Source: Oribacterium parvum ACB1 (GTDB taxonomy: Bacteria; Bacillota; Clostridia; Lachnospirales; Lachnospiraceae). Taken from it: a stretch of 64,000 bases of DNA. Location: positions 2,042,501 to 2,106,500 of the forward strand of contig NZ_KE148312.1 of the NCBI RefSeq assembly GCF_000238055.2. Reading direction: 5' to 3'. Both the position numbers and the translations under genes were made by a program. Under the pieces are notes generated by a model that saw only the letters and a program-made list of their open reading frames with translations, did not search any database and was not told the origin of the DNA. Of the stretch, positions 1 through 64,000 are shown piece after piece; position 1 is the first letter of the stretch, and the number at the start of each line of letters is the position of its first letter.

Positions 1-1479
1 AGCTTCGATAAGCTTTACAAAATCCGTTCCTCTGTCTAAGACCGTTGCAGAATAACGTTCTCCGAAAAAAGCGGTCTGCCATTGCCGAACCATACCGAGC
101 ACCTGGTTATTTAAAAGCACAATCGTAATAGGAAGTCCCTCGTTTACTGCCGTACAAAGCTCATGACAATTCATGGAGAAGGATCCGTCCGAAGTAATCA
201 AAAGGGTTTCCGCCTTATCTTTTGCAAGACAGGCCCCAATTGCCGCCCCCAAACCGTAGCCCATGGTTCCAAGCCCCCCGGAGGTAAGGAAGGTTCTTGG
301 CTTCTCAAAGCGATAATACTGCGCTGTCCACATCTGGTGCTGTCCTACATCGGTAGCCACAACCGTTTCATCCTTCGTATACTTTCGTACCGTATCCAAA
401 ATATTTTTCGGATGAAAAGCGTCCTTCTTAGGGTTCTTCACGACTTGGTAAGAATCTATTTCCTTCCACCACTCCGGATTCTTTCTTTCCTTAATCTTTG
501 GAAGAATAGACTTCATCCATTTTTTAACATTGGCCTGCACGGAGCAATCGGGAGTCAGATTCTTTCCCAGTTCCGCCTTATCAATATCCACATGGATAAC
601 CTTGCAATTTTTCGTGTATCGGGAAAGATTGCCGGTCGCTCTATCTGAGAAACGAACACCGACTGCAATCATCAAATCACATTCCGACTGCACCTTGGCA
701 GCTTGGTAACTGCCATGCATCCCCACAAGACCAAGGCTCAAAGGATGCGAATCCGGAAATACCGTCCGTCCCATCATACTTACGGCAACAGGGGCATTTA
801 ACTTTTCGGCCAATTCCCGAAGATAGTCCTCTCCTCCGGCAGAAACAATACCGCCGCCGGCATAGATAAAGGGCTTCTTTGCTTCATTAAGAAGCTTTAC
901 GGCAACTTCTTCATCATAGGGAAGCTCCGCCTTCTCCGGCATCCTAGGAAGTACTGCCACTCCATACTCGCATTCATTTACCTGCACGTCCTTTGGAATA
1001 TCGATAAGCACCGGTCCCTTTCTTCCGGAATTCGCAATTAAAAAGGCTTCCTTTATGGTCTGCTCAAGCTCCGATACTTCCTTTACCATGAAGTTATGCT
1101 TTACAACCGGCTGGGTAATGGAAACGATGTCCACCTCCTGAAAGCTGTCTCGTCCTAAAGCTTCGGTCGCCACATTACCGGTAATGGCCACAAGAGGCAC
1201 AGAATCCAAGTAGGCATTCGCAATGCCGGTGACCAAATTCGTAGCACCCGGACCGGAAGTGGCAATCACGACACCGACCTTTCCGCTTGCTCTTGCAAAA
1301 CCGTCCGCGGCATGAGCCGCTCCCTGCTCATGCGCCGTTAGAACGTGGTGAATTCGGTCTCTGCATTGATACAGCTCGTCATAAATGTTTAAAACCGCAC
1401 CGCCGGGATAGCCGAATACGGTATCCACACCCTGTCGAATGAGTTCTTCAATTAAGATCCTTGCTCCTCTTAGTTTCAT
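1..1479 (-). CDS. ilvB: Acetolactate synthase large subunit (3' end outside window)
   Basis: Thiamine-diphosphate enzyme making acetolactate or acetohydroxybutyrate, the first shared step of branched-chain amino acid synthesis. My translation of the minus strand opens MKLRGARILIEEL and shows the N-terminal ThDP Glu in LTAHEQGAAHAADG, the SGPGATN motif, a central Rossmann region and the start of the ThDP-binding domain (TSGGLGTMGYGLGAA, then GDGSF-like TSDGSF). About 490 residues are visible and the gene runs off the left edge, so the last 60-80 residues are missing. The ATG at 1479 is chosen over an in-frame ATG at 1500 because a GGGGGAG ribosome site lies between them. Expression is probably controlled by the attenuator immediately upstream. 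Confidence 0.96.
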   Translation of the reverse strand, partial: MKLRGARILIEELIRQGVDTVFGYPGGAVLNIYDELYQCRDRIHHVLTAHEQGAAHAADGFARASGKVGVVIATSGPGATNLVTGIANAYLDSVPLVAITGNVATEALGRDSFQEVDIVSITQPVVKHNFMVKEVSELEQTIKEAFLIANSGRKGPVLIDIPKDVQVNECEYGVAVLPRMPEKAELPYDEEVAVKLLNEAKKPFIYAGGGIVSAGGEDYLRELAEKLNAPVAVSMMGRTVFPDSHPLSLGLVGMHGSYQAAKVQSECDLMIAVGVRFSDRATGNLSRYTKNCKVIHVDIDKAELGKNLTPDCSVQANVKKWMKSILPKIKERKNPEWWKEIDSYQVVKNPKKDAFHPKNILDTVRKYTKDETVVATDVGQHQMWTAQYYRFEKPRTFLTSGGLGTMGYGLGAAIGACLAKDKAETLLITSDGSFSMNCHELCTAVNEGLPITIVLLNNQVLGMVRQWQTAFFGERYSATVLDRGTDFVKLIEA

Positions 1480-1502
1480 CCCAAAAATCTCCCCCTTCAT
1501 TG

Positions 1503-1532
1503 AAAAAGCCTTACAGCGTAACGCTGTAAGGC
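1503..1532 (-). terminator. Rho-independent attenuator terminator before ilvB
   Basis: Read on the minus strand, an 11-bp perfect stem (GCCTTACAGCG paired with CGCTGTAAGGC, three-base loop) is followed directly by five T residues. It lies between the Leu/Val/Ile-rich leader peptide and the ilvB start, the position of a classical amino-acid attenuator. A copy of GCCTT just 5' of the stem could take part in an alternative fold, but I did not establish the antiterminator pairing. Confidence 0.85.
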
Positions 1533-1553
1533 TAAAGGCTCTCTAAACTGTCT

Positions 1554-1652
1554 TTATCTTCCTAATGAGGCGTTACACAAACAATCACTACTGTCTAAGA
1601 CAATAATGTTCACGAGAATAATAATGACTGTTAGTGCAACTAAAGCATTCAT
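1554..1652 (-). CDS. Branched-chain amino acid leader peptide (ilv attenuator)
   Basis: A 32-codon open frame opens MNALVALTV. Thirteen of its first 19 residues are Leu, Val or Ile, including a run of three Ile codons and a later Ile-Ile-Val-Leu. It has a strong AGGAGGAG ribosome site seven bases before the ATG. It sits 31 bases after a consensus promoter and 22 bases before the attenuator hairpin. By analogy with enterobacterial ilv and leu leaders, ribosome stalling on these codons when branched-chain aminoacyl-tRNA is scarce would prevent terminator formation and allow ilvB transcription. The composition and layout are seen directly; the mechanism is inferred. It is not a database-matched gene. 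Confidence 0.8.
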   Translation of the reverse strand: MNALVALTVIIILVNIIVLDSSDCLCNASLGR

Positions 1653-1682
1653 TCGCTTGCTCCTCCTAAAAAATATGTTTGG

Positions 1683-1711
1683 ATTATCCCATAGCCCTTT
1701 TTTTCTGTCAA
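1683..1711 (-). promoter_or_regulatory. Sigma-A promoter of the ilv leader
   Basis: On the minus strand a perfect -35 TTGACA (1711-1706) is separated by 17 bases from GATAAT (1688-1683). It points into the leader peptide and ilvB. Confidence 0.85.
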
Positions 1712-1801
1712 GAATTTTCTGATTATGGGAGATATAACTTCAAAGTAAAAATAGAAAAATATATCGCTCTTTTAAACATATATTTTTATACCGAAGAAAT
1801 A

Positions 1802-2398
1802 TTATAACCGGATTCTGCCGTAATTTTTCCAAAGCAGAGGTTCTTCATGGCTGGCAAAAACCATGGCTCTTTTTCCTAAGTGCTCTAAAAGAAAACGCTC
1901 CATTTTTAGCTGATTTTCTTCATCTACTCCGGTAAAGGGTTCATCCAACAAAAGAATATCGAAATCCGGAAGCATTGCCCGTAAAAAGCTAAGGCGTCTT
2001 TTCATTCCTCCAGAGTATTCTGAAACCCTTTTTTCAAAATCTTCTCCGAAAAGCAATTGTTCAAAAAAATATATTTTTTCCGAAGCAGTATAGGAAGAAG
2101 GAATCAGGGACAGATTTTCCATAGCGGATAGCTTCTCTAAAAGTCTATTTTCCTGAAACATCCAGGAAGAGCGCAAACCGTTTCCGCCTCTTGCCGCCTC
2201 TCCCATAACAATAGAGAGCTCACCGCCATCTAAGTGCTCAAGGGAAGATAGAATGCGCATCAAACTTGTTTTTCCCTTTCCGGATTCTCCCTCTATGCGA
2301 TATATAGAATGCTTCATAAAATCAAGCCGGCAGGAAAAATCTTGAAAAAGACTCTGCTCTCCGTATTTCTTTTCCCCCTTTGTAATCTCCAATACCAT
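1802..2398 (-). CDS. ABC transporter ATP-binding protein (TauB/SsuB-like)
   Basis: Cytoplasmic ATPase of a nitrate/sulfonate/taurine-type importer. Walker A is GESGKGKTS (about residues 37-45), the Q-loop region reads MFQENRLLEKLS, the signature is YSGGMKRR, Walker B is ILLLDEP, and the switch His lies in ASHEE. At about 198 residues it is shorter than the usual 240-260 for SsuB/TauB, lacking the C-terminal tail but keeping the full catalytic core. The ATG at 2398 overlaps the permease stop as TGATG, so translation is probably coupled. It is the last gene of a three-gene operon with a permease and a lipoprotein. The substrate cannot be told. Confidence 0.88.
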   Translation of the reverse strand: MVLEITKGEKKYGEQSLFQDFSCRLDFMKHSIYRIEGESGKGKTSLMRILSSLEHLDGGELSIVMGEAARGGNGLRSSWMFQENRLLEKLSAMENLSLIPSSYTASEKIYFFEQLLFGEDFEKRVSEYSGGMKRRLSFLRAMLPDFDILLLDEPFTGVDEENQLKMERFLLEHLGKRAMVFASHEEPLLWKNYGRIRL

Positions 2399-3141
2399 CA
2401 AGTACTTCCTTTCGAAAAAGCTTTTTTTAATACATATAGAACTAGCAGTTCAAAAAACTTGGATAAAGCAATCATGATGATGCTCCACGCAAAAACCTCT
2501 CCCATTTCCAGGCTCACCTTTGCATCCATAAGCTGATAGCCTATGCTATTTCGTACTTGTCCGATCAGTTCCGCTGCAATTCCGCTTTTCCAAGAAAGTC
2601 CCATAGCAAGCTTCGCGCTGCTTAGCATCTGCGGATAAATTCCGGGAATCAAAATATAGCGGAAGCGATTCCAAGGAGAAAGACGGAACACATTCGCCAT
2701 CTCCAAAATATCTTTATCCAACTTCTTTAAGCCTTCCAAAAAATTAAAATAAAAAATCGGAAAAGACATCCAAAAACTGATAAAAAAAGATAGATTTGCT
2801 CTTCCTATAAAGAAAAGCAATATAATGACAAAGCTTGCAACAGGAAGACTTCTAAGGAGAAATAACGGCGGCTGAATCAGATTCTCAAAAAACTTGTGTC
2901 GATAAGAAAACAAAGCAAGAGTCAGTGCCAGAATAAAGGCAAGAAAATAAGCGGACAGTATACGAAAGGAACTGAAGGACAATATCCTGAAAAACGCAGC
3001 CTTTTCCACAAACAAAAAGATATGTCTAAAGGCTTCCATCGGCCCTACTAAAAGAAAGGAATTGTCTACCAATCTCGTAAACAATTCCCAAACCATAAGC
3101 CAAAAGCCTAAGATAATGATTTTCTTTCCTATATTCCGCAT
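2398..3141 (-). CDS. ABC transporter permease (TauC/SsuC-like)
   Basis: Integral membrane subunit of the same importer, 247 residues with about six hydrophobic segments. It opens with a membrane helix (IIILGFWLMVWELF) and carries an EAA-type cytoplasmic loop around MANVFRLSPWNRFRYILIPG, the surface that docks on the ATPase. The C-terminal GLSWKSGIAAELIG segment is typical of the SsuC/TauC permease family. The ribosome site is AAAGGAA. It is overlapped at its stop by the ATPase gene, and the binding-protein gene lies 110 bases upstream. Substrate unknown. Confidence 0.88.
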   Translation of the reverse strand: MRNIGKKIIILGFWLMVWELFTRLVDNSFLLVGPMEAFRHIFLFVEKAAFFRILSFSSFRILSAYFLAFILALTLALFSYRHKFFENLIQPPLFLLRSLPVASFVIILLFFIGRANLSFFISFWMSFPIFYFNFLEGLKKLDKDILEMANVFRLSPWNRFRYILIPGIYPQMLSSAKLAMGLSWKSGIAAELIGQVRNSIGYQLMDAKVSLEMGEVFAWSIIMIALSKFFELLVLYVLKKAFSKGST

Positions 3142-3251
3142 ATTTCCTTTACTGTTAAAAATGAGATATTGTATGCTTTGCGAGCAATACTCACCAAGAA
3201 TAAAAATTCAAAAATTAAAGTCGGCTTTACCAATCTTCGCCAAGAAAAGAA

Positions 3252-4313
3252 TTATCCAAGAGAAAAATAGAATTCCGCATCCGGTAAAGCTCCGCCTACA
3301 GACTTCGGATCCGCTGCAAAAAGGACTTCATAATACTTCTCCAAATCCTTCTTCATCTCTTCTCCGTCAATAAAATGCACATTGCAGTTCGGAATAGCCT
3401 TCTTTGCAAGCTCTTCCTTTTCTAAAATGCCATATTTTACCATAAGACTTGCAGTAGTATCTATGTCTTGCTCTACCGCTTCAATACTCTCCTTCTCTTC
3501 TTTTAAGAAATTCTCAAGTGTAGCTTTATGTTTCTCATAGAAAGACTTTCGTACAATGGTTACTGCAGTCGGAAGATTTGCACCGGCATAAAGCTTGTTC
3601 CACTCCTCTGTCAAAGAGAACTTTCTCTCCAGCGCGGAATTCTGTAAAAGAGTAGCCGTTGCAAAAGGTTCCGGAAGAATTGCAATGGCATCCGGATTCT
3701 CCTTCAATCTGGCAGCGATTTCCGTCGGTTCCGTGAAAAACTCCAAGTCGGCAGCGACATGGTTTTCCTTCAGAAGAGCATTCATCAAATACTCGGGGCT
3801 CGCTCCCTGTCCGGTACTGTAAATGCTTTTCCCGTTTACATCGGAAAAAGATTTTACTTCGGCATTTCCGCTGACTCCGTAAAGCACACCCAAGGTATTG
3901 ATATTCAATACATAAAGATCCTTCTCCAATTTCTGATATAGAACAGCTGCCATATTTGCAGGAACTGTCGCAATATCCGCCTTTCCGGAAATAAATTCGG
4001 GAAGAAGCGCATCCGGGCTTGCCTCCATTTGGAAGCTATATGCTAAGCCCTCTTTTTCCGTCTTATCCATAAGGTTCACAAGGCCAATGCTGGTCGGCCC
4101 CTTTAGACTGATTACACGTAAGCTGTCTCCGTCTTGCTCGTCCTGCTTCTCCGCAGCTTCTTCCGCTTTTTCCGTCTCTTCCGCCTTTACTGTTGTCTCA
4201 AGCTGTTTTGTTGCAGCTTCTGTAGTTCCCTGCGCTTCCTTCTTTCCGCTACAGGATGCCAGACTGCAAAGTACAGCTAAGGACAGAAATACCAATGCCA
4301 TTTTTTTCTTCAT
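3252..4313 (-). CDS. ABC transporter substrate-binding lipoprotein
   Basis: Extracellular solute-binding protein, anchored by a lipid on Cys21 of the lipobox LASC after a basic N-terminus and hydrophobic core. A Glu/Ala/Thr-rich linker (about residues 25-65) leads into a periplasmic-binding fold with GPTSIGLVNLMD and ISGKADIATVPANMAA, patterns of the TauA/SsuA/ThiY group. The ribosome site is AAAGGGG. It is the first gene of the importer operon and the most informative for substrate, but the motifs fit aliphatic sulfonate, nitrate or thiamine-precursor ligands equally. 353 residues is a normal length. Confidence 0.88.
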   Translation of the reverse strand: MKKKMALVFLSLAVLCSLASCSGKKEAQGTTEAATKQLETTVKAEETEKAEEAAEKQDEQDGDSLRVISLKGPTSIGLVNLMDKTEKEGLAYSFQMEASPDALLPEFISGKADIATVPANMAAVLYQKLEKDLYVLNINTLGVLYGVSGNAEVKSFSDVNGKSIYSTGQGASPEYLMNALLKENHVAADLEFFTEPTEIAARLKENPDAIAILPEPFATATLLQNSALERKFSLTEEWNKLYAGANLPTAVTIVRKSFYEKHKATLENFLKEEKESIEAVEQDIDTTASLMVKYGILEKEELAKKAIPNCNVHFIDGEEMKKDLEKYYEVLFAADPKSVGGALPDAEFYFSLG

Positions 4314-4399
4314 TTTACTACCCCTTTCAAGAAGAACAGTTTTGCTAGGAAAGCCCTATATCAAACTGCAGATAATGGATGTCCATCAACACCTTAATT

Positions 4400-5038
4400 T
4401 TAAACTATAGAAAGCAAATCCAGCGGTTTTTCAATGCTGTACTTTGCAATACTAATCTCTTCCACTTCACCATAACCATACAATGCCGCAACCGAGTCAA
4501 TCCCTACATCTTTTGCGGCCAAAATATCATACTTTGTATCCCCTACCATCAAGCAATCTTCCTTCAAAAAATTCCCTTCACGAAGTGCTTTTTCAATAAG
4601 ACGGGTCTTGTCAGAACTTTGTTCACTCAAATCAGGACCAATTTCCATAAAGAAATAGTCACTAAGCCCAAAATATTGCAGAATCTGACTCGCGAAAAAA
4701 ATCGGTTTAGAAGTAAGAAGAACCAGCTTCTTACCGTCTCCTGCCATTTTTTCAATACACTCTCTCATGCCGGGATAAATAAAGGCATCAAACATTCCTT
4801 TTTCCGGATAGTAATCTCTGAAATACTCTACCGCCTCTTCCGCCTTTTCTTTCGAAAACCCATAAAAGTTCATGAAGGAGTCAATCAGTGCAGGGCCAAT
4901 AAACTTTCGTAGCTTTTCTTCCGGCTCATGATACATGGAGAAATGATCCAAGACATATTGTATTGATTTCATGATACCGGATCCGGAATCCAAAATCGTC
5001 CCGTCTAAATCCAAAAGGATATTCTTATACTTTCCCAT
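4400..5038 (-). CDS. HAD-family hydrolase (phosphoglycolate phosphatase-like)
   Basis: A 212-residue haloacid-dehalogenase phosphatase. Motif I is LLDLDGTILDSG (residues 9-20, nucleophile and acid Asp), motif II is VLLTSKP, and motif IV reads DCLMVGDTKYDILAAK. The cap insert between motifs I and II is helical, subclass IA, as in Gph/PpaX/GppP. The ribosome site is GAGGGAG eight bases before the ATG. The substrate cannot be assigned; phosphoglycolate or pyrophosphate are the usual choices for this clade. It appears to be monocistronic, between the ABC importer and yitT. Confidence 0.88.
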   Translation of the reverse strand: MGKYKNILLDLDGTILDSGSGIMKSIQYVLDHFSMYHEPEEKLRKFIGPALIDSFMNFYGFSKEKAEEAVEYFRDYYPEKGMFDAFIYPGMRECIEKMAGDGKKLVLLTSKPIFFASQILQYFGLSDYFFMEIGPDLSEQSSDKTRLIEKALREGNFLKEDCLMVGDTKYDILAAKDVGIDSVAALYGYGEVEEISIAKYSIEKPLDLLSIV

Positions 5039-5073
5039 AACTCCCTCTTTCTACTTGCTTTACCCAATCTACC

Positions 5074-5114
5074 CTCTGCATGCTCTAGTCTCTGCATGCT
5101 CTAGTCTCTGCATG
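5074..5114. repeat. 16-bp tandem repeat, 2.5 copies
   Basis: The unit CTCTGCATGCTCTAGT occurs at 5074-5089 and 5090-5105, with a partial third copy to 5114. It lies between the HAD gene and yitT in non-coding sequence. Its role is unknown. Confidence 0.9.
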
Positions 5115-5229
5115 ATCTTCTTGCTGTTCAGTCTACTTATTCTATTTTTAGGATTTATCTTAAGTTTACTATTTTTTTCCCGGTATAGTACAGTTTAGAT
5201 TTTATCATTATATTGATCTTTTGCCGGTC

Positions 5230-6090
5230 TTAGTCCTTCGGCTTCATATAGAATCGTCCCATGATGTCCTTGGAATGAATCGTATTGATAAAAGCCTTCG
5301 GGTCGATTTCTTTGATTTTCAACTTCACCTTTCTGGCATCCATAGAAGAAATAACGGAATACACCATACTCTTCTCCTTGTGTGCATAGGCCCCCTCCGC
5401 CTTTAAGATAGAGGCTCCATGGTGACAAACCTCATGAATGCCTTTGGCAATTTCCTCCGGATAGTCCGTAATAATAAAGAAGGTTAACTTCTGATAGTTT
5501 CTGTATAACACAGAAAGAGTCTGCGTCGATACGAACTGGAAAATGATGGAGTACAGCGCCTTATCCCAACCAAAGAGATAACCGGCAACGGAAAGAATCG
5601 TTGCGTTGAAATAAAATATGATGTTCCATGTATCTACACCCTTTTTTTCCGAAAGGAAAATTGCAATGAAATCGGTTCCTCCCGATGTGGCATCCACTCT
5701 AAGACAGAGTGTAATCGCAATCGCGTTTACAATACCGCCAAAAATGGAAATCAAAAGCGGATCGTAGGTAATGGGATCAAAGTGCAGAGAGTCGGTTATA
5801 AAACCGGTCACAAGAATCATAATCAAGGAAAATGCCGTGAATTTCTTTCCCACATAACGAAAACCGATATAAATCGGAATCAGATTGATACATATATTCA
5901 CAACAGAAAACGGGATAGAAACATTGAAAAAAGTTAATGCGATTCTTTGCAACAAAACAGTAAGTCCATTTGCGCCTCCCGGCAAGAGACCACCGGCAGA
6001 CACAAAGGACTTAAGGTTCAATGCCATAAGAAAGCCCCCGGCAAGTACTCCCAAAAGGCGTTTCCCATCTTCTTTCCAATCCAGTTTCAT
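5230..6090 (-). CDS. YitT family membrane protein (DUF161-DUF2179)
   Basis: Predicted inner membrane protein of the YitT family. It has five or so hydrophobic segments in the first 200 residues (GGLLPGGANGLTVLL and ISIFGGIVNAIAITLCLR are typical) and a soluble C-terminal DUF2179 domain (about 210-286, HEVCHHGASILKAEGAYAHKEK, a PII-like fold). An upstream in-frame ATG at 6132 lacks a ribosome site. The ATG at 6090 follows GGGGGAGG and starts the conserved MKLDWKEDGKRLL, so I prefer it (286 residues). The function is unproven across the family. The preceding ThrE-like exporter gene lies 93 bases upstream. Confidence 0.88.
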   Translation of the reverse strand: MKLDWKEDGKRLLGVLAGGFLMALNLKSFVSAGGLLPGGANGLTVLLQRIALTFFNVSIPFSVVNICINLIPIYIGFRYVGKKFTAFSLIMILVTGFITDSLHFDPITYDPLLISIFGGIVNAIAITLCLRVDATSGGTDFIAIFLSEKKGVDTWNIIFYFNATILSVAGYLFGWDKALYSIIFQFVSTQTLSVLYRNYQKLTFFIITDYPEEIAKGIHEVCHHGASILKAEGAYAHKEKSMVYSVISSMDARKVKLKIKEIDPKAFINTIHSKDIMGRFYMKPKD

Positions 6091-6182
6091 TTTATTTGCA
6101 GTCCTCCCCCAAAATTTTCTCCATTTTAACATTGGAGTCCGTTTTTGGAAAGAGTAAAGCCTCTTTTATCCAGCGACGAAAC

Positions 6183-7457
6183 TCATTCCTTCTGTTTTCT
6201 TACCGGGATTGTCCAATTCCTCGGAATCTGCTGTACAACCGCAATCGATACCGCTATCGTAAAGGCCGTTAAGAAACAGAGCTTTCCAAAATGCATGGAA
6301 ATCTGTGCACTTCCCATTAAGAGATAATATATGGTTCGATACAGACTGATTCCGGGAAGAAGAGGAATTAAACTGGTCATCAAAAATACGGTGGCAGGAC
6401 ATCTTCTGAGCACTGCGAGGACTCTGGAAGCAAGAACTGCCGCAAACCCACTCACAAACACGGCAATCGCTTCGTTGTTCCAGATTCTTATACAAATCAT
6501 GTAGGCAAACCAAGTAATGGTTCCCAGTACTCCACAGTCCACAAAGTGCCGTTTTCTTACCCGAAACATCAGAGCAAATGCAATAGTCCCTAAGCCTGCG
6601 GCAAGACTTCGAATAATGAGAACAATATAGGATATTTCCGGGATATCATAAATCACACTGGGTGTCATAATGGTTCCCGAAACAAGCTGCTCCACCAAAG
6701 CTACTCCTGATGCCATGGAGACACAGGTCAGTAAGGCGCTGGTAAGTAAAGTCTGTCCTGTTGCAAAATTGTTCTGACTGAATTCCCGCACAGAGTTAAC
6801 GAAGGCAACTCCCGGTACCAAGTCCATCATAGCACCGATGATAATAAAAGAAAGCTTGGAACCTAAGCCGATTGCAACACAGAAATGACTAAGAACTGCC
6901 GTTAAGACACTGGCAATAATCGTAATAAGCACTCTGGATTTGATTCTGTATTTCGAGCAAATCATATAGAAACCCACAAGGCTTCCGATAATAGCAGCAC
7001 AAAGAGAATCTCGGAAGGAGGTTCCGATTGCATAGCTAAAGCACCCCGCTCCAAGAAAGTAGGATAAAATCTTTTCCGCTACATTTTGCTCTCCCATATT
7101 CGCAATGTTTTGCAAAGAAGTTTTAAGATAGAGTAAATCCATTCTATTGCTGCAAACCTCACGCGAAAGCTCATTTACCGCTTCAATCTTATCAATATTC
7201 AGTTCCTTGTCCGGAACACTCATAATCCGGCTTTCAATTCCTTTACCTGGTACATTTCCGCTCGCAAAGATACCTCGATTCGTTACATAGGCATCCATAT
7301 CTTTGATATGCATCGCATCGGCAATGCGATGCATCGTTTCCTCCGCCCTGTAAATCTCCGCGCCGCTGCTCAGCAAAAGATTTCCGGCATATAACACTGT
7401 CTCAAGTTCATCTATATTTTGCATTTTCTGCATTTCTTTCTGATCCAAATTTTGCAT
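6183..7457 (-). CDS. Threonine/serine exporter family protein (ThrE-like)
   Basis: A 424-residue membrane protein of the ThrE family, combining the N-terminal DUF1212 (ThrE) part and the C-terminal DUF3815/YjjB part in one chain. The first about 120 residues are soluble with the typical LLLSSGAEIYRAEETM helix. About ten hydrophobic segments follow, including DLVPGVAFVNSVREF and the second-half counterpart LIPLLPGISLYRTIYYL, the two repeated PG motifs of the family. In Corynebacterium ThrE exports threonine and serine; that activity is inferred here. The ribosome site is GGAGAAGAGG. The FNT channel gene lies just upstream. Confidence 0.87.
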   Translation of the reverse strand: MQNLDQKEMQKMQNIDELETVLYAGNLLLSSGAEIYRAEETMHRIADAMHIKDMDAYVTNRGIFASGNVPGKGIESRIMSVPDKELNIDKIEAVNELSREVCSNRMDLLYLKTSLQNIANMGEQNVAEKILSYFLGAGCFSYAIGTSFRDSLCAAIIGSLVGFYMICSKYRIKSRVLITIIASVLTAVLSHFCVAIGLGSKLSFIIIGAMMDLVPGVAFVNSVREFSQNNFATGQTLLTSALLTCVSMASGVALVEQLVSGTIMTPSVIYDIPEISYIVLIIRSLAAGLGTIAFALMFRVRKRHFVDCGVLGTITWFAYMICIRIWNNEAIAVFVSGFAAVLASRVLAVLRRCPATVFLMTSLIPLLPGISLYRTIYYLLMGSAQISMHFGKLCFLTAFTIAVSIAVVQQIPRNWTIPVRKQKE

Positions 7458-7486
7458 TCCTCTTCTCCAAATATAAAGTAGCTATA

Positions 7487-8257
7487 TTATTTCTCCACCT
7501 CCTTAGCCGCTATAAAATACGGTACGGCCACAAACAGAGCGCCGCCAAGAATGTTTCCAAGCGTAACCAACAGTAGATTATAAGCAAAGCCGGCGAGAGA
7601 AATTGTCTCATTTCCCGCATTGTTTATAAGAGCAAGTGCGAGGATAGTCATATTGGCAACACTATGCTCAAAACCTGCTGTAAAAAAAATCACGATACAC
7701 CAGAATACCATAATCAGCTTTCCCGAGTCGGATTTTGACCGGAAGCAGCACCAAACCGCAAGACAAACCAGATAATTACAGAGCAGTCCTCTCATAAAAA
7801 GTGCCAAGGGAGGTAAGCTCATCTTCATTGCGGCACTCCCAACAATTGCCGCCAGTGTCGCATCCTTATATAAACCCGTGAAGTTATAAAGATAGGACAG
7901 GAGCACAGATCCAAGAAGATTTCCTCCCCAACATACAATCCAAAGCTTTAGGGCATCTTGCACCGTCACCACCCGCTTAAGCACTCCTGTTGCCATAACC
8001 ACATTGTTTCCGGTAAAGAGCTCCCCTCCGGCAATAATGATTAGACTAAGAGCCGCACTGAAAAATATCCCCATCATAAGCTTCACATAGGGACTTCCCT
8101 CTAGCTGCCCTCCAATCGTAAAGGAAAGTAATACACCAAGCCCGATAAATATTCCACCAAACATAGACATTAGAAAATATCCGGCAGGATTCGTTTTGAG
8201 CAGATTTAACTTCGTTGCCGCGCAATTGGCAACTGCAGCAATTTCTTCCCTGAACAT
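7487..8257 (-). CDS. Formate/nitrite transporter family channel (FNT)
   Basis: A 256-residue pentameric-channel family member with six membrane segments. Family signatures include GGIFIGLGVLLSF, the Omega-loop-type GGELFTGNNVVMATGVL and GFEHSVANM, where the central pore His sits. An upstream in-frame ATG at 8308 is poorly placed; ATG 8257 (MFREEIAAVAN) follows a GGAGGG site by six bases. In Clostridia such channels carry formate or hydrosulfide; the sequence does not decide which. It precedes the ThrE-like gene by 29 bases and may be cotranscribed. Confidence 0.9.
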   Translation of the reverse strand: MFREEIAAVANCAATKLNLLKTNPAGYFLMSMFGGIFIGLGVLLSFTIGGQLEGSPYVKLMMGIFFSAALSLIIIAGGELFTGNNVVMATGVLKRVVTVQDALKLWIVCWGGNLLGSVLLSYLYNFTGLYKDATLAAIVGSAAMKMSLPPLALFMRGLLCNYLVCLAVWCCFRSKSDSGKLIMVFWCIVIFFTAGFEHSVANMTILALALINNAGNETISLAGFAYNLLLVTLGNILGGALFVAVPYFIAAKEVEK

Positions 8258-8352
8258 AAATTCCCTCCATCTAAAAGTGAAGTATTTGTATTTATAACCA
8301 TGATACACTACCGGACAAATTAATGGAAGTTTAAAGAATCAAAGATTTATTA

Positions 8353-8991
8353 TTAGTCATTCTGCCCATAGGCAAGCTTTTTATCCGTTCCGTTTATTGC
8401 AATTGCTGTAATAGCCGCTTCCAGTCCTCTTACTATTTCCGAAAGCTCCAGTGCCGGCATCTCTTTTTTGTTTTTTACCTGCTCCGGAATATAGGGAACA
8501 TGAATAAAACCGGCTTTTATAACAGGTCTTTTATCAAGATAATACAAAACACCATACATCAAATGATTGCAAACAAAAGTGCCTGCCGAGTTCGATAAGG
8601 AAGAAGGTATCCCCTCCTCTCTAATTGCCTCCACCATAGCTTTCACCGGGAGTGTGGAAAAGTAAGCATTTTCCCCATCAGGAAAAACAGGCTCGTCAAT
8701 CGGCTGATTCCCTTCGTTATCCGGAATCCTTGCATCATTCAGATTAATAGCAACTCTTTCCGGCGTAATCTCCGCTCTTCCGCCCGCCTGCCCGATAGAA
8801 AGAACAAAGTCGGGCTTTTCCCGTTCTATTGCTTCTCTCACAGTATCTATAGACTTTCCAAAGACTGTGGGTACTTCGAGCTTGACAATCAAAAGATTCC
8901 CTATCTTATCCTTTACAAGCTTCACCGCCTCTAAGGCAGGATTTATTTTCTCCCCGTCAAAGGGAGTAAATGCCGTTAAGAGTAGTTTCAT
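8353..8991 (-). CDS. pcp: Pyroglutamyl-peptidase I
   Basis: Cysteine peptidase (family C15) that removes N-terminal pyroglutamate from peptides in the cytoplasm. The catalytic Glu lies in [18 protein letters not shown], the nucleophile Cys in [15 protein letters not shown], and the His in [12 protein letters not shown], all in the normal order over 212 residues. A GGAGG site precedes ATG 8991. The start overlaps the stop of a decayed Cof-type HAD fragment (ATGA), suggesting the two were once translationally coupled. Confidence 0.95.
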
Positions 8992-9130
8992 CTTATTTCC
9001 TCCAAAAACTCAGCTATACCGTCATGATTATGATCCGCAGTATACCTTGTAAAACGTTTCTTCAGCTCTTCCGCTGCATTTCCCATTACAACCGGACAGC
9101 CAACTCTTTCCAGCATGGACAAGTTTTGCC
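8988..9130 (-). pseudogene. C-terminal remnant of a Cof-type HAD phosphatase
   Basis: A minus-strand frame ending in TGA at 8988 encodes LSMLERVGCPVVMGNAAEEL followed by KKRFTRYTADHNHDG and IAEFLEEIR. This is the classic C-terminal motif of Cof/YidA phosphatases (NDLSML...VAMGNA...ND.DGVA..LEK). The upstream domain is absent: beyond about 9122 the frame no longer resembles the family and runs into the fprA 3' end. I read it as a deletion remnant. Identity is from the family pattern; no alignment was run. Confidence 0.7.
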
Positions 9131-9168
9131 CTCACTCATTTTACCCTTACTCCTTCTCCGGTTTCGCC

Positions 9169-10362
9169 TTATTCCGCTTTTAGCAGCGCACTTACCAATG
9201 CCGGAATCGCCGCAAAATCCTCTTCCTTAGCCACCCATTCCGCCCGAATATTTTCGGGAATCACATGAAAGCCTGCAGCCTTTAAGGACTCCTGCAAAAC
9301 CTTCACGGACTCTCCGCTCCAGCCATAACAGCCGAAGGCCGCTGCCTTTTTCTTCTTAAACTTCAGCTGCTTTAAAAACTCAAGCCAGCCTGCCACCGGA
9401 GACAAAATAGAATTTGCCACCGTAGGAGAACCTACCGCAAGGGCTTTTGACTTAAAGATCTCCGTCATTACTTCATTTTTATCCGACTTGGAAATATTAA
9501 AGACCTTCACCACCGTATCCGGACTTTGCCGATGAATCTCCTCCGCAATACTGTAGGCAATCTTTGTCGTGCCCTCCCACATGGTATCAAAGGCAATCGT
9601 TACCTGATCTTCCTGATAATCCTGAGCCCACTGACCATATTTCTCCACAATCTGCATAGGGTTCTCTCTCCAGATAGCACCGTGGGAAGGAGCAATCATC
9701 TCTATCGGAAGATTCAAAGCCGTAATTTCCTCCAGTTTTTTCCGTAAAATAGGAGCAAAGGGCGCAATGATATTGGCATAGTACTTCATAGCTTCCTTCA
9801 TAAGTACGCATTGATTTGCTTTATCGTTAAAAAGCTCCTCCACCGCATAATGCTGTCCGAAGGCATCCATAGAGAAGAGGATATTGTCTCCGGTTAAAAA
9901 TGTTGCCATGGAATCCGGCCAGTGGAGCATCCGCATTTCCAGGAAAATAAGCTTTTTTCCGTTTCCGATGTCCAGAGAGTCCCCCGTCTTTACCACATGG
10001 AAATTCCAGCCCCTCTTGCCATACTGCCCCTCAATGCTTTTCACCGCATTTTCCGTACAATAAATGGGCACATCCGGAATTTCTTCCAAAATGGTTGTAA
10101 GAGAGCCGGAGTGGTCACACTCCCCATGATTTGCCACAATAAAATCAATCTTTTTTAAATCAATTTCCTTTTTCAGATTCTCCACAAAGTCAAAACGGTG
10201 GGGTGTCCAAACCGTATCCATCAAAACCGTCTTCTCTTCCTCGATGAGATAGGCATTTTGGCTGGAACCGTTGATGATAGAATAATCATCCCCATGAAAA
10301 TGCTGTAATTCCCAATCGATATAGCCTATCCAACTTACATTTCCTTTTACCGCTTTTCTCAT
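9169..10362 (-). CDS. Flavodiiron protein (FprA, A-type flavoprotein)
   Basis: Oxygen and/or nitric oxide reductase protecting anaerobes. The N-terminal metallo-beta-lactamase-like diiron domain shows ligands HGECDH, MLHWPDS, the Asp and His of DAFGQH, and SHGAIWR. The C-terminal flavodoxin domain (about 255-397) begins with TMWEGTTKIA, the FMN phosphate loop. 397 residues is the normal length for class A without rubredoxin fusion. The ribosome site is AGGAGGG. No rubredoxin partner gene lies nearby. It stands alone between pcp and the amylase gene. Confidence 0.95.
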   Translation of the reverse strand: MRKAVKGNVSWIGYIDWELQHFHGDDYSIINGSSQNAYLIEEEKTVLMDTVWTPHRFDFVENLKKEIDLKKIDFIVANHGECDHSGSLTTILEEIPDVPIYCTENAVKSIEGQYGKRGWNFHVVKTGDSLDIGNGKKLIFLEMRMLHWPDSMATFLTGDNILFSMDAFGQHYAVEELFNDKANQCVLMKEAMKYYANIIAPFAPILRKKLEEITALNLPIEMIAPSHGAIWRENPMQIVEKYGQWAQDYQEDQVTIAFDTMWEGTTKIAYSIAEEIHRQSPDTVVKVFNISKSDKNEVMTEIFKSKALAVGSPTVANSILSPVAGWLEFLKQLKFKKKKAAAFGCYGWSGESVKVLQESLKAAGFHVIPENIRAEWVAKEEDFAAIPALVSALLKAE

Positions 10363-10483
10363 CTTACCCTCCTAAAGAATTCTCTTATCTTTTTTACTGA
10401 ATGGGATAACAACCGGCATGGGAGTCGAACCCAAGCTTTTGAGTAAATATTATATCACACAAAGAAGATGGGCGTTGAGCCCA

Positions 10484-10552
10484 TATGCACAGCAGAACAT
10501 TTTTTCTATGCATAGCAGAACATTTTTTCTATGCACAGCAGAACATTTTTTA
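10484..10552. repeat. 23-bp tandem repeat, three copies
   Basis: Three head-to-tail copies of TATGCAYAGCAGAACATTTT plus TT and one variable base occur at 10484-10506, 10507-10529 and 10530-10552. They differ at one or two bases. They lie between fprA and the amylase gene, just beyond a small hairpin (ATGGGC/GCCCAT, about 10469-10484). The function is unknown. Confidence 0.9.
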
Positions 10553-10596
10553 TCGCTAAAGCAGAAACTTTAATAGAGCACCCTGCTCCTTCGATA

Positions 10597-11904
10597 TTAG
10601 CTTTTCCAAACAAAGAAACTAGAAGGCGGAAGCGTAAAAGAATCATTAAGGATGAGTTTTTCCCCACTTAGTAAATTCGTAACTTCGCAATTTTCCATGC
10701 CATGAAGCCGCGCCTGATACGCCTGCTCATCGGCGTTAACGCTCACCCAAATCTTCTCTCCCTCATACTCTCTTTGGAAAATAAGCTGGCGGTTGGTCAG
10801 GACTATACTTTTGTAGTCTCCATAAACCAAAGCTTTTTGTTCTTTATGGAGCTTCGCAAGAGAGGAAATTAAATCGGTGAGTTCGTTCCATTCCGGCTCC
10901 GAAAGCACAGGACGAAGGGCATCATCACTCTCATTTTCCTTAACTCCCGAAATCCCCCACTCACCGCCATAGTAGATGCAGGGAATCCCCGGCATGGTAA
11001 AGAGCATAGCATATAAGAGGGGCAAATGTCGTTTGTCCTTTAAGATGCTTGCCACCCTCGTCACATCATGGTTCTCCGCAAAGGTAAGCAAGTGCATTCC
11101 CTTGTAAATAGGATTATCCTTTCCAAATTGCCGATTCAGTGCATAGTTAATCTCAAAAAGGTTCAAGTCGTTAAAGCTGGAATACAGCCCTTTGTAGCAC
11201 TCATAATTCGTGCAGCTATGAAGCATAGCGTCATTGACAATCCTTTTATAGTCCCCAAAAAGAATTTCCCCCAAGAGGAAAAAGTCCGGCTTAATGGAAT
11301 CACAAAATGCACGAAGCTCCCGCATGAAGTTTTCATTTAAACAATACGCTACATCGAGCCGCAAGCCGTCAATCTGAAACTCTTCCATCCAAGCCCTTAC
11401 GCAGGAAAAAAGATACTCTTTCACCTTTGGATTCTCGAGATTCAGCTTTACAAGCTCAAAGTGCCCTTCCCAACCCTCGTAGGAGAAGCCGTCATTGTAG
11501 CAGGAATTTCCATCAAAATGAATGTAAAACCAGTCCTTGTATTCCGAGTCCCAACGTTTTTCAATCACATCCTGAAAAGCAAAGAAGCCTCGTCCCACAT
11601 GGTTAAAGACGCCGTCCAGAACAATGCGGATCCCATTTTCCTTGAGAATCTTACAAACTTCAAAAAAATCCGCATTACTCCCCAAACGACAATCAATCTT
11701 TCGATAATCTCTTGTATCATAGCCATGCCGGTCCGACTCAAAGACGGGCGAAAAATAAACGGCATCCACATGGAGGCGTTTAAGATGGGGAATCCACTCT
11801 GTAACTTTTCGTATTCTGGGAGTAAGAACTCCATCGTTTTCCTTCGGGGCTCCACAAAAGCCCAAGGGATAGAATTGATAAAAAATGCTGCTATCGGACC
11901 ACAT
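10597..11904 (-). CDS. Alpha-amylase family glycoside hydrolase (GH13)
   Basis: Cytoplasmic GH13 enzyme of about 435 residues with no signal peptide. The four conserved regions are present: LDGVFNHVG, DGLRLDVAY with the nucleophile Asp, LLGEILFGD with the acid Glu, and FAENHDVTR with the transition-state Asp. It resembles cyclomaltodextrinase/neopullulanase-type enzymes but lacks their N-terminal domain, so the chain is a minimal barrel plus a short C-terminal beta domain. ATG 11904 follows AGAAGG by eight bases; ATG 11910 two codons earlier is also possible. The substrate is likely maltooligosaccharide (inference). Confidence 0.88.
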   Translation of the reverse strand: MWSDSSIFYQFYPLGFCGAPKENDGVLTPRIRKVTEWIPHLKRLHVDAVYFSPVFESDRHGYDTRDYRKIDCRLGSNADFFEVCKILKENGIRIVLDGVFNHVGRGFFAFQDVIEKRWDSEYKDWFYIHFDGNSCYNDGFSYEGWEGHFELVKLNLENPKVKEYLFSCVRAWMEEFQIDGLRLDVAYCLNENFMRELRAFCDSIKPDFFLLGEILFGDYKRIVNDAMLHSCTNYECYKGLYSSFNDLNLFEINYALNRQFGKDNPIYKGMHLLTFAENHDVTRVASILKDKRHLPLLYAMLFTMPGIPCIYYGGEWGISGVKENESDDALRPVLSEPEWNELTDLISSLAKLHKEQKALVYGDYKSIVLTNRQLIFQREYEGEKIWVSVNADEQAYQARLHGMENCEVTNLLSGEKLILNDSFTLPPSSFFVWKS

Positions 11905-12071
11905 AAACATTTCCTTCTAAAATATTATTAAAATTTGTAGAAAAAGTAGAAATCAGTATAATCATACAAGTACAAAAAAACACTATAAAAGCAATGAAAA
12001 TCATAGCAGTAGATACGTAAAAGCCCCATTCCTTCTATTACGTCATTTATCGCGCCATCTATTATGACATT

Positions 12072-12275
12072 TTACAAGTCCTGCTTTATGACGTAATGGC
12101 CAAACCAATTCGAACCAACGTGTTCAATCTTTCCATCACTCATAAGACGCTTTAATGCTCTTTGAACCGTCCTTGGAAAGGAACCTAGTATCTCAGCAAG
12201 TCCAGCAGCTGATTGATTGCCATCTTCCTTCAGCAAATCAAATAGCTTCTCATCCAATATTTTTTCTTTGTTCAT
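12072..12275 (-). CDS. Small winged-helix protein, possibly a remnant
   Basis: A 67-residue chain (from ATG 12275) that is almost entirely a winged-helix fold: AAGLAEILGSFPRTVQRALKR reads as the helix-turn-helix and KIEHVGSNWFGHYVI as the wing. Such modules are typical of the C-terminus of larger RecG-like AlbA-type regulators, so this could be a stand-alone regulator or the surviving end of one. The ribosome site is weak (GGTG). It begins eight bases after the stop of the membrane-protein gene and is the last gene of that operon, so it may regulate it. A longer frame to 12338 would overlap the upstream gene. Confidence 0.55.
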   Translation of the reverse strand: MNKEKILDEKLFDLLKEDGNQSAAGLAEILGSFPRTVQRALKRLMSDGKIEHVGSNWFGHYVIKQDL

Positions 12276-12282
12276 TACACCA

Positions 12283-13173
12283 TTATGTGAAAGGTTTATT
12301 TTTCGTTGCATTTTCATATATGTATTGAAGTTCTTCAAACTGATCAGTAGTGAAAATTGTTTTTGTAATATATTCCGTTTTTTCTCTAAAACTATTCTTT
12401 TTGATCGAAAAATGAAAATAAATAAATCTCTCCCCTTTCAGAAAAGTATCCTTTACCATATAATAACACTCTTCCATCTCTTCATCCTTGCTCTTATCAG
12501 TGTAATGATTCAATGTAATATACCTAGGATTATTCTTTAAGATAATATCTTCCGGTTTAATCCTATAATTATCATCTCTATACCTAATAAAAAATAGTTT
12601 TAGGATAATGATGTATATCATATATAATGAGGCTATACCCCATAAGATATCTATAGTTGTGTTCGGGGCTTTAGGAACGTCAAAAGTATTGTTTAAAAGA
12701 TTTTTAGAAAAACAATACACAATCCAAAAATCTGTAAGAATAAACAATAAAAATCTATATAATCTATTTTGGGCTGTAATATAATTGGATGTATATACAA
12801 ACCCATCAGAACTATAACTTTTCTCCTCCCATCCAATTATATGAAAAAAACCATAATAACCGACGCACAGAATTAACATGCCAAGAACGATAATTCCTAT
12901 AGCCACAAATACTATATTAACGTAAAGTATGCTTCCAATTGTCAAAATGCTTCTTAAAACAATTTTAATGATACTATCAAGATATACAGGTATGCTGGCA
13001 CTTATATTAAAATCATTAAAAATATTAGCGTTATAGAGATATAAAATATTGATAATATAAAATATAGGAACTAGAATATTACAAAAAACAGAATTATAAT
13101 AATTCCATACTTTTCCCTTCGTCTCTCTCTCTTCTATTCCAACAATAGAAAACAAAACGTCCGTAACGCTCAT
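12283..13173 (-). CDS. Unknown multi-spanning membrane protein in VWA/PurA-like operon
   Basis: I do not recognise this family. The 296-residue chain has about six hydrophobic segments between residues 25 and 210, then a soluble C-terminal part of about 85 residues rich in Lys and Glu. The ribosome site GGAGGAGAC precedes the ATG, and the gene starts 19 bases after the PurA-like stop. Its place as the fourth gene of the kinase-like/VWA/PurA-like operon suggests a membrane output or sensor for that group, which is inference. It is more AT-rich than its upstream neighbours, which may mark separate origin. Confidence 0.7.
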   Translation of the reverse strand: MSVTDVLFSIVGIEERETKGKVWNYYNSVFCNILVPIFYIINILYLYNANIFNDFNISASIPVYLDSIIKIVLRSILTIGSILYVNIVFVAIGIIVLGMLILCVGYYGFFHIIGWEEKSYSSDGFVYTSNYITAQNRLYRFLLFILTDFWIVYCFSKNLLNNTFDVPKAPNTTIDILWGIASLYMIYIIILKLFFIRYRDDNYRIKPEDIILKNNPRYITLNHYTDKSKDEEMEECYYMVKDTFLKGERFIYFHFSIKKNSFREKTEYITKTIFTTDQFEELQYIYENATKNKPFT

Positions 13174-13192
13174 GTCTCCTCCAATAATATAT

Positions 13193-14392
13193 TTATTTCC
13201 ATTCAGTATCTATAATACATTGAATTCCTAACTCCTCTCCTGCTTTTTGAAGAGTTTCAATGGGAATACTCCCCTTTTCAAAGTATAGTTGATTCCCAGT
13301 TTCCGACAACTGGGTAACAAGAATAGAGAGCTCCGGGGATTCTTTCGTCTTTATCTGTTCTTTACGATCTAAATTATTTAAGGAATCTCTATCCCTTAGT
13401 ACCGGCGCAAAAAAGGCTTCCAAACCCTCATGCTTTGCATAGCGTAAAGTTCCCTGCCATTCATTAGGCTGATTGGTCAGGTCCTCTCCCACTCCGGGAA
13501 GTTCAGAACGCTTCACTTCGCAGGGTAAAGGGCCATTTCCGTGACGAGTGATATAAGGGCGAGTCACATAGATAGCTTCCTCTAAAGATAATCCTCGTTT
13601 TTCTAAAAAGATGGTCGGATTATGGATTCCGGTTTTTGAAGAAGTCAAATGGGGAGCATAGGCTTCATAGTCCTGATCCAAAAGCAAGCCCTGTCCTGTC
13701 TCAAAAATCAAATTCTTAAACTCCTCCAGCCATTTTCTATCCGCATCTACTAAAGTCAGTAGCTTCACATTATCTTTCACTTCTACCACAAAGTTTTCCA
13801 GTACCGTCTCATTATGCAGCATCTCATAGTAGGGATTCGAGGAATATATTCCCAAGACTTTTGCTCTTCTTTCCGTATATTCTCTTCGAATCTGCTTTAA
13901 ACGGTCTAAAAAATCTTGCTTAGTCCATGTAACAAGCTCTTCCAAGGTAATTCTGTATCCGGCGGCATTTCGCTGCACACATTCCTCTATGCCCATACCG
14001 CAGGAACCATGGCGATTCTTGTCTCTGGCAACTTCTGCCCCCATATTTAAAAGTACATCATCTATGGTGGTTCCTTGTGCATTTTTTTCAGAATAAAGAA
14101 TGGGCTGAAAGCCGAAGAGCTCCGTAAACGCTTTCACTTCATTGCGCAGCTGAAACAAATCCGGCATAAAGCTATCAGCAAATAAAGTAGGCACATGGTA
14201 CTCCGCTCCGGCGCCAATCTGATGATGGATAAAACGCCATTTTCCTTCCGGATCTTCTACCGTGTGCCCAGCCTGTCCGCCGCCATTATGTTTAATAATC
14301 AGCGCATTCTTAAGGGATGAAGCAAGACGACTGCAAGCAAAGCCCTTTCCCTCATCCCCGAAATTCTTGCCGATAACCGCAATTGTTCTCAT
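13193..14392 (-). CDS. Divergent adenylosuccinate synthetase-like protein
   Basis: A 399-residue PurA homologue, distinct from the canonical purA at 62213-63499. Visible motifs are NFGDEGKG (residues 10-17, catalytic Asp13), QAGHTV (His43, the second catalytic residue), FETGQGLLLDQDY followed by LTSSKTG, and YVTRPYITRHGNGPLPCE. Family Asp and His are kept, so GTP-dependent ligation of aspartate to a purine nucleotide is plausible; phage PurZ enzymes are reported to replace that Asp. IMP-site segments differ, so the substrate may differ too. The ATG overlaps the VWA stop (ATGA), indicating coupled translation. A second copy in a kinase/VWA operon suggests a conflict or signalling role rather than purine synthesis. 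Confidence 0.85.
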   Translation of the reverse strand: MRTIAVIGKNFGDEGKGFACSRLASSLKNALIIKHNGGGQAGHTVEDPEGKWRFIHHQIGAGAEYHVPTLFADSFMPDLFQLRNEVKAFTELFGFQPILYSEKNAQGTTIDDVLLNMGAEVARDKNRHGSCGMGIEECVQRNAAGYRITLEELVTWTKQDFLDRLKQIRREYTERRAKVLGIYSSNPYYEMLHNETVLENFVVEVKDNVKLLTLVDADRKWLEEFKNLIFETGQGLLLDQDYEAYAPHLTSSKTGIHNPTIFLEKRGLSLEEAIYVTRPYITRHGNGPLPCEVKRSELPGVGEDLTNQPNEWQGTLRYAKHEGLEAFFAPVLRDRDSLNNLDRKEQIKTKESPELSILVTQLSETGNQLYFEKGSIPIETLQKAGEELGIQCIIDTEWK

Positions 14393-15273
14393 AGAAAAAT
14401 ATCTTCATCTCTTTGCAAGGAAAGCTGTGCTAATGCCGCGCTAATCACAGGACGATTGATTTCATCCCACCTCCCAAGAACTTCCTCTAAAGCAGCACCC
14501 TTTTGTAACTGAATGGCACTGATAATGATTTCCGGAAGACAGGAAATATCCTGTCGTGCCAGTACGATACAATGCCCCGGAAGCAGCTTCTCATTTTCCT
14601 GGCTGTCTCCGCCAATCATGATATGGAAAACATGGAAGGATTGCTTTACTTCATTCAGCAAATCCTCTTTGGTGACAGTCCTTTCGATTTCATCTCCTAT
14701 AACCCGGGAAATCGTTTCTCCCACCGAATCACCGCGAATCTCTGCCATATCTCCGATGGTAAAGAGAAAGCCCTTTTGCTGTCTTTTCTTCACCGCATCA
14801 ATATTGGTATGGCGGGATAAGAATTCCCAAAGACAGGTAGGTACCACCTGACCACTGCCATGATTTTCAAAGTAAATGTCTAAGAGTTGCTCGGCGATAC
14901 GAATATCCGACTCAAACTGGGTGACCTGTAGAGGGGATGCATCCTGAAAATCTCCGTAAGCCGCACACATTAGGGCCGGATCCGCCACTGAGCCGGTGGA
15001 ATAAAGCTTGGTAATCAGCTCATTTAAGGCGCCCGCTGCCAACTCCACCGCAAGATAACCCATGGAGCCGGTCACATCCAAGCCCACAACGATAGGGGTT
15101 GTATTGGGATGCTCCTCGGAGTCGAAACATTCTCTGGTTCCGATGAATTTCGGATTCATCTTGGGATTACATTCTCTTCTTGTAAATACTTCTTCTACTC
15201 TCTGCCCATTGGACAGCTTTCTACTGCTTTTCAATTTCTGCCAATCTGATGCTGAATAACTACCGTATCCCAT
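14389..15273 (-). CDS. von Willebrand factor A domain protein
   Basis: A 294-residue cytoplasmic protein with a VWA domain from about residue 60 onward. The metal-binding MIDAS is DVTGSMG after VVGLDV, with a later Asp in FTIGDMAEIRGDS. The N-terminal about 55 residues (MGYGSYSASDWQKLKSS, FTRRECNPKMNPKFIGTRE) are a conserved-looking linker I cannot name. It begins ten bases after the zinc-ribbon/kinase-like stop with a strong AGGAGG site and overlaps the PurA-like start. VWA proteins next to kinase-like partners recall TerY-type stress modules, but Ter genes themselves are absent here. Confidence 0.85.
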   Translation of the reverse strand: MGYGSYSASDWQKLKSSRKLSNGQRVEEVFTRRECNPKMNPKFIGTRECFDSEEHPNTTPIVVGLDVTGSMGYLAVELAAGALNELITKLYSTGSVADPALMCAAYGDFQDASPLQVTQFESDIRIAEQLLDIYFENHGSGQVVPTCLWEFLSRHTNIDAVKKRQQKGFLFTIGDMAEIRGDSVGETISRVIGDEIERTVTKEDLLNEVKQSFHVFHIMIGGDSQENEKLLPGHCIVLARQDISCLPEIIISAIQLQKGAALEEVLGRWDEINRPVISAALAQLSLQRDEDIFL

Positions 15274-15282
15274 ATTTTCCTC

Positions 15283-16152
15283 CTATTTCATCTTCACAAA
15301 ATGATGACCGCCAAAGCCCTCTTCAATCACCTTATCCCATGTGGCAAAGTCCTGAAAAGCATCCCCTTTCGGCTCTGCCAATAAGAAATCCTCCAAAAGA
15401 GCCGGACTATGAATATTTTCAGCCACGGATTTTGCGGTCTTTCGTAAATCCAATAAATCCTGATTGCTATGCTTCCTTTCCACATTTCTCCAATCCCCGA
15501 AGAGCATCCCCTCATGGGTCAGGGAATTCACAAAAAGTGTGGACGCCGTAATATCCCCGTGCTGAAGCTCCGAATACTCTAGGGCGCAACATATATTTTC
15601 CATCCGAGAAATCACCCAGGCCAAATGCTCCGAAGCAAAGGGGGCAAAGACCTCCGCAGGATAAAAATAGGGCTTTCTTGTGAAAATAAGACAAAGCTTC
15701 CCGGCATCTAAAGCAATCTTCGACTTTAACATCGGAAAGCACCTTGATAACTTTACATCCGCTTCCGGAAAGCTAAGACGTGCTAAGCCCAGCATAAAAG
15801 CATTTGCCCCATCCTCTCGGTCAAAGATATAGACTACTGACTCCCGACACAAGTAGCAGACCATCTCCGGATAATGATAACGATCCATATAGGAAAGAGT
15901 TAGATTTTTACCATTTACCATTAGGTATGTGGCTGTGCCCAGCTCTTCCCATAAAGTATCACCACTATAGTCATTTTCCTTCTCGCTGGCCTTCGCCTTG
16001 TAATAGGCCAAAAGCTTCTTTCGAAACTCATGATTCCCTTTGAATTCCGCATCGGACAGGAAGGCTCTTGCCCCACAGTAAGGACACTGAAATCCGCCGG
16101 CACTGCCAAGTTCCAGCTGTGCGCCACATTGCTTACAACGATAGCTAATCAT
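15283..16152 (-). CDS. Zinc-ribbon protein with kinase-like domain
   Basis: The 289-residue chain starts with a zinc ribbon (Cys6, Cys9, Cys23, Cys26). The remainder looks like a divergent protein-kinase-like domain: the segment near residue 197 reads LQHGDITASTLFVN, matching the HGDxxxxN catalytic loop with Thr in place of the usual Asn, and GMLFGDWRN resembles the DFG metal-binding region. It may therefore be weakly active or a pseudokinase. ATG 16152 follows AAAGGAGG, though only three bases separate them; a longer form to 16173 lacks a ribosome site. It is the first gene of the operon and is separated from the VWA gene by ten bases. Confidence 0.72.
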   Translation of the reverse strand: MISYRCKQCGAQLELGSAGGFQCPYCGARAFLSDAEFKGNHEFRKKLLAYYKAKASEKENDYSGDTLWEELGTATYLMVNGKNLTLSYMDRYHYPEMVCYLCRESVVYIFDREDGANAFMLGLARLSFPEADVKLSRCFPMLKSKIALDAGKLCLIFTRKPYFYPAEVFAPFASEHLAWVISRMENICCALEYSELQHGDITASTLFVNSLTHEGMLFGDWRNVERKHSNQDLLDLRKTAKSVAENIHSPALLEDFLLAEPKGDAFQDFATWDKVIEEGFGGHHFVKMK

Positions 16153-16219
16153 AGACCTCCTTTGACGATCCATAACTGTTAAGAAATTTCAAAAAAAAGC
16201 AAAGTTTAATCACAGAGGA

Positions 16220-16225
16220 AGTATA
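16220..16225 (-). promoter_or_regulatory. Candidate extended -10 promoter of the kinase-like/VWA operon
   Basis: On the minus strand TGCTATACT gives an extended -10 box about 70 bases before the first ATG. The -35 position (ATGCAC) is poor, so the call rests on the -10 and its place. Confidence 0.45.
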
Positions 16226-16263
16226 GCACAGATTATTTTCAAGTGCATAGAAATGTATTACAT

Positions 16264-16310
16264 TATAGCCTCTTGCCGGAGTCATATTAAACTCACGCCA
16301 AGAGGCTATA
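16264..16310 (-). other. Hairpin between DUF3791 gene and the VWA operon
   Basis: A 12-bp perfect inverted repeat (TATAGCCTCTTG with CAAGAGGCTATA) encloses a 23-base loop. It lies downstream of the DUF3791 stop and could help end that transcript, but there is no T run on the minus strand. Confidence 0.5.
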
Positions 16311-16346
16311 TGTTTCACGATATAAAGAATGAAAGAAAGAATATTA

Positions 16347-16586
16347 TTATATCACCAGCAATCTATACGGATTTCCGGCTATTTCCTCTTTTAAAATATC
16401 CAGGATAGATTCCCTGGATTCCAGATAAAGGTCTGTTTCTTCATCCATCAAGGCTGCATACACAGTGGTTTTCATCAAAAATTCAACTGCCTCATCTCTT
16501 GAATATCCCTTATCTTTCATTATATATTCCACAAGAAATACAGCTATATTTCGCATAGCTTTTTTCTGATCCGCACTCGTAATCAT
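16347..16586 (-). CDS. DUF3791-type small protein (second copy)
   Basis: A 79-residue, mostly helical acidic protein (AVFLVEYIMKDKGYSRDEAV, then a Glu/Asp-rich half) of the DUF3791 type that accompanies DUF3990 genes in Clostridia. Its ATG overlaps the DUF3990 stop as TAATG, so the pair is probably translated together. It may be the cognate partner or antidote of the DUF3990 protein, which is inference from linkage. Assignment is from remembered family patterns. Confidence 0.65.
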   Translation of the reverse strand: MITSADQKKAMRNIAVFLVEYIMKDKGYSRDEAVEFLMKTTVYAALMDEETDLYLESRESILDILKEEIAGNPYRLLVI

Positions 16587-17140
16587 TATTCAATCACCTG
16601 CCTTTTCACTTTATCAAAGCTTAGCGTCTTTACTGCTTCCTGCGTTCTAAAAAAATACTGCTTGGGAAGATTTTCCGGTTTTAATTCAGCAATAAGCTTT
16701 TCACATACTTCATCAGAATATTCCAATTCTTCCAGCTCATCATAGTACTCATTAATTATTGTAGTAGTTTCAGCATCAGCCGTTGGACCTATCACAATGT
16801 CCATATCATGTGCACATCCATCACATCTACGATTCTTAAGTATAAACCTAAGCCACTCTTTATCCGCTTTCTCAAACACCTTAAGCTTTAAACCTCTTGT
16901 GTCTTCATTGAAAAGAAGATTGTATCTATATGCTTGTATAGGCTGGAACTTTATGTTTTTCTTGTTTTTGAGAAAACTTTGACGTTTTTCTGCAATATAT
17001 TTATTTCTAATTGCAAGTCTTTCTGCATGTGATGGAACCGCAGTAGCATAAAATCCTTTACCAAAATCTTTGTAGCCTTTTCCTGCTGAAGGATCTATGC
17101 TATCAAACAAGTATATTGAACCATGATATAAAGGCTTCAA
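16586..17140 (-). CDS. DUF3990 protein (ADP-ribosyltransferase-like)
   Basis: A 184-residue protein opening LYHGSIYLFDSIDPSAGKGYKDFGKGFYAT; the YHGS and DFGKGFY elements are the hallmark of DUF3990, placed in the ADP-ribosyltransferase fold group. The start is TTG 17140, overlapping the stop of the first DUF3791 gene (ATTGA). It is sandwiched between two DUF3791 genes with overlaps at both ends, a tight three-gene unit that looks like a toxin-antitoxin or effector module. The enzymatic target is unknown and the toxin role is inferred. Confidence 0.75.
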   Translation of the reverse strand: MKPLYHGSIYLFDSIDPSAGKGYKDFGKGFYATAVPSHAERLAIRNKYIAEKRQSFLKNKKNIKFQPIQAYRYNLLFNEDTRGLKLKVFEKADKEWLRFILKNRRCDGCAHDMDIVIGPTADAETTTIINEYYDELEELEYSDEVCEKLIAELKPENLPKQYFFRTQEAVKTLSFDKVKRQVIE

Positions 17141-17361
17141 TTGACTCTCCCCCCCTGCATCTCAATATAGTCTTGCAAATCATTAATAATTCCTTGGTTG
17201 CCGGTAGAATTATAAGCTTCATAGCAAACATCAATGTAACTCAATACATCATATTTCTTTAACAAATCTGATAGCTCGGAATAGGTTTTCTTCCATGCCT
17301 TTGCCAAAATCGGTATTAAGACTAATTGCATATTAAGTACTTCTTTGTCTCTTATACTCAC
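17137..17361 (-). CDS. DUF3791-type small protein (first copy)
   Basis: A 74-residue helical protein containing LAKAWKKTYSELSDLLKKYD and a closing ISDxxDYI-like helix, similar in type to the copy at 16347. The start is GTG 17361 behind GGAGG by nine bases. It is the first gene of the three-gene DUF3791-DUF3990-DUF3791 unit. A TATAAT-like box on the minus strand (17418-17413) may drive the unit, but the -35 is weak. Confidence 0.62.
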   Translation of the reverse strand: MSIRDKEVLNMQLVLIPILAKAWKKTYSELSDLLKKYDVLSYIDVCYEAYNSTGNQGIINDLQDYIEMQGGRVN

Positions 17362-17455
17362 AACAGAAAACCTCCTTTACTATCATAGTTAGCTACGTAC
17401 ACAGTTAATATGATTATAATACCTCATTCGATGCACTGCTTCAACCTTTGCAAAA

Positions 17456-17501
17456 CAGCCGCAAATTCAATCGTAAAATTTTACGGTTGAATTTGCGGCT
17501 G
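17456..17501. repeat. 46-bp near-perfect palindrome
   Basis: The arms CAGCCGCAAATTCAA and TTGAATTTGCGGCTG continue inward with one G:T wobble to the centre at 17478/17479. On the plus strand it is followed by eight A residues. It lies between divergent genes, so neither transcript would need a terminator here. It could be a mobile palindromic unit or a regulator site. Confidence 0.75.
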
Positions 17502-17664
17502 AAAAAAAATCAACATAATTGCTTTTCGATTGAGCCAATTCTAAGATTGACTCTGTTTTGTAATGTTTTGTAAGAAGCTCTTTTCCTTTTTCGATTTATA
17601 ATACAGAGGAAATAGAAAAAAAAGAAAGAAATATAAAGAAGTACAAGAGGAAGAGGGAGGAAAA

Positions 17665-18531
17665 ATGAAAAAGAATCTTTTAAAGCATACACTGTTTATC
17701 GCAGCCTTATCCGCTCTATCCATTACCGCCTGCAGCAGCAAAACGGCAAAGGAAAGTAGCGCAGTAAATCCCACGGAAACCGCAAAAGAAAGCAGTTCCG
17801 AGGAGCTAAGTTACGCGAAGAAAGAAAGCAGTAATACTGATTCCGAAGAAGCGGAAAAAGAAAGCAGTGCTCCGAATCCTACAGAATCCGGAGCAACAAC
17901 AGAAAGCGAAAAGGAAAAAGCTGAAAACAATTCCGATTCTCTTGTAGGGGCTTATAACACGAATCTTGTAAGCTTTTCTATAAAGGATAACCCGGATGCC
18001 ATGAATGCATTTGAAGCGGCTTTTCCAAATGGCTATAACTATACCCATTATGAGCCCATAGCCCTGCTGGGCACCCAGGTGGTTTCCGGCACAAACTACC
18101 TATACCTATGTAAGAGTACTTGGACGGATTATCAGGAAAATGTCTCCTTTGTACTTTTACAGATTTATCAGGACCTTTCCGGAAAGTCCGAGGTAATGGG
18201 AAGTGCCATTCTCTTTCCCACAGAAGAATCCAGAGAAGAGGGAGAAGATTACATTGACAATACCGGCTCCTATCTCCCGGAAAATATTCCAGCAATCCAA
18301 AATGCCATTGAAGAGGCCGTAAAGGATAACGAAAATGTATCCTATATTCCCCTAGCCTATATCGGGAAGCACACACAAGAAGGCAAGCCCGAAGAAGACG
18401 TGATTTTCACCGCCAAGAAGTCAAAAGGAAAAGATGCCAAAACAAGCTATGAGCTCCTTTACATCGGAAGCGGGAAAGGCGGAAAGGCAAAGCTGGTAAA
18501 GACGGAGGATGTGCAATTTCCTGATTTTTAA
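17665..18531 (+). CDS. Lipoprotein of unknown function
   Basis: A 288-residue secreted lipoprotein. A basic start and hydrophobic core end in the lipobox ITAC (Cys23). A Ser/Glu/Lys-rich linker with repeated KESS and NPTE motifs (about residues 25-95) precedes a globular domain of about 190 residues that I do not recognise. It has a GGGAGG ribosome site and a TATAAT box at 17597-17602 without a clear -35. It is one of very few plus-strand genes in the window, and is convergent with the DUF438 gene. Confidence 0.8.
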   Translation: MKKNLLKHTLFIAALSALSITACSSKTAKESSAVNPTETAKESSSEELSYAKKESSNTDSEEAEKESSAPNPTESGATTESEKEKAENNSDSLVGAYNTNLVSFSIKDNPDAMNAFEAAFPNGYNYTHYEPIALLGTQVVSGTNYLYLCKSTWTDYQENVSFVLLQIYQDLSGKSEVMGSAILFPTEESREEGEDYIDNTGSYLPENIPAIQNAIEEAVKDNENVSYIPLAYIGKHTQEGKPEEDVIFTAKKSKGKDAKTSYELLYIGSGKGGKAKLVKTEDVQFPDF

Positions 18532-18545
18532 AGTGGAAAAGCTTT

Positions 18546-20534
18546 TTACAGTTCCTCCGGATGGCTCTTAAAATACTGACGGAAATGTTCTTTAACCTCT
18601 GTCATATCCGTTACCGCTTCCAGGGTTCCCACATAGTTCTGCTCCTTGTCCCGAACAGCCATATAGCGCACCAAGAATGGCTTTCCGCCTTTCTCCATCC
18701 AAATAGGAACTTCATCTTCCTTTCCATCCCGGAAGTTTTCGATAATCATACGCACCATAGGTTCCACTTTGGGAGGATGACAGGAAAATACTTCCCGGTC
18801 AATGGCCATTTGCGGGCGCTTAAAGACCTTTGGTCCTTCATTAAAGAAACGATTGATATTGTCCTTATCCACGAAGGTAATCTCCACCGGAAGGGTATTT
18901 AACATGGCGATCAGCTCATTTTTCTTTAAATGTCCACCGGGCATGATGATTTCTCCATCGCTTGCAGAAGGGGACTCTCCTCTATTTCCGGATTTTCCTT
19001 CCAGCGATTCTACCCTGCGAAGCAAGTCCTCCAGTATTTTTCCGGCTCCCTGAGGAAGTTCAGCAGCATGAAAATCTTCGGAATGTTCCTTGGAAGCTTC
19101 TTTCCCGGATTTTTCTCTTTCTGAATTTCCTGCACTTTCGGCTGCTCTCCACTTTTCCGGAGTATTGCCGGTTTCTTCCGCTTCCTTCCAACTTGCATTT
19201 TCAACGGAAAAACAAGCATCATAGTCTTTGGAATCGAAGTAAATCTGTATCCACTCCTCTTTTTGAAATTGCAGGGCGCACATGGGGAAGAGAATATTTT
19301 CCTCCTTATAAATCATCTCCTCCATACGGTTTCGTACAGCAAGATAATTCTTTAAGAAAAAGCTGTTTAGGATACTTTCCGCAATCTCTGCCTTACTCCT
19401 AATGTACTCTTCTTCCTCATCATCCCAGTCTTCTCCGGTGTTCTTGAGCGCTCTCACGCCCTTACTCTTCTCGCTAAGCTCTCTATTCAGTTCTCCCAGA
19501 GTATCCCGAATCTCATCATCCACTGTCCACATGACTTGAGAAGGCCCGGAAATGTCGTATTTCACTTTCAAAAGCGGATAGAGAAGGTCTCCCTTCTTCG
19601 CATAGTGCACGATAAAGGAACGGAGTTTTGCAAGCTCCTCTGAAAAAGTAGCCAGCAAAGCTTCCCAATCCGGCCCCCCTTGCGCACCTTGTACTCCTTC
19701 TGCTCCTTCTATTTTTTCTGCTTTTTCTGTTTTTTCTGCTTTATCTTTTCCGCCGGCTTTTCCGGAAAGGCTCTCTACTAAGCTTTCCCATCTTGCCTTC
19801 GTGCTTTCTAAATACTGCCCGAGAGCCTCATTTTCCTTCGTGAATGTGGAAAGAGGATGTCCGGGAATCTGAATCAAGCTTTCCTCCTCTACACTTTTAT
19901 TGATGTAGTTTTTCTCCTCTTTCCCTGCATGATTCTTTAAAGAAGCTTGAACAGCTCTTTCTGCATTGGCAATCTTTTCTTCCCGGGTATCTCCATGGAA
20001 AAGAGCCGAATGCACATCACAAAGCTTCTGTACTTTGGAAAGAGGCATTCCGGACTCCATGAGTCCTTGCTCCGCCCTCATGATTTCTGCAGGATCCACG
20101 TCCTTAAAATCCCGTACAAAATCTGCACGAACAGACTCCAGATCCTCACCCTCAGACAGACGATCCAAAAGCGAACGCAGGGCTTCTGCACGATCTTCCG
20201 GTTCTTTAGTTGCCTCATATGCATCAGCTATCTTAATCTCCTCAGATGCCTTAGCTATCTTGGCTTCATTAGTTGAATCAGATGATTCAGCAGGAAATGG
20301 CTTCCCGCCCTCCCTTATCTCAAATCCCTTTTCCCGGAATGCACGAACAATCTCCTCCATAGGAATCTTCTTCATCTGAGAACCCTTCTTCAGGTTCATA
20401 ATCCGACCTACAGAAGCCAGCATGGCAGGATTTTTAATTTCCGTGAATCCTAAATTAGCCATGATGTCGGCAACTTCCGGATACTCCTTTACAAGGGATG
20501 CAACACTTTTATCCAAATCCAAAATCTTATCCAT
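18546..20534 (-). CDS. DUF438/hemerythrin/PAS domain protein
   Basis: A 662-residue multidomain cytoplasmic protein. The order is: an N-terminal DUF1858 domain (residues 1-70, LDLDKSVASLVKEYPEVADIM), a DUF438 region (about 105-205), an all-helical hemerythrin-like section (about 285-430) with His and Glu candidates in FIVHYAKKGDLLYPLL and KEENILFP, a Ser/Glu-rich linker, and a C-terminal PAS-like domain (about 540-650, ITFVDKDNINRFFN). Such proteins are thought to sense oxygen or nitric oxide through iron or a PAS ligand; that is family inference. The ribosome site is AAGGAG. A Lys/Ala/Glu-repeat stretch near 265-290 looks like recent low-complexity growth. Confidence 0.87.
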   Translation of the reverse strand: MDKILDLDKSVASLVKEYPEVADIMANLGFTEIKNPAMLASVGRIMNLKKGSQMKKIPMEEIVRAFREKGFEIREGGKPFPAESSDSTNEAKIAKASEEIKIADAYEATKEPEDRAEALRSLLDRLSEGEDLESVRADFVRDFKDVDPAEIMRAEQGLMESGMPLSKVQKLCDVHSALFHGDTREEKIANAERAVQASLKNHAGKEEKNYINKSVEEESLIQIPGHPLSTFTKENEALGQYLESTKARWESLVESLSGKAGGKDKAEKTEKAEKIEGAEGVQGAQGGPDWEALLATFSEELAKLRSFIVHYAKKGDLLYPLLKVKYDISGPSQVMWTVDDEIRDTLGELNRELSEKSKGVRALKNTGEDWDDEEEEYIRSKAEIAESILNSFFLKNYLAVRNRMEEMIYKEENILFPMCALQFQKEEWIQIYFDSKDYDACFSVENASWKEAEETGNTPEKWRAAESAGNSEREKSGKEASKEHSEDFHAAELPQGAGKILEDLLRRVESLEGKSGNRGESPSASDGEIIMPGGHLKKNELIAMLNTLPVEITFVDKDNINRFFNEGPKVFKRPQMAIDREVFSCHPPKVEPMVRMIIENFRDGKEDEVPIWMEKGGKPFLVRYMAVRDKEQNYVGTLEAVTDMTEVKEHFRQYFKSHPEEL

Positions 20535-20790
20535 TTTCTTCTCCTTCTAATTTCACCGATTTCTTCTGACAATCATGAGACGGGTTTACTTTTTTACTTG
20601 CCGGAGAGAGTCAGATCATTTTTTACGATATTAGTCTGCTGAGTATACTATGTTTCTTGTTAGTATAATCTAATTATCAGTAAAGAAGAAAATAATTTCG
20701 TTGCATAGGCAACAAATGAAGTGATATATTGTATCTTCAACCGAAGCTGCCCTCATTGGTAAACAATAGATAATAGATAATAATAAAAGT
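20535..20790. other. Intergenic, no gene recognised
   Basis: AT-rich sequence between the DUF438 gene and the HigA terminator. I see no open frame with a ribosome site and no RNA motif. A short TAATAGATAATAGATAATAATA run occurs at about 20768-20786. Confidence 0.6.
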
Positions 20791-20848
20791 AAAGACAGAA
20801 ATTTCTTGCAACATTCAAACTGTCTATTCCAAGAAAATTTCTGTCTTT
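20791..20848 (-). terminator. Terminator of the higBA operon
   Basis: AAAGACAGAAATTTCTTG and its near-complement enclose about 21 bases. On the minus strand the stem is followed by ACTTTTATTATTAT. Confidence 0.6.
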
Positions 20849-20863
20849 CACATGATCCGAAAA

Positions 20864-21163
20864 CTATTTCACTACCGATACCTGCTCCGGAGTAAATTCA
20901 ATCTTAAGAATCATTCCCATTCCTTTTGCCAAGCGCTGAAGAGTTCTAATAGATGGATTGGCACTACCACGTTCTAGTTTGCTAATATCTCCTTGTGCAA
21001 TACCGGTTATCTCTGCAAGCTCTTTTTGTGTCATTCCAGATTTCTTTCTGGCATCAATCATAGCCTGAATAACTGTATGTTCAGGCTGAAGAGCTTCATA
21101 TTCTTTTCGAATTTCAGGATCCTGAAGTTGTTCCTGAAGAAAATCATCAAACTTTCTACTCAT
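20864..21163 (-). CDS. HigA-type antitoxin (XRE helix-turn-helix)
   Basis: A 99-residue antitoxin and autorepressor. The helix-turn-helix spans about residues 40-75 (SGMTQKELAEITGIAQGDISKLERG). The N-terminal FDDFLQEQLQDPEIRKEYEAL is the usual HigA/RelB-like partner region. ATG 21163 follows AAAGGA; the longer reading frame to 21286 runs into the toxin gene and is rejected. It overlaps the toxin 3' end by eight bases, in the toxin-first order typical of higBA. Confidence 0.9.
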   Translation of the reverse strand: MSRKFDDFLQEQLQDPEIRKEYEALQPEHTVIQAMIDARKKSGMTQKELAEITGIAQGDISKLERGSANPSIRTLQRLAKGMGMILKIEFTPEQVSVVK

Positions 21164-21515
21164 TGTACGATTCCTTTCTATCCATATAATCTGCCCGATA
21201 TTTTTTTGCTTTTTCAATTTCATTTCGAGGAGTCTTTTGTGTCTTTTTAATGAAACCATTTGTAAGAATGATATGTTGATCCACATAAAAGAAATACATA
21301 ATCCTTGAAATATTATTTCCCAATTTTATTCGCAATTCAAAGATACCATTCTCTAGAGCTTTTGAATAAGGTTCACGTAATTGGTATCCGTTGTCTTGTA
21401 AAAGTTGTATCATATCAAGGGTTTTAGCAATAAATTTTTTCTCCTGTGAAAGAATAAATTTTCTCGCCGGTTGAATCCCATTTTTTGTCTCATAAAATTC
21501 TACTTCAAACTTCAT
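21156..21515 (-). CDS. HigB/RelE-type toxin
   Basis: A 119-residue protein of the phage-derived Gp49-like/HigB family (RelE superfamily), expected to cleave mRNA at the ribosome. Typical elements are KNGIQPARKFI near the start, LQDNGYQLREPYSKALENGIFELRIKLGNNISRIMYFF in the core (positions about 40-80), and a basic C-terminal helix after TQKTPRNEI. An AGGAG site precedes the ATG and a consensus promoter lies directly upstream. The antitoxin gene overlaps its 3' end. Confidence 0.9.
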   Translation of the reverse strand: MKFEVEFYETKNGIQPARKFILSQEKKFIAKTLDMIQLLQDNGYQLREPYSKALENGIFELRIKLGNNISRIMYFFYVDQHIILTNGFIKKTQKTPRNEIEKAKKYRADYMDRKESYNE

Positions 21516-21532
21516 TCCAAACTCCTAATAAA

Positions 21533-21561
21533 ATAATATAGTTTTTATCCCATATTGTCAA
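21533..21561 (-). promoter_or_regulatory. Sigma-A promoter of higBA
   Basis: The minus strand has TTGACA (21561-21556), a 17-base spacer and TATTAT (21538-21533), ending 18 bases before the higB ATG. HigA probably binds here (inference). Confidence 0.8.
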
Positions 21562-21692
21562 GTGCATAAATTTTCTTAAGCTGTAGGTAATCAATAGTAT
21601 CTAAATTACTACTAAAACTAATCATACTAGTCACATGCAAACCTAACTTCTAATAAAATCTCAGTCTCACATAATAACATTTATATATAAAA

Positions 21693-22781
21693 TCAAACTT
21701 CATAATGTCTATAAATATTGCGAGGACGTATATTTAACCAATCTAAAAACTTATCCGTAATACTTTGCTCCTCAATCCGAACTCCCAAAGCAGACAGAAG
21801 TTCTTGCATATTATGTTGTTTTTTTTGTGATATCTTGTCAAATGGGTAATTCAGCCATAACTCTCTGTCTGAAATATCTTTAATTACAATTTGAAATAAT
21901 ACTGTCTCGCCATACAAGGTTTGATAATGACCGGTGCTCATTGCATCTTTCTCAGACAAAAACTCTACAGAAACAGGATTTGGAACAAAATATAATGATT
22001 TAAATAATACTTCTTTTGAAGGCTCCGGCATACCGCCATAAACACTCTTAAACCGCGCCCCTTGAGTAAGAACTAAACATCCATTGTATCTATACAAATT
22101 TTCTTCAATTCCCCATAGGTTCTGCTCTGAAAGGAAATCCAATTTATGCTCCTCATAAATGGACGGATCACCAACATGATTCCATGTTCTGTCTTCATTT
22201 CTGAAAAAATATAGCATCCTATTATCAGAAATAATTGAATTGATTGAGCCACTTTGTTTTACAAGAACTCCGAGTTCAGAAAGAACAGTTTCCGTTCCAT
22301 GGCATCCTGTACCTGCATATCCACAAGTTAAGCCCTCAAACCAATATTCTTCCCCATCTTCCATAACAATGACAAATCTTGGTCCCTCAATCCTTGTTAG
22401 GGTATTAGGCATTTCAATCTCAACAATATTATAGAAATTTTTTGAAATTGCATCTCTTTGATAAAAGAAAACATAAACTTCTTCTACTTTTTCTTTATCT
22501 ATATTTAAAGCATGGAATGCTTCCAGTGCTTGAGATGTATAGTATCCATAAACTTCATGCAATACTCTTGATTTTTCCCTATTAAGCTTTCTTAGTAATT
22601 CATAGACTTCAGGTCTCCAAAACAGATTACTATTTGATAACGCTTTAAACACTTCAATATTATTACTTTTAATTAAATTGTTTAGCTGTTGCCGTGATCT
22701 TCCTAAAATTTTACATGTCTCTTCTGTTGATAAAACATTAGCTTTGGCAAATGCCTTTTCACCACTATAATAATCCCTCAT
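21693..22781 (-). CDS. Unknown protein with N-terminal helix-turn-helix
   Basis: The family of this 362-residue protein is not recognised. The N-terminus looks like a MerR/excisionase-type HTH (LSTEETCKILGRSRQQLNNLI, about residues 17-37) followed by WRPEVYELLRKL. The rest is a mixed alpha/beta region without motifs I can name; it includes YWFEGLTCGYAGTGCHGTET, with two Cys and two Gly-rich turns. A strong AGGAGG site precedes the ATG. It stands between HigBA and the TOTE-type helicase, all on the minus strand, so it may be part of the same accessory block. Confidence 0.65.
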   Translation of the reverse strand: MRDYYSGEKAFAKANVLSTEETCKILGRSRQQLNNLIKSNNIEVFKALSNSNLFWRPEVYELLRKLNREKSRVLHEVYGYYTSQALEAFHALNIDKEKVEEVYVFFYQRDAISKNFYNIVEIEMPNTLTRIEGPRFVIVMEDGEEYWFEGLTCGYAGTGCHGTETVLSELGVLVKQSGSINSIISDNRMLYFFRNEDRTWNHVGDPSIYEEHKLDFLSEQNLWGIEENLYRYNGCLVLTQGARFKSVYGGMPEPSKEVLFKSLYFVPNPVSVEFLSEKDAMSTGHYQTLYGETVLFQIVIKDISDRELWLNYPFDKISQKKQHNMQELLSALGVRIEEQSITDKFLDWLNIRPRNIYRHYEV

Positions 22782-22839
22782 TATGTCATCCTCCTAATGA
22801 GTTATTCATACCACAATTTTACATATCTGTAAAGTTTAT

Positions 22840-22881
22840 TATGTATTTGTATTCTATTTTTATGTATTTGTATTCTATTTT
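22840..22881. repeat. Perfect 21-bp tandem duplication
   Basis: TATGTATTTGTATTCTATTT plus T occurs twice in succession (22840-22860, 22861-22881), 58 bases upstream of the unknown HTH gene. It could be a duplicated binding site or slippage. Confidence 0.9.
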
Positions 22882-22984
22882 ACTTATATGAACCAAGTTA
22901 TAAGAAATCATGGAATTAGCAAAAAGTCTTTGCCTCCATGTAAAACTCAAGAGCTTTTTCACCAGAAATTCTCATTGGGGATGA

Positions 22985-23030
22985 TGATAAGTCTAGCTTA
23001 ATTCAGGACTCAGTGCGTTCTGAATTGGGA
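22985..23030. repeat. Dispersed hairpin repeat, copy A
   Basis: GATAAGTCTAGCTTAATTCA plus a following GACTCAGTGCGTTCTGAATT resembles the copy at 28034-28080. Both lie just past the stop of a large minus-strand defence gene. Confidence 0.6.
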
Positions 23031-23057
23031 ACACAGCATAATAGCTTCGCATATTTC

Positions 23058-26057
23058 TTATCCAAAGCTTATTTCCAATAACTCATGTGCTACATCTTTA
23101 CTTTTTACACGCATTAAATTGTCATCCGCTTTCGCTAGTGATAGAAAATTCATATTTCCATACCATACTATCTCTTCATCTATGATCGCAAAATGTTCAT
23201 GCATATGCTCCTGAAGCTTAATTCTGACACCACAATTTTTAAGTATCTCTACAAGTCTCTTTGTATCTTCAATCTTTTCTTCAGGATATCCTTCCGGGTT
23301 AAGGGTTATTACCGTAAGCTTAACTCCATCTTCCTGTCTCTGTTTTATAAGCTTTACGAAAGCATCAACCTTGGCGTGATTTAATCCGGGACTGGAAATA
23401 ATAATTTCCTTATTTGCCTCCAGCAAATCTTTTTCATATACTTTTTCATAGGTATCTATATCAAAAATAGTATTGGCATTCTGTTTTTCGACATTAATAT
23501 TATTGCAAATTTCATATCCAATTTTCTTGTAAGTCCTTAGGCGCTTATGATACATCTTCTCCAGCACACGTATATGAGAATCCACATAATCGTATATAAT
23601 TACTTCTTTCTTTGTTTCGTAGTCTCGATGTAAACGCCCGGCAAACTGCTCAATATTTCCTTCTGCAGCTGCGGGCATGGTAAGCATCATTGTGTCAAGA
23701 CGAGGAAAATTAAAGCCTTCGCCAATATATTTATCGATAGCAACAAGAACGATAGACTCCCCATCCGGTACTGCTCTCATTTGAATTCTCATCTCATCCT
23801 TAGCTTTTCTACTGCCCCCTCCTTGCAAAAGATAAACATGATCTGCCTTCCCCTGTAGTCTCTGATATAAAAGTTCCGCATGCTCCTTATACTTCGTCAA
23901 AACAAGCGGTGTTCTACCGTTTTGAATACAGTTCTCTACATCGGCAATAATCTGTTCATTTCTGGATTCGCATTCAATAACCGCTCTGTTCGCTTCGTTA
24001 ACCTTAAGATTAGAAGCACTTACGAGCCTAGTAAATCTCGGGTAAACAAAATGGTCGATGCCCTGTTTTTCCGCTCTTTCCTTTGCCGTATAGCGAAATC
24101 TTATGGGACCGAACTGCATAAAAACTTTCTTTTCCAGCCCGTCTTCCCGTTTCGGAGTTGCCGTTAAGCCATAAACATATTTCGCTTTTGCTGAACCGAC
24201 AATATCTTCGACAGTCTGAGCCGCTCCATGATGACATTCATCCATGATCACCATTCCGTACTGGGCAAGCATGGGATTAATATCTTCCCCCTTTCCCAAG
24301 GAGGAAAATATTGCAACATCGATAATACCGGTCATCGAATTATGACCGGCATGTAGCTTTCCAATAATGTTCTTTCTCTTTTTTACTCTCCCTGTTTTTG
24401 TCTTATATTCCGGTAACTCAGCATTTATATCCAGAAAAATATTTAAATCCTCAATCCAATTCTTCTGGATTTCCGTATTATGAACGAGTATCAGGGTATT
24501 GGTTTTTCTTTCTGCAATCATATACGCGCCAACAACGGTTTTACCAAAAGAAGTGGTTGCTGCAAGAACACCATTATCATATTCTAAAATAGCCTTGGCC
24601 GCTCTCATCTGTTCATCATATAAAGTGCCGTTAAAAGTAACATCCAATGCATTTCCAACAGTCCTATGATCTGTTAGTGTAAATGGAATGCCCGCTTCTT
24701 GGAATCTATCCACTATCGATTCCAGTAAGGCTCGCGGAATACAGATATAGCCTGCCTCATCATAACCGCAGAATATGATTCTCGGAATTCCTTTTGTTGA
24801 TAATCCCATAGCAGATTTCTTATAAAAATCAGGATTACTAAATGCCGCCATACGTCGTAAAGCATTTTGCATTCTCGGTCTCATGCTTTTTGTGCTAATG
24901 TATACTTTATCAGCAATAACGATTTCCACCGTAGCGGAAACATCTTCTTTACGAAAAGCTATTTTCCCTTTTTTCCAAGGCTTAGTCTCCTTTTCATCCG
25001 CTATACTATCAGTGTCTACTGTATCCGTATTGAAATCATTATTGAGTACACCTAGGATTCCGGACAAAGACCATTCTTGTATCTTTTTTTCGACTGTTTC
25101 AGTAGAAATTTTCTTGATTTCCCTTAAGCAATCCCATTGATTGGGATAAGCATTCCAATTCTCATCCACAAAGGCACTATTTCCGTGCTTAAGAGCCTGT
25201 CCCTGCAACGGTAAGGCAACCAGATTTCCAAGTCCCGGCTTTCCTGTTTTTGTGTTAATAGGCAAATGATCCTGCGCCGGAAGCATTTTATCATAGTACT
25301 TAAAGCTTCGCATATTTACAGATTCAGCACCTTGGGTTAAGAGTGCCGTGCCAAATCGACGCGCAGTACTTGCCAGAATGGGCTTCTCAAAAAACATCCA
25401 TATATGGGCGCCTTTTCCGGAGCGGGATCGTTCAACCAGAATGGGAACTTCATTATTTTCACAAATCTTTCTGAAAGCATTAACTTCCGCTACCCATTCC
25501 GAATCAATATTCGCACCATCATCCCCACCGTTTAACTCATCATGGCAATCAAAGTCGAATACCAAAAAATTAATCATTTCATCCGGAAACATCGGGTATA
25601 GTCCTATAACATCAGAAGCATCTTCTTTTACTCCAAGTAAGTGCTCATATAATACTTGCCCGGTTAGCTCCTTATATCTTTGGTTCCGACATTCTCCACA
25701 ATGGAACTGTGGATTATCCTTCTTGGGGCAAATTCCATCCTTCCAAAAATTCCAGCATTGCGTATAATAACCATGTTTTCCGGTCTTCTTATTTGCTTTT
25801 CCGGATCTCTTACTATACACATCATTTCTACCCTTAAACAAATGATAGAAATATTGAACATGCTGCTTTGTAATCTTAACAGGCAGAATACGAGCTCCTT
25901 GATCCTCCTCAAAAGCCGGATTCCTATCCGAAGAGAAGTCTTCTGACTCTTTGACTTCTAATTCATAAGAAACTCCGGCGTCAGCGAGAAGTCTGTGTAG
26001 ATATTCGATTTCTTCTTCCAGTTGTCTGATTCTTGATAAATACTCTTCCTCATTCAT
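23058..26057 (-). CDS. TOTE-type primase-helicase (AEP + SF2 helicase + PLD-like)
   Basis: A 999-residue protein of the kind annotated as TOTE conflict-system archaeo-eukaryotic primase. A short N-terminal coiled coil (RIRQLEEEIEYLHRLL) leads to a Cys/His-rich insert (CWNFWKDGICPKK, HCGECRNQRY) and the AEP core with FLVFDFDCHDE near residue 167. An SF2 helicase follows, with TTSFGKTV (about 500) and MDECHHG (about 602). The C-terminus has a phospholipase-D-like motif HEHFAIIDEE...YGNMN near 950, where the usual HxK Lys is His, so nuclease activity is doubtful. ATG 26057 follows AAAGG; the longer frame to 26177 starts inside an inverted repeat. A defence role is inferred from the family and neighbours. 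Confidence 0.82.
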   Translation of the reverse strand: MNEEEYLSRIRQLEEEIEYLHRLLADAGVSYELEVKESEDFSSDRNPAFEEDQGARILPVKITKQHVQYFYHLFKGRNDVYSKRSGKANKKTGKHGYYTQCWNFWKDGICPKKDNPQFHCGECRNQRYKELTGQVLYEHLLGVKEDASDVIGLYPMFPDEMINFLVFDFDCHDELNGGDDGANIDSEWVAEVNAFRKICENNEVPILVERSRSGKGAHIWMFFEKPILASTARRFGTALLTQGAESVNMRSFKYYDKMLPAQDHLPINTKTGKPGLGNLVALPLQGQALKHGNSAFVDENWNAYPNQWDCLREIKKISTETVEKKIQEWSLSGILGVLNNDFNTDTVDTDSIADEKETKPWKKGKIAFRKEDVSATVEIVIADKVYISTKSMRPRMQNALRRMAAFSNPDFYKKSAMGLSTKGIPRIIFCGYDEAGYICIPRALLESIVDRFQEAGIPFTLTDHRTVGNALDVTFNGTLYDEQMRAAKAILEYDNGVLAATTSFGKTVVGAYMIAERKTNTLILVHNTEIQKNWIEDLNIFLDINAELPEYKTKTGRVKKRKNIIGKLHAGHNSMTGIIDVAIFSSLGKGEDINPMLAQYGMVIMDECHHGAAQTVEDIVGSAKAKYVYGLTATPKREDGLEKKVFMQFGPIRFRYTAKERAEKQGIDHFVYPRFTRLVSASNLKVNEANRAVIECESRNEQIIADVENCIQNGRTPLVLTKYKEHAELLYQRLQGKADHVYLLQGGGSRKAKDEMRIQMRAVPDGESIVLVAIDKYIGEGFNFPRLDTMMLTMPAAAEGNIEQFAGRLHRDYETKKEVIIYDYVDSHIRVLEKMYHKRLRTYKKIGYEICNNINVEKQNANTIFDIDTYEKVYEKDLLEANKEIIISSPGLNHAKVDAFVKLIKQRQEDGVKLTVITLNPEGYPEEKIEDTKRLVEILKNCGVRIKLQEHMHEHFAIIDEEIVWYGNMNFLSLAKADDNLMRVKSKDVAHELLEISFG

Positions 26058-26130
26058 AAATCTGCCTTTGTTTGGAATTTTATTGCATTCAATAGGATTC
26101 ACAAAATACTCTGTATTACAGTGATGTCTC

Positions 26131-26187
26131 AGTTTAAAAAGTGTGAAAGGTGTAAAAAGTTTGAAAAGTTTAAACACTTTTTAAACT
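26131..26187. promoter_or_regulatory. 14-bp perfect inverted repeat upstream of the TOTE-type gene
   Basis: AGTTTAAAAAGTGT (26131-26144) and ACACTTTTTAAACT (26174-26187) flank 29 bases with further AAAAAGT-type copies. It lies 75-130 bases before ATG 26057. It may be an operator, a terminator or an attenuator. Confidence 0.6.
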
Positions 26188-26371
26188 TTACTCAATTATT
26201 GCGGATAATTAAAGAACTGCAAGTAATTTGTCACCTCTCAATATCTTATACCAAAATATCTCCGACAATTTTCTGCTATTTCTCCGACATCTCCGACACT
26301 CGCATTTTTTTGTAAATATCTATATCAATCAATACAGACTTTCAATTAAATAACTCTTTTTTCATATTGCC

Positions 26372-26575
26372 TTACTCCCTTAATTCCTTAATCATATAGT
26401 CAAATTCCTCATTCAGCAAATTAAGGCTGTCATTGTCCATATAAGCGTCATAGAGCCTGTCCAAAGCACTTTCATCGTTAATGCCTTTTTCTATGCTTAT
26501 AATCGCCTTAACAAAATCTCTATGGTTATCATTTACCATATCTTCAATTCTATCTCTCATTACCTTGTAATCCAT
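26372..26575 (-). CDS. Small acidic protein of unknown function
   Basis: A 67-residue helical protein (MDYKVMRDRIEDMVNDNH, then IISIEKGINDESALDRLYDAYM) of a type often seen as a small partner in accessory loci. ATG 26575 follows AAAGG by ten bases; an upstream TTG would add six residues. It precedes the TOTE-type gene by about 310 bases on the same strand, so it could be cotranscribed. No known family recognised. Confidence 0.55.
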   Translation of the reverse strand: MDYKVMRDRIEDMVNDNHRDFVKAIISIEKGINDESALDRLYDAYMDNDSLNLLNEEFDYMIKELRE

Positions 26576-26607
26576 CTTTTTAGCACCTTTCAATAAATAA
26601 GTACAAT

Positions 26608-26732
26608 TACTGTAAATTCATTCTAGGATATGGCTCTGAACATCGGAATGATATTTGATTCCACATGGCTCTGCCACACGGATTTGGTGGCTCTGAATAT
26701 CGGATTCATTGGCTCTCAAACGCCGGAATAAT
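26608..26732 (-). mobile_element. IS21-type end fragment (inverted relative to 42855)
   Basis: Read on the minus strand it begins ATTATTCCGGCGTTTGAGAG and contains repeated CAGAGCCA units. It matches the 42855-42990 copy closely, in the opposite orientation. No transposase remains here. Repeated end motifs are typical of IS21. Confidence 0.7.
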
Positions 26733-26817
26733 CAATAAGGCCGTCAATACCACGTCTAAGGTCTGTGTATCCGGTACAGAGATAAATGTGTTTGAATCCG
26801 GAAGCATCGTTAAGCAT
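26733..26817 (-). pseudogene. tnpB fragment of IS66-type element
   Basis: The N-terminal 28 codons remain ([20 protein letters not shown], then RRGIDGL), the conserved start of IS66 TnpB. It overlaps the tnpA stop and ends where the IS21-type sequence begins. Confidence 0.8.
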
Positions 26818-27136
26818 TTTTCAAGACCTTTATAACGTTTGCCAGCAAATCCATCGGCGTGTTTTCGTCAATCCCTAAAACTATTTCGTTTAAGGAAGCT
26901 GTTAACTTTGGAGATGGATAGCAGGAGGAAACCGCCACCTGTTGCCGTACTTCCACAAATCCACTCTGCGTAAGGGCGGCTTCCTTTACTTTTCTAAGCT
27001 AGTAGAAGTAGGCATTTCTGGAGAGTCCATGCCGGGCACAATAGTCATCTACTTTTAGACCGCTCTCCTTGCAATCTTTAATAATGTCAGCCCATTGCGC
27101 TGTTCGCATCCTACTTGTAGCAAGTTTTGTGTTCAT
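26810..27136 (-). pseudogene. tnpA of IS66-type element with nonsense codon
   Basis: A 108-codon gene starting MNTKLATSRMRTAQWADIIK and containing VDDYCARHGLSRNAYFY. A TAG at 26999-27001 replaces the Trp expected in the FYW-LRKVKEAA motif of IS66 OrfA. The frame is otherwise open to its natural stop, so this is a recent single-base inactivation. The start has a GGGAGG ribosome site. Confidence 0.82.
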
Positions 27137-27304
27137 CTTGAATTCCTCCCTGAGATAGGGTGCAAAGTGGAAAAAGTTTGTAAAGTGGAAAAAGTGCCTT
27201 CAACTTTTATCGCTTTTCACGATTATCTCAATTTTTATGGAGAGAAAAAAGATGACAGGTTATTTACCATTTACGAATAAAATCTGGTTTTAAATCAAAT
27301 TAGT

Positions 27305-28006
27305 CTAGTTGAATTTTCTATGCAATATTTCTTTATTTTTTAGAAAGTGTTCCACATCTATAGATATTCCATCTGTCAATTTATTCCAGCAAGATAACAA
27401 ATATTCTTGATTATCAATTATTCTTTTTTGAACAATTTTTAACACCTTTTTAGGTGCTTTTCCTGATAATACTGTGCCATTTAATATTGATATGCTTGCC
27501 TCTTTATATCCATCATATTCTATGTGTATATGGGGAATATTGTGCTTTCCCTGTTCCTTAGAATACATTCGATATGAAATTCCATCTTCTTTTGGCAATA
27601 CAGAACCTGCTTGATGACAATATATTAGGTAAATCAACAAATTATCTTTATCAATATCTAGCCTATCTATTAATGACATAAAGTTCATGGATAAATCTTC
27701 GATTCCATATAAAGTCTTATCTTGCATGAAAAACAATGGTAAAGGACCATACTCAAATGCTGAGTCATAATAGTAATCCATTTTCTTAAATAACTCTCGT
27801 ACTAAATAATCTATTGTATCTTTCTCTCCATACTCAAAAACAAACTCTCCATGGGAATATTTTTCAAAGTTTAACTCAGCTTCTTCATCGCTGGTACGTC
27901 TTGCTACACTAAACTCTGGTACAGCTATTCCTGGAGAATTAGATGTATATATTTCTTTTCCATTATCAAATGCAATTCTATAGCATACTTTAATCTTTTT
28001 ATTCAT
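27305..28006 (-). CDS. DUF4160-containing protein
   Basis: A 233-residue protein. The C-terminal about 85 residues form a DUF4160 domain (MYSKEQGKHNIPHIHIEYDG, SISILNGTVLSGKAPKKV, then a helix ending in SCWNKLTDG). The N-terminal 145 residues, with a repeated Tyr-rich stretch KKMDYYYDSAFEYGPLP, have no recognised family. The ribosome site is AGGAGG. DUF4160 genes often pair with DUF2442 genes in toxin-antitoxin-like settings; no DUF2442 partner is visible. It sits at the BREX island edge between IS66 remnants and brxL. Confidence 0.75.
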   Translation of the reverse strand: MNKKIKVCYRIAFDNGKEIYTSNSPGIAVPEFSVARRTSDEEAELNFEKYSHGEFVFEYGEKDTIDYLVRELFKKMDYYYDSAFEYGPLPLFFMQDKTLYGIEDLSMNFMSLIDRLDIDKDNLLIYLIYCHQAGSVLPKEDGISYRMYSKEQGKHNIPHIHIEYDGYKEASISILNGTVLSGKAPKKVLKIVQKRIIDNQEYLLSCWNKLTDGISIDVEHFLKNKEILHRKFN

Positions 28007-28033
28007 TCCTTTCCTCCTAAGACAATTCTATAT

Positions 28034-28080
28034 AGATAAGTTCAGCTCAATTCAAGACGCACTACGTCCTAAATTGAGCT
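28034..28080. repeat. Dispersed hairpin repeat, copy B
   Basis: AGCTCAATT (28044-28052) pairs with AATTGAGCT (28072-28080) around an AGACG/CGTCC core. It is related to the 22985-23030 sequence and lies downstream of brxL. Confidence 0.6.
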
Positions 28081-28155
28081 GGTAACATAATTCCTTTGCA
28101 GATCCTGTAAATTACTCTTTCCATAGCTTTACTCTGTTTTCCTAGGAATAAATCT

Positions 28156-30216
28156 CTACTCAACCCCCAACGCCTTATACACCGCATCTTCAGCGCTATT
28201 ATAGAAAATTAGATTAAAGCATCCGACAAGTTCTGCGGGAACTGCACCCAAATCTCCTGCCGAGGTTATTGGTAGTAGTACTTTTTTTGCGCCAGAATCC
28301 AAACAAACTTGCAGTGCATTAGCAAGTTCATCCACCTTGATGATAGTTCCACTGATGCTGATTTCTCCCAGCACTGCCAGAGAACTTATCGTTTGTTTGT
28401 TTAGGGCGATGGAGCTGAGCGCAATCAATGTAGGGAGTGCAAGCTTATTGGTCATTCCAATACCCTGTAAATCCTGATAATTTACAATATAATCCTTAGT
28501 GTTTGTGCTTATACTAGCACTGATCCGGTTCCCATTTGCTTTTAAAAAGCTGAAGGCTGTGTTGGAAGCTTCTCGGCATTCCCGATCTGAGCCAAGACCT
28601 GTGCGGTCAAACTTTCCATTTCCCAACAGCATCTGAGACTCAAGGCGAAACACTCCAAGCATTCCAGATTTTCCATGAGATATCGTATAAACCTGCCCAG
28701 GATTACACGTGCCGTCAGGAATCAGCTTTCCCCCTCCTTGTTCCGGAACAGAGCCATAGTGCTCCTCAAATGTCTCATTATCGATGTATGAGAAATTCAC
28801 ATCATAGAACTCCATCCCTCCAAGCTTTTTCAGTTGCTCCTTCACACGACGGCGCATTTCAAGAGCAATAGACAGAATCTCTTCGATTTGTTCTTTGTCA
28901 AATATGCCATCTGGATAAAGAAGTTTCACATAAGCATCCACCATTTTCCGAACTGCAATAGTATCTCGCTGGTTTAAGTTCTTTCCCAAGCGGAAATACT
29001 TGTCCAGAGCATCTCCGTACTGCTCTTTCCGAAGCTCACGGAGAAATTCTGACAGATAGTCCGTAATAAAGCCATAATGATCCGTGAAGTGTTCCGGACG
29101 AAACTTCGGAATTTCCCATCCAGGAATGTAGCAGTGCATACGATCTAGAAATGCCGTATCTGTGCCCATTTCTGGTGGAAATGGATCAAACAAACTGCTG
29201 GTCTTTAGAAGGACGTCTACACTCTGATTGATATTGCCGACAAATACCATAGAAGCAGAGGCTGCCTTCTCCTCTTTTCCACGAGCAAAAGAGCCGGATG
29301 CCATATAATCCTTCATGATCTGCACGCCATCTTTATCTTTGAATCGGATGCCGGCCACTTCATCAAATGCCACACAATCCCAGAGACCAACAAGCCCCAC
29401 CTGCTTCCTAGACATGTTATAAAACAGATTTGCCACTGTTGTCTGTCCACCGGAAACCAGAATACTATTCGGGGATATTTCCTTGAATAGATGGGATTTA
29501 CCGGTACTTCTCGGGCCAAGCTCACAAAGATTAAAGTTATTTTCAATCAAGGGTAGCATTCTTGTGAGGAGCAGCCACTTTTCCCGATATTGGAGCTCGT
29601 CAGGCTCCATGCCAATGGAGCGAAGCAAGACTTCAATCCACTCATCCTTGGTAAATGCTTTTCGGCCAAGTTTCAGTTCATCGATATCCACATGTGGCAT
29701 CTGAATCGGCGTCAACTTTCGGATATGAATCGGAGTTCCTTTCTTCTCTTCCTCTACAAACTCATAATCCAGCTGTACGATACACCAGATACCGCCACAG
29801 AGGAGTCTGTCATATTTTGTAGGGTATTCCTCATCAATGGGAATTCCTTTGAGACCAAGATTCGAAAAATCAGAAACATAGCAGTCATGCTTAATATCCA
29901 AATTCACTGTAATCATATCAATCACAGTATGACTACCGCGCTGACGGAGGACGGAAAGAATTTTCTGAACCTCATCCGGACGCACGAAATTATCGGCAAG
30001 AATTCTCTTCACATTCTCAACGCCTTCTTCAATCACTCCCGGATCATCAGAGCTGCAATACTGTCCGAGTAGAAACTCCAATACATAGACAGGCACATTC
30101 GCTCCTTCTTTGATCTTCTTTGTCAGATCCTTTCTCACAATCTTTCCATCAAAATACTGACGAAGCTTGTTTTTTAGTACAATTCTTTTATCATCTGTCT
30201 CTAAAAATTCCGACAC
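28156..30216 (-). CDS. brxL: BREX system Lon-like protein BrxL
   Basis: A 686-residue AAA+ ATPase of type 1 BREX with a C-terminal Lon-like domain. Walker A is GPRSTGKSHLF (about residue 238) and a Walker B-like AFDEVAGIRF follows. The C-terminal 120 residues follow the Lon fold (QTISSLAVLGEISISGTI, VLLPITSAGDLG), but the DGPSAG-type catalytic Ser motif reads GIGMTNKL, so peptidase activity is unlikely. The start is GTG 30216 behind GGAGG. It is the last gene of the BREX operon, 22 bases after pglZ. Confidence 0.95.
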   Translation of the reverse strand: MSEFLETDDKRIVLKNKLRQYFDGKIVRKDLTKKIKEGANVPVYVLEFLLGQYCSSDDPGVIEEGVENVKRILADNFVRPDEVQKILSVLRQRGSHTVIDMITVNLDIKHDCYVSDFSNLGLKGIPIDEEYPTKYDRLLCGGIWCIVQLDYEFVEEEKKGTPIHIRKLTPIQMPHVDIDELKLGRKAFTKDEWIEVLLRSIGMEPDELQYREKWLLLTRMLPLIENNFNLCELGPRSTGKSHLFKEISPNSILVSGGQTTVANLFYNMSRKQVGLVGLWDCVAFDEVAGIRFKDKDGVQIMKDYMASGSFARGKEEKAASASMVFVGNINQSVDVLLKTSSLFDPFPPEMGTDTAFLDRMHCYIPGWEIPKFRPEHFTDHYGFITDYLSEFLRELRKEQYGDALDKYFRLGKNLNQRDTIAVRKMVDAYVKLLYPDGIFDKEQIEEILSIALEMRRRVKEQLKKLGGMEFYDVNFSYIDNETFEEHYGSVPEQGGGKLIPDGTCNPGQVYTISHGKSGMLGVFRLESQMLLGNGKFDRTGLGSDRECREASNTAFSFLKANGNRISASISTNTKDYIVNYQDLQGIGMTNKLALPTLIALSSIALNKQTISSLAVLGEISISGTIIKVDELANALQVCLDSGAKKVLLPITSAGDLGAVPAELVGCFNLIFYNSAEDAVYKALGVE

Positions 30217-30238
30217 GTCTTAGCCTCCGTTCTATTGA

Positions 30239-32761
30239 TTAAAAGCTGAAACCAAAATCATCAGCAAACGCCAAATCCATAATTACAGGATGACGGAAGC
30301 TCTCAATTCCAGTTGCATCATCATAAACAACAAGATAATATTGCTTATTCTTGTCGTATTTCTTATTCTTGAATGTAAATCGCATGCGGAAAATTCTCTT
30401 CTGCGCATCTACTTCGCGGTTGTCTGCAATATACGTATTCTCATTGGAAATCTTTTCATTATCCTCAGAGATGAAGTACAGTTTATAGGTGGTCTTTTTA
30501 ATCATATCCGTGACCGCTTCGGACTGAATGAAATCCATGGTTGTAATTAAATTTGTAATCTTCTGGACAATACTAACAAGGGCAATCTGTGCCGGTCTAG
30601 TTTCCATATGACCACGTTCCATCTTGATATCCAATACCGGTACAAGCATTTCCTGTGGAGATGACCCACCATGAACAAAGTTTTGTCCTCCTCCAGTAAC
30701 CTTAAAAACATTGCTACTAACAGGGAAAGAAACAACCTTTGTATCATCATTATCCAAGATCCGCCCCATAGAAAGGCTCTTCACACCCTCGGCTATTAAA
30801 GCACTTTTCGCCACAACAAATCGTCGATTGATGAATGCCTGTTTATCACTGATTGTGCTAATCTTGTCACTTTCGCAGAGTTTGTCCCGCTTGTAAATAA
30901 ACCCATGATCCGATGTCACCACAAAGCGATAGGTATTCGCATTGGTGGAGATTTTACGAATCAACTCCATAATCTCAGCTATCGCTTCCTCACAAGCAAC
31001 AAACACTTCGTCCTCCGTCGTAGCCTTGTCCCCACGTGCATCGATCTGATTATGATAGACATAGACCAGCTGCTTACCGGTGAAAATGTCACGAAGTTCA
31101 TTTTTCTTTAGTCCTTTTATTTCATCAAACTGAACGCAGATACTATCTTCCTGATGCTTTTGTAGCACCTTTTGTCTTCCTACTAGATCATTACAAAGTA
31201 CGTCATCCACTAATACACGGAAGTCGTCTGTCATAACAAGTTTTTGGTGGGGAAGCAAGGCCGCCATACCGAGCCGCGTATAAGAAGGCAATACGGAGAG
31301 CTGAACTTCTATTTTGGCAATGCACTTCGGATCATCTATCATCCGTTTAAACAGTTCCTCTCCCACCTCATAACGCATAGCATCCGAAATGATAACAACA
31401 GTCCTCTCCTTCGCATACTTTAGATAGTGGTTATAAAAATCACGCTGCAAAGGAATCTCATGAAAAGCATTATTCTCTTCGATTCCTTCATTCCACATGG
31501 GCATAATCTTGCCAAGATACTCATTGGTATAGATATTTTCGACTAAATTTCGAAGGCTTTCAAAAGCTCCGGTATCCTCGATCTGATCAAAGTTATAGTA
31601 GAATTTTCTGTATTCCTGATCGGTCTTATAATCTTTTTCCCGATACTGCTTAATGATCTCCTTGAACTCATCTGGGCAATTATAATTTGCTGCTAAAAGC
31701 AGGTGATATGCACTAAGTAGTAATCGATATATTTTCCTTGTCCGACTTCCAAAGTGCATTTTCATCCGCTTCTCACAGAGCTCCGGTATACCAGTCTGAT
31801 TGAGCTTTGCACCAGTGTCTTCCGCTATCAGGCGTTCTACAATCCATTTTACCAAAACCTGGTCAGCTGCAATAAAGGTATCTACTTCCGTCAGTTCCTC
31901 CGCTTCCATCTCTTTAAATGTTGCCGATATATTCAAGCTATCGGAAACATGCATGGATAATTGATCAAAACGCTCACTGTATAATACGCTGTTCATTAAG
32001 CTGTCCAGAAAAGCTATACTATTGCCAGCCTTGTATGAGATAAAAGCCTTCCAACTCTGTGGCACGTTATTACCAAGTTGTCTGGCGGTTTCTGTCACAA
32101 ACAGGGTAAGAACCAATTTCTCCAAAGTCGGTTTTTCATCAGTATAACCAAATTGCTGCTCGCAAAGCTTCCAGAAAGAATTCTGGAGATCGTATTTTTC
32201 CATTTCTAAGAGAGATTTATTCTCTTCCAACGTTCCCTCTGTAAGTACGACGCGTAGCACCTCTTCAAAAGTGCAAGTACGAGTCTTGCAAATTGCACTC
32301 AAAAGACCAACTAGAATATTTTCCTCATTAAAATTTTCAATTTCCAAATCATAAAAACGTTGCGTTCTTTCTTTATTAGCAAAGAACTTGATATGCTTTT
32401 CGATGATGGGCTTATATTTCTCCTCAATGCCAAGATCTACAGAAAGTAAGGATGCCCGGTCTGCAAAAAAACGCTTGGAGTATAGCAACGTGTCTTCCAA
32501 GTGATTATCCTTTACATCCGGCTTAGGAAACGGCGCATAGATCAGGTAGTTCGTACTCGTATCTTCGCGTTCCAGAAAGCGCTTTGTCATAAATTGATTA
32601 TCAGGCTCTAGCTTATAGACTTTGGCATTATCCAGTTCTATAGCATCAATATCTTCTGCAAACTCAGCCTTATCGTCATACCAGAAAACAAGCTTACGAG
32701 TATCCCCCGTAAACTCGGCATTCAATCGGTCAATGATTTGTTTTAGGTTAAGCTCTGCCAT
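30239..32761 (-). CDS. pglZ: BREX type 1 phosphatase-like protein PglZ
   Basis: An 840-residue member of the alkaline-phosphatase superfamily and core BREX component. The PglZ core shows VVIISDAMRYEVGEELF and FVVTSDHGFIYKRD, the two metal-binding segments. The N-terminal half is helical. ATG 32761 lies inside the 3' end of the fic gene (14-bp overlap) with GGAG ten bases upstream, so its translation is probably coupled to fic. The length agrees with type A PglZ. Confidence 0.95.
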   Translation of the reverse strand: MAELNLKQIIDRLNAEFTGDTRKLVFWYDDKAEFAEDIDAIELDNAKVYKLEPDNQFMTKRFLEREDTSTNYLIYAPFPKPDVKDNHLEDTLLYSKRFFADRASLLSVDLGIEEKYKPIIEKHIKFFANKERTQRFYDLEIENFNEENILVGLLSAICKTRTCTFEEVLRVVLTEGTLEENKSLLEMEKYDLQNSFWKLCEQQFGYTDEKPTLEKLVLTLFVTETARQLGNNVPQSWKAFISYKAGNSIAFLDSLMNSVLYSERFDQLSMHVSDSLNISATFKEMEAEELTEVDTFIAADQVLVKWIVERLIAEDTGAKLNQTGIPELCEKRMKMHFGSRTRKIYRLLLSAYHLLLAANYNCPDEFKEIIKQYREKDYKTDQEYRKFYYNFDQIEDTGAFESLRNLVENIYTNEYLGKIMPMWNEGIEENNAFHEIPLQRDFYNHYLKYAKERTVVIISDAMRYEVGEELFKRMIDDPKCIAKIEVQLSVLPSYTRLGMAALLPHQKLVMTDDFRVLVDDVLCNDLVGRQKVLQKHQEDSICVQFDEIKGLKKNELRDIFTGKQLVYVYHNQIDARGDKATTEDEVFVACEEAIAEIMELIRKISTNANTYRFVVTSDHGFIYKRDKLCESDKISTISDKQAFINRRFVVAKSALIAEGVKSLSMGRILDNDDTKVVSFPVSSNVFKVTGGGQNFVHGGSSPQEMLVPVLDIKMERGHMETRPAQIALVSIVQKITNLITTMDFIQSEAVTDMIKKTTYKLYFISEDNEKISNENTYIADNREVDAQKRIFRMRFTFKNKKYDKNKQYYLVVYDDATGIESFRHPVIMDLAFADDFGFSF

Positions 32762-33779
32762 ATCCGTGTTTCTCCTGTATGATCCAAGATCCCCGTGTTC
32801 CGCCGCTTCTCCGAACCAGTCCGCCCTCCATCAGCTTGGCAAAGGCTCTTTGAATCGTAGAGCGGGAAACGCCGATCTCTTCCGCAATCCGTGTCTGCGA
32901 GATTTTAGGATTTGCCCGAATGAGTCGCAGGATTTGATCCTCAATCGCTCCACTTTCAGCTTCATTGGCTTCACGATTGGCTTCAGCATTGGCCTCATTG
33001 GTATCATGATTCTGATTGTCACGCAGTTCCTTCAGTGCATTGCGTATCATACCCAGCATGAACTCCACAAACTCTGTAGAATCTCCCGCATTGTCTGCCT
33101 TCTGCAATACGCGGTAGTACTCTTCCTGATTCTCATGCACCAGAGTTTCCACCGGCAGCCACGCAAACAGGTCATTCCATTTCCGTAGAATCAGCGACTG
33201 CCAGAGCCGCCCGGTTCGTCCGTTCCCATCCATAAAGGGATGAATGAATTCAAACTCATAGTGGAAGATACAGCTTTTTACCAGCGGATGGTATTTGGAT
33301 TCCTTTAGCCAGGCCATCAACTGCGAAATCAGGTCCGGAACATACCTTGCCGGTGTGCCGGCATGAATCAAGCATTCCCCGGCATATACGCCGACATTGC
33401 CGCTACGGAATCTCCCGGCCTCTTTTACCAGACCTTCCGTCATCAGCTTATGGGCATAAAGCAGATTCTTGATGCTGTACGGATCAAGCTCAGAAACATG
33501 CTCATATGCTTCATACGCATTTTTCACTTCTCGGATATCCTCCGGCGGACCAAGTACACGTTTCCCATTGATTACATCGCTGACCTGATCAAGAGAAAGT
33601 GTATTCTGTTCAATCGCCAATGAGGAATAGATGGATTTAATCCGGTTTTCTCTTCGAAGAACTGGATTCCGGTACATAGACTCATATGTTGTGATCGAGC
33701 CGACATATTGACCAATCTCAACGATTAAGTTTGTAATTTCTTCCGTCATACGGAAGGGCGGCTGATATGTTTCGCTCAT
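32748..33779 (-). CDS. Fic-family protein embedded in the BREX operon
   Basis: A 343-residue predicted AMP-transferase. The intact Fic motif is HPFMDGNGRTGR (about residue 195) with the flap-side LVKSCIFHYEFEF before it. An N-terminal helix carries SLAIEQN, matching the class II inhibitory (S/T)xxxE(G/N) pattern with Gln in place of Gly, so the activity is probably self-restrained. An Ala/Asn/Glu-repeat linker (EANAEANREANEAE) joins a C-terminal winged helix (ISQTRIAEEIGVSRSTIQRAF). ATG 33779 follows TGAGG; ATG 33794 overlaps the pglX stop (ATGA) but lacks a site. Fic is not a core BREX gene, so this is an accessory insertion. Confidence 0.88.
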   Translation of the reverse strand: MSETYQPPFRMTEEITNLIVEIGQYVGSITTYESMYRNPVLRRENRIKSIYSSLAIEQNTLSLDQVSDVINGKRVLGPPEDIREVKNAYEAYEHVSELDPYSIKNLLYAHKLMTEGLVKEAGRFRSGNVGVYAGECLIHAGTPARYVPDLISQLMAWLKESKYHPLVKSCIFHYEFEFIHPFMDGNGRTGRLWQSLILRKWNDLFAWLPVETLVHENQEEYYRVLQKADNAGDSTEFVEFMLGMIRNALKELRDNQNHDTNEANAEANREANEAESGAIEDQILRLIRANPKISQTRIAEEIGVSRSTIQRAFAKLMEGGLVRRSGGTRGSWIIQEKHGYGRA

Positions 33780-33790
33780 CGTATCTAACC

Positions 33791-36700
33791 TCATTCCTTC
33801 GACATGATATTCTTTGAATCCGCAAGAACCTCGTAGAACTTTTCGTCATTTGCGGTCTGTATTTTACGGTAATTCTTCTTTACACCGTCATCCAGATCCA
33901 GTTCAATGCGAGATAGCGCGAGGTGCGCCAGTTTCTCATCGTATTCCCGGCATTCCTTTAGCTGCTTAGTCAGTTTTTCCCGACGCTTTGTTGCCTGCAC
34001 TACTTCACGGGCATTAGTACTATGGTCAATTATATCCTGCATGCGGCTCATCTCACTCTCGTAGATACGCTGCATACGATGCAGATAGTCGATACGGAGA
34101 TTACCGATAGTGTCAGCATTATATCGGTGCAAGTAGATTAATGCCTTAAACCCGTTATTTTTTCCGGAATCAAAGAGCCAGTAGATTGGGCGCTTACCGG
34201 AGCCAGTCACAGAATAAGTCTGACAATGATCCTTGATGAAATCATTTAGGAAGTAGTTCCTGATGATCTCTCGACTGGAGTCACCTTTATTCCCAAGAGC
34301 TTTCGCAATAAAGTCAAGATTATCCTCCAGTTTCTCTTCACCATAAACGACTTTTAGGAATTCACAAAGGCGAGATACAATGTCATCCTCCAAATATTCC
34401 TCATCTGTAATCGGAATCACATTGTCACCATCCGGTTTGAACTTCTCGTATTTCTGCTCATCCCATGTGCCTCCGGCATAGGCAAGACCGGCGGTGTCGA
34501 GGGAATAACGACCAAACATACAGCCGACGGCATAGGAAAGAAGGGACTTGATATCCCTCTGTAAATCAGCGCGACGAACCGTTACATCCTTGTCTTCGAC
34601 TTCTGGGGTTAATTCATCCTGTAAGCCGTAGATGTCAATGAAGATGCGGTTTAGTTCTTCTTCGTTTGCTTTGAGCTCTTCAAATCTCCTATCGCATTCA
34701 TCAGACCAGGCACGGAAGCACGATTCAACCGTTACACTTTCGGCATTCCAATGGCTATGACTTAGTACTTGCTTTGTCAGCGGATGCGATTCAAAATCCC
34801 AAGAGGTTTCAAAGGAATCCCAGTCCGCTTTGGCCACCTCAATACACTCATTTACTCGCTCAGATACACTTTTAAAGTAATCGCCATTAATAATGACAGG
34901 CACCTTTCCTAAAGGTCCTTCATGAAAATCTAAGGTTGGAGATAGGACGGAAAGGATAGTTGAAACAATTGGCGTATTCGTTAGTCCAAGTAAGTATAGC
35001 AACTGTGATTTGTTATTTGGAAAGCATACCGACCCTTTTGTTTCAAACATATGCCCCACTGGGCTATAACGCATAGCTAAATTACCACTTGCTATTGTGG
35101 ACCAAGTTATTCCTTCCCTAAAATAGAAATCGACATTTTGAGGTCTTGACTTAAGTTTTCCGTTCTTATCATAATTATTCCTTATTTCGAAACCGTCATT
35201 CTCCCAATTAACAATATAGTCATTATTTCCATACCATTTTCTATAACTGCCTCCCTTATTGCAGGGAAACCACTTAGCGCCTGATCTCTTCGCATCACTT
35301 CGACTTTGATATCCGAATCCAATTCTCCGAATATTTACCTCCGTCCAGAGTCTCAGAAAAGTGTCATTATCACCTGTTGCTAATCCCTGTCGTGGTTTTG
35401 CTACATCCGATAGCGCTTGATTTTTGAATACACGTAATAACCGCTCGCTAAACCAATAAGCAATGGGTTCCCCGGGAATCATATCAAAGCACTCGCGTCC
35501 GGAGTAAAATCTACTATTCCCTGAAAGGAATAACTGTTCTTTTCCTGATTCTGATGTCGATGTGAGAAGCCGTACATATGTACCTTTATATCCAGAATAT
35601 GTACTGTTACGCGTAATGAAGGATGTTGTCTGAACAACTTCACCGCTAATCTCGTCAAACGCCCGCGCCCCAAGATGAGACATACAAATAATGTCTGCAT
35701 TTTCAACACTTAAACGTAGCTTTTCAAAGCTAGATAAAAACATCCATCCATGCTGCGTAATCATAGCTCTGAATCCATGCTTTAGTGTCGTATAGCCACA
35801 ACATTCGATAAATACGGAATATAAATCTGACTTGCTGTTGGGATATACTTTCCTTAAATAATCGGTTAGCTTTACTGACATACCATTATTTCCCATATAC
35901 GGCGGATTCGTAATTGTCACATGATATTTTTGCGCCAGCACCTTGCCTTGCGCAATCAACTGTTTCACTTCTTCCGCAGTATCATCCAGTCCAACGGTGT
36001 CCATACTCATCTGACCAACCACTTCAATATTGGAAACAAAGCGATCCAGCAACTCCCAATCATACTGATCTACTGTCAGAATAGAGCCATACTCCTTGGC
36101 ATCCTTAAAAGTATCCAGAAGTCCGTTCATCTGCTCGATGGCGCGCTTCTTTTCTATTTCACGAAAACCCGCACCAAAAAACTTCAGCTGATTTCGGTCT
36201 ATCCCTTTGCTCTCTTGAATCGAGTACACATTCGGCTTATGTTCCCTGTTTAGAATCCGTCGGTTATACTGCCGTGCTTTCATCATGATAGCAAAGTACG
36301 CTAACTGAAAAGCTCGGTCATCAATATCCAATCCGTAGAGATTGTTTTCCAGTATGCTTTCGGCAGCGTCGCGCTGTCCATATCCTGCGCTCTCATATAT
36401 CTGCATCAGCACATCAAAGGCATAAACCAAGATGTGCCCGCTGCCCATACAGGGATCTATTACTTTGATATCCTCCGGATTTAACTTGGCATACTCTTTC
36501 CGAATTTCAGCAAGCTGCGCCTGTACCTCCGACTCCTGCTCCGCTTCTTCCAGATAGTATTTCCACCCGGCTTTCAGCTCATCGTTCGGATGCCCCTCTA
36601 CCCAAAGACGGCCTAAGCTATTCTCCACCATATAGCGGACAATCCAATCGGGCGTAAAGAGCTGCGTAACCGCGGGCACTTCTTCCTTGCTAATCTTCCC

Positions 36701-37441
36701 CTTCTTGGAAAAAGCCTCATTTTTCGGCTCGGTATTGTAATACTGGTATAACCAACCGATAATCTCTACCTGACCGCCGCGATTCACATCAAAATACGTT
36801 TCCGGTATATCGTGAACCAGATGCCAAAGCACACTGTCCCGGTCAACCACGGAAAGGTTCAGCAAGAGCTCAGTATAATCACTGGTTTTCTCAAACAAAG
36901 CAGGCAAGATTTCATTTAAAGCATTGCACTGCTTGATAAACAGCAGACGGAAGGCTTCATCCGTCTTATTTTCTTGCTTCAGGCGAATGATTTCCTGCTG
37001 CTCCGCTTGAGTAAAGGACAGTCCCGCGTCGAAGGGATTTGTCACCAAATCTGGCTCTGTTTTGCCGGAATCGGAGGAAAGCACACGGATATGGGACGGC
37101 AGATAATCATTGACTTCCATAAAGCGCACAGCAATCAGGCGGTTGAACCAGGTATAGGCAACCTCCTCTAACACGTACTTATATGCAGTCTTATAATTCG
37201 TCTCTTTTTCCTTTTTACGAATCAATTCCGCCAATTTCTCTCGCTGTTTCACTTCCGTGCCACTGATGGAATAAGGTTCTGCAGTACCAATATCATAAAA
37301 CTCGGTTGTTCTAGTGGACTGTGGTAGTGCTTTCTGAATTCCCTCTGCAGTAATGCCCATAAGGCCGGCACGATAACTGATATCTGCGATCAGTTTATTT
37401 CTCGCCCAGATGGCAAAGTTTTTTATGGCAGTCTTATTCAT
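33791..37441 (-). CDS. pglX: BREX type 1 adenine methyltransferase PglX
   Basis: A 1216-residue N6-adenine methyltransferase that marks host DNA at the BREX site. Motif I reads DPCMGSGHILVYAFD (about residue 330) and motif IV ITNPPYMGNNG (about 505). Further blocks WFPCNKGGSYRKWYGNNDY and the C-terminal coiled-coil region fit PglX. The length is typical. It begins 27 bases after brxC and its stop overlaps the fic frame. Sequence specificity cannot be read from the protein. Confidence 0.96.
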   Translation of the reverse strand: MNKTAIKNFAIWARNKLIADISYRAGLMGITAEGIQKALPQSTRTTEFYDIGTAEPYSISGTEVKQREKLAELIRKKEKETNYKTAYKYVLEEVAYTWFNRLIAVRFMEVNDYLPSHIRVLSSDSGKTEPDLVTNPFDAGLSFTQAEQQEIIRLKQENKTDEAFRLLFIKQCNALNEILPALFEKTSDYTELLLNLSVVDRDSVLWHLVHDIPETYFDVNRGGQVEIIGWLYQYYNTEPKNEAFSKKGKISKEEVPAVTQLFTPDWIVRYMVENSLGRLWVEGHPNDELKAGWKYYLEEAEQESEVQAQLAEIRKEYAKLNPEDIKVIDPCMGSGHILVYAFDVLMQIYESAGYGQRDAAESILENNLYGLDIDDRAFQLAYFAIMMKARQYNRRILNREHKPNVYSIQESKGIDRNQLKFFGAGFREIEKKRAIEQMNGLLDTFKDAKEYGSILTVDQYDWELLDRFVSNIEVVGQMSMDTVGLDDTAEEVKQLIAQGKVLAQKYHVTITNPPYMGNNGMSVKLTDYLRKVYPNSKSDLYSVFIECCGYTTLKHGFRAMITQHGWMFLSSFEKLRLSVENADIICMSHLGARAFDEISGEVVQTTSFITRNSTYSGYKGTYVRLLTSTSESGKEQLFLSGNSRFYSGRECFDMIPGEPIAYWFSERLLRVFKNQALSDVAKPRQGLATGDNDTFLRLWTEVNIRRIGFGYQSRSDAKRSGAKWFPCNKGGSYRKWYGNNDYIVNWENDGFEIRNNYDKNGKLKSRPQNVDFYFREGITWSTIASGNLAMRYSPVGHMFETKGSVCFPNNKSQLLYLLGLTNTPIVSTILSVLSPTLDFHEGPLGKVPVIINGDYFKSVSERVNECIEVAKADWDSFETSWDFESHPLTKQVLSHSHWNAESVTVESCFRAWSDECDRRFEELKANEEELNRIFIDIYGLQDELTPEVEDKDVTVRRADLQRDIKSLLSYAVGCMFGRYSLDTAGLAYAGGTWDEQKYEKFKPDGDNVIPITDEEYLEDDIVSRLCEFLKVVYGEEKLEDNLDFIAKALGNKGDSSREIIRNYFLNDFIKDHCQTYSVTGSGKRPIYWLFDSGKNNGFKALIYLHRYNADTIGNLRIDYLHRMQRIYESEMSRMQDIIDHSTNAREVVQATKRREKLTKQLKECREYDEKLAHLALSRIELDLDDGVKKNYRKIQTANDEKFYEVLADSKNIMSKE

Positions 37442-37468
37442 TCCTGTACTTTATCCTTCCTTTATGGA

Positions 37469-40400
37469 TTAAAACTCAACATTAACAATATCACTCTCTT
37501 CCAATTCTTCCAGTAGAACCTGTCTAAGTTTAGCAAGATACTGGTCTACATCCTGCTCATTCTCTAACCTCCAGGAAGAGGTCCTCGTCATGTTTTTAAT
37601 TGTCACATTCTTCGTATTCTTCAGGTAAGTAGCTTTTTCTTCTGCTACATGGATTGGAACAGCTCTTCCTTCCTCTTTTGCTTTTTGAGCAGCCTCCTCC
37701 GCTTCTTTCTTGGCTATCAACGATTTTTCTTCCGCAATTTGACGGTCAAGCGCATCCATTTCGTTCATGAGGCGAATCTTAAGAGCATCCGCTTTATCTG
37801 CAAAACTTCTTAGAGAAGATACATTATTACATTTTTCTGCTCCATCCTGAATTTCTTTAAAGAGGTCTAGATATTTTTTCTTCTTTGACGCAGCATATTC
37901 CTTTGTATTCAGAACCTCCAGCACACGTTCTCTTGCATGATGAATAGCATCCAACACAGGTTCTTCTTCCTGCGACAGTATCTTTCCATAAGCCTCATTA
38001 AACTGGCTACGAAGCTCCGGAAGCTTCGGAATATTTTGATAGGGTTTGTCTTGTCTTACGATGTGCCGCATGTCAGCAACAATTTTCTCCAAGGCCTCAT
38101 CCACGATATATGTCTTGCTATCATCGTAAATTGCCAGCATATCCAGTGCTCTGGCAAAGATTTTCTGTTGCTCTCCTGAAAAGAAAATCTTCACCGGCTC
38201 AAAATCTTCCGCAAAATCATAGAAGTAATCCTGCTTTTTAGATACTTGCTGGAAAAACTCTAAGGGAGATTGTATCTGCATTACCTCTTCAAGTAAGATC
38301 TTTCCGGAGTGCAAAACTTTCTCGCCGGGATAGGTGGCATATTTCTTGTACTCTGGTTCTAGACGGAGAATCTCATTAATCATATTCTGCGCATATTTCT
38401 GAAAATTCTTCATGATACTGTCTTCATCTTCTGCACTGCTGGAAACACCAAAGAGTTCCTTCATGATATCGCGGACAGCTTTCTTATCTTTTTCATTTAC
38501 ACGAATTCGCTCTTCCATAAGGAGCTTCTCAACAAATGCTTTTTTCGTGATGAAATCGATCAATTCTTCTTCAGTTTTATTATTCTGGTTAACGCTTACT
38601 CCGTTCATAGTAAAGGCAAGATCCCCTCGTTTAAATAGCCTTGCCACAAGCCAATGCACATCGTCTTCCACAAATCCATAAGGAGCCTTCATGAAACGGT
38701 CCTTCACCGTCTTCATAGAGGTTTTTATATGTATACGGGTATTCGATGCGATAAATTGTAATACATCATCCAGTGCATGGATGTTTGCTTCTGCGTCATC
38801 TAAGCCCAAATTCATCTGGTTAGAAGAATGGAACATCTTTCGAATTTCCATTTCTCCCATAGCAGCCGTAATATACGACAGCTTATTATAAACCGTCTGC
38901 ACCAGCTTCCCCATCGCTTCCGAAATTCTGGTGGATACTTCCTTTCCAGAAATACGGGGAACATCGCCATTCACATAAATGGTCGCTTCTTTCATGCACT
39001 CTGTCAGATAGAGTTTTGCATTGGCATTCCTCTCACGCATTTCTACACGCTTTGCTTCTTTGATGGTTTCGTACTTTGCAAGCTGTGTAGAGGTATTAAG
39101 CCGTAGGAATTTCTCAATCTTTAGGTACTGCCGAATTTCCTCCAAGAATGCAGCATCGTTTGGTAGTGACAGCAAGACTTCGTTCTTCTGTCCGGACATC
39201 ATACGAAGGGTAAGATCATCATTTCCCCCCTCGTACCAGGGTGTCAGGATACGAACACCGATATCATAGTTCTGGCTTGCCTTGTATGGTCTGTCATCTA
39301 CAGCCTGATTGAAACTAAAGGAATATCGCCCATTGAAGGCTGGATAGCGATATTTTTTATCTGTGAAAATATCTTCAAAGATCATCTCAGATACTTTGTT
39401 AATGACTTCCGCTATCTCTACATTCTGGCTGTCAATCTCACGATTAATTTCCTGCTCTTCATCGGTCAGGAAAACATAATTGGAGCCATTCTTCTGCACC
39501 AGCATCTGTCGCATAAGAACCTTCAGCGCTTCTTCTACTCTGCTCTTCACAGCAATGCGATCATCATCAATGTTATCGACCATTAAACTGGTAATGTTAT
39601 CAATGTTAGACTCAATTTCCAGAACATACTTAATCATGAACAAAGTCTTCAGCACATTAATAGCAAAAACATCTTTTTCCTTATGGTCCGGATTGATATA
39701 GCTGTTGTCGTAGGCTTTGATGATAACGCCCTTATGGCTGTGATCCAGAAAATTTTCCAATGCATCATAAAACCGATGAAAAGGCACAATTGCTCCTGCC
39801 TCTTCATCCTTAAGTGCCATCGCAGATTCTTTAAATAGCGCCAGCATGGAACGCTCTCCTTCAGACAAGTGCTTTCCGGATGCCCCGTGCGTACGAATGG
39901 AGGTAAGTACACTTGCCAGCAGGTTGAATTGATACGGAATAAAGGGATAAACTTCTGCAAAGTCTCTATCGCTTCCATACAGCTTCTTCTCTACTCCATC
40001 ATTAAAGACGATCAAATTTTTGATGATCGTAGCTTTCTGCTCATACAAGAGGCGAAGTGTCTGTGCAGCAGTATCGGTCTTGTCCAGGATTCTTTTCTTG
40101 ATGACGGTATCGACATTCGCAGAGGACAGAGACAAACGAGTATCAAAGCGTCCCTGAATCTTAGAAAAGTCATTCCCTTTCACTTTGGTGATGGAATCAA
40201 TATCCTGCTGGCTGGTCACAATGACCCAAGCCTTACCCTTACACTCTTTCCCTAATTCCTCCGTCACGGTCTGAAGATTTAACATAAGCTTGGAATCATC
40301 TCCAATGTATTGACCAATTTCATCAACGAGAAATACTACATGGTGATTATTGCCTTTTCGGTCGATATAGGATTTCACACGCTTTGCAAAATCCTCAATA

Positions 40401-41113
40401 CTGATCTGATAATCCCCAATAGCAGCATCACACCAGTTCCAAGCTGCTTTCTCGCTCATGTAGCCCATCTCGATTAAGGTATCAACAACGCCATCCTGCC
40501 GAGAAAGGAATTCATGGCGTTCCGAATACCAGTCATGGCCAGTCACTTTTTGGTACGTCTCTTTAAATTCTTCGTATTTTCCATCCTCGCTAAGCTTACG
40601 CTCCAAGTCTGCTAAATAGGGAATTGCTCCACAAAAGCCCAGAGAATTATTAAATACCTTTAGGAATACATTTACTATCGCATCTTTATTGGACTTTCCA
40701 TCAGCCTCGCTCTTCGCGTCAATGTTGAAGATGATGATATCTGCAGGCGTGTTTGCTGCTAATTGCATATCCGCAAGCACCATTGGATCAGAAATCTTTT
40801 TATCGTAAAAAAAATAATCGATAGCATGCTTGCTCCCGATGATTTCATTATCCAGAATATACGATAAGATTTTTAGAAAGTGAGATTTACCACTTCCAAA
40901 AAAGCCGGAGATCCAGACTCCCATCTTTGTGGTCTCGCCATTAACTCCTTTAGCATATGCAGAAAAGAAATCTGCGAAATGACGCTGCAACTCAGGTGTC
41001 ACAACATACTCTTCCAACTCTGTCGCAATATTGTTTTTTTCCCCTTGTCCGGCAATTACAACACCTTGGATATCTCTTGTAATAGACTTTTTGAACATCT
41101 CTTTAATCTGCAT
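37469..41113 (-). CDS. brxC: BREX system P-loop ATPase BrxC
   Basis: A 1214-residue BREX core ATPase. Walker A is GFFGSGKSH (residues 70-78) and Walker B HHVVFLVDEIGQYIGDD (about 255-270). A long helical C-terminal half contains a charged coiled coil (RQIAEEKSLIAKKEAEEAAQ). The start has a TGAGGT site ten bases upstream, and the gene lies ten bases after brxB. BrxC is thought to assemble with BrxB and PglZ on DNA; that is family knowledge. Confidence 0.96.
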   Translation of the reverse strand: MQIKEMFKKSITRDIQGVVIAGQGEKNNIATELEEYVVTPELQRHFADFFSAYAKGVNGETTKMGVWISGFFGSGKSHFLKILSYILDNEIIGSKHAIDYFFYDKKISDPMVLADMQLAANTPADIIIFNIDAKSEADGKSNKDAIVNVFLKVFNNSLGFCGAIPYLADLERKLSEDGKYEEFKETYQKVTGHDWYSERHEFLSRQDGVVDTLIEMGYMSEKAAWNWCDAAIGDYQISIEDFAKRVKSYIDRKGNNHHVVFLVDEIGQYIGDDSKLMLNLQTVTEELGKECKGKAWVIVTSQQDIDSITKVKGNDFSKIQGRFDTRLSLSSANVDTVIKKRILDKTDTAAQTLRLLYEQKATIIKNLIVFNDGVEKKLYGSDRDFAEVYPFIPYQFNLLASVLTSIRTHGASGKHLSEGERSMLALFKESAMALKDEEAGAIVPFHRFYDALENFLDHSHKGVIIKAYDNSYINPDHKEKDVFAINVLKTLFMIKYVLEIESNIDNITSLMVDNIDDDRIAVKSRVEEALKVLMRQMLVQKNGSNYVFLTDEEQEINREIDSQNVEIAEVINKVSEMIFEDIFTDKKYRYPAFNGRYSFSFNQAVDDRPYKASQNYDIGVRILTPWYEGGNDDLTLRMMSGQKNEVLLSLPNDAAFLEEIRQYLKIEKFLRLNTSTQLAKYETIKEAKRVEMRERNANAKLYLTECMKEATIYVNGDVPRISGKEVSTRISEAMGKLVQTVYNKLSYITAAMGEMEIRKMFHSSNQMNLGLDDAEANIHALDDVLQFIASNTRIHIKTSMKTVKDRFMKAPYGFVEDDVHWLVARLFKRGDLAFTMNGVSVNQNNKTEEELIDFITKKAFVEKLLMEERIRVNEKDKKAVRDIMKELFGVSSSAEDEDSIMKNFQKYAQNMINEILRLEPEYKKYATYPGEKVLHSGKILLEEVMQIQSPLEFFQQVSKKQDYFYDFAEDFEPVKIFFSGEQQKIFARALDMLAIYDDSKTYIVDEALEKIVADMRHIVRQDKPYQNIPKLPELRSQFNEAYGKILSQEEEPVLDAIHHARERVLEVLNTKEYAASKKKKYLDLFKEIQDGAEKCNNVSSLRSFADKADALKIRLMNEMDALDRQIAEEKSLIAKKEAEEAAQKAKEEGRAVPIHVAEEKATYLKNTKNVTIKNMTRTSSWRLENEQDVDQYLAKLRQVLLEELEESDIVNVEF

Positions 41114-41122
41114 ATTGTTACC

Positions 41123-41704
41123 TCACTTCACCAGTTTGAATGCGCGATAGTAATTATCATCTTTGATCTCATTGAATAGGATTAGTTCCTGCTCAGTATA
41201 GGTACCGGGAAAAAATAACACCACTGATGCCTTTAATACGGACTGATGTAGGTTGTTCAAGATTTTATGCGACCGTAAAAGCGGATAACATTTCCCTACT
41301 CCAGTCAGAAAAACAACAGCATTCTCCGGTGTTTGCTCAACAATTTTCCGAATCAGAATGCTGTCATCTTCATTCATTTTCATGGATGTAGAAACTGCCC
41401 GGATAATATAATCGAATCCGCGCCTTTTTTCGAACCGTCCATAGGAATTTACAAAATCTTTTTCTTCCAAATATTCCATAATCATGTCATAAAGGTCGAA
41501 AACAATTAGTTGAAATCCCTCTGTGCCTTTTTCATTTTTCTTCTTCATGTATTCAATACGTTCCCGTACTTCCAATTCTTTTTTCGGATCATAATCAAAT
41601 ACCCAGAAATTGACTTCGTTTGCCCGGCCACTATTTTCACGGAAAGTCTGCTTACGAATGGCAAGTTCCATCTTATCTAACCTTTCTTCAAGTCCTGCCA
41701 TCAT
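41123..41704 (-). CDS. brxB: BREX protein BrxB (DUF1788)
   Basis: A 193-residue small BREX subunit of the DUF1788 family (ANEVNFWVFDYDPKKELEVR, and VVFLTGVGKCYPLLRSHKIL near the C-terminus, both typical). Its ATG overlaps the brxA stop (ATGA). Brx B is thought to bridge BrxC and PglZ. No catalytic motif is seen. Confidence 0.93.
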   Translation of the reverse strand: MMAGLEERLDKMELAIRKQTFRENSGRANEVNFWVFDYDPKKELEVRERIEYMKKKNEKGTEGFQLIVFDLYDMIMEYLEEKDFVNSYGRFEKRRGFDYIIRAVSTSMKMNEDDSILIRKIVEQTPENAVVFLTGVGKCYPLLRSHKILNNLHQSVLKASVVLFFPGTYTEQELILFNEIKDDNYYRAFKLVK

Positions 41705-42303
41705 CTTACCCCCATAATTGCCTTTAGCTGATACATCATCCCCTGCTCTTTCATCCAGCCTTCCATTGCAGGATCAGGCAATGGTTTATATATTTCCCGG
41801 ATATCCTTCGCTTTATTCGTTACACCAGCTTCAAAAAGCATAGATTTGTATGTTACCATCAGCTTCTTGATTGTTGCCTCTGTCCATTTGGCAACTTTAT
41901 CGTCTTGTTGCTGTTTGTCCTTAAAGAAAATCCGCAAATCACTGTCTGCCAATTCGTTACTACCAATAATCATCTTCTCACGAACCAGCTCATAAACCAG
42001 ATCCCCAAATAGAACATCGTAAGTCATGGCAGCGACCAAGGCAAATAATTTCTGAGATGCCAGATCGCATGCATCAAAAATAGGATAGAAACTATCATCT
42101 AGGCTTTTCACCCTAGCGGATACTGTATTAAAGATCTGAGTTGCACGCAGTTTTGTGGGCGCACCAAAGATGTTCTCATTTTCATTTAACTGCTTTATTT
42201 CTTCCCAGGTCTTTCCCTCCAGGCGAAGAGAAACTACCTTACGGAATTCCATAAACCAAAAAGCATGTTTTACAGCACCGGCACTGTAATCCTTTCTATT
42301 CAT
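41701..42303 (-). CDS. brxA: BREX protein BrxA (DUF1819)
   Basis: The first gene of the BREX operon, a DUF1819 helical DNA-binding protein of about 200 residues (DYSAGAVKHAFWFMEFRKVV, then IFNTVSARVKSLDDSFYPIF). ATG 42303 follows GGAG by nine bases; ATG 42318 five codons earlier is possible but has no site. The reading frame is intact and overlaps brxB. A TATAAT box lies 20 bases upstream. Confidence 0.93.
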   Translation of the reverse strand: MNRKDYSAGAVKHAFWFMEFRKVVSLRLEGKTWEEIKQLNENENIFGAPTKLRATQIFNTVSARVKSLDDSFYPIFDACDLASQKLFALVAAMTYDVLFGDLVYELVREKMIIGSNELADSDLRIFFKDKQQQDDKVAKWTEATIKKLMVTYKSMLFEAGVTNKAKDIREIYKPLPDPAMEGWMKEQGMMYQLKAIMGVR

Positions 42304-42323
42304 TTTCAATAACTCCATTCTTC

Positions 42324-42329
42324 ATTATA
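42324..42329 (-). promoter_or_regulatory. Candidate -10 box of the BREX operon
   Basis: TATAAT lies on the minus strand 20 bases before the brxA ATG. No good -35 lies 16-18 bases further upstream. Confidence 0.45.
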
Positions 42330-42671
42330 AGGAATTGGTTGTCCAATTATCCGGGCTTGGTTTAAAATCAGGATAATAATTGATTTAAAAGCAATCTTGA
42401 TATCTTTAATTACTAACTGTTTAAATAAGCTTTCAAAGAAAGCTCAAAATGCCTATACTTTCAATTTTGAATACATATAAATGATGTAAGTCATTCGGAG
42501 TTGATTGTACCATAAAGTGATTGTTATTTCATAGAAATGTGTAGCTGGTAGCTAATGAATTGCTACCATTATTCTTGAATTTTGCACAAAAGACTTTTTG
42601 ATTATTAATTTATATACTTTTTATACTATCATTATCTTTTTTATGACGACGAATATATCATTACTAATATA
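42330..42671. other. Non-coding stretch between BREX and IS66-type fragment
   Basis: Very AT-rich sequence with no credible gene on either strand. It carries only short direct AT runs and probably holds the BREX promoter region. Confidence 0.6.
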
Positions 42672-42854
42672 ATCTTTAATAGTATCAGCCCATTGCCCTG
42701 TTCGCATCCTGCCTGTAGCAAGTTTTGTGTTCATCTTGAATTCCTCCCTGAGATAGGGTGCAAAGTGGAAAAAGTGCGTTCAACTTTTCACACTTTTCAC
42801 GATTATTTCAATTTTTGTGAAGAGAAAAAAGATGACAGGTTATTTACCATTTAC
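42672..42854 (-). mobile_element. IS66-type end with tnpA start (direct repeat of 27074-27274)
   Basis: A minus-strand fragment holds the IS66-type terminal region and the first 20 codons of tnpA (MNTKLATGRMRTGQWADTIK). It matches 27074-27274, apart from about 18 bases missing in the terminal part. At 42672 the tnpA frame runs into unrelated AT-rich sequence. Together with the left copy it forms a direct repeat around the BREX operon. Confidence 0.78.
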
Positions 42855-43210
42855 ATTATTCCGGCGTTTGAGAGCCACTGAAGCCGATACTCAGAGCTAC
42901 CAAATCCGAGTGGCAGAGCCATGCGGAATCAAATGTCATTCAGATGTTCAGAGCCATATCCTACAATAAATTTACGGCAATTGTGCCGGACCCATTGAAA
43001 GGAGGACTCAGAATATCCAAAGAAAAACAAATTTTGCAATGCTGTGATTCCGGTTTCAGCCAGAGGAAAGCGGCCGATACTCTCGGCATATCACGAGACA
43101 CCGTTTCTGCAGTAGTTGCAGCTGCAAAAAGGCAGCACATCAGTGCCCAAGCTGCTGAATTAATGGATGAGCCAGATCTCATCTTAAAACTTCGAAAGTT
43201 TTTAAACTGA
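42855..43210 (+). mobile_element. IS21-type end and istA N-terminal fragment
   Basis: The end begins ATTATTCCGGCGTTTGAGAG with repeated CAGAGCCA motifs, then a plus-strand frame to 43210 encodes the N-terminal HTH of an IstA transposase (KQILQCCDSGFSQRKAADTL, GISRDTVSAVVAAAK). The frame stops after LRKFLN, and the DDE domain and istB are absent. The end abuts the IS66-type end exactly at 42854/42855. It is the inverted counterpart of 26608-26732. Confidence 0.78.
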
Positions 43211-43442
43211 ACAAGGATCCAGCTTTTTCATAATCTAATATACTTCATAATGATTCTGAACTTTTCAGATATCCTAAAGTGATCCTAGGACACTCCTTCT
43301 ATCGATATGACAGTTTCCTGATCCGTTGTCAAAGAATTCTACTCTCTCTTACTAGATTCGTGATATCACATGTCATTGTAGATGGTGTAGTATACGTTTC
43401 TGGTATAGCTTACTTCATAAAATAACTTATTTTTCATTGCAC

Positions 43443-45296
43443 CTAACAATATCGATTACTAATAGTTAGTGGATATGCCATATTGAAAGCCTGTACAAGA
43501 TTTTCCATAAACCATTTAAGTTTATTGACGGTTTTATAGTCATAAAAATAATATTTGACCATCTCTGTTTTGAGAACAAATTTCCAAACCTCACTTCCAC
43601 TATCGACTTCTTTAAATATATCTTTCAAATTATCATTATTGAAATCCTTAGGTAATCTAGCAAAAAGATTTTTAACTCTGTCTGTGGTAAAAAGTGCAGT
43701 TTCTTCTTGCATATCTACGCTTTTCCAAAAATCCGAGTAAATAATAGGCTCTTTACAAAGTTTGTAAATTATTGAATACAAAAAAGATTCTGGTGCGAAA
43801 TAATCAGGAAAGAAGCAAACATTAGTGTCATGCTGTCTTGTGTTTAGCTTTTCCTTTTTTCCATTGGGAAGTTCTATTTCAGGCACATATTCTTCATCTA
43901 AAAAATCCTTAATCTTAGGTTTTTGATTAGAATCCTTTAATCTTGAATCTCCATCCAAAACTGTTATAACTCTATTGAAAAATTTGTCTGCATTGTTTAG
44001 TTTTAGTAATTCTTCACAGCCAAGACCTACGGGAATTTCGTTTAAATATTCCCGAATATCATTTATTTCTCTCACCTCTAAAATACTTGAATTTAAATTC
44101 TTGTAGTTATCCGGTACGTTCCGAAGTATTTGTCCTTCTGGATCTTTTGCTATAGCAGCATATATATCCTTATATGCATCAATAAAAATTCCAAATAAAG
44201 TCTGTCCCACTTTATCTTCGAAATAGGTTCTCACCTTAGGCTTCATAAAATTCAAATTACCAAACATATCTGCTTTAAGTAAATCATAGCTTTTTTGTTC
44301 GGAAACATATGGTGCCATGGGGTTCTTGATATAAGCTATCCTATAAGAATCAGAATTCATATGTTCTTTCTTCAACAATTCTTTTATTAATGTTAAGGAA
44401 TGCGAACTGACAACAATTTGAATATTATACTCATCTGACAAATAATCTAATAAATTAAGCATATTTATCTGTGTATCAGGATGTAGCGAGACATCAATTT
44501 CATCAATACACAACAGTGCTCCCGTATATTCTGGTTTTGAAGATAACAAATAAATATCTACTAATGCGCTAATAATGTTACCCACGTTATCTTGCCCTAT
44601 AGATTGAGATAAAGTAGGAGTATTGTTAATGTTCATATGCATTGACTCACGTGGGCATGCTTTTTTCTCAATAACCTTAACAGTCTCATCATCTTTTATT
44701 GCGTTCGGTATGACTGTATTATACCAAGTCTTAAATTTTTCACGTACATCAACTCGATTTAACACGTTATTTGAACGTATCTTCTTTACTTTAACTTTTT
44801 CTCTGTTTTCTCCCAATGGATAAAGTCTGGATAGACTTAAATAAATTGTTGGTATTCCCACACGAGCTGCACCACCAACGCCATAATCATTTTTAGCAGC
44901 ATTTTCTGCATCGCCCTGCTTGATCCGAGAAAAGTAGTTTGTCGTTCTAGGTATTATTCTAATTCCTCTATTAGTTGATGTGTCATCTTTGAATGTTAAT
45001 TTTTTTCCAAGAGCATATTTACCTTCACAGGTATACTCTATGTATAATTCATAATTATCATAATCTTCCGACGGATCTATATTAAAAAATTCATTAAACT
45101 CAGGTTGAAAGTTACTGCCTAAAATTGCTTTTTGACTCAAGCCTGACCCAGAAGCAATTAGTGAAAGAATATTTGATTTACCTACCCCATTCTGTCCACT
45201 TATTAGCGTTATCTTATTCCCTAACTGTATTTCAACTTTCTGAAAATTTCTAAAAGAATTTAAAATTAAACTCTTAGGTTTTAACACGTTGTTCAA
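43443..45296 (-). CDS. OLD-like ATPase with probable TOPRIM nuclease domain
   Basis: A 617-residue protein with an ABC-type ATPase head (residues about 1-345): SGQNGVGKSN is Walker A, LLCIDEIDVSLHPDTQ Walker B, and IVVSSHSLTLIKEL the switch His. The C-terminal half has YFEDKVGQTLFG and VITVLDGDSRLKD, which fit the Glu and DxD positions of a TOPRIM nuclease, as in OLD-family proteins. TTG 45296 is used with GGAGG nine bases upstream. It lies 14 bases after the Dam-type methylase gene, so the pair looks like one operon. The TOPRIM call is by eye and less sure than the ATPase. Confidence 0.72.
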   Translation of the reverse strand: MNNVLKPKSLILNSFRNFQKVEIQLGNKITLISGQNGVGKSNILSLIASGSGLSQKAILGSNFQPEFNEFFNIDPSEDYDNYELYIEYTCEGKYALGKKLTFKDDTSTNRGIRIIPRTTNYFSRIKQGDAENAAKNDYGVGGAARVGIPTIYLSLSRLYPLGENREKVKVKKIRSNNVLNRVDVREKFKTWYNTVIPNAIKDDETVKVIEKKACPRESMHMNINNTPTLSQSIGQDNVGNIISALVDIYLLSSKPEYTGALLCIDEIDVSLHPDTQINMLNLLDYLSDEYNIQIVVSSHSLTLIKELLKKEHMNSDSYRIAYIKNPMAPYVSEQKSYDLLKADMFGNLNFMKPKVRTYFEDKVGQTLFGIFIDAYKDIYAAIAKDPEGQILRNVPDNYKNLNSSILEVREINDIREYLNEIPVGLGCEELLKLNNADKFFNRVITVLDGDSRLKDSNQKPKIKDFLDEEYVPEIELPNGKKEKLNTRQHDTNVCFFPDYFAPESFLYSIIYKLCKEPIIYSDFWKSVDMQEETALFTTDRVKNLFARLPKDFNNDNLKDIFKEVDSGSEVWKFVLKTEMVKYYFYDYKTVNKLKWFMENLVQAFNMAYPLTISNRYC

Positions 45297-45310
45297 TTAC
45301 TAGTTCCTCC

Positions 45311-46183
45311 TCATCGCAAGTTCAAACAAATCCGCATCCCATCCATCTCTTCTTTAGACGGAATCATTTGTGCAGTCTTAAATATAACAATTTCACTAGC
45401 CTTTCTTTTTTCTGAAACGCTGTAATTCAAATCATATCTTTTCAAATTATAGCCATCATAAATATGCATTATCTCAGGAACATCATCATAGGTTATAATC
45501 CAGTCACATTTAACCTTTTCTCTAATCATTTTCTCAATTCTTACATGGTCATCATAATTAAAAAAGTTAAGATACAGTTGTTTGCCTTTATCAAAATACG
45601 GTGGATCAAAATAAATTAATCCATCATGCGCGTATTTAGGAAGATAACTTTCTATAAATGAACCTATATCCTTATTATATAAATGGATATGTGCCCTTCT
45701 TTTTGCAATCTTCTCAATACGTTCTGCCAAAGCTTCACGATTAAAACGTGCATCCAGCTTCCAATTACCTCTCTGCGATTTTCCGCCAATCACCCCTCCC
45801 TTAATAATACCAGATCGATTAGTCCTATTCATATATAATGTAGAAAAACCTAATTCGAAACTATACTTTCTATTTTCATTAAAGCATATATTTCGTTGCC
45901 TTCTCCATTCGTCCATTGTAAGTGGAACATTCATTATCTCTTCAAGAAAGCGATCTGTTTCCAATAGAGCTGCACGCCAAAACGAATAAATGCCTTTATC
46001 TAAATCATTTATAACGACGTCTTTTACCAAGTCTTTTTCAAGCAGCCCCATAGCAATTCCGGCGCCACCAGCAAACGGCTCAATATATACGCCTCCAACA
46101 TGATTTAATTTTTTAATCATCAGCTCCATGAATGGTTCAAGCTTTCCTTTACCACCCGGATATCTTAACGGTGAATAAAACAT
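45311..46183 (-). CDS. D12-class (Dam-type) DNA adenine methylase
   Basis: A 290-residue Dam-family N6-adenine methyltransferase. The SAM-binding motif is YSPLRYPGGKGKL at the very start with YIEPFAGGAGIAMGLL, and the catalytic motif is IYFDPPYFDKGKQLY. ATG 46183 gives the conserved N-terminus; a TTG at 46252 would add 23 basic residues. It is followed closely by the OLD-like gene, so the pair could act as modification plus effector. An IS110 remnant lies just upstream. Recognition sequence unknown. Confidence 0.88.
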   Translation of the reverse strand: MFYSPLRYPGGKGKLEPFMELMIKKLNHVGGVYIEPFAGGAGIAMGLLEKDLVKDVVINDLDKGIYSFWRAALLETDRFLEEIMNVPLTMDEWRRQRNICFNENRKYSFELGFSTLYMNRTNRSGIIKGGVIGGKSQRGNWKLDARFNREALAERIEKIAKRRAHIHLYNKDIGSFIESYLPKYAHDGLIYFDPPYFDKGKQLYLNFFNYDDHVRIEKMIREKVKCDWIITYDDVPEIMHIYDGYNLKRYDLNYSVSEKRKASEIVIFKTAQMIPSKEEMDGMRICLNLR

Positions 46184-46252
46184 TATTTTTCTTTTACGAT
46201 GTTTTAAGAAGCAAAAACACCACTTTCCTTTCTTTTTAATATCGTGGTTCAA

Positions 46253-46456
46253 TACATTCAGATACTGTGTACTTTTGATCTTATTCTATAGCTTTGACTA
46301 CTTGAAGGAGTGTATTGCCGCTAGCTGTATCTGAATTGTTTATCAGTTGGATGTGCCATAGGGTTTTACCCATGAGTACTTATCTCACGCAAGTCTACGA
46401 TGATACGGATTGGTGGATATCACGGTATCATACTTTAGGAAGGGAGGTACAACCTC
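46253..46456 (+). other. Left non-coding end of IS110-type element
   Basis: About 200 bases between the methylase gene and the IS110 frame carry no gene. IS110 elements encode their bridge RNA in the left non-coding end, so this may hold its remains. I could not define its fold or exact element boundary. Confidence 0.4.
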
Positions 46457-47407
46457 ATGAGCTATGTTGGCGTTGATATTGCCAAACTTAACCATCTCGC
46501 CTCAGCAATCTCGTCTGACGGTGAAGTACTCATTGAGCTGTTTAAATTTACAAATGACGCTGATGGCTTCCAAATGCTGGTCTCGAAGCTCATTTAGCTT
46601 AAGCAGAGCCCGACAGCAGCATCATCGGTCTTGAATCAACGGCACACTATGGCGACAACCTTGCTCGATACCTTGTCGCTGAAAATTCAGCTTACATCCT
46701 ATGCTGATGAGGTCTTTCCGGAGCTCCAATATTTTTTTAAATCCGGTTTGCATCAGAAGTCTGTCTATGCCCTCCTGAAGGAGGCTCCTACACCGGAGAC
46801 CATTGCTTTCATTCATATGACTCATCTCGCAAGTCTACTGATGAAAAACGCGCATGGCCATTTCACAAGAGATCAGGCCACAGAATTAAGAGTTCTTGTA
46901 CGGAGGTCTGTCGGTACATCTGACAGTGCTCTATCTATTCAGATAACTCACTCCATTGTACAGATTGAGTTACTGGATAGCCAGTTAAATAAGATTGAAG
47001 AAGAGATGACTGATATCATGAAATTCAATGACTCAGTTATCATGACCATTCCGAGTATCGGTTATATCAACGGCGGAATGATACTCGGTGAAAAAGGAAA
47101 TATTCACCGTTTCTCCAGTCCCGGTAAGCTGCTTGCCTTTGCAGGTCTTGACCCTTCTGTATATCAGTCGAGTAACTTTCACGCCCGTAAGACAAAGATG
47201 TCAAAGCGTGGCTCCAAAGTATTGCACTATGCCCTGATAAATGCAGCTCGCAACGTTTTAAAGAATAACGCCATCTTCAAGGCGTACTACGATGTAAAGA
47301 TGGCGGAAGGCTGGACACACTACAATGCCCTGAGGCATTGTGCCGGCAAGCTCGTCAGAGTCATCTGGATAATGATGACAAACGACTTGGAATTTAACCT
47401 CCACTAA
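46457..47407 (+). pseudogene. IS110-family transposase, frameshifted and internally deleted
   Basis: The start MSYVGVDIAKLNHLASAISS carries the first catalytic Asp of the DEDD domain. The frame ends in TAG at about 46598 after MLVSKLI, resumes in another frame ([18 protein letters not shown]), and continues in a third from about 46631 to 47407. That last part has the Transposase_20 region [16 protein letters not shown] and [19 protein letters not shown] with the catalytic Ser. The usual segment between YLVAEN and the central domain is shortened. It is dead and cannot move alone. Confidence 0.85.
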
Positions 47408-47833
47408 GAGGTCTGTATATCGCATCGATAGATTTGTTTAACAGCGCCCACCCGGGAGCCTTGTTAAGCTTACTCTTTTTCACCATCGATAGAAAAAAGA
47501 ATTTTTTATTAATTCAGGGTTGATTTTTCATAGTTGGTCTCCTATTAATTTTGCTGAACTATATTATACGCTATTTCATATAACTTCTATACACAATATA
47601 AAGACATCGCCCCAGACAATATAACTTAATAAAATCTCTTTCTCCCGAATAGATACATATAGCTATAAAAAGAGTCTCAATAATATTAACAATATACTTT
47701 CTATGATTCTCAAGGTTACTAATGACATTATATATCATTCTATTATAAAAAAGCCTTTTAAAAGAGCACTGTATTATGACAATATTATAGTTCTTTTAAC
47801 TCAGATATTTAAACCTTACATAATACATTTTCA
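47408..47833. other. AT-rich stretch, no gene recognised
   Basis: It holds the IS110 right flank and then very AT-rich sequence. Open frames here have no ribosome site and weak composition, so I assign none. Confidence 0.6.
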
Positions 47834-48498
47834 TTATTTACCAATTTTACTCAATGCGAAATGTTTAAAAGCCTTTATATCTTCTATATCACTTATTAAA
47901 TTATCCAGATCACGTTCATCATAATTGACAAGTTTATTTATCATAGATAATAAGAAAAATAAGATAAATATAACTAAAAAAACAAATAACACATAAATAG
48001 CATTTGTAAAAATACTATCTACATTATTTTTATCAAAATATACCGCTAAAAAAGCGGCCAACGATGGGGATAAAAAGAATTTGCCTAATCCATAAAAAGC
48101 TTGTTTTGTAGGCTTAAAACTATCATATAATTCCTTTTCTTTCTGCGCTAAAACTATTAGACAATCCAGTTCTTCATTACTTTCAATATTCACATCAAAA
48201 TCTTTTAATAAAGATAACATATTCATCATTGTCTCGTTAACATAAGGCTTGATTCTTTTTTCAATAATTTGATTTTTTTTAGGCGAATGCTCTCTATAGT
48301 AAAACATAATAATAACTATAGAACATAATATAAAGGTTATTACAAGAGAAACACTATTCCTAAGAAAATAATGTACAATAAAAGCCACTCCAAATAATAT
48401 AGTTAAAAAAACAAAAATTTATCAAACAAGTCTAAATCCTTCATTAATCTTTTCGGGCGAACCTCTACTTGATATCTCTGAAATAGGTAATTGAACAT
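47834..48498 (-). pseudogene. Membrane protein gene split by a frameshift in a T run
   Basis: The first frame starts at ATG 48498 behind AAGGAAAGG and encodes MFNYLFQRYQVEVRPKRLMK with a following DLDLFDKFLFF, then hits a stop at a run of seven T residues (minus strand, 48411-48405). One added T would restore the frame into LTILFGVAFIVHYFLRNSV and an intact 184-residue remainder. The whole protein would be about 217 residues with three or so membrane segments and a soluble middle region. Family not recognised. The break may be a true mutation, phase variation or a sequencing error. Confidence 0.7.
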
Positions 48499-48629
48499 AT
48501 CCTTTCCTTTCTTTTATACAAAAACAGACTGCTCTCCATTATTATTAACAAACAAAAAAGTAATATATATTTTTTGTTCATTGAAAGATGAAATATACTT
48601 ATTAAATCATATCTCCATAGCAATTAACC

Positions 48630-50171
48630 CTACTCCATCTCAATCGTTCCTGGTGGCTTGGATGTCAAATCATAGAACACCCTATTCACTCCCTTGACCT
48701 CATTCACGATTCGATTCATCACCCTCTGGAGTACGCTAAAGGGGATATCTGCGCATTCTGCGGTCATAAAGTCATCGGTAATCACCGCACGGAGAGCCAC
48801 CGCATAGTCGTAGGTACGGAAGTCCCCCATAACACCTACGGAGCGCATATTGGTGAGGGCGGCAAAATACTGGCTGTAGAAACGGGAAAGTCCTGCCTTC
48901 TCGATTTCCTCACGGTAAATGAAGTCCGCATCCTGTACCATGCGAACCTTCTCAGGAGTTACTTCTCCGATAATTCTTACCCCAAGTCCCGGTCCCGGGA
49001 ATGGCTGACGATAAACCAGATGCTCCGGAAGGCCAAGCTCCAGTCCTACCTTACGCACCTCGTCCTTAAAAAGCAGGCGCAAGGGCTCCACGATTTCCTT
49101 AAAGGAAATATTCTTCGGAAGTCCCCCTACATTGTGGTGGGACTTGATCACTGCGCCCTTTCCAAGGCCGGATTCCACTACGTCTGCGTAAATGGTTCCC
49201 TGGGCAAGGAAGTCCACTGCTCCGATTTTATTGGCCTCACGCTCAAAGATACGGATAAACTGCTCTCCGATAATCTTTCTCTTCTTCTCCGGATCTTCCA
49301 CCCCGGCTAATTTCTCAAAATACTCTTCACCGGCATTTACCCGGACAAAGTTTAACTCGAAATCTCCCTTTTCTCCGAAGATTTCCTCTACCTGATCGCC
49401 TTCATTTTTCCGAAGAAGGCCGTGGTCCACGAATACGCAGTACAACTGCTTTCCGATGGCTCTGGAAAGAAGCCCTGCTGCAACAGAGCTGTCCACACCG
49501 CCGGAAAGGGCTAAAAGCACCTTGCCGGAGCCGATTTTCTTTTTCAAAAGGGAAACTTGCTCCTCCACGAAGGACGCCATTTTCCAGTCTCCGGTACATT
49601 TGCAGACGTCATAGAGAAAATGATGAATCATCTTCTGCCCTTCCACGCTATGCTGTACCTCCGGGTGGAACTGCACCGCATAAATCTGTCTATTTACATC
49701 TTCCATTCCCGCAACAGGACAATGCTCGGTATGGGCGGTAATTGTAAAGCCCTCCGGCACCTTGGCAATATAATCGGTGTGGGACATGAAAACGGTGGTC
49801 TCTTCCGAAACATCGGAGAAAAGCACGGAGGTCTTCTCCACATGGGTTTCCGTCTTTCCATATTCGCTGACAGGGGCGGTAGCCACCTCTCCTCCAAGCT
49901 CATAGGCAATCAGCTGCGCTCCATAGCAGAAGCCGAAAATGGGGATGCCCAGCTCAAAAATTTCCTTTCCGATATGCTGGCTCTCCTCCTTGTACACGGA
50001 CTGAGGTCCCCCGGTAAAGATGATTCCCTTGGGACTTAATTCTTTAATCTTCTCTATACCAATGTCGGAACTGTAAACCTCTGCATAAACCCCTTCGTCT
50101 CTTACTCTCCGGGCAATCAACTGGTTGTACTGTCCACCAAAATCCAATACGAGAATCTTCTCATGATTCAT
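48630..50171 (-). CDS. guaA: GMP synthase (glutamine-hydrolysing)
   Basis: A 513-residue enzyme converting XMP to GMP using glutamine. The N-terminal amidotransferase shows the nucleophile Cys in [15 protein letters not shown] and the His/Glu in [11 protein letters not shown]. The ATP-pyrophosphatase P-loop reads [12 protein letters not shown] (about residue 225). The C-terminal dimerisation domain ends with [15 protein letters not shown], as in the whole family. The ribosome site is AAGGGG. It has its own promoter and a strong leader hairpin upstream. Confidence 0.97.
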
Positions 50172-50206
50172 GCTGTTTTCCCCTTTTCTTCTATTCGTCC
50201 AATTAA

Positions 50207-50225
50207 GTAAGCGACTTTCGCTTAC
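50207..50225 (-). other. Leader hairpin before guaA
   Basis: An eight-base perfect stem (GTAAGCGA/TCGCTTAC) with a three-base loop lies in the guaA 5' leader, about ten bases after the likely transcript start. On the minus strand it is not followed by a T run, so it is more likely a stability or operator element than a terminator. Confidence 0.6.
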
Positions 50226-50239
50226 ACAAAATCGAATTC

Positions 50240-50269
50240 ATTATAGTTTATCTTTAATCCCTAAAGCAA
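50240..50269 (-). promoter_or_regulatory. Promoter of guaA
   Basis: TTGCTT (50269-50264), an 18-base spacer and TATAAT (50245-50240) on the minus strand, about 70 bases before guaA. Confidence 0.65.
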
Positions 50270-50332
50270 GAGTCGGCAAGAAGATATTTAGCAGATATTT
50301 AGCGATATTGAACTGATATTTTCGAACCGTCA

Positions 50333-51178
50333 TTACTTCCGCCTAAGTACGGTTCTTTCCGCATATTTTCCGAAGAAATGATAGCCGGAACCACCTTCAC
50401 TGATGATGTCCAAAAGTTCATCCGCTTTCGTGACCTGAATACCGCCAAGCATCGTTACTCCCTTGGAAAAGAGGCAGTCGGGAAGCATGCTTGCAGTGGG
50501 GCCTACCACAAGAATTTCCGCATTCTTTTTTGCCATAGATAAAAGCTCCGGCAAAGTGTCATTTAAGATGGTCACTCCGGTAATCACCAGCAAATCTGCG
50601 TAAGGCACACATTCGCCTGCCCTTTCCGGAGGAAGAAAATAAGGCATTTCCCGTTCTTTCAGAGTCCTTATGTCCTTTTCCAAAATATGAAAATCCGCAT
50701 TTTCCTGCATAAGCTTTCGAATCATGGGTACCAATGCTCCCACCACCACGGATTTATTATATTTTTTTACATCAATTTCATCAAAAGCATCCGCACCGTA
50801 AAGAAGCTCATACTCCGGATGCGCCGTCTTTTCCCATACTAATGTGCTCAAGGCATTTAACGCCGCAATTCCCAGAGTTCTTCTTAGAATATTTTCCGAA
50901 AAAATATCCTCAAGATAGGCCTTAACTGCTCTCCCTTTAAGTTTTCCGGAAAAGGGCATAGCTTTCGCGGAACTTGGACAGCACACCGCCTCCGGAATCT
51001 CTTTTACCGGAGTAAAACATAGGCCTCCATGCCCTGTAGAAAGCTTCACACCGGAGAAAAAAAGGCCGAAAACAGCCCTTTCCACAGTGATAGAGTCCAA
51101 ATCCACCGCATTTTCAATTTCATGAATGCATTCTTTTAAGAAAATATTGCTTCCCTCAATTTTCTGCAGATCTTTCAT
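50333..51178 (-). CDS. DUF364-family protein
   Basis: A 281-residue protein of the DUF4213/DUF364 type. The N-terminal half carries GLFFSGVKLSTGHGGLCFTP, and the C-terminal half LVVGALVPMIRKLM-like and DLLVITGVTILNDTLPELLSM with VVGPTASMLPDCLFSKGVTMLGG, the typical DUF364 blocks. The family is thought to bind metals or act with metal-chelate systems; the reaction is unknown. The ribosome site is AAGGAG. It stands alone between guaA and tmRNA. Confidence 0.85.
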   Translation of the reverse strand: MKDLQKIEGSNIFLKECIHEIENAVDLDSITVERAVFGLFFSGVKLSTGHGGLCFTPVKEIPEAVCCPSSAKAMPFSGKLKGRAVKAYLEDIFSENILRRTLGIAALNALSTLVWEKTAHPEYELLYGADAFDEIDVKKYNKSVVVGALVPMIRKLMQENADFHILEKDIRTLKEREMPYFLPPERAGECVPYADLLVITGVTILNDTLPELLSMAKKNAEILVVGPTASMLPDCLFSKGVTMLGGIQVTKADELLDIISEGGSGYHFFGKYAERTVLRRK

Positions 51179-51258
51179 TGTACTGCTCCTTCAAATGAAT
51201 TTTCTGTCATTATAACATGATAAATCTCATTAAAGCCTTGAATTTTTATCCACTGACA

Positions 51259-51298
51259 AAATCTTTACTCTATTGAAAGAAATCTTTACTCTATTGAA
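51259..51298. repeat. 19-bp direct repeat upstream of tmRNA
   Basis: AAATCTTTACTCTATTGAA occurs at 51259-51277 and 51280-51298, two bases apart, 25 bases before the tmRNA promoter. Confidence 0.85.
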
Positions 51299-51322
51299 GC
51301 TAAATTGAAAGAAATGAGATTC

Positions 51323-51351
51323 TTTACAAATTCCGCATTTTCCCGTAAAAT
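51323..51351 (+). promoter_or_regulatory. Promoter of ssrA
   Basis: TTTACA (51323-51328), a 17-base spacer and TAAAAT (51346-51351), 14 bases before the tmRNA 5' end. Confidence 0.65.
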
Positions 51352-51365
51352 AAAAAACTGTATAT

Positions 51366-51705
51366 GGGCTTGTACCGGTTTCGACGGGGATGATGCAGCT
51401 TTAGAAGCTATCCGAAAGAAGTCGCGTTAAACTTCAAAATTAAAATTAAACGCTAACGATAATAGTTACGCATTAGCAGCCTAAGCGCTGCTGGCCAGCC
51501 TTCTCTCACTCACAGGAGAAGATCCTGACCTCATTTATGTGGGAAACGACGCGTATGGTTCCTCCCATGCTCGGGCGTATGTAGAGGATACCGACTCATA
51601 AAAGAGGTGCACAGCTTTTATGAGTGGGGAATCTTGAAGTGTACTATGATAGTAGAAGGAAAGGGAATTCGTTTTCGGACATGGGTTCGACTCCCATCAG
51701 GTCCA
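51366..51705 (+). ncRNA. ssrA: Transfer-messenger RNA (tmRNA)
   Basis: The 5' part GGGCTTGTACCGGTTTCGAC and the 3' part GGACATGGGTTCGACTCCCA are the tRNA-like halves. The acceptor GGGCTTG pairs with CAGGTCC using two wobble pairs. The mRNA-like part resumes at GCT 51452 and stops at TAA 51484, giving the tag ANDNSYALAA, close to the E. coli ANDENYALAA. The 3' CCA is not encoded (A then CGA), so it must be added after processing. The RNA rescues stalled ribosomes together with SmpB, which is not in this window. A strong terminator follows. Confidence 0.97.
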
Positions 51706-51710
51706 CGATG

Positions 51711-51759
51711 AAAAACAGCAGATTTAAGCCGATATTGGCCTAAAATCTGCTGTTTTTTT
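51711..51759 (+). terminator. Terminator of ssrA
   Basis: The stem AAAACAGCAGATTTAAGCC pairs with the downstream arm, which ends CTGCTGTTTT and runs into seven T residues. Confidence 0.9.
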
Positions 51760-51877
51760 ATTCTTTACAAATTTGTTTTGCAGTATCTCACTGATAACGA
51801 ATATCGCTACAATATCTGCAATATTTCATTTATAACATGTATCAAAGATAAAGCTTGACTTGACTTACTCTTCCCTA

Positions 51878-52432
51878 TCAAAACTCCACTTCCTTCAGCA
51901 CTTCCCCGTCTAAGGTATAAATCGCAAATCCCTTCTCCGTAAGTACCCCGTAGCTGTTCGGGTTTCCTTCCTTCGGAAGACTTGCAGATCCCGGATTTAA
52001 GTGGAAATAAAACTTTCCGTCCCGCTCCTTCTTCTCCGCAACAGGAAGGTGGGTATGTCCCTGCAAAAAGACATCGCCATTCTTTCTAAGAGGAAAACTT
52101 TCATGATTATACACATGCCCGTGACTTAAGAAAATGCTTCTACTTCCCAAGTCAAGCAGCGCATAATCTGCCATAATGGGAAAGTCCAGTACCATTTGAT
52201 CCACTTCCGCGTCACAGTTTCCTCGTACTGCAAGGATTTCATCCTTAAGAGGATTCAGCATCGCAATAACTTCCTTCGGCGCATAGTCCTTCGGTAAATC
52301 ATTTCGCGGACCATGATAAAGGAGATCTCCAAGGAGGAGAAGCTTTTCATACTCTCCCGCCTTGTAGATATCCAAAAGCTTCTTTGTATAATAAGCTGAG
52401 CCGTGTAAGTCGCTCATAACAAAATACTTCAT
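51878..52432 (-). CDS. YfcE-type metallophosphodiesterase
   Basis: A 184-residue calcineurin-fold phosphodiesterase. Metal motifs are MSDLHGS, LLLGDLLYHG, VRGNCD, SHGHVYN and LQGHTHLP, in order. ATG 52432 follows GGAGAAG, which is embedded in the argS end; the start is one base after the argS stop. A frame from 52477 would overlap argS further. Substrate unknown. It is probably cotranscribed with argS. Confidence 0.9.
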   Translation of the reverse strand: MKYFVMSDLHGSAYYTKKLLDIYKAGEYEKLLLLGDLLYHGPRNDLPKDYAPKEVIAMLNPLKDEILAVRGNCDAEVDQMVLDFPIMADYALLDLGSRSIFLSHGHVYNHESFPLRKNGDVFLQGHTHLPVAEKKERDGKFYFHLNPGSASLPKEGNPNSYGVLTEKGFAIYTLDGEVLKEVEF

Positions 52433-52433
52433 C

Positions 52434-54236
52434 TTACATCTTCTCCGGAGCAGAGAATCCAAGTACATGGATTGCATCGGTCAGGATTCTCCAGGTAAGG
52501 GCGAGGTGAGCAATATAGTTCTTCTGCTTCTCCTTATTCTCTTCTCCAAGAATCTTTACATTGTGGTAGAACGCATTGAAGCTGTTTGCCAATGCATAGA
52601 TGTATCCGCAGATCTTATGCGGTGCAAGTTCCTTCCAAGCGTCATTCATTTCGTCGGCAAATACGATAATCTGCTTCTGAAGCGCAAGTAAAGAAGGCTC
52701 CTCATCGGACTGAATCTTGTAGTTCTTTCCATAGTTCTTAATCCATGTTGCGGTATCTGCAGAGCTCTCTCCGTTTGCCTCAGCGTATTTCCGTAAGATA
52801 GAGGCAATACGCACGATAGTATACAAAATATAAGGACCGGTATTTCCTTCAAAAGCACTGAACTTCTCCAGGTCGAAAATATAGTCCTTTGTAATCTGGT
52901 TGGAAAGATCACCGTACTTTAAGGCTGCAAGAGCGATAACCTTTGCGGTTTCCTGTCTCTCTTCGCTCGTGAGTCCGGTATCCTTTCCTTCTTCCATACG
53001 GGAAAGTACGGAGTCCCGAATCTCGTCAATGAGCTTCTCTAAACGAAGCACTCCGCCATCTCTTGTCTTAAAGGGCTTTCCGTCCTTTCCGTTCATGGTT
53101 CCGAATCCCATGAAGGTGAGCTTTGTTTCCTTCGGAAGGAGCTCCGCCTTTCTTCCTACACGGAAGAAGGAGGTGTAATGCAGCTCCTGACGGCTGTCCG
53201 CCACATAAAGATACCAGTTCTGCGGATAGAGTTTCTCTCTATCCATAATGGTTCCGAGGTCGGAGGTGGCATAAAGGCTTGCTCCGTCGGACTTTAAAAT
53301 CATACAGGGAGGCAGTTCTTTCTTATCTTCCGGCTCTGCAATATCCACGACAAGAGCACCGTTCGAGCGATAGGAAAGTCCCTTCTCTTCCAAAATCTCA
53401 ATGAGTCTTGGGAAATAAGGCTCCGCATCGGACTCACCCTTCCAGATCTCAAAATGTACATCAAGAGCATCGTAGTTCTTCTTTAAGTCGGCAATGGAGA
53501 CCTTCATAATCTTCTCCCAAACCTTCTTGTACTTCTCTTCGCCCTTTTGCAGTCTTACCGTAATATCCTTTGCGCGGTTTGCGTATTCCTCGTTCTTTAA
53601 ACTGCCGTCAGGATTCTTCTCCTTTGCCTTCGCGGAAGCCATGGGATAGATTTCCTCGAGTTCACCGATGGTAAAATCTTTCTCCAGCTCTCCTCTTTCT
53701 TCCAGCTCTCCGATGATTAGTCCCATCTGTAAGCCGAAGTCACCGAGGTGCACATCACCTACTGCTTCATTTCCCATACGGATAGCCAGACGCTTTAAAG
53801 CTTCTCCGATGGATGCGGAACGAAGGTGCCCTACATGAAGGGGCTTTGCTACATTTGCTCCGCCGTAGTCCACAAGAACTTTCTGTCCTTCCTTCGGATC
53901 CAAACCGTTTTTCTCATCTTCCGCCATCAAGCTGCAATATTTTGCAAGAAATGCCGGAGAAAGTGTCATATTCAAAAATCCGGGCTTTACCACTTCCACC
54001 TTGGAAAACAAGGGTACGGATAGAGCCTTATCGCCCTCTAGATACTTCTGTACATCTTCAGCAAGCTCAATCGGGTTCTTCTGATACTTCTTTGCACCGA
54101 TTAAAGCACCATTACTCTGATAGTCGCAAAGGTCGGGACGATTGGAAATCGTGACCTTTCCCAGTTCTTTTTCATATCCGGCAGACTCAAATGCAAGCTC
54201 TACAGCCCCTTGTAAAATCTTCTTTACGCTTTCCAT
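52434..54236 (-). CDS. argS: Arginyl-tRNA synthetase
   Basis: A class I aminoacyl-tRNA synthetase of about 600 residues. The HIGH motif is VAKPLHVGHLRS, with the N-terminal Arg-tRNA domain before it, and the KMSKS equivalent lies in FMGFGTMNGKDGKPFKTRDGG. The C-terminal anticodon domain contains NTGPYILYTIVR, conserved in ArgS. ATG 54236 follows AAAGG by six bases; ATG 54242 two codons upstream overlaps that site. YfcE follows one base later. No T-box is visible in the upstream region. Confidence 0.96.
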   Translation of the reverse strand: MESVKKILQGAVELAFESAGYEKELGKVTISNRPDLCDYQSNGALIGAKKYQKNPIELAEDVQKYLEGDKALSVPLFSKVEVVKPGFLNMTLSPAFLAKYCSLMAEDEKNGLDPKEGQKVLVDYGGANVAKPLHVGHLRSASIGEALKRLAIRMGNEAVGDVHLGDFGLQMGLIIGELEERGELEKDFTIGELEEIYPMASAKAKEKNPDGSLKNEEYANRAKDITVRLQKGEEKYKKVWEKIMKVSIADLKKNYDALDVHFEIWKGESDAEPYFPRLIEILEEKGLSYRSNGALVVDIAEPEDKKELPPCMILKSDGASLYATSDLGTIMDREKLYPQNWYLYVADSRQELHYTSFFRVGRKAELLPKETKLTFMGFGTMNGKDGKPFKTRDGGVLRLEKLIDEIRDSVLSRMEEGKDTGLTSEERQETAKVIALAALKYGDLSNQITKDYIFDLEKFSAFEGNTGPYILYTIVRIASILRKYAEANGESSADTATWIKNYGKNYKIQSDEEPSLLALQKQIIVFADEMNDAWKELAPHKICGYIYALANSFNAFYHNVKILGEENKEKQKNYIAHLALTWRILTDAIHVLGFSAPEKM

Positions 54237-54376
54237 GTTCATCCTTTCTTTTGCTAAATGAGTGCCTACATCCCTTTAGACGACACTCGCAATACATTAA
54301 TATAATTTTTTACTGCAATAATCGGAAGCCTGACTCTGAATACTTCCCGGTTCTGAAAAACCTCCTTATACTACGG

Positions 54377-54401
54377 AAAAAGACTTCCTGAATCGGAAGT
54401 C
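54377..54401 (-). terminator. Terminator of efp
   Basis: Minus strand GACTTCC-GATTCA-GGAAGTC is followed by TTTTTCC. A second hairpin (ACATTGTGC/GCACAATGT, 54421-54443) lies between it and the efp stop. Confidence 0.85.
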
Positions 54402-54458
54402 TATTTCTTATCTAGACAAGACATTGTGCTCCTTGCACAATGTTCTTATGCATAAAAT

Positions 54459-55016
54459 TTATGCTCTGGACTCATAGTCTCCTGTCTGTGTGGAAATGAT
54501 AATCTTATCTCCGATATTTACAAACAAGGGAACCTGAACCTCAACGCCTGTCTCTACAGTAGCCGGCTTGGTTGCACCTGTGGAAGTATTGCCCTTAATA
54601 CCTGGCTCGGTATGAACGACTTCCAAGGTAACCTTCAAAGGAGGCTCTACAGAAAAGACATTTCCCTGATAAGAAATAACTTTAACTATTTCATTTTCCT
54701 TTACAAACTTCATGGAGTCGGCAATCTGCTCATGAGAGAGTGCAATCTGCTCAAAGGTCTCGTTGTTCATGAAGTTGTACATCTCTCCGTCATCATACAG
54801 ATACTGCATATCTACTCGGTCGATTCTTGCTGCCGGGAACTTCTCGGTCGGACGGAAAGTCTTGTCGGTTACACCGCCATTAATCACATTTCTTAACTTG
54901 GTTCGGACGAAAGCAGCCCCCTTACCCGGCTTAACATGCTGGAACTCTATAATCTGAACTACCTGTCCATCCATCTCGATGGTTATACCATTTCTGAAAT
55001 CACCTGCAGAAATCAT
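54459..55016 (-). CDS. efp: Elongation factor P
   Basis: A 185-residue tRNA-shaped factor that helps ribosomes through polyproline stretches. It starts [14 protein letters not shown] and has the conserved loop [19 protein letters not shown] with the Lys at the tip, and the C-terminal OB-fold signature region [15 protein letters not shown]-like segment before [18 protein letters not shown] 55016 follows AGGAGG; the longer frame to 55064 has no site. It is monocistronic with a terminator. Confidence 0.96.
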
Positions 55017-55321
55017 AAATCCTCCTAAATATCTTCTACTTATGGGAAACCGCCACGAGGGCATAGTTCTACCCTAAACTCGCAGTCAATTTTAATATAA
55101 AATGAAAATGCACGCAAGCGTTTCTTGAAAATAAGGCGTTTCAGTACCTTTATTCCTACGCTTCACTTTTATAAATTTGAATTTTTATGTATAATTTTTG
55201 AATAATGAATCAAAGAAAAGAGTTCAGCTTCGATCGATTTTTTTCGCTTCGTTATTACGCTGTAAAAAAAGATTCGATTTTGCTATACAGATTGCTTTTC
55301 AAGGAAAATGGAGGGGAAAAT
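55017..55321. promoter_or_regulatory. Divergent intergenic region between efp and tyrA
   Basis: A TATAAT box at 55192-55197 may serve tyrA, though its -35 is poor. TTGCGT and TAAAAT 17 bases apart on the minus strand (about 55118-55090) may serve efp. No gene is seen. Confidence 0.4.
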
Positions 55322-56407
55322 ATGGAATGGAAACACTTTACCTTTATCGGTTTAGGATTAATTGGAGGCTCTTTAGCAAAGGCCATAAAAAAGGCTTATC
55401 CCGATTCCCATATTTCCGTTCTCGATAAAGATGAACATTCTATACAGATTGCTCTGGCGGAAGCTGTGGTAAATCAAGAGCTAAAAAGCCTGAAAGAAAT
55501 AGAAAAAGATACGGATCTCCTCTTCTTATGTGCTCCTGTAGAGCAGAACCGAGCCTTTTTAAAGGAACTTAAGACTCTGCTTTCCTCTCATACTATCTTA
55601 TCGGATGTCGGCTCTACCAAAACCGCCATCATGAAGGAAGCGGAAGAACTGGGACTTTCTTCCCGATTTATAGGCGGGCACCCCATGGCCGGTGCGGAAG
55701 TTTCCGGCTATCAGGCCTCCGATTCTCTTCTTTTGGAAAATGCTTATTATCTTCTTACACCGGGGAAGACTTTTCCGAACGAACTGACTGAAAAAATGCA
55801 GAGCTTCCTCTCCTCTATCGGAAGCATTCCCTTTGTCATGAGTCCGAAAGAACATGATAAATCTGTAGCCTGCGTAAGTCATCTTCCGCATCTCCTTGCC
55901 GCAAGTCTTGTGAAGCTTTTAAAGGAGGAAGACGAAAAGGGCACAATGAAAAAGCTTGCGGCCGGCGGCTTTAAAGACATCAGTCGTATTGCCTCCTCTT
56001 CTCCCATCATGTGGCAGCAAATCTGCCTAAGCAACAAGGCACCTATTATAGACATGATTGAGGATTACATTACTTTGTTGGAAGACATCAAGACTTCTAT
56101 AAAAAAAGAGGAGCCCCATGCTGTTATGGAGCTCTTCCAAGAATCCGGTGAATACCGGAATTCCATGGACAGTTCCGCGCAAGGACTCATCCAAAGTGAA
56201 TATGCTATTTCTCTTCATGTGCAGGATCACCCCGGTGCCATTTCCATCATTTCGACTATCCTTGCATCCAATATGGTAAGCATTCGAAACATCGGCATCA
56301 ATCACAATAGAGAAAAGGGAGAAGGGGCTTTGCAACTATCCTTTTACACGGGTGAGGACTGCGAAATGGCAAAGAAACTGCTTCATAAGTACGGCTTTCG
56401 TTTTTAA
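55322..56407 (+). CDS. tyrA: Prephenate dehydrogenase with ACT domain
   Basis: A 361-residue NAD(P)-dependent enzyme of tyrosine synthesis. The Rossmann motif is GLGLIGGSLAKAIKK at the start. GGHPMAGAEVSG and KEHDKSVACVSHLPH carry the active-site His. A C-terminal ACT domain (about residues 290-361, SLHVQDHPGAISIISTILAS) probably gives feedback by tyrosine. ATG 55322 follows GGAGGGG; the upstream frame to 55205 lacks a site. It is one of the few plus-strand genes. No chorismate mutase domain is fused. Confidence 0.95.
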   Translation: MEWKHFTFIGLGLIGGSLAKAIKKAYPDSHISVLDKDEHSIQIALAEAVVNQELKSLKEIEKDTDLLFLCAPVEQNRAFLKELKTLLSSHTILSDVGSTKTAIMKEAEELGLSSRFIGGHPMAGAEVSGYQASDSLLLENAYYLLTPGKTFPNELTEKMQSFLSSIGSIPFVMSPKEHDKSVACVSHLPHLLAASLVKLLKEEDEKGTMKKLAAGGFKDISRIASSSPIMWQQICLSNKAPIIDMIEDYITLLEDIKTSIKKEEPHAVMELFQESGEYRNSMDSSAQGLIQSEYAISLHVQDHPGAISIISTILASNMVSIRNIGINHNREKGEGALQLSFYTGEDCEMAKKLLHKYGFRF

Positions 56408-56528
56408 AATTCTTTCTCTGCTTTCCGGAATTTCACTCAATAAACGAGATACCACATGCCTGGTGAGCGATACTTGCTATGAACAAGATGTCTCTGGCTG
56501 CACTTGCGCCACTTGTTAAAAATCAGAA

Positions 56529-56572
56529 AAAATGTACCTTATCTACTCATTATTTGTAGAAAGGTACATTTT
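56529..56572. terminator. Bidirectional terminator between tyrA and metF
   Basis: AAAATGTACCTT and AAGGTACATTTT form a 12-bp stem, extended inward by CTAC/GTAG. T runs follow on both strands (TTTTCGTTTTC on plus, TTTTTTCTGATTTT on minus). Confidence 0.85.
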
Positions 56573-56595
56573 CGTTTTCATCTGAGGATTTATTC

Positions 56596-57495
56596 TTATG
56601 CCGAACTGCTGGCTTTCTTAGCCCCCTTGTTTGTTGACTCAAAAAGACTGTGCGTTGCCTTATAGATTTTTCTTGCGATATAGGAATTGTTCATGGTGTA
56701 AAGGTGCACGCCGTCAACCCCGTGGGTAACCAAATCCACAATCTGGTCTACGGCATAAGCGATTCCCGCGTCTCGCATAGCAACAGGATTGTCCTCATAT
56801 TTTTCCAAGATTCTCTGGAACTTCTTCGGAACGTTTACCCCACAGAGGCTGGCCATCTTTTGAACCTGTCTTTTATTGATAACGGGCATAATCCCCGCCT
56901 CAATCGGAACATTGATTCCCGCTAAGGCACAACGCTCTTGGAAGATATAGAAGTGCTTATTTTCAAAGAAAAGCTGCGAAATCAAGTGATTCACACCTGC
57001 ATCCACCTTGTTTTTTAAGTTCCGGATATCTTCTACCTTATCCGGACTCTCAAGGTGTCCTTCCGGGTAGCACGCCGCGGAAATATTGAAATCCCCGTGC
57101 TCTCTCAAGAAAGCAATCAGGTCGGAAGCATAACGAAAATCTCCTTGGTTTCTTTCTCCCTCGGGTATATCTCCTCTCAATGCCAAAATGTTTTCAATTC
57201 CGGCAGCCTTCAACTCCTCGATTTTTTCCAGTACATCCTTCTTACTCTGATTTACACAGGGAAAATGTACTACGCTCGGCACATGGCAGATATCATTGAT
57301 ATGCTCTGCAATGGGGACGGTACTTACATTATTCTTTCCGCCTCCTGCTCCGTAGGTTACGGAAATGAAATCCGGTCTTAAGTCCCGAAGATCATATAAG
57401 GTGTCGTAAATTGTCTCGATGGAAGCATTCCTCTGAGGTGGAAACACCTCAAAGGAAAACACCGTTTTATCTTGAAATAAATCAACAATACTCAT
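56596..57495 (-). CDS. metF: Methylenetetrahydrofolate reductase
   Basis: A 299-residue flavoenzyme that makes 5-methyltetrahydrofolate for methionine synthesis. It starts with [10 protein letters not shown], carries SVTYGAGG and [11 protein letters not shown], and the conserved [15 protein letters not shown] near residue 190. It is shorter than vertebrate enzymes but normal for bacteria. AAAGGAATT precedes the ATG. Its start overlaps the metE stop by 14 bases, so metE-metF form an operon, supplying the methyl donor beside the methyltransferase. Confidence 0.96.
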
Positions 57496-59749
57496 TTCTT
57501 AATTCCTTTGCCGCCTGAACAAGGTTCTTCAAACTTGCCAGGGTCTCTTCTCTTCCTCTAGTCTTTAAACCGCAGTCCGGATTGACCCATAGCTTCTCTT
57601 TTTCTATCTTCTTAAGCATCTTTTCCAACGCTTCCTTTATCTCTTCAACGGAAGGGACTCTCGGGGAGTGAATGTCGTATACTCCGGGTCCAACCTCTGT
57701 ACGGAAATGGTTCTCTCTTAAAGAATCCAAAATCTGCAAGTCGGAGCGGGAAGCCTCGAAGGAAATGACATCTGCATCCATGTTGTCGATTGCAGGGATA
57801 ATGTCGGTGAACTCGCTATAACACATGTGAGTGTGAATCTGGGTATTTGCCTGACAGCCACTGTGTACCAGACGGAAGGCGGGAATGGCCCAGTCCAGGT
57901 ACTCACTGTACCAATCGGACTTACGAAGAGGTAATTTCTCTCTTAAAGCCGCTTCATCAACCTGGATAATCTTGATGCCGTTCTTCTCTAAGTCCAAAAC
58001 CTCATCTCGAATGGCCAAGGCAATCTGCTTTGTGCTTTCCGCAATGCTGATATCTTCTCTCGGGAAGGACCAGTTTAAGATGGTTACCGGTCCTGTCAGC
58101 ATTCCCTTCATGGGGCGCTTTGTTAAACTCTGTGCGTAAGTAGACCATTCTACCGTCATAGCGGAAAGTCTGCGCACATCTCCCCAGATGATGGGCGGCT
58201 TTACACAACGGGTTCCGTAGGACTGCACCCAAGCCTTTTCGGTAAATAAGAAGCCGCTTAAGAGCTCTCCGAAGTACTCCACCATGTCGTTTCTTTCGAA
58301 CTCACCATGCACCAAGACATCAAGGTCCAAGTCTTCCTGAATCTTTACCCACTCGGCAATCTTTTCTCTGTTAAAAGCAACGTACTCTTCCTTTGTCTTC
58401 TCACCCTTCTTAAAGGCATTTCTGTTCTGACGAACATCCGCGCTCTGCGGGAAGGAACCGATTGTCGTTGTCGGGAAAAGAGGAAGCTTAAACTCTTCTT
58501 TTTGAATCTTTTCTCTCTCGGAAAAGGCGGGAAGTCTTGTATAATCTGCATCGGTAATCGCTGCACAACGCTCCTTTACCGCCTTGTCTTCACTGTTCGG
58601 TCTTACAGAAGCAAAGAGGGCTTTATTTTCCTCTAACACGCTTGACTCGGCTTTTCCGCTTAATACCTTCTTTAAATCCAAAAGCTCGGAAAGCTTTTCT
58701 ACCGCAAAGCTGAAATGTCTCTTTACTTCTGCGGAGAGCTTATTTTCCCCTTCTAAAGTATAGGGAACATGAAGCAGGGAACAGGAAGTGCCAAGCACTA
58801 CGGAAATACCCTTAGCCTCCAAATCCTTTACTTGCTCTATGGTCTTCTCGTAATGGTTTCTCCAGATATTCTTTCCGTTTACAAGTCCTGCAAAAAGGAG
58901 CTTATCCTTCGGGAAGCCCTTAGCTACCAGATTCTTTGTTTCTTTTCCTTCGAGGAAATCTAAACCGATACCGTCAAAGGGAAGGGCTAAGATACTTTCG
59001 AAAGCATCTCGTACATCCCCAAAATAGGTCTGCAACAAAACCTTAGTCTCGCCCTTTACGGAAAGAATCTCCTGATATAAAGCAATGAAAAGCGCAAGAT
59101 CTTCCTTATCCAAGTCTCTCACAAGGTAAGCTTCATCAAAGGCCAGCCATTTCGCACCGAGAGACACAAACTTTTCCACATAAGCCTTGTACGCGGATAC
59201 CGCCTGCTGTAAGAAATCTTTCTCCGTCTTCTTCTCGGTATAGCGAAGGAGCTTTAATAAGGTAAATGGTCCAATTACCACAGGTTTAGTCTCTACTCCT
59301 AAGGCCTTCGCTTCTTCGTACTCCTTAAAGGGCTTATCTCCCACAAGAGAAATCTCATCCTTATCGGAAATCTCCGCCACCATGTAGTGATAGTTCGTAT
59401 TGAACCATTTCTTCATGGCAAGTGCCTTCACATCTCCTGCCGGTCCCTTATAGCCTCTAGCCATTGCAAAGTATTTTTCCAATGGACTTAAGGACAGCTC
59501 TCTGTAACGCTCCGGGATGATGTTAAAAAGAACGGCTGCATCCAAAAAGTTATCATAAAAAGAAAAATCGTTGGAAGGAATAAAATCCACTTCCTTCTCC
59601 TGCATCTTCAGCCACTGCTTTTTACGAATGTCTTTTGCAAGAGCCTCTAATTCCTGCTCGGATACCAAGCCCTTAAAAAACTTCTCTGTTGCGAATTTGA
59701 GTTCTCTTAACTCTCCCACTCTTGGGAAGCCGATAACTGATGTTTGCAT
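57482..59749 (-). CDS. metE: Cobalamin-independent methionine synthase
   Basis: A 755-residue enzyme transferring methyl from 5-methyltetrahydropteroyl-triglutamate to homocysteine. The N-terminal half opens [21 protein letters not shown] and the C-terminal half [17 protein letters not shown]. Zinc ligands are seen in [10 protein letters not shown] and [15 protein letters not shown] site precedes the ATG by nine bases. It shares an operon with metF. I looked for an S-box or T-box upstream and did not see one; a short GGGATA/TATCCC hairpin is present at about 59829-59849. Confidence 0.97.
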
Positions 59750-59901
59750 AAATATTTCTCCTTACTTTTCCTTTTGGTTTTACTCTTACTTTTTTAACTG
59801 CTCTATAGAATATTTCTGAAAGAGCCGCGGGATAGTTTTATTTATCCCTAGTTTCTGAACTGGATATAGGATAGCGCAAAGAGCCTTCCTTTGAAAAATA
59901 C

Positions 59902-59945
59902 AAAAAAACAGGACTTGGTTATAGCTTTGAACTATATCCAAGTCC
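59902..59945 (-). terminator. Terminator after the TPM gene
   Basis: Minus strand GGACTTGGATATAG and CTATAACCAAGTCC enclose seven bases, followed by TGTTTTTTTG. Confidence 0.85.
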
Positions 59946-59954
59946 TCTTCATTA

Positions 59955-60027
59955 TCCTTAGTTTTTTATCTTTAGTTTTTTATCTTTAGTTTTTTTTCTT
60001 AGTTTTTTCCTTAGTTTTTTTCCTTAG
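59955..60027. repeat. Degenerate T-rich tandem repeat
   Basis: About six copies of a CTTTAGTTTTTTAT-like unit with variable T runs lie between the TPM stop and its terminator. Low complexity and prone to slippage. Confidence 0.8.
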
Positions 60028-60041
60028 TCTTACATTTCAAA

Positions 60042-60848
60042 CTAAAAACGATGTCCTCCACCACTTGAAGAAAATCCTCCGCCTCCGGAACTTCCACCTC
60101 CGGAAAATCCGCCTCCGGATTGCCCTCCTCTTCTGCTACTGCTTGAACTGAGTCGGACTTTTGTTTGATTCGTCATAATAACCTCTCGATTACCGAGTAT
60201 CATATTCGGACGAAGAGCTCCAAGAACCGCTTTGGATCCTGCCCGATTCTGCTTCCAGGTCATAAGGAGCATGGTAAAGTTAAAGAGAAGTCCCAAAAAG
60301 ATAGCCAGGAAAAAATTACTGATCCAGCGCATCGGGGTCGCCACAAAGCGTCCCTCCATCTTTGCCTTTACTTGTGAAAATGCCACTGCAGCCGTCCTGT
60401 AGTAATCGCCATTGGAAGCAAAGACATAGACATTGTCCGTAATGCTGTTTGCTACATCAGAGGAAATGGTTCTATAAAATGCACCGCCGCTCTGGATTCG
60501 AATCTCTCTATTTTCCATATCAATAAAGAAAATCAGTCCACTCTTTCCATAAAATACTTCATTGTAAAAATCACGAATCGTAGCAGCCGCACTATACTCT
60601 CCTCTTCCGGAGAGAAAGGCAACATTGCCGTACTTCGTTAAGGGAACCAGCTTTTTAAGCAGATTCTCTTCTTCGCTGCTGCTTAGCAAGTCTTCTTCAT
60701 CGTCAATATAAGCGGTATAGCCCGTGTCCGAATTTTGATAAACGGACGAGGATAAAAAAGCGGATTGATCCAATGCATAGCTCTTTCCTATCATAAAAGT
60801 ACTGATACAGAAAGCAAGAAGCAGAACTTTAAAAATACTATTTTTCAT
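60042..60848 (-). CDS. TPM-domain membrane protein
   Basis: A 268-residue protein. A signal or anchor helix (IFKVLLLAFCISTFMIG) is followed by an extracellular TPM-type domain (about residues 45-170, YIDDEEDLLSSSEEENLLKK), one transmembrane helix (FFLAIFLGLLFNFTMLLMTW), and a Gly/Ser-rich tail ending GGGHRF. ATG 60848 overlaps the stop of the zinc-ribbon gene upstream (TGATG) and follows GGAGG. TPM proteins with such tails are linked to repair or turnover of membrane complexes; function here is unproven. Confidence 0.88.
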   Translation of the reverse strand: MKNSIFKVLLLAFCISTFMIGKSYALDQSAFLSSSVYQNSDTGYTAYIDDEEDLLSSSEEENLLKKLVPLTKYGNVAFLSGRGEYSAAATIRDFYNEVFYGKSGLIFFIDMENREIRIQSGGAFYRTISSDVANSITDNVYVFASNGDYYRTAAVAFSQVKAKMEGRFVATPMRWISNFFLAIFLGLLFNFTMLLMTWKQNRAGSKAVLGALRPNMILGNREVIMTNQTKVRLSSSSSRRGGQSGGGFSGGGSSGGGGFSSSGGGHRF

Positions 60849-62200
60849 CACTCCTCCTTCTTCTCAAAAAAATCGGGGATGGAACGTGTCGATAGTAGGT
60901 TAAACTTCTTGATCATCCTTCTTAGAGAAAAAATGGAAGCCACCGCAGATAAGACTGCCGCAATGTAATAGTACTCGTCTCTAACAGGATGCCATAGCAG
61001 AATCAGTACGGAGATAATGAGTGCAAGTAACGCGCGAAACGTCCCGCTCTGTTCCGTATTCTTTGCTTCTTCCTGTCGTTTATTTCTACTGTAGCGTAAA
61101 GCTTCCCTATCTCGCACCCGAATCTTATGCAGCTGAACCTGAGATAAGAAAATTAAAAAGGCAGAAAGAACAAGGGTGATTATGGGTAAAGTCTCTGCAG
61201 AAACTTGGAAAAGCAGGTTTAGAACCAAGAAAATAGGAATCGCAATCAGTAAAGAACTCTTGTGAAATTTCTTTTCGTCAATAGGGATATCACAATATAC
61301 TTTTCCCGTTTCTCCATTAACAATAGCATAAGAAATACGATCCTTCTTTTTATAGCTTAAAAACCATATCGGAAACATTCCTCTATCAACACTCATTTCA
61401 TTATGAAGACAGCTTGCATCGAACTTACCTTGGACTTTAATATCCGGTCTGTTAAAACCATTGGGTCCAAGAATTTCACGTTCCATCTCTTCTCCAAGCA
61501 TGGAAAATGCTTCCTTCTCATAGGTTTTGGACTCGGTATCCGCTATTTCACTATAAAATCCCAAAAGATAGTTGGGGGAAAAGTCCTTCATTTTCTCTTT
61601 CGAAAACGGAGCAATAACTCCGGCTATATCGTCATCAAAACGAAGAGAAGCATCAAAGGGAATTCCCTTCACGTCCCCCTGCAGGTTACCACTAAGGTTG
61701 TAATCCTCATGAATGGCATAATTTCCGCTTGTGTAATTTCTGTTTCCTTTTAAACTAAAATCTCCATTAAACTCATAACTATAAAGCCAATAGGGAAGAT
61801 AAAATCCTACAAAGCGGTCAAGGTAGGCCGGATCCTCCAAGTCCTTTTGTCTATAGTAAAAGGATCGAATCTTTTGCAGATAGAGGTCTTTGCATTTTTC
61901 CTTCGAAATTTGAAAAGGGATAATCTTTTGTGGCTTTTCCGCTTCCTTTATGCGACTGTTAAAAACCACTGCCGAACCGCAATATGCACAAAAACCGGTT
62001 ACGGACAAGTCTGAGCTCTCTATTTCCGCACCACAGTTCGGACAGGTAAAAACCTTCGTTTTATATACTTCTTGCTCCAAACTTTCCGGAGTTCGATTAT
62101 AAGTTGCCGGATCAAAATGCGTTTTACAGTTCACGCATTCCAGATCTTGACTGTCTATGGAAAATCGTACTTCTCCCCCGCAATTTGAACAATGCGCCAT
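60848..62200 (-). CDS. Zinc-ribbon membrane protein of unknown function
   Basis: A 450-residue protein with two zinc ribbons at the start (HCSNCGGEVR and LECVNCKTHF; FTCPNCGAEI and GFCAYCGSAV), a soluble middle region, and about four hydrophobic segments (about residues 305-430). A very basic C-terminal end is FFEKKEE-terminated. AAAGG precedes the ATG. It is often annotated loosely as a replication or DNA-binding zinc finger protein, which the membrane helices do not support. It is coupled to the TPM gene and may form a complex with it. Confidence 0.82.
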   Translation of the reverse strand: MAHCSNCGGEVRFSIDSQDLECVNCKTHFDPATYNRTPESLEQEVYKTKVFTCPNCGAEIESSDLSVTGFCAYCGSAVVFNSRIKEAEKPQKIIPFQISKEKCKDLYLQKIRSFYYRQKDLEDPAYLDRFVGFYLPYWLYSYEFNGDFSLKGNRNYTSGNYAIHEDYNLSGNLQGDVKGIPFDASLRFDDDIAGVIAPFSKEKMKDFSPNYLLGFYSEIADTESKTYEKEAFSMLGEEMEREILGPNGFNRPDIKVQGKFDASCLHNEMSVDRGMFPIWFLSYKKKDRISYAIVNGETGKVYCDIPIDEKKFHKSSLLIAIPIFLVLNLLFQVSAETLPIITLVLSAFLIFLSQVQLHKIRVRDREALRYSRNKRQEEAKNTEQSGTFRALLALIISVLILLWHPVRDEYYYIAAVLSAVASIFSLRRMIKKFNLLSTRSIPDFFEKKEE

Positions 62201-62212
62201 AGGCTTTCCTTT

Positions 62213-63499
62213 CTAAATCTTCGGAGTTCTCTTTAACATTTCATGTCTTTCGGGACCATTGGAAACCATGGTAATCGGTACTTCAAGCTCCTTTTCAATA
62301 AAGTCAATATAATCCTTACACTCCTTCGGTAATTCCTCATAGTTTCGGATTCCGCGAATATCACAGTGCCAGCCCTTAAGAACGGTATATACCGGCTTAG
62401 CCTTACGAAGCAGGGGAGTAACAGGAAAGTCCTTTACTTCCTTTCCGTCAATCTCATAAGCGGTGCAAACCGGGATTTCTTCTAAGTAGCCTAAAGGATC
62501 CAGTACCGTTAAGGCTACCTCGGTTGCCCCCTGCAAAGCACAGCCGTAACGGGACGCTACCGCATCATACCAGCCGACTCTTCTCGGACGACCTGTTGTT
62601 GCGCCGTACTCCCCCTTGTCTCCTCCGCGCTTTCTAAGCTCCTCCGCTTCGTCTCCAAAGATTTCGGAAACGAATTCCCCTGCTCCTACAGCGGAAGAAT
62701 ATGCCTTGGTTACACAGACCACACTGCTGATGGCATAGGGTGGAATTCCCGCTCCTACAGCACCGAAAGAAGCCAAAGTATGGCTGGAAGTCACCATCGG
62801 GTAAATCCCGTGATCGGTATCCTTCATTGTCCCGAGCTGTCCCTCCAAGAGGATTTTCTTCCCTTCCTTGATTGCCTTTCTAAGGAAAAGGGAGGTATCG
62901 CAAAGATAAGGGCGAATCAGCTCTCTCTCATTCTTAAGCTCAGAAAGAACGGTATCGTAGTCAAGACCTTTCTTTCCGTAAAGGCTCTCAAAAAGGGCAT
63001 TTTTAATCTCCAAAATCTTCTTTAGCTGCTCCTCTAAAATATCATCGTAATACAGCTCGTTGACCTGCAGGCCGATTTTCGCATACTTATCGGAGAAAAA
63101 CGGTGCAATGCCGGACTTGGTGGATCCGTAGCTCTTTTTCCCCAGTCTTTCTTCTTCATACTCATCCTGTAAAATATGATAGGGCATCAAGACCTGTACT
63201 CGGTCGGAAATATAAATCTTCGGTGTCGGTACACCGGCTTCCTCCAAAGCATGAAGCTCCTTTAAGAACTTCTGAATATCCAGCGCCACGCCGTTTCCCA
63301 AGATGGAAGTGACCTTCGGATTGAAGACTCCACTTGGAAGTAGGTGCAAAGAAAACCTGCCATAACTATTAATAATGGTGTGTCCTGCATTGGCACCACC
63401 CTGGAAACGCACTACGACGTCTGCATTCTCTGCAAGATAATCCGTGATCTTTCCTTTTCCTTCATCTCCCCAGTTTGCACCGACTATTGCCTGTACCAT
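62213..63499 (-). CDS. purA: Adenylosuccinate synthetase (canonical)
   Basis: A 428-residue GTP-dependent enzyme joining aspartate to IMP for AMP synthesis. GANWGDEGKGKITDYL (catalytic Asp), NAGHTIIN (His), GTMKDTDHGIYPMVTSSHT and GEFVSEIFG are in the normal order. RPRRVGWYD lies in the nucleotide-binding C-terminal region. AAGGGG precedes the ATG. It ends 12 bases before the zinc-ribbon gene start. A separate, divergent PurA-like gene lies at 13193-14392. Confidence 0.97.
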   Translation of the reverse strand: MVQAIVGANWGDEGKGKITDYLAENADVVVRFQGGANAGHTIINSYGRFSLHLLPSGVFNPKVTSILGNGVALDIQKFLKELHALEEAGVPTPKIYISDRVQVLMPYHILQDEYEEERLGKKSYGSTKSGIAPFFSDKYAKIGLQVNELYYDDILEEQLKKILEIKNALFESLYGKKGLDYDTVLSELKNERELIRPYLCDTSLFLRKAIKEGKKILLEGQLGTMKDTDHGIYPMVTSSHTLASFGAVGAGIPPYAISSVVCVTKAYSSAVGAGEFVSEIFGDEAEELRKRGGDKGEYGATTGRPRRVGWYDAVASRYGCALQGATEVALTVLDPLGYLEEIPVCTAYEIDGKEVKDFPVTPLLRKAKPVYTVLKGWHCDIRGIRNYEELPKECKDYIDFIEKELEVPITMVSNGPERHEMLKRTPKI

Positions 63500-63659
63500 A
63501 AATTTCCCCTTTCAACTTTTTTTCAGAACATATTCTTTCAGAACGGTATAAGTTCTTATCCTATTATGTCATACACTATTATAAAACGTCTTTGTCCTCA
63601 AAAAGGATGCCTTAACAAAAACTATTATTGTACTCCTTTTCAAAAACCGTATCTCTTTT

Positions 63660-63842
63660 TTATTCCCTTCTGATTAGATTGGTTATCCACTGCAATACAT
63701 AAAAAACAGCGGGTACAACCATGAGCAGAAAGAGATGGGCAAGAAGCGATTCCTTACTACCTCCCGTAAAGGCAGTATAAAGAAAATGAAGCAAAGTCAC
63801 AAAAATAAACAACAATATCCCTATTGCCAGTATTCTTTTCAT
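63660..63842 (-). CDS. Small membrane protein
   Basis: A 60-residue protein with two hydrophobic segments (MKRILAIGILLFIFVTLLHF and FLLMVVPAVFYVLQWITNL) and a basic end. GGAGG lies five bases before the ATG. Family not recognised. It lies between purA and the truncated gene at the right edge. Confidence 0.65.
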   Translation of the reverse strand: MKRILAIGILLFIFVTLLHFLYTAFTGGSKESLLAHLFLLMVVPAVFYVLQWITNLIRRE

Positions 63843-63929
63843 TCTTCCTCCATTTCCTTTTCCGCTTCTTTTTTTTGTGACTTAATTTCTTTAGTCAATT
63901 AATTCCTATTCTTTAATTATAGCATGATT

Positions 63930-64000
63930 TTACAGCGCAATCTCTACAGATAGATTAAGCTCTTCTTTATTTTCCTCTAAAATCGGCTGAATGTACTCGG
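63930..64000 (-). CDS. C-terminal end of a truncated gene
   Basis: A minus-strand frame enters from the right edge and encodes EYIQPILEENKEELNLSVEI, then AL and a TAA at 63930. The shape resembles the C-terminus of adenylosuccinate lyase, and purA lies next to it, but 22 residues do not prove it. It could be another enzyme. Confidence 0.5.
   Translation of the reverse strand, partial: EYIQPILEENKEELNLSVEIAL

Follow-up and report, generated by a model that had tools for sequence, protein, structure and literature searches.

Organization of the Locus

The window, the whole stretch of 64,000 nucleotides from Oribacterium parvum ACB1 that was analysed, carries the following features at the locus:

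16262..16290, minus strand: candidate promoter TTAATA-17-TATAAT (a 10-of-12 site), 5' of KIN
15283..16152, minus strand: KIN, 289 aa (the ORF opens at 16173), N-terminal zinc ribbon and protein-kinase-fold (pseudokinase-like) domain
14389..15273, minus strand: VWA, 294 aa, von Willebrand A-like with MIDAS-like residues, PHROG 2971
13193..14392, minus strand: PUR, 399 aa, adenylosuccinate synthetase (AdSS) paralogue of a third clade, from PF00709, tree and active-site columns
12283..13173, minus strand: membrane-protein-like orphan gene, outside the conserved module
12072..12275, minus strand: small winged-helix ORF, 67 aa from ATG 12275 or 88 aa from TTG 12338, PF13412 (HTH_24) E 1.8e-6

The tight packing of four genes on one strand given in a preliminary description of this DNA is correct, with a small fifth gene in addition. 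The ATGA overlap of VWA and PUR and the 19 bp gap between PUR and the membrane gene also agree, but the gap between KIN and VWA is 9 bp rather than 10 bp. The KIN start is probably ATG 16152 rather than ATG 16173, because AGGAGG lies between the two and many relatives open with a MISFKC-like sequence. A promoter had been taken as evidence for the operon, and this was dropped: the region contains 13 sigma-70 sites versus 12.7 expected, although one 10-of-12 site (16290-16262) is well placed. The membrane gene is probably co-transcribed with the triad. A canonical purA is present elsewhere in the window (62237-63490), as had been described. The window triad is under purifying selection relative to that of locus L032 (dN 0.14-0.26, a single comparison with synonymous sites near saturation).

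A Conserved Three-Gene Module

PUR lies at most 600 bp downstream of VWA in 190 of the 216 unique loci found via VWA, and the genes are on the same strand in all 130 loci that contain KIN, VWA, and PUR. The three genes constitute a conserved module, far above chance: corresponding genes recur in one order in unrelated bacteria and phages. Its carriers belong to the Clostridia, Alpha- and Betaproteobacteria, Actinobacteria, and phages. The distribution is sporadic, with copies in 10/199 other genomes of the family and 0/298 other genomes in a phylum-wide sampling; the contig scan for relatives kept the best 80 of 521, so that breadth outside Lachnospiraceae is underestimated. At least nine host-virus changes occur on a 117-row VWA tree, and the module is widespread and horizontally exchanged.

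The multi-gene system first proposed is thereby narrowed to KIN, VWA, and PUR. Relatives of the membrane gene were found in 0/149 other family genomes and beside none of the other triads examined, and the winged-helix ORF has no relative beside other triads; both genes are ruled out as parts of the system.

The triad is seemingly undescribed. No description was found in the open-access literature searched (subscription papers lie outside that scope), nor in the available portions of PMC9476963, PMC9503650, PMC7824862, PMC4802629, PMC7159879, PMC10892097, PMC7139368, PMC8093824, PMC12884076, and PMC11090510; within this scope, the candidate undescribed system holds as a conserved module. In the available text of one of these, a table of C1 mycobacteriophage phams gives a serine/threonine kinase (240), an HNH endonuclease (241), and a PurA-like gene (243) without comment (PMC9476963).

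PUR and Its Partner VWA

The PurA-like fold proposed for PUR is borne out by a PF00709 match (E 4.7e-31). In the tree, PUR makes up an AdSS-like clade of its own, the third next to those of PurA and PurZ/PurZ0, and the window protein scores 74.8 bits on the purA equivalog model TIGR00184, versus a cut-off of 395.55. The equivalents of D13, K16, H41, and Q224 are each present in 67/67 aligned sequences, the TTGRxRR segment of PurA is replaced by QGxLR, and the guanine motif of the window protein reads TQLS, without Asp. By sequence, PUR is an enzyme of AdSS fold whose catalytic core is intact and whose amino-donor/nucleotide pocket is rebuilt.

PHROG 1211 and record annotations label PUR a 2-aminooxy adenylosuccinate synthetase. 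By full tallies, 190 mycobacteriophage records (Mycobacterium and Mycolicibacterium) match PUR and 189 match VWA. Annotated entries among the 40 of 215 PUR matches listed mostly carry adenylosuccinate synthetase, PurA-like, or "2-aminooxy" names, and those among the 40 of 206 VWA matches listed are mostly "hypothetical protein". Since the annotated entries listed mostly bear such names, an existing name is probably wrong at scale. There are 481 viral PurA homologues, including 147 phage PurZ, according to the available text of PMC12884076, whose section 24 contains no account of the viral homologues other than the phage PurZ.

The window VWA matches PHROG 2971 (E 1.9e-39) and nothing in Pfam or NCBIfam. 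Residues D66, S70, D108, and G174-D175 are invariant in 17 aligned sequences, and we take them to be the MIDAS; the description of VWA as a MIDAS-bearing protein is upheld to this extent. By gene neighbourhood, VWA is a near-constant partner of PUR. Its best PADLOC match has E 0.0057, and PUR, KIN, and the membrane protein match no PADLOC model at E up to 1.

KIN Combines a Kinase Fold with a Zinc Ribbon or J-Domain

The earlier reading of KIN as a zinc ribbon joined to a kinase-like domain holds for the fold: the AlphaFold model has pLDDT 94, and Foldseek returns kinase matches, albeit with modest TM-scores (0.34-0.49 by query length, 50 matches listed). The ribbon of the window KIN is read from CxxC...CxxC and passes no Pfam cut-off. 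The kinase residues, however, are not conserved. HRD-Asp, Asn, and DFG-Asp occur together in 0/92 aligned KIN sequences (an alignment leaving out those of phage I3 and Rhodococcus), and 46/92 have none of the three. KIN is, judged from this alignment, a kinase-fold protein without conserved catalytic residues, i.e. pseudokinase-like. KIN may retain residual activity, because the HRD position is still Asp in 22/92, the window KIN included; it is also among the 11/92 that keep both Asp residues.

The N-terminal partner of the kinase fold is either a zinc ribbon, as in the window, or a J-domain. Zn_Ribbon_TF matches 34/92 and PF00226 (J-domain) 23/92 KIN sequences (both at E up to 0.01; best PF00226 E 5e-7), with single PF00226 scores lying close to the Pfam cut-off or under it (27.6 versus 27.8 in locus L117; 16.0 in I3). 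J-type loci are defined by HPD, whose presence in 11/11 bacterial J-type loci is therefore by construction. Four similar loci have the order dnaJ, one gene, KIN; a link to a dnaK operon is a single case.

Neighbouring Genes Suggest an NAD/ADP-Ribose Link in Some Lineages

In 34/118 phage or viral loci, KIN is replaced by a Met-rich (type-B) protein, whose AlphaFold model is of low confidence (pLDDT 59) and whose two sequence clusters are related (profile comparison, 97%). A Nudix gene lies within 4 kb in 11/11 bacterial J-type loci versus 1/75 zinc-ribbon loci, a contrast whose Fisher value overstates independence, since the rows are related (on the VWA tree the 11 loci fall into about five lineages). 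The Nudix profile was built in part from the loci on which it was scored. The window copy, of the zinc-ribbon type, has no Nudix neighbour. Two of the three bacterial type-B loci have an adjoining Nudix gene. Of the 13 bacterial J-/type-B loci that have a Nudix match, eight (L018, L026-L030, L193, L194) also carry an NrtR winged-helix domain, the scan covering all but L019, L197, and L198. Two Nudix-box patterns recognize no box in any of the 11 bacterial J-type loci but do recognize one in both type-B loci. The Nudix gene of L019 is split over two ORFs.

Among viral loci, Nudix occurs in 4/41 of the J-type (one within 4 kb) and in 0/37 of those with neither KIN nor type-B protein. NAMPT is found in 12/31 viral type-B loci, always within 2.7 kb, in 0/41 J-type loci, and in 2/37 loci with neither. 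All seven long viral Nudix proteins scanned (five type-B, two J-type) are CTP_transf_like+NUDIX fusions. The NAD/ADP-ribose link is thus partial: it rests on gene neighbourhood, applies to certain lineages, and fails across much of the family.

Defence genes show no enrichment near the bacterial J-/type-B loci sampled, 11 out of 14 (without L193, L197, and L198, and with zinc-ribbon loci lying outside the scan). The 51 neighbour proteins hand-picked from them and compared with PADLOC, an insertion-sequence gene being dropped, match six families with one member each; in Pfam they are mostly housekeeping among the 25 families shown of 70, and no variable effector was noticed at bacterial J-/type-B loci. 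An association with defence islands was accordingly dropped. The antiphage role suggested for the locus finds no backing in these neighbourhoods, and phages carry the module themselves; the nucleotide-based role suggested with it remains plausible and gains the partial NAD/ADP-ribose link.

Possible Functions

The model that we favour, tentatively, is that of a purine ligase on a scaffold, with an NAD link in certain lineages and an inferred substrate pair other than that of PurA or PurZ. PUR would activate a 6-oxopurine, using ATP or GTP to phosphorylate it, and join an amine to purine C6 as PurA and PurZ do, the substrate pair being different. VWA, via its MIDAS, and the pseudokinase adaptor may keep PUR in one complex and deliver it to its target, J-domain forms of KIN acting through host Hsp70. 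Given the Nudix/NrtR-type genes at bacterial J-/type-B loci and the NAMPT and NMNAT-like Nudix genes at some type-B phage loci, the likeliest role would be purine nucleotide modification or salvage under stress or phage infection, with a link to NAD/ADP-ribose in at least those lineages. A bolder and improbable reading is that PUR couples a protein or peptide amine, not free aspartate, to a purine nucleotide at C6, the nucleotide being free or part of an NAD-like dinucleotide. The amine would be presented by VWA, binding an acidic side chain at its MIDAS, and by the J-domain or zinc-ribbon pseudokinase. If true, proteins would receive a covalent purine tag of a new kind, common to phages and bacteria and tied to NAD/ADP-ribose in some lineages.

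A switch like that of TerY-P, in which an active KIN phosphorylates VWA or PUR to control the enzyme and the zinc ribbon senses metal or nucleic acid, is unlikely. The module has parts of the same kinds as TerY-P (a VWA, a kinase fold with a zinc ribbon, and one further enzyme), Foldseek supports the kinase fold, phage I3 gp270 matches Pkinase (E 8.7e-9), the TerY_C model matches 2/92 KIN sequences, and some KIN proteins, the window's included, keep both Asp residues; yet none of the 92 aligned KIN has the complete catalytic set, half of them have none of it, and a search of 16 genomes or records for PP2C (PF13672, PP2C_2) gives no hit up to 100 kb from the module on its contig in any of the 16 (12 match elsewhere, the nearest at ~105 kb). 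Host antiphage defence, captured afterwards by phages as counter-defence, is unlikely: the housekeeping character of the sampled neighbours, the six PADLOC families, and the lack of a noticed variable effector argue against it, although sporadic distribution and host-virus exchange would fit, as would NrtR-plus-vWA logic like that of anti-ADP-ribosylation systems predicted in the available text of PMC9503650.

Two further readings concern PUR itself. Nucleotide genes are frequent in phages, and PUR keeps the catalytic Asp, His, and Gln, as would suit a phage- or plasmid-borne PurA that raises adenine nucleotide supply with VWA and KIN as assembly helpers; this is unlikely given the score far below the purA equivalog cut-off, the separate clade, QGxLR in place of the TTGRxRR loop, the near-constant pairing with VWA, and the canonical purA already in the window genome. 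PurZ-like DNA base modification, yielding 2-aminoadenine or another hypermodified purine, is suggested by the names in PHROG 1211 and the records. It is highly improbable: position 13 is Ser in 5/5 PurZ/PurZ0 sequences of the tree versus Asp in 67/67 PUR, the clades are separate, and PUR is also found in bacterial genomes.

The module would define a third branch of adenylosuccinate synthetases, separate from PurA and PurZ, which goes together with a pseudokinase and a scaffold protein and is found in bacteria as well as large phages. It poses testable chemistry, namely what PUR joins to what, for which Mycobacterium smegmatis phages could serve as models.

Comparison with Known Systems

The TerY-P triad consists of a TerY-like VWA, PP2C, and a Ser/Thr kinase that carries a fused zinc ribbon (PMC11090510, available text). 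The likeness noted earlier is fair in that one operon unites a VWA, a kinase-fold protein bearing a zinc ribbon, and a further enzyme, a comparison made by part list (VWA, zinc ribbon); it breaks down at the missing nearby PP2C and the unconserved kinase residues (0/92 complete). The present module further differs in that its third enzyme is a PurA paralogue, its ribbon is N-terminal or swapped for a J-domain, and it is also phage-borne.

In ARG-centred systems, a Nudix-HTH regulator has as neighbours a nucleotide-related enzyme and a vWA protein termed a "chaperone" (PMC9503650, available text). The same three kinds of gene adjoin here, but with a PurA-like enzyme, a J-domain pseudokinase, and no ARG: none of the 16 genomes or records searched has an ADP-ribosylglycohydrolase (PF03747) match less than 90 kb from the module (10 match elsewhere, the nearest at ~97 kb and below the cut-off).

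With PurA, PUR shares the AdSS fold, P-loop, and the Asp13, His41, and Gln224 equivalents, but it differs in clade, equivalog score, TTGRxRR segment, and guanine motif, and in nearly always adjoining VWA in the loci examined. PurZ/PurZ0 of Z-DNA phages are likewise phage-borne AdSS paralogues annotated under the same name as PUR; PurZ bears Ser at position 13 (PMC12884076, available text), whereas PUR has Asp13 throughout and belongs to another clade.

The window locus

The module in the window comprises a kinase-fold gene (KIN), a von Willebrand A-like partner (VWA) and a paralogue of the adenylosuccinate synthetase PurA (PUR), followed by two further genes:

16152-15283, minus strand: KIN
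15273-14389, minus strand: VWA
14392-13193, minus strand: PUR
13173-12283, minus strand: orphan membrane-like gene
12275-12072, minus strand: small winged-helix ORF

The preliminary description proposed a kinase-like fold for KIN, a PurA-like identity for PUR and a canonical purA elsewhere in the window, and all three hold. PUR matched PF00709 (4.7e-31) and PHROG 1211 (5.7e-43), and canonical purA lies at 62237-63490. Foldseek searching with the AlphaFold model of KIN (pLDDT 94.1) returned kinase folds (50 listed matches, E 7e-7 to 3e-5, TM-score 0.34–0.49 by query length), the best among the matches listed being the TraF N-terminal domain; VRK3, BubR1 and STK40, which we take to be pseudokinases, were also listed. 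The sole family match of VWA was PHROG 2971 (1.9e-39; function unknown), and neither KIN nor the membrane-like gene had a Pfam family above cut-off. A cassette of small genes lies close upstream of KIN and includes a DUF3990 gene (16586-17140, minus strand; PF13151, E 7.8e-36), which also matches the PADLOC candidate PDC-M13B (8.3e-29); no relatives of it or of the flanking small genes were found in other triad loci.

Conservation and distribution

Beyond the window's own genome, VWA relatives occur in 10/199 genomes sampled from the family and in 0/298 sampled from the phylum. A genome scan gave at least 521 confirmed relatives (best 80 retained), and viral scans gave 368, 333 and 333 (best 80 of each retained). 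By tblastn, 215 of 50,697 phage records contain PUR relatives and 206 contain VWA relatives, chiefly mycobacteriophages, plus Rhizobium and Vibrio phages; the few PUR matches in Escherichia, Salmonella, Staphylococcus and Enterococcus phage records may be canonical PurA.

Loci were collected via VWA, which is present in all 216 by construction (98 bacterial, 4 named phage and 114 viral contigs; one per identical VWA core, with duplicates L022, L023, L025 and L192 removed). In 190/216, VWA is followed within 600 bp by PUR in the same orientation, and 4 of the remaining 26 do not have enough contig left. KIN is immediately upstream of VWA in 82/98 bacterial, 1/4 phage and 43/114 viral loci, and wherever all three genes are present they are co-directional (130/130). 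Comparison of the window with locus L032 gave amino acid identities of 66–80% and dN of 0.14–0.26, with synonymous sites near saturation. KIN-VWA-PUR is a real, conserved module, of which we found no prior description in the open-access literature. VWA is present in 2 or 3 copies between KIN and PUR in L052, L079, L083, L089, L092 and L100.

On a VWA tree of 117 rows, in which support is weak at 43/114 inner branches, the sampled loci with zinc-ribbon KIN form one clade (100) that includes one viral row; J-type and type-B rows (defined below) of phages and hosts are intermixed, with at least nine host/virus changes.

Variation in KIN and its replacement

HRD-Asp, Asn and DFG-Asp occur together in none of 92 aligned KIN, and 46/92 have none of them; window KIN keeps both Asp residues and not the Asn. 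In the window lineage, KIN has an N-terminal zinc ribbon. A J-domain takes that place in Alphaproteobacteria and Actinobacteria, in three loci of the Lachnospiraceae family and in many from phages (J-type, assigned by the HPD motif; PF00226 matched 23/92 KIN). A separate zinc-ribbon version is found on a Variovorax plasmid, which the PUR tree places with I3 and Rhodococcus.

In L087, L098, L101 and L104, dnaK (assigned by eye) and dnaJ come first, then a single further gene, then KIN-VWA-PUR, and a gene on the opposite strand separates PUR from prmA; since it is alike in all four, this arrangement is probably one event. RNA ligase and Thg1 genes each occur in 4/41 viral J-type loci, and MoxR-type AAA, DUF5682, DUF4132 and VWA genes adjoin an Agrobacterium triad (L018:9465-16873).

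In type-B loci (34/118 phage and viral, 3 bacterial), KIN is missing and a Met-rich protein, mostly of 190–300 aa, is present; no case of both together was found in the first locus set. Cluster 1 of this protein includes L017 and L029-L031, and cluster 4 L014 and L015, each with other loci; three scanned members gave no Pfam family above cut-off. Another 37 viral loci have neither partner, and 7 of these 37 have TROVE/Ro60-like genes. Such genes lie close to VWA-PUR in L014, L108, L159, L163, L186, L191 and others, and in Vibrio phage Va1 an Rv2179c-like 3'-5' exoribonuclease gene is immediately 3' of PUR (L014:10095-10736).

Neighbors and a possible NAD link

A Nudix gene within 4 kb is a feature of 11/11 bacterial J-type and 2/3 bacterial type-B loci, of 1/75 zinc-ribbon loci and of 0/8 bacterial loci with neither KIN nor type B; these and the NAMPT counts are not independent, because rows share descent and the Nudix profile was partly built from the same loci. 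Pfam places an NrtR winged-helix domain on the Nudix gene of L018, L026-L030, L193 and L194 (L019, L197 and L198 were outside the scan); in Tsukamurella L195 and Rhodococcus L021 it finds Nudix alone. Two patterns recognized the Nudix box in type-B L029 and L030 and in none of the bacterial J-type genes. Among viral loci, NAMPT is close to 12/31 type-B (0.7–2.7 kb), 2/37 with neither partner and 0/41 J-type; Nudix occurs in 9/31, 0/37 and 4/41 (1 within 4 kb), respectively. Among the viral Nudix proteins scanned, the long ones (7/7) all fuse a cytidylyltransferase-like domain to NUDIX, an architecture we take to be NMNAT; the shorter RHph_TM30 protein is NUDIX only.

The PUR active site

In a tree of 54 PUR, 6 PurA and 5 PurZ/PurZ0 (paralogues from Z-DNA phages), PUR forms a single clade (100/99) separate from both other groups. 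Equivalents of Asp13, Lys16, His41 and Gln224, taken to play the same roles as in PurA, are each present in 67/67 aligned PUR (the window and 66 picked from 130 listed). The PurA segment TTGRxRR, in which Arg303 and Arg305 bind aspartate in E. coli PurA, is replaced by QGxLR[YF], its Gln and Arg likewise 67/67. Most PUR have a guanine motif of the form T-[HC]-x-[DN]; the window has TQLS. PUR has therefore probably kept its catalytic ability and taken on a different pair of substrates. The annotation ‘2-aminooxy adenylosuccinate synthetase’ is probably wrong for this clade, because the Ser13 of PurZ is found in 0/67 PUR, all of which have Asp. The likeliest mechanism has PUR acting as a scaffolded purine ligase whose control, in some lineages, would be linked to NAD/ADP-ribose.

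Comparison with known systems

Searched against the PADLOC models, neither KIN nor PUR gave a match, and VWA reached just 0.0057. Among 51 neighbor proteins (from 11/14 bacterial J-type or type-B loci), six PADLOC families have one member each, and the 25 Pfam families listed, out of 70, are largely housekeeping. ADP-ribosylglycohydrolase (PF03747) was not found within 90 kb of the module, with matches elsewhere in 10/16 genomes or records.

The suggested resemblance to TerY-like modules stands for layout, which is similar in KIN-VWA-PUR and the TerY-P triads, and fails for two of the components. TerY-P triads have their own PP2C and an active kinase; in contrast, PP2C_2 (PF13672) is absent within 100 kb of the module, with matches elsewhere in 12/16 module-bearing genomes or records, and KIN, by sequence, would not be an active kinase.
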